Positions 1 to 45,000 of a stretch of 45,000 nucleotides of DNA are shown here, piece by piece (position 1 is the stretch's first letter; the number at the start of each line of letters is the position of its first letter). The translations under genes were made by a program, and so were the position numbers. This DNA comes from Neocallimastix lanati (nom. inval.). Lineage: Eukaryota > Neocallimastigomycota > Neocallimastigomycetes > Neocallimastigales > Neocallimastigaceae. The notes beneath the pieces were generated by a model. That model had not been told where the DNA came from and searched no databases. It saw nothing but the letters and a program-made list of their open reading frames with translations. The stretch lies in assembly GCA_016946835.1 (NCBI GenBank), contig JACVTC010000050.1, forward strand, positions 977,501-1,022,500, given 5' to 3'.

Positions 1-270
1 GAATTTTTAAATGTAATTTTTGTATTATAAAATGAATCAAGAATCATTTCTACCAAAAATATTTAATAAAATAAAATAAAAAAATAACATCTGTAAAATA
101 GATGGTGTGGTGACCACTAAACTCACCATCCCAAATTTTGTTGAATTAAAGTTGAAGACATTTAGCAAACACTGAGATACTTTTCTTCTAGTTTTATATT
201 GTAAAACATTACTTCCAAAAATTCATTGGGAATTCTATCAGGGCCTAGGGCTTTATTATTCTTTATCGAA
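1..270 (-). mobile_element. LINE reverse-transcriptase fragment (degenerate)
   Basis: Read on the minus strand, positions about 195-265 encode NNKALGPDRIPNEFLEVM. This matches the conserved start of LINE-type reverse transcriptase domains (the N-K-x-x-G-P-D-G-I-P-x-E-F block). No long frame continues from it. At 78-125 the fragment runs into a stretch that recurs in direct orientation at 3014-3063. The piece is therefore a broken and rearranged non-LTR retrotransposon copy. The motif match is clear, but the outer limits are not, and the left edge lies outside the window. Confidence 0.6.
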
Positions 271-528
271 AGAGCAGTATTGGCGGATGTTCAATATATG
301 AAAAAATTAAACTTAATGATGGGGAACAAAGACAATTAGTTGACAATATTTTTTAAACAAAAGTTCAACTTCGTCGACTGTTCCGTATTTTGTGGGGATT
401 GCGGAGTTTTTAACAAACGTAATACTATTAATTTGTCGATCTTTTAGATTGATGATGAAATGGTATTCCGTTTAATCTATTGAATCTACCGTTGCTAAGA
501 GCGTCGACGTCGAAATGATAAGGTTATT
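271..528 (+). mobile_element. LINE C-terminal fragment, inverted copy
   Basis: This segment is a near-identical reverse complement of about 3145-3389. Both share the long run from the 'ATATGAAAAAATTAAACTTAATG' area to the 'GCGTCGACGTCGAAATGA' area. In the minus-strand copy this region encodes the part of a LINE ORF that follows a cysteine-rich motif. Here it carries frameshifting single-base insertions (for example an extra T near 355) and a small insertion near 478, so it is not translatable. It forms one arm of an imperfect inverted repeat with about 2.6 kb between the arms. Confidence 0.7.
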
Positions 529-1890
529 TAAGAGATGGGAATCTTTTTATAGGTTTTCACTACTAACATTTTAATTACATCTAAATCTTAGTTAATATAT
601 AATCATTCAACAGAAAATTTTACGTTTTAAAGAGCTTTATTAATTGAAAAGAAAAATAATTATTCATTATAATAGAATATACAAGTGGTTTATTTTACTT
701 AACAATCTATCAGTTACTGAACTAAGAACAAAGAAAAAATATTCATATTATTTTAGTTATTATATTTTTTTTTTATATTTATATTTCTTTGTTTTTATTA
801 TTTTAGTTTATATTAGTTTTATTTTTATCGTTTGTAATTAATAGTTCATTATGGAACAAATATTTCACACTGTTATGGAACATCTATTGACAACACAAGG
901 TTGATTTTTATCCATGGTATACACTCAATGAACCAATGCTAAAATGAAAGAATTTATTCATTCTAAATGTAAAAGAATTCAATGATAATATTTTGTCAAA
1001 TTTAGGAGATAATTATAGGATCTAGTAAGGGTTCAACATTGGAATAATCAAGTAACAGCTTAATATTATTATGAGTTAAGTGTTTTTTTATCAATAGGAT
1101 TTTTTAATATAAAAAGGGTAACAGAATATTGGTCTTTTCAGTTTTGATGGAATAAAAGCTTTAATAGACTTATCAATTTTGTTTGAAGCATCCAAAAATT
1201 TTTCAACCATTTCAACGACAGAAATATTATTCTTGTTAGATTCAAATTCATTCTCTAAAACAAAAAAAATAGTCATGAGAAAGAATATCTTTTCATTTGG
1301 TATTACAAATATGAGTAAAAATGAGCAGATATTAGTAGACCATTTTTTTTTTTTTTTTTTATTATTATTTCATTTGATTACTTTTTTAAAAATTAACTGA
1401 AGAACCGTTGATGCAAGAGAGACAATTATAGAATTTACTATCTGAAGCTCCTTGTAAGGATAAGTAAGCTTAAGCAATATGATTCAATAATATCTTTGAA
1501 TTTAGTGATATACTTTTTCTTAGTTTTCTTGTAGAGCACCAGTGATTTTTTTTCTACCAAGAATAACGTGGCATGGAAGGAATATGGTTTATAAGATCTT
1601 TAATTATTCATTTAGAGTTTCTCCATTTACAAAAGCGTTTTATTTAAAAGAGAAACACAAAAGCCAGCATTTGGAAATACTTAAAGATTACAAGATAAGG
1701 CATAAAACACTAACCGTTGAGTTCCTTTTGATATAATTTATACTTTTTTTTTTTTCTTTTCAATGTTAAGATAATCTTCCTTGTTCGAGGAATCAGAATC
1801 AAATACACCACAACGATATAGTATTAATTAAAGATTGTACATTCTATTGTTTTTGTTTTTGTTTGAAACTAAGAGTGGAGCAAAATATAA
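529..1890. other. Non-coding stretch between LINE fragments
   Basis: I see no intact gene here. Short open frames exist on both strands, including a minus-strand 61-codon frame at 1091-1276 with SVVEMVEKFLDASNKIDKSI. That could be a decayed LINE linker, but I cannot confirm it. The base mix is less extreme than in the purely intergenic parts of the window, which fits derivation from old transposon sequence. Confidence 0.4.
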
Positions 1891-1949
1891 TGCTTTGGTA
1901 ATAATATATGATTGAATAATAGATCTTTTAAAAGTCAATGGAACTTAAT

Positions 1950-2700
1950 TATTGGATAAAAAAAAAACTAGAGAAAGAAAATAAGAATTTTCAAACTTTA
2001 GTATTCATATAAGTGATAATACGCTCAAGGAAAAGATCATTACTGAAGGGAATGCCTAAGTAAATATACACAAATTCTCTAGGGATCCAATGTGAAATAT
2101 AGGTTCTTCATAACCAAGGATATGAAACAAAATTTAAGGGTTTAATAGCCATTGTAGCTCATTTATTGATACTAAAAGACATTTCATTCTTATTAGCCTA
2201 ACAAAAAAGCATGATGAAGTGGAGCTCTTCATTTTTCTTTCAATGGGGGCTCTGAGAACAATATCATCAGCAAATAAAAACCACCACAACTTTTTTTTTA
2301 TTACCAATGCTAACACCATATTTATCACAATTGTTTAAAATATCATTAATGAATAAATTTAACAAAAAAGGTGATAATGGGCAAACTTGTCTAACACCAT
2401 GATGAATAGGAAATTCATTTGATAACAAAGTATCGAGCTCTAGCTTTAGAAGTAAGATAGAGCTTAGAAATGAAATCAAAACATTTGTCGCTTATACCGA
2501 GGTGAAAGATTTTTTTAAAAATGTTGAAAATGGGAACAGAGTCATAGGCTTTTTTCAGATCAAGAAAAGCTACATATGTAAGTTTACCTTTAAATTTCCG
2601 ATAACCATCACCTCTGGTATAACAATATTTACAATGTTCTTTCCCATAGAAGGAGATACGTCCTTCAAGGGGATGATTTTTAGAATAAAATAATTAAATA
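1950..2700 (-). mobile_element. LINE (non-LTR) reverse transcriptase core, pseudogene
   Basis: On the minus strand, in 5' to 3' order, several reverse transcriptase signatures appear in different frames. TYVAFLDLKKAYDSVPI (about 2535-2585) is the palm motif with the first catalytic Asp. HGVRQVCPLSPFLLNLFIND (about 2343-2402) is the thumb-proximal GxxQGxPLSP block, with Q then V where Q-G is usual. FADDIVL (about 2250-2270) is the F/Y-A-D-D catalytic motif. FVYIYLGIP (about 2053-2080) corresponds to the Y-x-Y-L-G-x-x block. Stops and frameshifts lie between them. The order is that of a LINE ORF2. The gene is broken and is described only as a remnant. Confidence 0.85.
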
Positions 2701-2767
2701 ATATATATATATATAGTGTAAAGAATTAAGATAATTTAAACTATATATTAAAATATGCATATATAAT

Positions 2768-2770
<3 letters not shown>

Positions 2771-2810
<40 letters not shown>
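2771..2810. repeat. Poly-T tract (poly-A tail of a minus-strand LINE copy)
   Basis: A run of 40 T on the plus strand. Read on the minus strand it directly follows the 3' end of the LINE C-terminal copy, so it is most simply the retained poly-A tail of that insertion. Homopolymers of this length also occur elsewhere in the window without a transposon, so the reading is an inference. Confidence 0.75.
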
Positions 2811-2813
<3 letters not shown>

Positions 2814-3720
2814 CAGAGAAGAGAATGCACTACCATAAATTTATTAATTTTATTATAAAAAAATTCATGTAGGTGAAAAGTACATTTGAAATTAAAAATA
2901 AAAATAAAAGTTAAAAAAAATAAAAAATAATTAAGCTCAAAAATACTATGTATTTTTGAGCAAGTTGTACTATGTGGGAATTTTCCCTTTCTAACAAATA
3001 AAAAAAATAATAAAACCTAGAAATAACATTTTTAAAATGGATAGTGTGGTGTCTACTAAACTCTCTCAGGATTCATCATTTATTGAACTACTAAGGCGAG
3101 ATTCACCCTTCATAGAAATAGATGATGATCCTGTATTATCATTATGCCTTGTCATTTCGACGTCGACGCTCTTGGCATCGGTAGATTCAACGGAATATCA
3201 TTTCATCAGCAATCTAAAAGATCGACAAATTAAAGGAATTACGTTTGTTAAAAACTCCGCAATCTCCACAAAATACGGAACAATGGACGAAGTTGAACTT
3301 TGTTTAAAAATATTGTCAACTAATTGTCTTTGTTCCCCATCATTAAGTTTAATTTTTTCATATATTGAACGCCCACCAAGAAGTGCACTCAATATAAAGT
3401 AATAAATATTATTATCATAATCCTTTTCTGAATCTAAAGAAACATCCAAGTATTTTTGTTCAATTTATCATTGCAAACTTCAAAAGGAGATCATCTAGAA
3501 AAGGTATAAAGATTTATTTCTGTAATTTTCCAATTCTTAACAGGCAAAAGATCCAGTGAGAAAAGCTAGGTACACTAACACTACAACAAGGGTAACATTT
3601 AGGGCAATCTTCTGAGACTATTTTTCTTTTAATGGAAATACTCATGTCAAATTTAAAACCACACCTAATTCGAGAAATCCAAAAGAATCCCAACAGATAC
3701 TTTGGATATTGAAATGTTTA
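2811..3720 (-). mobile_element. 5'-truncated LINE copy: C-terminal region and 3' end
   Basis: Minus-strand translation of about 3560-3660 gives a cysteine-rich knuckle, EDCPKCYPCCS, followed by FSHWIF. This resembles the C-x-x-C...H...C element near the C-terminus of many LINE ORF2 proteins. Downstream, about 3198-3449 is open and includes SALLGGRSIYEKIKLNDG and PYFVEIAEFLTNVIPLICRS. The copy ends in GTGCATTCTCTTCTCTGTCT and then poly-A. It shares the knuckle with the fragment near 32650 and the downstream block with the inverted copy at 271-528. The 121-codon plus-strand frame at 3037-3402 is its antisense shadow. Confidence 0.7.
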
Positions 3721-3953
3721 GTTTTTGATTTCTGAAATAAATCCAAAATCATTCTCCTTGTAAATAATTGCTTTTTTTAGCTTTTGAGGGTTTGAAGACA
3801 TCTCTTTCCCAATAAAACTTTTCTATTTCACTTGTTTTCTTATCATTTAATTTCTTATCCAAAATCCTTGATTCTTTATTTTATGAGTAATGTGACATAG
3901 TAGGAATATTATTAGTGAGATGATTAATAATACAGGATGAGTTTTTCTATTTT

Positions 3954-4240
3954 CTAAAGTAGCGTAATTGAGAAGATAAGTATGGTTGTCAGTTTTAGGT
4001 AATTTGTTACTACCAACAAAGAAAGATGGATCCGGATGAGATGCTTGTCCTTTAAAACGCTTGACGAAATAGAATTAGAGTACATAGGGTGAGATAGCTT
4101 CTTTAATTTTAACCAAGCACTCCTAGCATTTTTATTACGAAAATCATTACATGCAGATTCTATCGACTGATGAAATTGTTTTTGATTTAATAGAAAACTT
4201 AATTGACTTGACTTTACCACATTATTTTCACGAAACAAAT
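3954..4240 (-). mobile_element. Possible LINE linker fragment
   Basis: A minus-strand open frame contains FHQSIESACNDFRNKNARSAWLKLKKLSHPMYS. A lysine- and arginine-rich helical stretch of this kind often precedes the reverse transcriptase domain in LINE ORF2. It lies next to other LINE pieces in the same orientation. No catalytic motif is present, so assignment rests on context and character only. It could instead be an unrelated decayed frame. Confidence 0.4.
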
Positions 4241-4440
4241 TTAAAAATTCACCAAGGTTTTCAAGATTACCAAAGAAAAATTTTTGATTTCATTAAATGC
4301 AACATGCTTTTCATAAAAAAGTTTCTTGATGTAATAAGGGCAGTGGAAAGCTGAGCCTTTAAGATCACAAGGAACTCTAGCATGAACTTTATCACCAACT
4401 AAATATATATGTAATTAAATAAATTCACTAAATATATATT

Positions 4441-4560
4441 TAATTTTATTTTTTTTTTTTTTTTTTACTTGTCACTGAATATCATTTATTTTTTTTTTTT
4501 TTTTTTTTTTTTTACTTGTCACTGGATATCATTTATTTTTTTTTTTTTTTTTAAAGAAAA
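4441..4560. repeat. Short tandem repeat of poly-T plus ACTTGTCACTG[A/G]ATATCATTTA
   Basis: A poly-T block followed by ACTTGTCACTGAATATCATTTA occurs twice in a row (about 4448-4490 and 4491-4540), and a third poly-T block closes the array. The two unique cores differ at one base (GAATATC versus GGATATC). This is a small minisatellite whose spacer is homopolymer. Confidence 0.85.
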
Positions 4561-5486
4561 AAAAAAATAAAATAAAAATTATAATAATAATATTAATAAT
4601 TAAAAAAAAAAAAAAAAAAAAAAAAATACTATTCTTTAAACTTTAATTGAATGACTTTTCGTTACCTAACTATTTTTATTTTCATTTATTTTATTTATTA
4701 TTTATTATTTATTATTTATTATTTATATGTTTATAGTTTTTTATTTTTTGTTATTTTTATTATTATTTTATATTATTTTTTTTCTTATTTTAATAAAAAA
4801 AAAATAATTATAGATTTATTAAAAAAAATTTTTTTTTCTATTAAATCAAATCATTATTATATTATATATATATATATATACTTCTTTTTTATATATATAT
4901 ATATATATATAAATTTTAGATTTTTGTATTTATTTTTATTTCAAAATTTCATTCTTCAAAAATAATTAATTATTAATATTATTACTAATTAATCTTTTTA
5001 TAAGAAAAAATTTTTTTATTATTATTAAGATATTTATTTATTTATTTATTTAGTTTTTATTTTAAAATAAATAAGAATTAAATTTGAATTGACTTTGAAA
5101 TTTTATTTTATTTTATCATCATATTATTATCCTCAAAAAGAAAAAATATTTAATAAATAGGATTAAATTTATATATGTATGATAATTTTATAATTTCAGA
5201 AATACTAAAATCATAAATTAGCAACTTTAACAATAGTTAGAATGTGAAGGTAATCCAACTAATAAAATTATTATATATAAAAATATTCAAATAAATGAAG
5301 AAAAAAAATTATATATATATATAATTTTTTTTTTCTTTTTAAATATTTTTTATATTGAATCTATAATAATTATTATTAGGTATTTATTTTTTTAAAAATT
5401 TTCGTTTTTTCATTATTTCTAATTTTTTTTTTTTATTATTATCAAATAAAAAAAAATGATTTATGTATACCATAATCTTATATCAT
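4561..5486. other. AT-rich intergenic region downstream of VDAC
   Basis: Made of poly-A/poly-T runs, TTATTTATT-type repeats (4680-4730) and TATATA tracts (4861-4915). I see no coding sequence. The frame at 4651-4965 is low-complexity Y/F/I/L from the repeats and is not a gene. Confidence 0.7.
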
Positions 5487-7301
5487 TTATTGGTTGAAAG
5501 AAATGTTCATACCAACTTTATGAACATTTTCACCTAATCTTTGAGTATCAAAGCTACCACCAACACTAACTCTGACACCGTTGTTAAGATTTTGAACATA
5601 ACCAAGACCAAGTCTTCCATTCATATCAATCTTGGCCTATTTAATATAAAACAAATAATATTAAAAAATAATTAATTAAAATTAATTTACTACATATATA
5701 CACTTTAACTATTTTATTAAACTTTTTTTAAATTTACCTTAACGAAAGCATCTCTGTTAAGAATGTATCTAGTACCAAATTCAATGTTTACTGGACCAGC
5801 ACTACTCTTATTCCAAGTTGCTTTAGTACCAGCTTCAACTTGTTCATTAACTCTGTGGAAGTAAGAAGCTGTATAGGTGTTGAATCCTTCGAAACTATTA
5901 TGTTAATTATGAATTATTAATTACTAAATATTCAATTTTTAAAGCATAATATATTATTACAATTAGTATAACGCATACGCTTGTAAAGCTAAACTGTATT
6001 CTGGAGTATTGTAACCAACACCAAGATTATAACGAATAAGCTTTGATTCTCTTAAATTGTAAGCGGTTTCAGCACCAATAAGAAGACCTCTTTGGCTATA
6101 TAACGGCAATAAGAATTTCACATTTAATACATAATTATATTAATATTTATTAAATTAACAACATATTTTTTAAATAATAATTATAAATATTTACTTTATG
6201 CAGAAATCACTATTAACAACTGGACCCTTGAATAAATCAATATTACAACGAGAGAAAAGACCATTCTTTCTGTATTCAGCAGTAACTTTAGTACCTTTAT
6301 TACTAAAACAATAAATAATATTATAATAAAATTTATTAGTAAAAAATTAAATTTATTCAATTTAATAAAATTAAAAATAAAATATTATTAATAATTATGT
6401 CATAAAAACTTACCCATTACTTGGATTGAAAGAACCGTTAAATTCTAACTTTAAACCTGGAGATAAAGTATTAAAAAGTTCAATAGTTGAGCTAAGAACA
6501 TTGTTTGAAGACCAAGATTCAGTAAAGGAAACACCTATTTAAAATGCATAATAAAAAACAATATATTAAATTATTAGCAAAATTTATGTTTCTAAATAAA
6601 ATAATATTATTTATTATTATTAAAAATTTACCATTGGCCTTGTCAAGGTATTTAGTTTTCATTTCACCAGATATAGCGCCAGACTTTGCATCTCTGAAAC
6701 CATTTACTGTGAAAAGCTTTTAACATATTCATATTTATAATTTTAATTTATTAATATTATTATTAATAAATTTTATATATATATACTATAATTTATACTT
6801 ACAACACCATTAGATGTCATAGATCTGGTTTCTAATTTAATACCATTAGTTGGATAATCTTTACCTAAAAGATCACCAATAGATTTACCAATATCTCTAA
6901 AGGCAAGAGCACGGAAATGCTAAATAATTATATATAAATATTTATATATATAATTTTAATACATAGTTATATATTTTACTTATTCAATTTATTTATCATG
7001 TCTATTATTATTATTCTAATTCTATTTAGCTGTTTTAAATTATTTAATATTTAAATTATTTAACTACTTTATGTATCATTTACTTATTTAAATAATCTTT
7101 TCTATAAGTTATTACTATCCATAAATCTATAAATAAATTTTATTAATTTTTGAAAACAAATAATTTTATACTTCAAATATATACCATTGGTGGTCTGGCC
7201 ATTGGTGGGGGTGGTGGTGGAATAGCCTTAAGATCAGCATTTTGTGACTTTGGTTCTAATGGTGGTGGGGCTAATTTTGGTTCTCTTCTGAATCTGAACA
7301 T
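5487..7301 (-). CDS. POR1: Voltage-dependent anion channel (mitochondrial-type porin), 8 exons
   Basis: Encodes a beta-barrel porin that passes metabolites across the outer membrane of mitochondria or mitochondrion-derived organelles. Exons: 7185-7301, 6803-6919, 6632-6716, 6414-6534, 6195-6302, 5979-6095, 5738-5894, 5487-5636. They sum to 972 nt (323 residues) with consistent phases. The family N-terminal helix reads ALAFRDIGKSIGDLLGKDYP. Strand repeats follow (LFTVNGFRDAKSGAISGEMK, NQRGLLIGAETAYNL). The C-terminal strand pair is LGYVQNLNNGVRVSVGGSFD followed by GMNISFNQ. Typical VDACs have about 280-300 residues. The excess is an N-terminal proline-rich extension of about 35 residues (LAPPPLEPK, then IPPPPPPMARPPM) encoded by exon 1. 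An internal Met at about residue 34 would give a canonical start. Identity is confident; the true start and the organelle are not settled. Confidence 0.93.
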
Positions 7302-7369
7302 CTTCAATTTTTATTATAATACTTTTTTTAAATAATATATAAATAAACTAAAAAAAAAAATACTGTTAA

Positions 7370-7431
<62 letters not shown>

Positions 7432-8678
7432 TAATATATATATATAAATTAATGAATTGAATAAATAAATGGTATAATTTTAATAATGATATTTATCAAT
7501 TATTTTTATATTACTTTTAAATATTAATTATAAATTTAAATTAAAAAAAAAAATATTCTAAAATATTATCATTTAAAAATAAAAAAGATCAAAACAACTC
7601 AATTTAATTTGATATATTATAAAATTAACTATAATATACAATAATATACAAAATCAAATTTTCGAAAATAATGAAATAATAGCAATATAATACTAAATTA
7701 TATTTTTATATAATTCATATTATATATTATAATTTAATATATATATATTTTAAAAAAAAATATTTTCGTATGTTAATCATAATATATTCATAATGTATTT
7801 AAAATATATTAAATTCATTGGATTAATTACATAAGCAATCAATTTAGCTAAATTAAAAAACTACATATATATAAAATATATAGAATAATATAATATATAC
7901 ATTCTAAATATTTAATTTATCACTTTTTTTATATTTTTTTAATTTATTATATTTTTTAGTGAAAAAAAAAAATTTAACATTTATTTATACCATTTATTTT
8001 TATTCATACCAAAATATACATTTTTATATTTTTTTTAATTAAATTAGTTAAAATTTTATTATTATCAAAGATTAGATAATTAAAAAAGGTTACATAAATT
8101 TAACTAAAATCTCAATTTTTTTTTTTTTTTGGTGTTATTTTGTTTTTTCAATATTTAATACAATTTCATAATTATTTAACTAACAAGAATAATAGTAAAA
8201 TAAAAATTCAATAGAAATATAAATATATTTAGATTATATAATAACTTTTAGTTTTGCATAAAGAATTTAAAGTTTATAGTAATAATATATGATAATAATT
8301 TGTTTAATTTTGTTTTAAATACTTTAAAATAAAAGCTTATTTTAACTCTCTTTAATGTAATTATTGAGTAATACTAGATAAAACATCTAAGTGATAAATA
8401 TATTATTGAAGATTATTATTTATACATATACATATTTTTCTTTTTATAATTTAATGGAATTTTTAAACTATTTTTTTTATCTTTGATATAATACTACATA
8501 ATTTTTAAAGATACTCAATATTTTGTGGCTTTTAATATGTATTAAATTATTATATTTCATTTATTTATTCTTTAATAATATTCAGATTTAAAAAGATATT
8601 TATATTATTAAAGCAATATTTTATATTAAATATTTAATAATTATTATTAAATATTTAATCAGTTTAATAACTAAGGAA
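7302..8678. other. AT-rich region upstream of VDAC, with a 47-base poly-A tract
   Basis: A poly-A run at 7375-7421 (poly-T on the VDAC coding strand) lies about 75 bases upstream of the VDAC start. It may act as a nucleosome-disfavouring promoter element. The rest is A/T-rich sequence with no frame, RNA gene or transposon that I can recognise. Confidence 0.6.
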
Positions 8679-8679
8679 T

Positions 8680-9396
8680 GTGTCGCATTTCCTAATGTGT
8701 AATTTAACTCCATAAAATTTTTTTCTTATAAATAAATATAAATAAATAAATAAATACATATATTTTTATATTTCCGGTGTATACCACCCTTTACAGGAAT
8801 ATTGAAGTAGTCACACCACTTCATCATTGGAGTTCGGACATGCATATTATTGCTGAGAATTTTCAGTAAGCTTTTTCTCGGAGTGCTTATTCATTTCTTA
8901 ACTTCCCTTTGAAACGAGACTAGAATAACTTAACCTATGGAGATATGAACTAGCTCAATTGGTAATTGCATAAAGGTTAAAAAGATTGTTTTTTAATAAA
9001 TAAATAATTTTTAATTCTATTATTTATCATAATAGATAATAATAGTGAATAAATAATGTTTAATAAATGTTAAAAATCTCAATATTCTGTTTATTTACTA
9101 ACTTTATTTATTTGAAGTCAAACACTTATTTTTTAATATTACATAATTTAATAATAATATTTATTAAAATACATTTAATGTATATATTTTAATACATGTT
9201 CTAATATTTATTATATAAAAGAGGCTTATAGGCAATAAAATTTTTTTTAAAACAAAATTATTTTATTCAAATAATTTTAATGAATATATATTATTGTGTA
9301 TTCTTAATATTTAAAATTATAATAAAATTGCAATATGATAAAATATTAATTAAAATGTTAATTAAATTATAAAATAAAAATACTTATTTTCTAACA
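8680..9396 (-). mobile_element. Probable LTR of a decayed LTR retrotransposon
   Basis: On the minus strand a purine-rich stretch, TAGGAGGAAT (9397-9406), is followed at once by TGTTAG. That is the usual arrangement of a polypurine tract abutting the TG end of a 3' LTR. The sequence from 9396 down to about 8680 includes a more complex, less AT-biased block (8770-8960) unlike the flanking intergenic DNA. The far end is uncertain: a CA-ending boundary near 8680 (TGTGTCGC on the plus strand) is only a guess. No second LTR copy was found in the window. Confidence 0.45.
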
Positions 9397-9839
9397 TTCC
9401 TCCTAAAAATAGTATTATAAAATCTTTGTTTACTAGGAGAATTTGTAATTTTTAAAAAATTTGTATCTTTGTTAATATACAAATAATGTTTATTTTATCC
9501 GTTGTAGTACAACCAAAATTTTCCATAGCTAATGAATCAGTTTCAAATTCCAAATTTTTATTTATATTGATATTAAATTTCAAATTTTAAACGCTCATAT
9601 TAATTTTTATTTTTAATTAATTTTTGACGAATTTTTATTATTAAAGAATTTTTTTTCTAAAAAATATTTATATATATATATTTTGACTAATTTTATTTTC
9701 TGGACTATTATAATCAACATTCAAAATATACGAATTCTTCAAAATATTTCCTTTATTATCACTCAAATATCAACTTTTTTTCCTATTATCACTTTTTTTT
9801 TCATTATTATATTTCTCAAAAATGTCATCATGATGAGAT

Positions 9840-10330
9840 CCTTTGAGATTACTTAGATGGTACATATTTTATCCTTTTTTTTACCCTTTAGAGACATAGG
9901 ATATTTCTTCATCTTTGTTCGTTTTTTTTTTTTTCTATAAAATTTTTACAGTTTCTAATTTGTTTCTTCATATTTTTTAATATTTTATTAATATTTATCA
10001 ATATTGTCTGAAATGATGTACTTTATTTCCAAGAAGTTTATTGGCTTTCACTTTTCTAGTAGCCCTTTAAATAAATAGTTTAATTCTTTCCCAGTTACTA
10101 AGTTTATTATTTAATTTTTTTTTTTAATTTTAATGTGACGTTTTAAAATTCCTCGATGTATTCCAAGGTTACTTTATCGCTTTTGGCTTTCTTGTTTTCT
10201 AATTTTCTGAAGAACTGTGGTACTTCATTGATTTTTTTTCTTCAAGATATTTATTTTTGAGAACTTCTACTATTAAGTGTGCTGAATTATTTACTTCCTT
10301 ATTTCTTCTGATAAAGGATTTTATTTTTGT
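9840..10330 (-). mobile_element. Retrotransposon gag-like remnant
   Basis: Conceptual translation of the minus strand gives, in pieces, QFFRKLENKKAKSDKVTLEY, then IEEF, then after stops LSNWERIKLF and a continuation resembling the L-x-x-F-x-x-G-L pattern. The spacing (helical stretch, Y-x-x-x-F, later E-x-I-x-x-F-x-x-G-L) is that of retrotransposon gag capsid domains. Several stops and frame changes show it is dead. It lies upstream, in the minus sense, of the polypurine tract and LTR candidate, so the two are probably one internally deleted element. Confidence 0.5.
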
Positions 10331-11386
10331 ATCCAATGATTTTTTTAAAAAGCCTAGGACTTTAAAATTATTTGTTTTATGCTCTTAAAATAGGCGAGAA
10401 TTTTTATTATTATTACTATTAGACTAAAGGATTTTACGGAATATGGATATGGTGGGGGTTAACCCTCTAATGTTATAGGTAATGCCCCCTTACATATATT
10501 ATTAATAGAAAAGATACTGAACTAATTGAGAAGGATGCTCTTGTATATAAATATAAAGTATTACATTTATGTACATAAAAATATAGTATTTTTACATAGA
10601 TTTATGATTTTTAATTTTAATTATTTAATTCATTCATTAATATTTATACTTTAATAATGACCTAATAATAATAAATATAATAATTAATAAAAAAATATTT
10701 ATTATTTTTTATTTATAATTTATTTATGAATATTAAGTTACATTAGTTTTAAGCACAATATGTAAATTACAACATATAAAAATTTCATTTTACATATAAT
10801 TAAATATAATTATTTTTGTTAAGAACGTAAATGAGATCCCACAATTTTAATATAGATTTTTTATAGTTAATTTGGCTTTATACATATATATATATATATA
10901 TATATTTAATTATATGAATATTGAAAGAGAATATTACAGCTTAACAAAATATAATTAATATGATTTATTACTATTTAATAATTAATACATTTATAATGTG
11001 ACCTATTATGGCGCATTAATATTACATAATGCATAATTATAATGTAGCTAATTCGTAACAATTTCTAAATTAATTATTTTTTATTATTATTATTATTATT
11101 ATTCTATTAAATTATTTTTAATATCAAAATAATTGTTCCCTTTTATTTGTTTATAAACGAAGTAGTAAAAGTCATTTAAATATAAAAATTGTTAAATACA
11201 TATAGAAACTTTATATCATTTTATTATATTTTGCTATACTTTATTATATTTTATTTTTATTTTTAATTCTATTTTTTTTTTAATTTTATTTTTTTATTTT
11301 TTTATTTTTTTTTTTTTTTTTTTTTTATTTTTCAATTTTGAAATAATAAGTAACAAAAATTTTTTATGAATATATATATTTTTTGT
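10331..11386. other. Intergenic region, nothing recognised
   Basis: AT-rich sequence with a short (AT)n run near 10885 and a (TTA)n run at 11080-11103. A slightly GC-richer spot at 10440-10500 (GGTGGGGGTTAACCC) may belong to the retrotransposon remnant. I see no gene. Confidence 0.5.
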
Positions 11387-12768
11387 TTAAATATTATTTA
11401 TATTGGAATTACTTCCATCGTTATTTATATTTTCAACTGGTAAAATCTTTATATTCTTTCTTTTATTTGTTATTTTTAATAATCGTGGTAGTAGTAACTC
11501 CGTGATTAATTCGATTTCTACAATAATTAATGTTAGTATTAACAATATTGATATGGGTATTTTTATATAACTAAATACTAAAAAGAGAAGAATAAGTAAA
11601 ACTTGAAAAAGAAAAATAAAAAATGAAAGAAGTGTTAATGAACTGTTAACGTAGGTAGTAATGACTGCATTATTATTCATTTCTCTTATATTGTTGGCAA
11701 TTTTATCGTTACTACATCTATTTATAATATCTTGTGCTTTGGGATTAATCTTTTTTTTATTATTGGCTAAATCTATAATTGAATTTTTCAAACTACTATC
11801 TAATTTATAGAAATTAGATCTTTTCATATTTAATAGATCATTAGCATTATTAGTATTAGAGTTATTGAAATCACTAGATGTTTCATTTTTTATTTCAGCC
11901 TTTTCTTCATTTTGACTCTTTGAAGGTTCTTCATTTAATGTGTAATCATTTGTTTTAATGATATCTTTGCCTTTAATGGATGATAATGATGACGATAACG
12001 TTGCTTTATTTATTTTTTCATTATAAATATCATTTTCTTCACTGATATTGTCATCTATATCTTCCGGATTATCAATTATTGATGACATTGAGTATCTATG
12101 TAAGAATTTCATAAAAAATACAGAAATAAATGTTATTAAAAATGCTACTGCTAATAAAGCTTTAATTTCTTCAATTGAATGGACAGCTTTTCCTAAATTA
12201 ATATTCCTATATTTTTGCGGTTCTTCAACAGATTGACTTCTATATTTATCTGATTGATAAAACATTTCTAATCCAGAGTAATATGTTGCTGGAAGTGTAG
12301 GAGAAAGTGTTTCATCATACGTATTATTTGGGTAATTACGATATACATAAATATTTTTAATAATATCTGTTAATGCCAAGCCTACTAAGGAAATACCTAA
12401 ATGTAAAGGTAAATGTAAAACTCTCCAAACGCTTCCAAAAAATGGTGATATAAGATTTATAGCATGATTAATAGCTAAAACACTATTTACTGAATTATAT
12501 ATATATCCAATACTAATTATAATTATACTACTAATAAGAGTATAGATAATATCATGAAAGGTAATTGAAAAGTTTAATGATGGCATGAATGTCACAGGAA
12601 ATACTAAAATTAGGTTAATACATTAATTATAAAATTTAATATAGTTATAATGAATTTGATATATATATAAATATATGCAATTAATATTATAAATATAGAT
12701 AATATTTATAAATATGTAATTAATATTATAAATAATATTAGAAATTTACATTTAATAATAATAATAAT

Positions 12769-12803
<35 letters not shown>

Positions 12804-14117
12804 TAATAATAATAATAATAAATATAAATATTATATAAAATATAATAAATTATCTATATATATATTTTACCTAAAGTTAATATGGTTAGCATAGAAAATC
12901 TTTCAATCCAATTCTTTTTATTAAAAATAGGGTATTTAGATGATGAATTATTTGATTTGTTTTGTAAATTGAGATTTGTATATATTCGACTTTGAATGAA
13001 AACAATCACAAAATAAAAAACAATATCCATAATAAAAGTAATATACCACAAGACATATTTTTCAGTGACTGATTTTTTTATAAAAAATGACATGATAAAA
13101 GGTGCCATTGAAACTATTGTATATAGCGGAAGACAAACCATAATATATTTTGGACCTGGATTTGCCATTAAATATGTAAATAGACAATATATTCTAATAA
13201 TTATGGAAAGAATTATAAAAAGGTTGAAAAAAGAATTAGGATTTTTTATTTCAGTTAAAACATCTTCTCTTATACAAAATATTGTTAACGTGAATACTCC
13301 ATATTTAATTATTTGACATAACCAATTAATAGTTTCTGGAAAGCCTACTAAATCAGAATGATGAGACAAAATAAACCAATGCCTTTATATATAAAATAAA
13401 TATTCATAATTTATTGAATAAACAAATTTAATTATTAGAATTTATTAATATTTTATAATTTAATTTAATATTTAATAATAGTTTGCTTGAGTATAATTAT
13501 AAGAACATACTCCCATGTATAAATGTAAAATATAACAATTCCAAAGAAGAATGTATTTTCAAATGTATTGTTTAAAAGAATATTATCTAAGGGTAATAAA
13601 AAAAATGAAATAATAAAAAATTTTTTTACAATTTTTTTTTTTTATTTAGATTTAATATATATCGATACTTTGTCATTTGTATTATAAATTAGTTATGCTA
13701 ATCTGTACTTATTCTTAATATGCCATAACCTAAAATGAAATCAAGTAATATCTATAATATTTTTTATATAATTATAGTAAAATGTAATGATATTAATTTA
13801 TTGAGTAATTTGTAAATTTTTTTGATTAAATATTAAATATGATATGAAAATAATTTACATCATTTTTATAAGAAGTAATATTGTTAAATACGTATGTTGT
13901 TTTATAGTAATATTGATTTAAAAATGGAAGAATTGATAATTTTTTTGTTTTATTTTCTACATCATTATCACTATCAGCCTATATATTCAATTAAATATGA
14001 ATAAATTCAAGAACATTATTTAATCATAATTATTTTTATAATGTATGTTTTATATTATAAATTTAGTTAAACTTATTAAGTTACTTTTTCTTTATTAATG
14101 CTTGTTTCATCAGCCAT
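11387..14117 (-). CDS. LtrA-like multi-pass membrane protein, 6 exons
   Basis: Predicted integral membrane protein of 655 residues resembling the low temperature requirement A (LtrA) family, whose biochemical role is not established. Exons: 14085-14117, 13892-13978, 13709-13751, 13511-13586, 12871-13382, 11387-12603. All splice phases agree. Short N-terminal exons encode MADETSINKEK, LSILPFLNQYYYKTTY and ILLDFILGYGILRI. Several membrane helices follow, with NWIERFSMLTILTL near residue 245, corresponding to the family E-R-x-x-x-x-T-I-x-L-G block. VLHLPLHLGISLVGLAL resembles the later family helix. A hydrophilic loop of about 140 residues rich in S, N, K and E precedes two C-terminal membrane helices (about residues 570-630). 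The extreme N-terminus rests on tiny exons and is the least certain part. Other multi-pass families are possible. Confidence 0.7.
12764..12822. repeat. (AAT)n microsatellite in LtrA-like intron 5
   Basis: Interrupted AAT repeats lie inside the intron between exons 5 and 6 of the LtrA-like gene. Confidence 0.8.
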
Positions 14118-14823
14118 ATCTTTCTTGCACTTAATATTATATGATTATAAAAAATGTTTTGCAATTTTTTAAGGTCAAAATATGATTAATGAATTTATAA
14201 TATATATTTATATTTTTTAATATATATTTTAATTAATGATATAATTTTGCTACAACTGAAAACTGAAATATTATATATATATAAACTTAATTTTATTTTT
14301 TTTCTTTTTATTTATTTATTGTATTTTAGTTTTTTTTTAATTTAATTTATTTTTTTTTTTTTTTTTTTTTGGAAATAAAATAAAAGTAGTAAATTAAAAT
14401 TAATTATAGCTAAAATAAAATAAAAAATATAAAATAAATTTAATTACTATAAATTGAATCTGTAATTATCATTACCAATGAATTTTGGAATAAATTAAAA
14501 CAATATATATATTAAATTATATATATGATTTTTTTAAAATTTGTTCTTTTTTTTAAACGGAGTAAAAAAAATTAATATAATAAGTTTATTACAGTTAATA
14601 AAATTTATTACTTTTTAAACTTTTTTTTGATAGTTTTAAAATAATTTATTTTCATTTTAAAATTTAAAGTTTTTGAAATTTAATATATATATATATTTTT
14701 TTTACAATTTTTATTATGATACATATTAATATTTAACACACTGTATGCTTTTATCTTTTATATTTTAACAAGCAAGTAAACAAGAAAATAGACAAACAGC
14801 AAATAAATAAATTAATAAGTAAG

Positions 14824-14854
<31 letters not shown>

Positions 14855-15152
14855 AATAGAAAAACAATAAAAAAAACATAAACAAAAACAACAAAAACAA
14901 CAAAAACAAATAAAAAAAAAAAAAAAAAAAAACGAAAAAAAACAAAAAACATAAAAAAAAAAAAAGAATATAATACATATATATTATTTACTATGTTTAA
15001 TAAATTACAATCATCATTTATTTTAATAATTATAATTATTTATCGATATTATTGGTAATTTTTATTTTATTAGCTTAATTTTTTAAAGTTAATAAATCTT
15101 AAATAATGATTAATTTAAGAATGATATATATAAAAATGCTTATTTATTATTA
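14118..15152. other. Intergenic region between two minus-strand genes
   Basis: Contains poly-T (14350-14370) and long A-rich stretches with (AAAT)n and (AAC)n flavour (14770-14970). These give the low-complexity F/Y/L frame on the minus strand at 14751-14978, which is not a gene. No other feature seen. Confidence 0.6.
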
Positions 15153-17195
15153 TTAATTATTTCTGAAATCTTTACAATAGACAGGTCCAACGTTATAAAG
15201 ATTGGATTTATATTCATTTTCTTGAATATTACATGATAAAATAAATGTATTCTTTTTCCTTTTAGGTCGTCGAAAGAATTTATTAAGATTTTGATTCCAT
15301 TTGATTACAGAACGATTTGTACTAAAATCAATATTTTGACTTTGATCTTCTTTAAATGAAAGAATTTCTATTATATCGTTAAAAATTGTTGATTTTTGTA
15401 AATCAATTGTATTTGAAGAAAAATCTGGTGAAGAAGTGAATTTATCATCTATGGGTTCTATCTCATTATAGGCAGTTGATGATAATGTAAAAGGATTAGC
15501 TTTTTGTAAATGACGCTGAATCATTATTAAATTAATATCATCTTTAATTTTTGAACTTGATCTTATACGACCTTTCCTTTTGAGACCTCCTTTGATTTTA
15601 ATAAAAAGTTCTGGTTCTAAATTGTGATCATAGAATTGCTTTGTAGAATTAATATCTAAATAAACATGAAGCGAATTAAATTTGGAACTGTTTGATAATG
15701 GTGAAGATGAAGGTGAAGAAAGAGGAGATGAAAGTGATTCTTGACTATAATGGTGAGAATGGTGATCATTTATAGTATCTTGAAGTATTAATTCAACAGG
15801 AGAATAAACATAAATTAAATGTTCTAGATGATGGCAATGAGGCCAGAAAGCTTTTTGGGTTAAAAATTTTATAAAATATTTTATTTTCTGTTCAATTGTA
15901 TCTTTATAAGGAATACCATCAATTAGAGATGTAATATTAATAGTTTCTTGTTGATATAGAAATTCATTACAACAATTACAATAGATTTGAATAGTGTTTA
16001 CAATATCATCAATTGTATCAATATTTCTATTGTTTTTATAAGAACTTGTTATGATTGGATATTCTAGTGCATTTGGATTGTTAGTTCGTTTAATAATAAT
16101 TTTGGATATAAATGCATTAACTTTTGCTAAACCTTAATTATATAATAAATGAATATAAAAATTATATAATTTTAGCTTGATTACTATTCATTGATAATTA
16201 ACTATTGCTTTTTAAAATCATTTATTATTTTATTTTTCAAACTTACCATTAAATCTTGATTTTATTAAATATTCAATGCTATTAAAATCTTTTGGAATTA
16301 TTTTTTTTGTATACTCAATTAATTTATTTTGAATATTTGTTGGAATATTATTTGATGTTTGAATTCTAGAATACTTTGTAGCGTACAATACTAATTCTAA
16401 TTACATTTATTTGTTCATTTATAAATAAATAAATAATATATAAATATAAATAATATATATATATAAATAAATAATTTATAAATAATATATATATTTATAT
16501 AATTATTAAAATTTTTAATAATATAATATTTATAATCTCTATATTACCTTTATTAGTTTCTTCATGAATGATTAAATCGTAGAAATCATACATTTTTTGT
16601 TCATTAATGTGAATATATTGAAGAAGTTCAGGGTGAACAAATAAATTATTACTATGTTTATTATTTTTAAGTTATAATAATTAATAATTAATAAATTATA
16701 ATTATAATAATTATATTCTTTGTATATAATTCATATAAATATTAATCACTTACATTTGCAGAGTAACTTTTTCATTATCAACGTCTAAAATTTCTACTTT
16801 CCAAATTTCATAAGTTTTGTCATCATCACTAATTTTTACATCCTTCATAATACTAATAGGTACACCTTGAATATTTATACATTTATTTTTATACAATGGA
16901 AATTGTCTAATGGTTAAAAAAGTTGAATTATTCACATGAACATCCGCATTGAGTTGATTTTTATCTATTTTTTAAATTTAAAAATTATTTATATAAATAT
17001 TAATAAATTTAATTTAAAAATATATATATATATTAATTATTTATATATTAATATACCTTTATATAGAAATTTGGCAAAATTATCGTTTTTAGCCCAATTT
17101 TGGATATCAATAACTTTTTGGACTATTTCAGGATTAACTACATTTAGATTAATATTATGTTAATAATAATAATAAAAAAAAGAAATAATACAATA

Positions 17196-17252
<57 letters not shown>

Positions 17253-20200
17253 AAATAAACAAATAAACAAATAAAAAATAAACAAGTAGAGATACTATAC
17301 CATTAAGATTTATTGCATTTTTGTCATTAATATTTTTAATAATATAAAACTTTGAGGAATAATTATTATTTCCCCATCCAACAGTGTTGGCCATGACTTT
17401 ATTTCTATATTTTGTAAGTGTAAAATTAACAAAAAGAATAATGTCTCCAGTTGAAATTCTATTAATCCAATCACTATTACTTCTCCAAAATATCACTGGA
17501 AAAAAAGTGTATGATGAATCAGATATTGTAACAGAAGAAATTAAAATTGACTGTTCATTGGAATCAAAAATATTAATTACTTTATTTTTATTTCTTGGAT
17601 AAACTGTTTCAATATTATTTATTTGAACAATTATTCCCATAAAGTTATATTTCTTCTTAACCTTAGATATATTAATACTATTAACAGAAGAATTGAAGCT
17701 TAGATTTCCATTTTCAAGATTTTTTTGATCATTTTGATATTGATCATTTAATAGCTTTAATGATTTAATAATTTCAATATTAGTTGGTAGAATCAATGGA
17801 TGACAAACATCACTATCAATTGGACTTTCTTCAAATGAAGAAATTGATGAAATGGTCGTTGGTATAGAATTAGGAAATTCATAATCTTTTGGGTTACTTG
17901 ATTTAGCTGATAGTATAATTTGAAGCTTACCAGGTGAACGGTCTGGAACATTAATAAAAGATAATGAATTTAATGAATGATCTTTAATATTTTTAGGTGA
18001 AGTAATCTGGTTAGTGTGATTTGAGTCATTATTACATATATTTGGTTCTTCAGATTGATTATTTATTATATATTTATTATTATTTGCATTATTATTAATA
18101 TATTTTGGTTTAAAAGGTGTTGGGGTATTAGCAATAAATGATGAAGACGATTCCTGAGATACGATATCACCTTCTTCTGATGAATTATTTTTTATTTTTA
18201 TGAATGAACTTTCGGCATTTAAATTATTTTTTCTATTATGGTTTGTATAAACAACATTTTTATCTAATACTTCGTTATCTGATGAATTTGAAAATTTATT
18301 ATTTGGAGTTTTTATTGATGTAATAATTAAACCAGAGGTATCAGATAAAGAAGATACTTGTTTTTTTGAGAAATAGCTTTTAAAACTTTTCCCATCATTA
18401 TATTTATTACTTAATGATAAATCTTGATCTAAATCATCTTTAGCTTCTTTTTCTGAAAGTAGAAAGAAACTATTATCATTTGGTTTTATAGGATGAATAG
18501 GAGATGAATTAAATATATTTTTATTATCATTAATGATTTGATTTGAATTAAGTTGATTTTCTTCACCTTTTACTTTAATATTAATATTATATTGCTTATT
18601 AGATTTATCTAAATCTGCTAATATATTTTCTATAGGAAGAATCTTACTGCAATTATCAAATATATTAGTTCGATCAAGATAATTTTCTATAAAATTATTA
18701 ATAATAATTTCTTCGTTTGTCTCATTTTCTATAAAAGATTTTGAAAGGTTTTCTTTAAATATATTATTACTTTTAGTTTTAGTTAGTTTTGGACAATTTT
18801 CATCTTTATTATAGACTAAATCATTAAAACTGTAACCTGGTGAGGTTATATTTTTATTAAAATCTAAATCAGGTGATTTAATTAATAAATCCACACCTGA
18901 TATTTTATCATCATTATTATTTTTCAAATTATTTTCGTAAATTCGTGTGGTATCGGCATCTGCTCCTTTATCATCCTCATCAATAGCAATAATTAAATTA
19001 CTTTCATCTTTTTCTTTATTAAATTCAGGTGAATTAATGTTATCTTGATATAATGGAGGAGAAAATAAAGGATTATTACTAGATCCTTGACTATTATTAA
19101 TACTTCGCTCTGGTGAAAATATTAAATCGTCATTTTGACTTGGTAATAATTCTTTTTAATATTAATTATTTTTTCGTTTAATGTTATTTATATATTTTAT
19201 TCATAAATTAAATCATAATTTTTAAAATCTTGATTAATTTTTGTAACTATAAAAAAGAAAGAAAAAAAAAAATATATATATATATATATGTATACAATTT
19301 ATTCATTATATATATACTTACTTATATTTTCTATATCTTGGTTTAAAGATTTCTTATCTGTTGAAGGATCTTTATTATCGTTTAATTTTGAATTCAAACT
19401 GAAGTAACTACCGTTATCAATATCTTTATCTAAAACAATAATATTGTTTTTTCCCTCCCTGTTTTTGATATTTTTTCTTAAATTGAATGATTGATTAAGA
19501 GGTAAAATTTCGGATTCTTCAGAATAAATTTTTTGAGTTTCAGTTGATGGAAGTGTGTCCATATTTAAGGTAGGTGAAAAAAAGTCCGGAGATTCTGGAG
19601 TATTATTTATTAAATGCTTTGGAGTTCTATCCTTTTCTAAAATTTCTATATTTTGTTTATTAATTTTAGTAGGATGGTTGAAATTTAAATTTGGTGATTT
19701 TGAATTTGCAAAATTTTTATCTGGAGATATAAGATTTGGTGATTTTAAGGAATTTTTAGAATTAATCGAATTGGTGTTAGATGCATCATCCAATCCAAAA
19801 TCGAAATCTAAATCACGATTAGTATCAAATTCAGGTAATTGAATTTTTTGAGTGTCAAATAAAATTTCTTGAGAGGTTATTTTTTGAGTTTCTATAAAAG
19901 AATCATTCCTTTCCGCTTTACTTTGAGAATGTACTGATGAAGAAATCTTTGGAGATTCATTCATTATATAATTCTTTGGTGATAATAATTCTTGTGAGGA
20001 AATTTTTTGAGTAGGAGAAAGAAGGATCAATTCTTGAGTAGATTTTGGAGTTTCAGCATCTAAATGCTGATGATTTAGTGGAGGAGAAGAAATTATTGAT
20101 TCTTGTGATTGTGAAGGTAGTTTTTGGGTAGCCTCTAGTTTATTTTCATTACAATCAAAATTATTATTATTCTGTGAGAGAATTTGAGTTTCAATATATT

Positions 20201-20554
20201 CCTGAACTTTCTCATTAGTATTTTTATTATGTGAATGTCTTGTTTTTGGATTATTTTCTTGTGATAAAAATTTATTTTCAAAATTATTTTTAGTTTTATT
20301 TTTATTACTAGATGTTATATCTGATACAGTCCTTCTTACTTTGGTAATTTTATCATTAATAATTTCATTTTCAATATCCGAATCAAGCGCATAAATTTCA
20401 TCTGTATTAGAATCATCCAGCTTTTTACGTTTATTACTTGAATAACTATCTGAATTATAAATAATTTCTTCATAGTCATCTAATTGTAAAAATGAACGCT
20501 TATTTGATATTATATTGTCATTATTATCCTAATATAATAATTTTCATATAATAA

Positions 20555-20593
<39 letters not shown>

Positions 20594-21898
20594 TTCACTA
20601 TTATTATATTAAAATGTTTTACCTAATTTAATTTTTTATATATTTAATTATTTATTATTAAAAATTTGATTCACTATTGATATTATTATTACCTTTTTAT
20701 TTATATTTTCATAATCTAATGGATTTAATATTTTTAGATATCTGGTTGATGCTGTTGAAGAACTATTATAAATATTACTTATAGAATATTCAAAAGAATC
20801 TTCATATTCTGATCCTGATGCTTCAGCAATTATTTCATCATTTATTTCATTCTTACCACATTTATTATTATTTTTATTTGAACCATATGGAATATCATTC
20901 CCATTTTCATTTCGAACACACTCCTGTGTATCCATATCAACATATTCTTGAGTTGCGATAATTGAACCTTCATAATTCTGAGTTTGTGAAATTTGAGAAA
21001 ATTCATTAATTAATTCCAACGGTTGCGTATTTTCTATATTATTTTCATTACTGTTATTAACGAGAATGCTATTAGGTTTAATAAATGTAGATTTTTTATT
21101 TGAAACAGATTTATTTGAATTGACAAATTGATTAGTATTTTGAAGTTCATTATAATCAAATGGAATAGTATTTTGATATTCGTTATCGTAGAAAGGTACT
21201 GTATCTTGAAATTCATTCTCATAAGATATAGTATTTTGAAGATTATTCATATTATTTGCTATGCTTTCATTTTCAATAGGTATAGTATCTTGAAATTCGT
21301 CTTCATTATTATGTATAATATTTATGCTTTCATTTTCAATGGGTATGGTGTTTTGAATTTCTTCTTCATTATTGGGTAAAATATCTATGTCTTCGTTTTC
21401 AATAGGTACTGTATCTTGAAGTTCGTCTTCATTATTATGCAAAATATCTATGTCTTCGTTTTCAATAGGTACTGTATCTTGAAGTTCGTCTTCATTACTA
21501 GGTGAATTATCAGAATTTTCATTCTCAATAGGTATAGTATCTTGAAGTTCATCTTCATTTAAAGGAAATTCTTTAAGGATTTTATTATTTTTATTTAAAT
21601 TTTGATTAAATAATGAAGTATTAAATTTAAATTCGGTTAATTCTGTATTACTTAAAAGTTCTAATTTCATAACATTTTTATCTTTTAATTCTTTAGGTAA
21701 TTGTGTTATTAACCAGATAGATGAATTTATGTTATATTTATGTTCTACGGGAACTTGTCCATTTTTCTTTTCAAAAGAAAAAGTCTTTTTTGAAATGCTA
21801 TATTTATCATTTTCTTTTAGGTATTTATATTTTAATTTCTGTGGAAAATTAAATTTTAAATATACATCTTTTTGAATTTTTTGATTATTTATATTCAT
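15153..21898 (-). CDS. SHLD2: Shieldin-2-like (SHLD2/FAM35A) OB-fold protein with long SQ/TQ-rich disordered region, 8 exons
   Basis: Predicted nuclear protein of about 1929 residues. Exons: 20693-21898, 19322-20528, 17301-19151, 17057-17137, 16754-16964, 16548-16651, 16247-16396, 15153-16132. They total 5790 nt and every junction keeps phase. Residues 1-90 may be folded. About 110-260 carry tandem repeats; about 260-1290 are low-complexity, Asn/Ser-rich, with more than 20 SQ/TQ sites and SP sites. A first OB-like domain (about 1300-1410) has FWRSNSDWINRISTGDIILF, close to the human SHLD2 pattern W-R...W...GDIILL as I recall it. A second OB-like region (about 1465-1560) follows. A third (about 1580-1760) has YCNCCNEF then WPHCHH, suggesting a zinc site where SHLD2 also has cysteines. 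NLS-like NKRKK and RRPKRKK are present. In vertebrates SHLD2 binds ssDNA and limits end resection. An RPA1- or MEIOB-like protein is the main alternative. The first exon has no recognised homology. Confidence 0.62.
15990..15993 (-). other. Cysteine cluster of putative zinc site in the SHLD2-like protein
   Basis: Marks the approximate location on the minus strand of the YCNCCNEF codons (about 15970-15993). A second cluster, WPHCHH, is encoded at about 15830-15850. In SHLD2 and RPA1 the last OB fold carries a zinc ribbon of cysteines. Here the second half is His-rich, so zinc binding is inferred rather than shown. Confidence 0.4.
17196..17250. repeat. (AAAT)n microsatellite in SHLD2-like intron 3
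   Basis: About 13 copies of a four-base repeat lie in the 163-base intron between exons 3 and 4, about 50 bases from the donor site at 17300. Confidence 0.9.
20557..20592. repeat. (TTA)n microsatellite in SHLD2-like intron 1
   Basis: An uninterrupted TTA run of about 12 units lies inside the intron between exons 1 and 2. Confidence 0.85.
21120..21570 (-). repeat. Coding tandem repeat, 21-residue unit (N-E-D-E-L-Q-D-T-[VI]-P-I-E-N-E)
   Basis: Five full 63-base units of the pattern NEDELQDT[VI]PIENE plus a 6-7 residue spacer (DIDILHN, DIDILPN and similar) are followed by four shortened units (NLQNT, NEFQDT, NEYQNT, NELQNT). The adjacent units around 21380-21500 are almost identical at DNA level, which indicates recent duplication; outer units have diverged. 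The conserved core is acidic residues followed by Q-D/N-T-hydrophobic-P. Confidence 0.92.
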
Positions 21899-22891
21899 TG
21901 GTATAAGAAAAATATGAGTTTATATATGTACTATTGAATAATAACAACAACAATAATAATAATAACAGCAACAACAATAATAATATCGATATTAACAATT
22001 AATTAAATTTTATGGATAATTGTGAAAAAATTTAATTGTACTATACTATGTTAGTATATTTAACAATAAGTTATAAAATTAAATCAATTATCATTATATA
22101 ATTCAAATTACTATAATATAAATAGTTACTATGTAAAAATCCTATAAGTTTCATATGTATATTATATATGTATTATATAAAATTATAACATTTATTATTA
22201 TATATTGTAAAATATAGTTTAAGAAAGATAAAATATATATAATTAATATTTTAATAGTTATTATTTTTGAAAATACTTTTATATGCTAAATATTATTCAA
22301 TTTTGTTTTATTATAAATAAAAAAAAAAGAAAAGTAAAAATTTTATCTATTTAAAAAGTATTAGTTAAAATTAAATTACTATATATATTGGTATATTAAT
22401 AATTTAAATACATTATATATATCAAGCCATATTAAACAGTATGTTTTATGTATTTAATTTCAATAATATTAAGATTAGATTTTAATAATTAGTATTTAAT
22501 ATTTAATATTTATACAATTAATTAAAGTATTAAATGAAAAAAATAATTAAGAAATAATAAATTAATTAAAATATATTATTTAATAAATAACAATTATAAT
22601 ATATTTAAATATTTTTATTAATTATATTTTTATTTATTTAATTTTTTTTTTTTTTTTCTAAAAAAAAAAATTAAAAAGTAAAATAGTAGTTTATAAATAA
22701 TTAATTTATTGATATTTTGATCATCAGAATTAAAATTTGTATTTATAATATTATTATTATTATTTATATAAATATCAAAATCAAACATAATAATACTTTT
22801 TAGACGTATATAATATTTTTTTCAATTTTTTTTAAAAAAAATATAAATATATTTATTTTGAAGAAAATTAAATAAAATTAAATAATTAAAG
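21899..22891. promoter_or_regulatory. Divergent intergenic region between SHLD2-like gene and proteasome beta-4
   Basis: 993 bases separate the two start codons, which point away from each other, so the region must hold both promoters. It has short CAA/AAT runs at 21945-21985 and T/A homopolymers at 22640-22670. I did not find a recognisable proteasome-type box (such as GGTGGCAAA) by eye. The A-rich leader directly before the ATG at 22892 is typical of AT-rich genomes. Confidence 0.5.
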
Positions 22892-23218
22892 ATGGAAGTT
22901 CTTCTTGGTATTCAAGGAAAGGATTTTGTATTAGTTGCTAGTGATGCATTAGCCATTACTTCAATTGTTGCAATGAAGCGTAATCATAATAAAACAAGAA
23001 AATTAAATAATAATGTATTATTAATGTTTTCAGGTGAAGGTGGTGATACCGTTCAGTTTTGTGAATTTATTCAACGTAATGTTCAATTAAATGGTATTCG
23101 TAGAGGCTATCCATTATCTACAAAAGCTGCTGCAAATTTTACAAGAATTGAACTTGCTGATTCACTTAGATCAAGAGTAATTATAAAAATTTATAAATAT
23201 AGAATTTCTTGATAAAAA

Positions 23219-23270
<52 letters not shown>

Positions 23271-23446
23271 TATTATAAAAAATATATTGGAAATTTTAAA
23301 CTTTTGAAAAATATAAAAAAAAAATATTATTTTACGACATGGTTGATACATTCTTAAAAAATTTTTATTAATTTAACAAAATTATATATACTAGAATAAT
23401 ATTTCTTGAATTATTAAAAATAATCGAAGGGAGAAAAAAAATTAAA

Positions 23447-23483
<37 letters not shown>

Positions 23484-24339
23484 AATATATATATATACAT
23501 ATATATATAATATTTAATATTTAATATTTAATCAAGATTTTATGAACAAAAGGAAAGAAACTTCAGTACATTTTAAATAATATATTTTAGTTATTATTAC
23601 TATGTTATATATTTTGCTATAAATATAGTAAATAAATTAAAAATAATGGAAGTAATAATAATATAATAATGATTTTTTAATAATATTTATAAAAATAAAT
23701 GTAATAACCATCAATTATTCGAAGTATTAATTAATTAAGAAAAAGAAGTTAATGTTTTGGTAATTTTTTAATTATTATTTCGTTTTTGATAAAAGTAATA
23801 GCAATTGAATATTTTAAAATGTGGGATTTAAACAAAGTAGGAATTAAAATAAAATTTGTTTTAAATTTCAAATAGATCACTTTAAGAAAAATATATATAT
23901 ATATATTCAGTCAGTTATAAATATTTATATATATAATAGCGACAGTATTTTTTTTTTTTAATTTATTTATATAATTAAAATAAAATTAATTTATTAATTT
24001 GTTATTAATTAATATTTTTATAATATATATATTAAGCATCCATATCAAGTTAATTTGTTAATTGCAGGCTGTGATCCAGAAACCGGTGTTCCAGAATTGT
24101 ATTGGATGGATTATTTAGCTTCATTAAAAAAATTGCCATTTGCTGTTCAAGGTTATGGTCAATATTTCTGTAATTCAACTTTAGATAGATATTACCGTCC
24201 AGATATGAATTTAGAGGAAGCAAAGGCTTTAATGAAGAAGTGCATAAATGAATTGAAAGTTCGTTTTATTATTAACTTTAGTGATTTTGTTTTTCAAGTT
24301 GTTGATAAGGAAGGAATCAGAGAAATCACTATAGAATAA
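22892..24339 (+). CDS. PRE1: 20S proteasome subunit beta-4 (PRE1/PSMB2 type), 2 exons
   Basis: Structural, non-catalytic beta subunit of the 20S core particle, which degrades proteins in cytosol and nucleus. Exon 1 is 22892-23176 and exon 2 is 24037-24339, in phase 0, giving 195 residues; family members have about 200. It begins [19 protein letters not shown] without a propeptide or the Thr1 nucleophile, as expected for beta-4. Family features include [38 protein letters not shown] and the conserved [15 protein letters not shown] helix near the C-terminus. The 860-base intron is long for this window and holds a 45-base poly-T and a 33-base poly-A tract. Identity is secure. Confidence 0.95.
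23221..23265. repeat. Poly-T tract in PRE1 intron
   Basis: 45 consecutive T, starting 44 bases after the exon 1 donor. Confidence 0.95.
23449..23481. repeat. Poly-A tract in PRE1 intron
   Basis: 33 consecutive A, 183 bases after the poly-T tract and complementary to it in the pre-mRNA. Confidence 0.95.
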
Positions 24340-24523
24340 TTAATTTTTAAAAAATTAAACTATAATTCTTTTTTTTTTTTTTTTTATTTTTTTAATAAAA
24401 ATAATAAATAAAATTTCATAAAAAAAAAAAAAAAAAAAAAAAGAAATTCAATATAAATAATAGTATTAATAAATCCTAAGAAAAGTATGGTAAAAATAAC
24501 AAATAAATATAAATTTAAATAAC

Positions 24524-24554
<31 letters not shown>

Positions 24555-25023
24555 AAGAATAAATAAAAAATAAACGAATAAAAAACAAAAAACAAAAAAC
24601 AAATAATAAATAACAATAAATAATAATAACAATAACAATAACAATAATAATTAAATAAATATAATATAATATAATATAAAAATTAAACTCAAAAACATTA
24701 ATATTTAGAATATTAATATTATAAGATATATGCATAATTATTAACAGATTGATTTAATACCAGTATATATCAATTAAATGTATATATTCAAAATTTATAT
24801 TAAAAGAAATATTTTATTGATAAATCTTTTTGGGTTTATAAAAGTATTTTTATTTTTAGGATAAATAGTTAAATGTATTGATGAAATATATAATTAAAAC
24901 TAATGAATTCATTCAATATTTAATTTTATATTTAATTTTTCAATTAACGTATTATTAAAAAAAATTTTTGTCAGGGTAAATATAAAGAACTTTAAATAAA
25001 GAATTTTATTATTGAAAGTTTTA

Positions 25024-25068
<45 letters not shown>

Positions 25069-25450
25069 TATATTAATATTAAAAAAAAGGGTGAAGAGAT
25101 GATGTTATTTTTAAAATTTTGTATAATTTAAAAATTGTAGTTATTAAATGTTATTAAATGTGAAGAGATAATTAAGAATTAAAAGATAAAATAAATAATA
25201 TTGGTAGGATTTGTTAAGTAAATAAATCATAAAATAAATAATTTAAAATTGTAATTTATATATATATGTAACTATATAACTATATATATATTTAGTAATT
25301 AATTAAGGCACATTAAATTTTTAATACATAAACTTTAATTTCATAAAATTTAATAGGTATTTTTTTTTTTTTTTTTTATTTTTATATTTTTATTCTTTTT
25401 TTTATTTTTTTTTTCCGTGATATATAATACATATAAATATATGTAGTATA
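24340..25450. other. Intergenic region between PRE1 and the aspartate aminotransferase gene
   Basis: Contains poly-T (24369-24385 and 25027-25065), poly-A (24421-24442 and 24523-24546) and (AAC/AAT)n runs. The Ile/Tyr/Phe-rich minus-strand frames at 24384-24735 come from these repeats. I see no gene. Confidence 0.6.
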
Positions 25451-28098
<2,648 letters not shown>

Positions 28099-29959
28099 TT
28101 AAAATCATTTATATAAGTATTAAATTATTATTATTTAAATAATAGAAAATAAAATCATATAAATAAAAAATAAATAAAAAATAGATAAATAAAATATAAA
28201 AATATATAAACTTCTAAAATATAAAATATAATATATAAACTTTTTCTAAATTATCATTTATAATAAATATTATAAATATATAATATATTTATTAAATTTA
28301 TGATATAGAGTTTCTTTACATTATTTTATTATTTATTAATATCACATTAAAAATTATATAATAAATAAATTCTAATTTAAAGTTTATTTTAATATCTATA
28401 ATATAAAATAGAATGAGTAATAAAAATCAAATATGAATGCATTTTTCAAATGCATGTCAAATAAATAAATAAATTTACATATTTATGTAAAATAAAATAT
28501 TTATAAATATTATCAAAATAAAAATATTAATTATTATTATTCGTATAACTACTTAAATTATATATTTTATGTTATATAAATTTATGCTAACAATCCTTGT
28601 AAATATTTTGTGTAACTCATATATATGTAACAAATGATATAAAACAAATATGTGTAGTAACATATTTGTATATTTAATAATAATTATTAAATATTAAATT
28701 TATATTTTTTTGATAATAATTATTTTATTTTATTTTATTTCAATATGTATTATTATAATTGTAATAATTATAATACTTTTATATATAAAATTTATATAGT
28801 TCTATATATTAGAATATATAATTAATATGAGGTGGTGCGTTTCGGAATGTGGCTTTAAATATTTTACATAAAATTTCATTTCGTAAAGTGGCTTATATTA
28901 TATTTTATAAATTTTTAAATATGAATAAAATTTTTAAAACATTAAAATAAAATGGCACATTATTATTCTTTGTAAAAATAATTATAAAATAAAATATTTA
29001 TTTAATTTGAAAATTACAGTTATAAATATAAATAAATATGAAAAAAATTTATTTTATTTCAAAAAAATTACTAAAAAAATATTTATCTTTTCTTTTTTTT
29101 ATTTTATTTTCTTATTATAAAATAAAATATTTATTTAATTATTAATTAATTATTTATTTAAATAATAAAAATTATTTTTTTTTATTATAAAGTAAAATAT
29201 TTATTTAATTATTATTGATTTATTTATTTATATAATAAAAAATTACAATAATATTTAATTATACCTTTAAAATAAAATAAGAATATTATTATATAAAATA
29301 TTTAGAAGGAAATAATTATTTAATTAGATTATTATTCATATAAATTATTAACAATAATATTAAATATATTTAATATATGAATAAGAAATTATTTCAAAAT
29401 TTATTATTGACAAAAGGAAATAAATTTAATATTTGATAATTATTATTATTAAATATATGAATATGTGCTATACATATTTATTTTATATCAAAAATGCCTT
29501 GCAGAAAAAATATTAATGGTAAGATTGAAAATTTTCTCTCTAAGAGAACAATTCTCTATTGAAACAATGAGTTAGTTGTGAATTAAAAAATATATTGAAA
29601 TATGAATTATTTGGTGAGTAAAAATATAAAATTTGAATAAAATCTTATATTTTATTGAGTAATTAAAGAAATATTCAATAATAAAAATTATAATTTTTTT
29701 TTTTTGACATTATTTTTGAAAATTTTTCATTATTATTTTTTTTTTTTTTTGAAATTTCAATTTCGAGACCATAAAAATAAAATAAATTAAATTACAAATT
29801 ATGTATAAATTAAATGTTGTAAATATGATAAATATGAATAATATTTTGTAATTTTAACAGTAAATATTGTAATGAATACTGAAATTTAAATTTGAAATTT
29901 TGAAATTTATTATTATTAATATATATATATATTTTTATAAATATTTTCATAATTTATAA
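28099..29959. other. AT-rich intergenic region; possible retrotransposon 3' flank at its end
   Basis: Mostly A/T-rich low-information sequence. A spot at 28830-28900 (GGTGGTGCGTTTCGGAATGTGGC) and one at 29500-29600 (TTTTCTCTCTAAGAGAACAATTCTC) are less AT-biased. The latter lies downstream, in the minus sense, of the Ty3 integrase remnant and could be LTR-derived. No gene seen. Confidence 0.45.
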
Positions 29960-31010
29960 TTTATTCTCTAAAAGGTGAAATATATTTAATATGAATATTT
30001 CTTTTTAGTATTTTTCCAGTCTTATTTTTTTTAGTTTTACTGTATTGCATGTTATTTCTATAATCGTAAACCTAGGTAATATGGATCTAATTTATATCTT
30101 TGGAACTGTTTAATTTTAACTTTATCGCCAATTTTATAATTTGACAGATTTCATACTTCTCTTTGTTTCTATTCTAGTTCTCCAATAATTAATTATTCCA
30201 AATTTTTTATTTGAAGCATCTTTTATCTATTTAGAATATTTCAAAAATCTTTCTAGTAATAATTCATTCATAAACCTATCTACTGGTTCTTCTAAAGAAT
30301 TTAATAAGGTAACATCAGTAGGTAACATATCTTCTCTTCTATATAATAACACAAAACTCGAATGTCCAGAAATTGAGGATTTAGATGTTCTGATTGCCCA
30401 TAACGCTTAGGGTAAAAGAGTATCCCATTCATCATTGTTTATCTATCTCCTTTTTCCTATTTTCTACTAGTTCATTAGATGGTGGATGGTAACGAACTAC
30501 AAAATGAATATAAAGTCCATATAAATCTAGAAATATTTTTGTGAAATTATAATCAAATTGTGATCTATTATCCTTATAATTTGAGACAACCCATACTAAC
30601 TATATGCATTATTTAGGAAATCAATGACATCTTGAGAAGTGACTATTGGATACGACTCAGCTTCGGTTCATAGAGTAAAATAATCTATGCAAACTATAAT
30701 ATACATATTACCTTTAGTAGTAGTTTTAAAATGTCTTATTATGTCTAAACCCATTTTTACATAAGGGACCTCAACAGGAGTTCTTAATTGTTCAATATAA
30801 TTAGAAGACAGTTCTGATTTATTCAATATACATTTTTTAACAAATGGATATTCTTTTCAATATTTAAAATCATATTTTTCTAAAAGTATTTTTCTTTAAT
30901 TCTACCCTATGTCTTTTTTAGTCCTTCATGACCAATTCTATGAGCCATTCCAATAAATTTTTCTTTTTTCTATGTAATCATCTATAATTAACCTAAGCAT
31001 ATCTTTATCT
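29960..31010 (-). mobile_element. Ty3/gypsy-type retrotransposon integrase remnant (pseudogene)
   Basis: Minus-strand translation gives, in order, the main parts of an integrase. AHRIGHEGLKKT (about 30916-30952) is the HHCC zinc-domain start. VKMGLDI then NMYIIVCIDYFT (about 30680-30760) is the core start with the first catalytic Asp. YKDNRSQFDYNF (about 30545-30585) matches S-D-N-G-S-Q-F with the second Asp. VRYHPPSNELVEN (about 30463-30501) matches Y-H-P-Q-S-N-G-x-x-E with the catalytic Glu. IGDKVKIKQFQRYKLDPYY (about 30080-30140) and IHIKYISPF (near 29980) form the C-terminal domain. Stops and frame changes are scattered throughout, so it is dead. No reverse transcriptase or protease part was recognised upstream. 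Confidence 0.85.
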
Positions 31011-31363
31011 CTAATATGAATTTTAATCTTAATAGTTATGATTCTTTTATTTAAATAATGTTTCATGAACGATGCCATCTAAGAATTAAACTGATTATTT
31101 TTATTAATGTTGTTATCAATATTTTCTATATTATTATCATCATTAATATTATTGTTACTTGCGTAATTATTTTTTTTTCAAATTGTTATTAATATTATGA
31201 TTTTCATCATCATTATTATTATTTCCCTTTTCTACAATGATATTAACTATCATATTCAATGATATCAAAAATTATTAAAAAATTTAAATTTAATGTTTAA
31301 TAATATGTTGATACATAAATTTGTTTAATATCAAACAACTAAACAACAACAACAACAACAGCA

Positions 31364-32149
<786 letters not shown>

Positions 32150-33117
32150 TACATTATGAGTTTCGAGGACGAAATGACCTTTAACTCTTCCCATTTATGG
32201 ATGATAACTCCAGGTGGATTAAAATTACTATTTGAATATTTATCAGAATTTCTTCTTTGCATTATCGTTTTGACATCGACTGTCTTGACAACTGTTGGTC
32301 TAATGGTATACAAATTAATCATAGTGTAAAAATTACTAACCACAATAGACATTAGTAATGAATTTCGCAACCTCCACAAAATATGAATTAGGGAAAGACG
32401 ATTCTCTCGAAGGTTATAGAAAAACAAATTGTTGAATACTTTAAACTAATTTGTTTATTTATTTTTAAAATAACCAGTAGTTTAACTACTATATATGTAG
32501 ATTTTTATGATCTCTTGAAAAAATTTCTTAATTTTTTTTTTTTTTTTTAAATTAGGAAGAGAGTACACTTCTAGTACTTTATTAAATAGAAAAATATTCA
32601 AATATCCAATGAATGAACGATTTTTCACTTTTTCTACCGCATGGACAGACTTTCAGACAATTTTCAGAAACTCTACCACTTCCGATAGCAATAATAGTAT
32701 TGTATTTAAAATCAGATCTTATTCTTAAAATCAAATTAAAACCTAAATTAAATTGGGGATATTCAAGGTTGAGCTTGAATAATTTTCTTGTTTCAGTATA
32801 TTTGTATTTATTATAATTTGTATCTTTAATTCCTTAACGTTTACCATTATTTGACCAATTGAATTCAATTATATTTTTATATTTCTTAATATTATCATCC
32901 CTAATTTCTCTATAGAGAGAACGATTTTTTTGTCTTAAAAAAATTTGACATTTTAGGAATATTCTCTATTAGTTCCTTTATAATACATTTAGAATTTCTC
33001 CATTTAATAAGGTATTTGATATTTGATTTTAATATTCCATTAAATTTCATTGAAATTATTTTACATATAGAAGACGATTTCCAATTTTCTCGAATCAAGA
33101 ACTTATTGAATAATGCA

Positions 33118-33120
<3 letters not shown>
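32150..33120 (-). mobile_element. LINE 3'-end remnant(s) with poly-A tail
   Basis: Minus strand 32570-32820 encodes GFNLILRIRSDFKYNTI and then CLKVCPCGRKSEKSFIHWIF. This is the same cysteine-histidine knuckle as the LINE copy near 3600 (CPKCYPCC...FSHWIF). It ends in GTGTACTCTCTTCCTAATTT and then poly-A (poly-T 32531-32549 on plus), matching the other copy's 3' end. Beyond the tail, 32190-32420 resembles the C-terminal block of the copies at 271-528 and 3145-3389 but is more diverged. A lysine-rich frame at 32910-33098 (minus) is likely an upstream part. Several copies or a rearranged copy may be present. Confidence 0.65.

Positions 33121-33150
<30 letters not shown>
33120..33150. repeat. Poly-T tract
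   Basis: About 31 T at the upper edge of the LINE remnant. It may be the poly-A tail of another minus-strand insertion or a simple homopolymer. Confidence 0.8.
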
Positions 33151-33153
<3 letters not shown>

Positions 33154-33359
33154 TCCGCAGTTATTGCGAACTTTAACTTTATTTATTTATTCATTTATTA
33201 ATTACATAAATATTTTTTTTTTATAGAAAACACACAGTTAATAAAACCAATAAATATTATTTATCTAGTTATAACATAATAATATTTTAATAATATTTTT
33301 AATAGTAATGTGAAATAAAAGTAATAATTAAAATAAAGTGTATAAATTAATTCAGAAAA

Positions 33360-33600
33360 AAATTCATATGCAACGATTCTCTCTTTCAAGAATATAAAAT
33401 TTTGTTTAAAAGGAATTCATATTCCGGATTAGAGTTTGAATTGACTATCCGAAAGAAATTAATGTCTTCTCCTTCAGAGACATTGGTCCTACTAACCTGG
33501 TTAGTTTGTGCTTATAGTGTCGGAATAGCAACTGTTGTCGAATAGCTCCAGATTGTACCAAGATTACCGTTTTAGAATAATCACAAGAAATGATTTAGTT
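33360..33600. other. Unexplained higher-complexity island
   Basis: About 240 bases with clearly more G and C than the surroundings (for example GACATTGGTCCTACTAACCTGG). There is no long open frame, no tRNA-like arms and no motif that I recognise. It sits in the transposon-rich interval and may be an LTR or gag fragment. Confidence 0.4.
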
Positions 33601-35002
33601 ATTAAACATTCCATTCCATTCCTTTTTATAATTTAAATCAAATCAATAATATTCCTATTTTAACTATCAATATTATTTCTCTTGTTATTATTATTAATAT
33701 TATACACTTTGTTATTACTATCGGAATCAGTACTTGATTCTATATTTGTATGATGTAATAAAAAGGTTGAAAAAGTTAGAGAAATTAATTAAATATAGTT
33801 AAAACGGAGAATTAACTACCATATTTTCAAAAATATAAATTTAAATATATATTTGAAAATTATCTTTTTCTTTTTCTTTTATTTTAATTTTTTTTTTTTT
33901 TTTTTTTTTTAAAAAAAAGAATAATACATTAGTGTTTATATAAAAAAGGTTTAAAATTTGATAATATTATATATAATTTCTAATAATAATAATAAATAAT
34001 TAATAATAATAACGAATTGAAATAAGACTAATTGTTTCAACCACAATTAAAAATTATAATACCAAATAAATTTAAATATAATATTATAACACAAGTAAAA
34101 AAATAATTAGTGTTATATATACATAATATATATATTATATATTAGACTAGAATAAAAATAAATTATAAAAAAAAAAATAAAATAAAAATTATAAATAAAT
34201 ATTAATTATTTGTTTTATTCTACATAAAAAAATGTTATCAATGAATATAAAAAGAAGGGTTTAAATAAAATAAAATTTTAAAACCTTTATATTATTATTA
34301 TACTATATTTGTTAATTTGTAAATAAAGATTTTTATTTTATTAAAAAGATTTATATTTAATATTTATATATAATTTTAATAATATTATCATAGAAATAAA
34401 ATATGGTTTAATATATATATATATTTTTTATTATTTTATATGTTTTATTAATTAATATATTTATGAAATATTACAAATAATGATTATTAATTATTCAATT
34501 GCAATATTTATTAGAGGGTTATTTTTATAACTAATAGATATATATTACTAGGTTTATTTTCTTTATACTTCATTTTTATTTTTATTTTTTTATTATTTAA
34601 TTTTTTTTTTATTTTTTAATACTATAAATTTTATATTTTGTATTTTTTTTTGTTTTGCTATTCTTAATTTCATTTATTCTTATTTTTTATTCGATTTTAT
34701 TAAATAATAAAATGTATAAAAATAAAAGAATAAAATTCATGAGAAGAAAAAAAAAAAGAATGGGGAAAGATAATTCACATATGGTTTAATATAATATAGA
34801 AATACTAAATTATAAACTTAATATTATAATATTTCATATTTTTTATATTATTCTTATATGTAAATTCAATTAATTTTTAATCTTTATTTGAGGATGATAT
34901 GAAAATAAAAAAAAATTTTTCCTTTTTTATTTTGTTTTATCATTCCTATTTTATATTATAAATATTAAATATTAATTCTTTTATATATATATATATTGTT
35001 CT

Positions 35003-35045
<43 letters not shown>

Positions 35046-35730
35046 GTGCTATTTAATAATCATTTAATATTTGTGTTTTTATTTTATTGAAATTTTTGTT
35101 TATCTTTAATAAAGAAAATTTTATTATTATTATTATTACTATTATTATTATATTTAGAATTTTTATATATAGTATTTTAATAATTATTTAAATTCGTTTT
35201 TTTTTTTTTTTTTTTCAAGATACAAAAATATTTTAAATATTGAAAATATTTAAATTATCATGTTTAATTCTATTTTTGTTATTTCTCAATTTTATTATAA
35301 TTTAACTATATTTGAAATTGGAATATTATAAAATTGATTTTTATTATTATTAAATATTATTATTAAATACTGTAAATAATTCTCTATAATTAATATTAAT
35401 TAATTGGATTTACTATCTTATGTTCTGTATATCCATTTTTTTTTGTTATGTTTTCGTTTTGTTTGGATTACATATTTATTGTTCCTCTAAAATAAGTATT
35501 TGAATATAATTAATTTTTTTTTTATTTTTATTATTATTAATTTTTTGTTTAATATTTTTATATTGTGAAAAAAAAGTATAATTACTAATAAGGACTAACA
35601 CAAAAAGAAATTAAAAAAATATTAAAAATTAAAAATATAAATTAAAAAATAAAATTTGTCCTTATTTTTAATTAATACAAATTTTTCAATATAGCTTTTA
35701 ATTCAGCAACTAATTAAAAATGTCATTTTT
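33601..35730. other. AT-rich intergenic region downstream of PEX11
   Basis: Includes poly-T runs at 33892-33910 and 35005-35041 and many TATATA stretches. I see no gene. Confidence 0.6.
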
Positions 35731-37017
35731 TTACTTCTTTCCATTAACTTTAATCCATTGAGCACGAGCACCTAAAACTGAACTCGTAATACCGAATAAA
35801 CCAAGGTAGAGTGGATCAATTCTACAGAAACCTAATCCAGATATTGGATGGACGAAATCACAGAAGTGTTGAGTTAAAGTTAAGTAGTGATTTCTTTTTT
35901 TGTCAAGAAGCTTCTTAAGATCATCAGCATTTCTCTTCTTTTCTTCAGGTTTCTCTTCATCAATAGATTTAACATTAGTGATGGCAAAAATCTTTTCATT
36001 GGTCTTTCTTAACTTGAACAATTCATTCATAATACCGAATATAATACCAATTAACCAGAATCTTTGAGAGTTCTTAGAGATATTTTTGATATTTTCAGAT
36101 TTCTTAACACCTGATTTGTGGAACCAAACCATCATATCAAAAGTAAGATAAATAGTATAAGCTAAATTACGACCAAGTACACAGTATTTTGAGAAATCAT
36201 CCTTTAGAGTTAATGACTTGTAGAATGTATTAAGATGTTCTAATGGTTTTCCAATACGAACAACTAATTTTATTATGTTAATATAAAATAAAATTTAATA
36301 TAGAAAAATAAAATAAATATAATTTTATTATATTATTAATACATAAATACTTACATTTACGAGATAATTGAATGTTCTTAATTACATTTCTAATCCAAGC
36401 GATTGTTTCTTCCTTACCATTATACTTTATGTTATAAGCAAGAAGGAACTTGAAAGTGTGTTGTAAAGTTCTATTTTAAAATTATTTAAATATGAATTTT
36501 AATTATATAATTATAATAATCTTAATTAATTCTATAGATTAAAATATATTATATTACTTACCTATTAATCTTGTCACGACCAGTAGTAGTATTGATGTAC
36601 TTGAAGAACTATTAAAAAAAGGTTACGATAAAAATATAGTTTAAAAATTATAACATTTAATATTATTTTTACAATGACTTCAACTTAAAAATTTTTTATT
36701 ATGGTATATTTATTATGGTAATAATAATTAATTTTATTATATTATCATTTCTTAAATCAAATAACTCTTTAATTTTTTTTTTTTTTTTTTTTTTTTGAAA
36801 ATACATATAATTAATATTTTAACAAAATTTAATATTCCTTATAGTTATATATTTTAATTTATAATTATTATAACAGTTTTATTATCTTCTAAAAAATATA
36901 AATCTATATATAAAAATACCAATTCATAAAGAGAATAATAATGAAAAACAAAAAACAAAAAACAAAAAAAAAAAAAAAAAAGCTTACTTGATTAATTAAA
37001 ACAGTTTTGTCAGACAT
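35731..37017 (-). CDS. PEX11: PEX11-family peroxisomal membrane protein, 4 exons
   Basis: Peroxisomal membrane protein of the PEX11 family, which bends and elongates the peroxisome membrane before fission. Exons: 36988-37017, 36562-36608, 36355-36470, 35731-36263. They total 726 nt (241 residues), close to the usual 235-260, and all phases agree. The N-terminal part contains YINTTTGRDKINRTLQHTFK, matching the family start (x-x-T-x-G-R-D-K-x-x-R). A central SRKFVRIGKPLEHLNTF matches the conserved R-K-x-x-R-x-G-K block. Conserved aromatic segments NLAYTIYLTFDMMVWFHKSG follow. After a charged loop (about residues 140-190) comes a C-terminal hydrophobic segment, LYLGLFGITSSVLGARAQW, typical of the membrane-embedded end. 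The assignment is strong; the peroxisome itself is inferred. Confidence 0.92.
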
Positions 37018-40000
37018 TTTGATATATTTACGATTTTATTTAAAAATCTATTATTTTAATGATATAATAAAATTTTCAATATTAATAAATAAATTATCTA
37101 ACAATATAATCATAATTATTTAATTTAAGTCAATATAATAACAAATTCAAAATATATATACTTTACTGTATTAATAAATATAACTAAAATTGTTTATATA
37201 ATAATAAATAAATTCGTAGTTGTTTAAATTATTATTATATGATCTATTATTGATTATATATTTTTTATTTGTAATTTTTTAAAAAATAGAGAATAACCAT
37301 TTACCATTCATCAAAGTTGATTTATTTTATTCAAAAAAAAAAAATTTTTTTTTTATTGAATATTATATTTATTAAATATTATAATACATTATATAATGAT
37401 TTATATAAGTTTTATAATTATTTAATATATATCTTTTCTAATTTGTATATATTAATTATTATATAGATTATATTACTTTTTTTTTTTATTTAATTTTTCT
37501 ATGTCGAGTCATTTTTCAATTAAAAAAATTTTAATAAATTGATAAAATATAGTAAATATATTTAATATATTATAAATAAAAAAATTAAATCAAAAATTTA
37601 ATTAAAATATACACTATATATTTAATATTTAAATACAATATTCAATAAAATTAATATGTTATATGTATATATTCCTAATATATTTATTATATAAAGTATT
37701 TATTGATCTCTACAAAAAATTTGAATTTCTTTAGAATACTAAATATATTAATATTTTTATATTCTTTATTTAATTTTACTTTGTTATATGTTTTTTTTTT
37801 TTTTTTAAAACACTTCATTTCTATTGGCATTCATTCATTTACATTTATTTATTTATTTATTTATTATTATTTATTCATTTATTATTATTTATTTATTATT
37901 TATTTATTATTTATTATTTATTATTTATTATTTATTATTTATTATTTATTATTTATTATTTATTATTTATTATTTATTGTTTATAATAGTAACAGAATGA
38001 AAAATATATAAATTATACAGTAATGACAATAGAAATATTTAGTTTAATTAATATAATATTAACAGAGATATAAAATATTTGCATAATAAATCCATAGATA
38101 TTTAAACTTTTATATTTTTGATTTTATATTATCTATTGGATTTTAACTAAAAATAAAGTATTCAAACTAGTCAAAATAATTAAAATGTAATTTACATATT
38201 AATTAAAATACTTTAATTATATATTTAAAATTTACAATTTAAATATTAAAAAATAATTCAGACTAAAATATTTCTAATTTTTTATATATTATTATTACTT
38301 ATTTAATTATTTGTTTTGATTTATACTTATATTTAAAAAATAATAATTGTTTATTTAGACCCTAATTTTTACGTTATATATCTTTTTATTATTAATATAT
38401 TAATAAATTTTATATGTCTAACGACTTTATATTAAAAATAATACATAATCATTTTTAATATTTTTATTTGTTGATATTATTATAATAAATTATAATTAAT
38501 GATTTTGGCTTTATCATTTACTTTTTGTATAGTAATACATTATGTATTAGATTTTGAATTAAAAATATATTAAAAATCTCATCTAAAAAAAAAATTTGTT
38601 TATATTTTGTATTTGCATATATTTTAACTATAATGTAATATATTATAATTTAAATTTTAGTAAGGCTAATATTTTTGGCCTATAATTTTTTTGTTATGAA
38701 GTATTACAAAAAAAAAAAATCTAATTTTTTATTGGATAAAAAAAATCAATTATTATTTAAAATAATAGATTAATAAAAAAAAATTTTTGTTGTATTATAT
38801 TAAACAAATCAATTATATAATGATATAAATTTTTCATCTTTTAAACTTTAAAAAAAATAAAAAATAATTTGGTTGGTACATTTTTCCTATGGCTCATTAT
38901 CTTCAAAAATGATGAACATCACAGAACTTCATTATTTCAATAAATAAATTGAAAGTACTTTTAATAGGACTATTCAGTAATTGTAATATAAATATTACTT
39001 TTTACAATATTAAAAATAATTTTAATTTTATTATATACACCATTAAAAAAGTATTGTTAATTAAAAATGGTGAAAAAAATATATTAATACTATTTCAATA
39101 AATTCCACATATTAACTTAATAAACATACTATTATTTAAATTATTATTTCATAATTGACCTTTGAAAAGTTTTAATAAATATCAATTTATTAATACTTGT
39201 GATGCTTATATAAAACATATTAATAATTAGAATTCTATAAAAATTAGGAATTACAATTTATTTTAATAATTATTTATTCATATTTTTGTATGTTTTTAAT
39301 TTTAAAAAAATTGTATAATTAACAACTGTTTTTCATTTTATAGTTCATAAACATTTAAAAATTATTAATTTATGAAATAAACTTTAATTAAAAAATATCA
39401 TTTATATATATATAAATACATAAATTAAAAATTTTTTATCTCAATTATTAAGATGGAAAATTTTACAAATATAGCAATATTAATATTTTTTGATATTTAA
39501 TAACTACAATCTATTAATTACCATTATAATTTTTTTTTTTAATTGTAAAAGGTAGTTATTATTTATAATTGTAAATTATTAATTGATTAAATCATCATAT
39601 AGTATTTTCAATAATTAGTATCTATATTGTTTTTAATATATTTTTTTCCTAAAAGAAATATTTTAAATTTATTTTTTCAATAATAATTTTATATTTATTT
39701 CTAACCATTATCGTTTTTCAAATTAATAAAACTTAAATTAGTTTGTTCTATAAAAAAAAAACAATTTTTAAAGAAAAAAAATTAACAAAATTTTTAGAAA
39801 AACTTTTATATTTAATTCATAATTTGAAAAGTGGCGTAGTATTAAATTTATATTGGCAAAAAAATATATTTACTATAAATGATTTATATGTGATAAAAGA
39901 TAAAAGATACAAATATATAAATAATGAATAAATTAGTAATTCCAATTAATTCTAGGAAAAATATCGTTAATTTTTTATAATATTATTTATTTTGTAAATG

Positions 40001-40213
40001 TAAAATACTTTATTATTAGTATTTAATTAAATTACTAATATAAGAATAAAAATAAATTTATGAAATCAATGATCATAAAATAAGAAATACTGAATAATTA
40101 TTACATATATATTAATTAATTAATAAATTATAACAATAATACAATATGCATAAAAGTATAAAGAAAATTAGAGAGATAAGATGATATTTATTTATGTTAA
40201 TAATTGTATATAA
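37018..40213. other. AT-rich intergenic region between PEX11 and REC8
   Basis: About 3.2 kb with no recognisable gene. It holds a TTATTTATT array (37850-37978) and poly-T at 37792-37806. Small frames such as 39743-39931 (Lys/Leu-rich, no family resemblance) are not convincing genes. Confidence 0.6.
37850..37978. repeat. TTATTTATTA-type tandem repeat
   Basis: A run of alternating TTTA and TTA units. From 37905 it settles into a regular seven-base TTATTTA pattern. Confidence 0.9.
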
Positions 40214-44964
<4,751 letters not shown>

Positions 44965-45000
44965 TTGTACTTGTGAATTTTAATTTTAAATTTAATTATT

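Follow-up and report, generated by a model that had tools for sequence, protein, structure and literature searches.

In Neocallimastix lanati, we identified a gene whose first OB domain (OB1) matches the Pfam family SHLD2_OB1 of shieldin subunit 2 beyond chance, as judged by profile comparison. We consider it moderately probable that OB1 belongs to this family and that the protein is regulated by DNA damage, binds single-stranded DNA (ssDNA) at breaks, limits resection and favours end joining. We place the protein in the SHLD2_OB1 family; it likely works like SHLD2 and is not a proven shieldin subunit. The DNA analyzed (the window) comprises 45,000 nt of the forward strand of contig JACVTC010000050.1, assembly GCA_016946835.1 (977,501 to 1,022,500), and gene coordinates are positions within it (Table 1).

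The sequence-only reading had proposed a 1929-residue protein assembled from spliced exons. An open model of eight exons bears this out, and the public protein P0001 is identical to it at 1926 of 1929 residues. The longest contig of P0001 spans 5,965 bases, fewer than the 6,746 bases of the gene, so P0001 likely comes from spliced RNA. The motifs quoted by that reading are all present: the core motif of OB1 (Table 1), IKSRFN/GLAKVNAFISKI, which straddles exons 7 and 8, and YCNCCNEF, within exon 8.

Table 1. Features of the gene, with positions in the window, strand and basis of assignment.
Feature	Position	Strand	Basis
Whole gene, 8 exons, 1929-residue protein	15153..21898	-	splice model and P0001 identity
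Exon 1, aa 1-402	20693..21898	-	splice model
Exon 2, aa 403-804	19322..20528	-	splice model and P0001
Exon 3, aa 805-1421, ends where OB1 ends	17301..19151	-	splice model and P0001
Exon 4	17057..17137	-	splice model
Exon 5	16754..16964	-	splice model
Exon 6	16548..16651	-	splice model
Exon 7	16247..16396	-	splice model
Exon 8	15153..16132	-	splice model
Conserved N-terminal region, aa 1-97, no known family	21608..21898	-	conservation among relatives
Acidic [DN]T[IV]P-type repeat array, aa 120-250	21149..21541	-	motif count
SQ/TQ cluster 1, aa 291-325, six sites	20924..21028	-	all aligned in P0001, P0002 and P0003
SQ/TQ cluster 2, aa 516-629, TQK[IL]xSQE-type units	19848..20189	-	motif count and alignment
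First OB domain, Pfam SHLD2_OB1 (PF21669)	17301..17667	-	profile matches 8.9e-10, 5.6e-11, 5.2e-10
Core motif FWRSNSDWINRISTGDIILF	17431..17490	-	alignment to mammal SHLD2
Second OB-like region, exons 4-6	16548..17137	-	inferred by position only
CxxC in third OB-like region, predicted zinc ligands	15969..15980	-	in 5/5 fungal proteins covering the site
HCHH, likely second zinc-ligand pair (SHLD2: CxxC)	15828..15839	-	same 5/5 proteins

Scanned against Pfam, the full window protein matched SHLD2_OB1 with 38.8 bits (E 8.9e-10) and the OB1 region alone with 42.7 bits (E 5.6e-11), the curated cut-off being 26 bits. The family was matched by six of the seven fungal sequences scanned (38.8-49.6 bits, E 8.9e-10 to 4.3e-13), that is, by the window protein and five of its six fungal relatives, all of them above the cut-off; the remaining relative, P0006, is a fragment without OB1. 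Relatives carrying the domain occur in Piromyces and Anaeromyces, both genera of anaerobic gut fungi. When the whole genome was searched, the OB1 of the window was the only SHLD2_OB1 match among the matches listed. In an hhalign comparison with 14 mammal SHLD2 proteins, OB1 paired with OB1 (E 5.7e-5) and none of 60 column shuffles scored as high. The core motif had been recognized from the letters as the W-R...W...GDIILL core of SHLD2, and it does align to the mammal VxLWRTAAFWALTVFLGDIILL stretch. One may wonder whether chance or composition could account for the match, given an AT-rich, Asn/Ile/Lys-rich protein of extreme composition; one OB1 shuffle even scored 0.003 to an unrelated family. 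However, SHLD2_OB1 was matched by none of five scrambled OB1 controls (four of the seven shuffles made, plus the reversal), and this result, the six matching fungal sequences and the 60 column shuffles all speak against that explanation, which is strongly disfavoured.

Another ssDNA-binding OB protein would be a more serious candidate, be it telomeric (POT1/Cdc13/CTC1-like) or a MEIOB/SPIDR/RPA1-like paralogue; its OB1 would resemble that of SHLD2 through common RPA-like ancestry, and its role would lie at telomeres or in meiosis, not in shieldin. We regard this as unlikely. The first domain does have an OB-family similarity to RPA1, POT1, CDC24 and CTC1-type proteins, and the runners-up of OB1 scanned alone were POT1 (0.0027), CDC24_OB3 (0.0041) and POT1PC (0.084). 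Nevertheless, SHLD2_OB1 scores some 25 bits more than POT1 and CDC24_OB3, and no other family clears its curated cut-off: POT1 (18.0 bits vs a cut-off of 29) and CDC24 (17.4 vs 25.4) both fall below. The Pfam check suggested by the sequence-only reading thus returned SHLD2_OB1, and not RPA or POT1, as the best family; MEIOB, SPIDR and CTC1 were compared through this Pfam scan only. The genome encodes RPA1 elsewhere, in a gene of its own: among the five open frames of that gene, three match RPA families, two match nothing of that kind and none matches SHLD2_OB1, while the proteins of our gene gave no Pfam match to Rep_fac-A_C or REPA_OB_2, though the RPA1 of the genome matches them. PDB sequence searches using the OB region returned no match. 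Stn1 was not found in the genome (a weak test without a positive control), and the lineage may therefore use other telomere proteins, which would suit a telomeric role, as would C-terminal parts that match no SHLD2 model. A quite improbable scenario is horizontal transfer of a SHLD2 gene from an animal to the ancestor of the gut fungi, in which case the gene would be uninformative on the fungus-animal ancestor. Anaerobic gut fungi inhabit herbivore guts, and searches with fungal queries, which covered proteins sharing 5-residue words with the query, returned seven proteins, of which all three with organism names belong to gut fungi. Against a transfer, OB1 has 28% identity to mammals (47 aligned columns), vs 64-69% between the window protein and three relatives, and the gene has seven introns.

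Regarding the rest of the C-terminal block, the proposal of three successive OB regions holds by sequence for the first, while the second and third gave no significant profile match. Compared with the mammal SHLD2 profile by hhalign, the second region gave a non-significant score (23/60 shuffles as high); the third placed its CxxC in register with that of SHLD2 at a non-significant E of 0.058 (3/60 shuffles as high), and a longer version with disordered inserts removed was likewise not significant (profile E 0.11). With the whole C-terminal part, only OB1 was recovered (E 0.0036, probability 9%). The fungal proteins gave no Pfam match to OB_SHLD2_2nd (PF22779) and none to SHLD2_C (PF15793) at E 10, where divergence could hide SHLD2_C; hamster SHLD2, the positive control, matched them at 8.2e-43 and 3.5e-75, respectively. 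A genome search for SHLD2_C, without positive control, was also empty. The description of a SHLD2-like protein in a fungal genome is supported for OB1, and these two domains lend it no support. Among P0001, P0002 and P0003, identity within the OB block ranges from 57 to 95% by stretch, except for two inserts (34-70%), vs 42-54% in the long linker, and the second OB-like region (aa 1421-1575) has 62-73%. As for the cysteine cluster reported for the third region, its CxxC agrees with SHLD2 and its likely second zinc-ligand pair does not: the four-cysteine zinc ribbon pattern CxxC...CxxC was absent, with HCHH in 5/5 fungal proteins covering the site, always 45 residues past the CxxC. AlphaFold2 yielded no usable fold of the C-terminal part (Anaeromyces P0005 and six relatives; pLDDT 30.9). 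We infer that the two conserved regions after OB1 adopt OB folds and that CxxC and HCHH together form a zinc ribbon.

A new observation is that conserved clusters of SQ/TQ sites precede the OB region. Upstream of the OB regions we counted 24 sites vs 9.9 expected from block shuffles (0/2000 as high), and of the 27 sites that the full protein contains, 18 are aligned in P0001, P0002 and P0003. The site count of the densest 100 residues was reached by no shuffle out of 2000 in P0001 and P0002; in P0003, where it is eight sites, 8/2000 shuffles reached it. A hydrophobic residue at +3 follows 10/12 TQ sites vs 2/12 SQ sites (Fisher p 0.0017), and in three relatives 7/12 vs 3/15, 11/15 vs 4/19 and 7/11 vs 3/13; at TQ sites it is mostly Ile, Leu or Tyr. 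Beyond the repeat array, T-x-x-[ILV] showed weak or no general enrichment (41/500, 239/500 and 29/500 shuffles as high for P0001, P0002 and P0003), and the +4 offset control of P0003 was itself enriched (1/500 shuffles as high); we claim the +3 preference for TQ sites only. In the mammal SHLD2 proteins counted (4 of 14), 6-8 SQ/TQ sites lie in the first 420 residues, a number equalled by between 33 and 475 shuffles out of 1000, so the enrichment is not clearly common to mammal SHLD2.

A disordered state of the long N-terminal part, as described from the letters, fits the composition. Residues 1-97 are 49-67% identical among P0001, P0002 and P0003, had no match in a Pfam scan and gave no usable AlphaFold2 fold (pLDDT 34.8). 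Compared by profile with the REV7-binding N-terminus of mammal SHLD2, the fungal N-terminus was equalled by 51/100 shuffles, and it did not match the SHLD2 peptide of 6kto; the likeness of VYLKFNFP to VHIFWGAP at the REV7-binding start of SHLD2 thus found no support in the profile test. The repeat array holds seven [DN]T[IV]P-type repeats and one NTIS variant in the window and eight repeats in P0001, and looser matches number 12 and 15 in two Piromyces proteins.

With regard to partner genes, the search for REV7 in the same genome, also suggested earlier, found an orthologue, with MAD2B (6.2e-29) and MAD2A (5.3e-6) as best PDB matches. Its presence is not specific to shieldin, because REV7 also serves polymerase zeta. 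Ku genes are present as well. The Pfam HORMA search of the genome returned no match although REV7 is there (the orthologue scores 20.5 bits, under the cut-off of 24); therefore, in a genome this rich in introns, a family search without matches says little. SHLD1_C, in a weak test, and whole hamster SHLD2 as query found nothing in the genome, both without positive control.

In comparison with vertebrate SHLD2 (FAM35A, RINN2), the fungal protein shares the first OB domain by profile, a long N-terminal part followed by a C-terminal block of conserved domains, and a CxxC in the last domain. Unlike SHLD2, it is twice as long, its N-terminus is unrelated by profile and its SQ/TQ clusters are far denser than in the mammal proteins counted. 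A phosphorylated SQ site has been reported in human SHLD2 (PMC6003645). MDC1 is described as an ATM-phosphorylated adaptor whose TQXF motifs are read by the FHA domains of RNF8 and Pellino (PMC11884936). Like MDC1, the fungal protein has a cluster of TQ sites whose +3 residue is hydrophobic or aromatic, and a repeated acidic threonine motif lies ahead of this cluster; unlike MDC1, the +3 residue is mostly not Phe, and the full-length relatives P0002 and P0003 have no BRCT or FHA Pfam match. We do not claim homology to MDC1.

Under the SHLD2-like reading, Tel1/ATM- or Mec1/ATR-type kinases would phosphorylate the SQ/TQ clusters, and phosphorylated TQ sites with a hydrophobic +3 would then be read by FHA-domain proteins. 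REV7 might link the protein to breaks by binding either the N-terminal part or a partner as yet unseen. Binding of ssDNA at break ends, regulated by damage kinases, would limit resection, and end joining would then be favoured at broken ends. A single protein could in this way combine the phospho-scaffold for recruitment, a role that MDC1/53BP1 fill in animals, with the end-protecting effector, the role of SHLD2. More tentatively, and with considerable doubt, shieldin-type end protection might be older than the fungus-animal split, and gut-fungus SHLD2 a one-protein system in which a kinase-written, FHA-read TQ array (MDC1/53BP1-like) is fused to the SHLD2 ssDNA clamp, alone doing the work of MDC1, 53BP1, RIF1, SHLD3 and SHLD2.

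According to a 2018 paper, SHLD2 is found only in vertebrates. A relative in a fungus that also has REV7 and Ku would push the date of the end-protection module much further back, and one reading is that the origin of the module may move back to the fungus-animal ancestor. Such a relative would also offer a natural case of recruitment joined to effector, and would make it testable in what order the 53BP1-shieldin pathway came together. SHLD2-type guarding of DNA ends may thus be far older than vertebrates.

The sequence-only reading had described the 3′ part of a gene on the minus strand that we model with eight exons and seven introns of 92–170 bases, all GT-AG in our splice model. G+C content varies from 10 to 30% along the window, and the genome that holds it comprises 199 Mb in 762 contigs. 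A protein search returned a public protein of 1929 residues, P0001, identical to our model at 1926 of them. Because its longest source contig (5,965 bases) is shorter than the 6,746-base gene, P0001 is likely derived from spliced RNA. Named relatives were found in Piromyces finnis, Piromyces sp. E2 and Anaeromyces robustus by searches that depend on shared 5-residue words. These relatives make an anaerobic gut fungus, perhaps a Neocallimastix, the likely source of the genome. In UniRef, the proteins of P. finnis and A. robustus bear the name of the shieldin subunit 2 domain, presumably assigned by automatic annotation, and the SHLD2 match was thus already on record.

Positions of the SHLD2-like gene and of other features in the window
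Feature	Positions	Strand	Remarks
SHLD2-like gene	21898 to 15153	minus	8-exon model, 1929 residues
Proteasome-subunit exon	22886-23212	plus	Pfam PF00227, E 3.2e-17; opposite in strand to the SHLD2-like gene and upstream of it
PEX11 peroxisome-division gene	35731-36294	minus	Pfam PF05648, E 1.5e-38
Membrane-protein-like ORF	12854-13384	minus	LtrA likeness, E 0.00038, below the LtrA cut-off
ORF adjoining the TAT-codon run	41152-41958		no Pfam match
Long TAT-codon run	42215-42865	minus	poly-tyrosine in one frame

The PEX11 gene bears on whether anaerobic gut fungi, the likely source group of this genome, keep peroxisomes.

Using Pfam, the window protein matched SHLD2_OB1, the model of the first OB region (OB1), with 38.8 bits (8.9e-10), over the curated cut-off. 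So did five fungal relatives: P0002 (4.3e-12) and P0003 (3.2e-11) from Piromyces, P0004 (1.6e-10), P0005 from Anaeromyces (4.3e-13) and P0007 (5.1e-10). Among the seven sequences scanned, the only exception was P0006, a fragment without the OB1 region; for P0001, outside these seven, the database itself lists the domain. None of five scrambled OB1 controls matched SHLD2_OB1, and the SHLD2-like gene was the sole match among those listed for the whole genome. When compared with a profile built from 14 mammal SHLD2 sequences, chosen from the best 120 of 614 matches, OB1 paired with mammal OB1 (E 5.7e-5), a score that none of 60 column shuffles reached. Querying with the entire C-terminal part recovered that stretch again (E 0.0036, probability 9%).

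The domain could instead belong with RPA1 or POT1, an alternative raised by the sequence-only reading itself. With OB1 alone, SHLD2_OB1 was the best family (5.6e-11), followed by POT1 (0.0027), CDC24_OB3 (0.0041) and POT1PC (0.084). When five open frames from this genome's RPA1 gene were scanned, three matched RPA families, two matched nothing, and SHLD2_OB1 appeared in none. The last 30 residues are strongly conserved in P0001, P0002, P0003, P0005 and P0006, with LSCNIQENELKTNLYNIGPIYCKDF in two of these. We take this extreme C-terminus to resemble the final part of RPA1's C-terminal OB domain, and no Pfam model matched it. The RPA1 C-terminal domain was matched at two separate places in the genome (L011 on contig C632 and L012 on C554), which therefore represent two RPA1 genes or else copies from two haplotypes.

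Beyond OB1, the proposed run of three SHLD2-like OB regions held less well. OB2 gave no signal against the mammal profile, and neither OB_SHLD2_2nd nor SHLD2_C matched the fungal proteins in a Pfam scan where hamster SHLD2 scored strongly. Alignment of OB3 with its mammal counterpart brings the CxxC motifs into register, as had been claimed, yet 3 of 60 shuffles did at least as well. At the likely second ligand-pair position, 45 residues after the CxxC, all five fungal proteins covering the region have HCHH, whereas mammal SHLD2 has CxxC. Direct tests found neither the four-cysteine ribbon nor the N-terminal REV7-binding motif of SHLD2 in the fungal protein. Whole hamster SHLD2 found no match in the genome (a search run without a positive control), and structure prediction gave no usable model of the C-terminal part or the N-terminal region. 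Judged by its sequence, the gene product is a member of the SHLD2_OB1 family; since SHLD2_C, the ribbon and the REV7-binding motif were not found, we stop short of calling it SHLD2.

The REV7 homologue whose search had been suggested is present. Human REV7 found two adjacent exons (2.9e-6 and 3.3e-4), and the gene assembled from locus L002 had MAD2B (REV7) as its best PDB match (6.2e-29), well before MAD2A (5.3e-6). It retains the FPWILAD and QLYVE stretches, with 20.5 bits against Pfam HORMA (cut-off 24). Ku is also present. SHLD1_C and Stn1 were not found in the genome, by searches that gave no control-genome match; HORMA likewise missed the real REV7 here.

SQ/TQ clustering is a feature absent from the sequence-only reading. 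The 1290 residues of P0001 that precede the OB regions hold 24 SQ/TQ sites, where block shuffles give 9.9 and none of 2000 reached the observed count; density peaks at up to 10 sites per 100 residues. Of the 27 sites in the whole protein, 18 have aligned counterparts in each of the two Piromyces proteins. At +3, 10 of 12 TQ sites but 2 of 12 SQ sites carry a hydrophobic or aromatic residue (Fisher p 0.0017); in three relatives, by tests that are mutually non-independent, the values were 7/12 vs 3/15 (p 0.049), 11/15 vs 4/19 (0.003) and 7/11 vs 3/13 (0.055). Upstream of the clusters, [DN]T[IV]P-type repeats form an array: the window has seven of these and one NTIS variant, P0001 has eight, and looser matches number 12 and 15 in the two Piromyces proteins. 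Among mammal SHLD2 proteins, the four counted have 6–8 SQ/TQ sites within their first 420 residues, and one site is common to all 14 aligned. In MDC1 (PMC11884936), TQXF motifs are phosphorylated by ATM and then bound by FHA domains, and NBS1 binds to acidic motifs that lie upstream of the TQXF sites. The shared arrangement of TQ/+3 sites with threonine repeats upstream is a likeness of design, not of descent.

A 2018 paper found SHLD2 in no group but vertebrates. A passage of Badugu et al. 2024 (PMC11616998), citing Setiaputra and Durocher 2019, gives shieldin/SHLD2 as absent in yeast, fly, worm, zebrafish and frog. Open-licence literature joining shieldin, SHLD2 and fungal concerned other subjects by title (BRD2; Cornelia de Lange syndrome), and neither SHLD2 nor shieldin was among the matches listed for gut-fungus names, although a report may exist elsewhere.

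We argue that the fungal protein functions like SHLD2, and the best-supported reading of its sequence is a damage-regulated end-protection protein. ATM/ATR-type kinases would phosphorylate the SQ/TQ clusters, on which FHA-domain readers may then dock. At the break, the OB block would bind single-stranded DNA and restrict resection, and REV7 is a likely partner.
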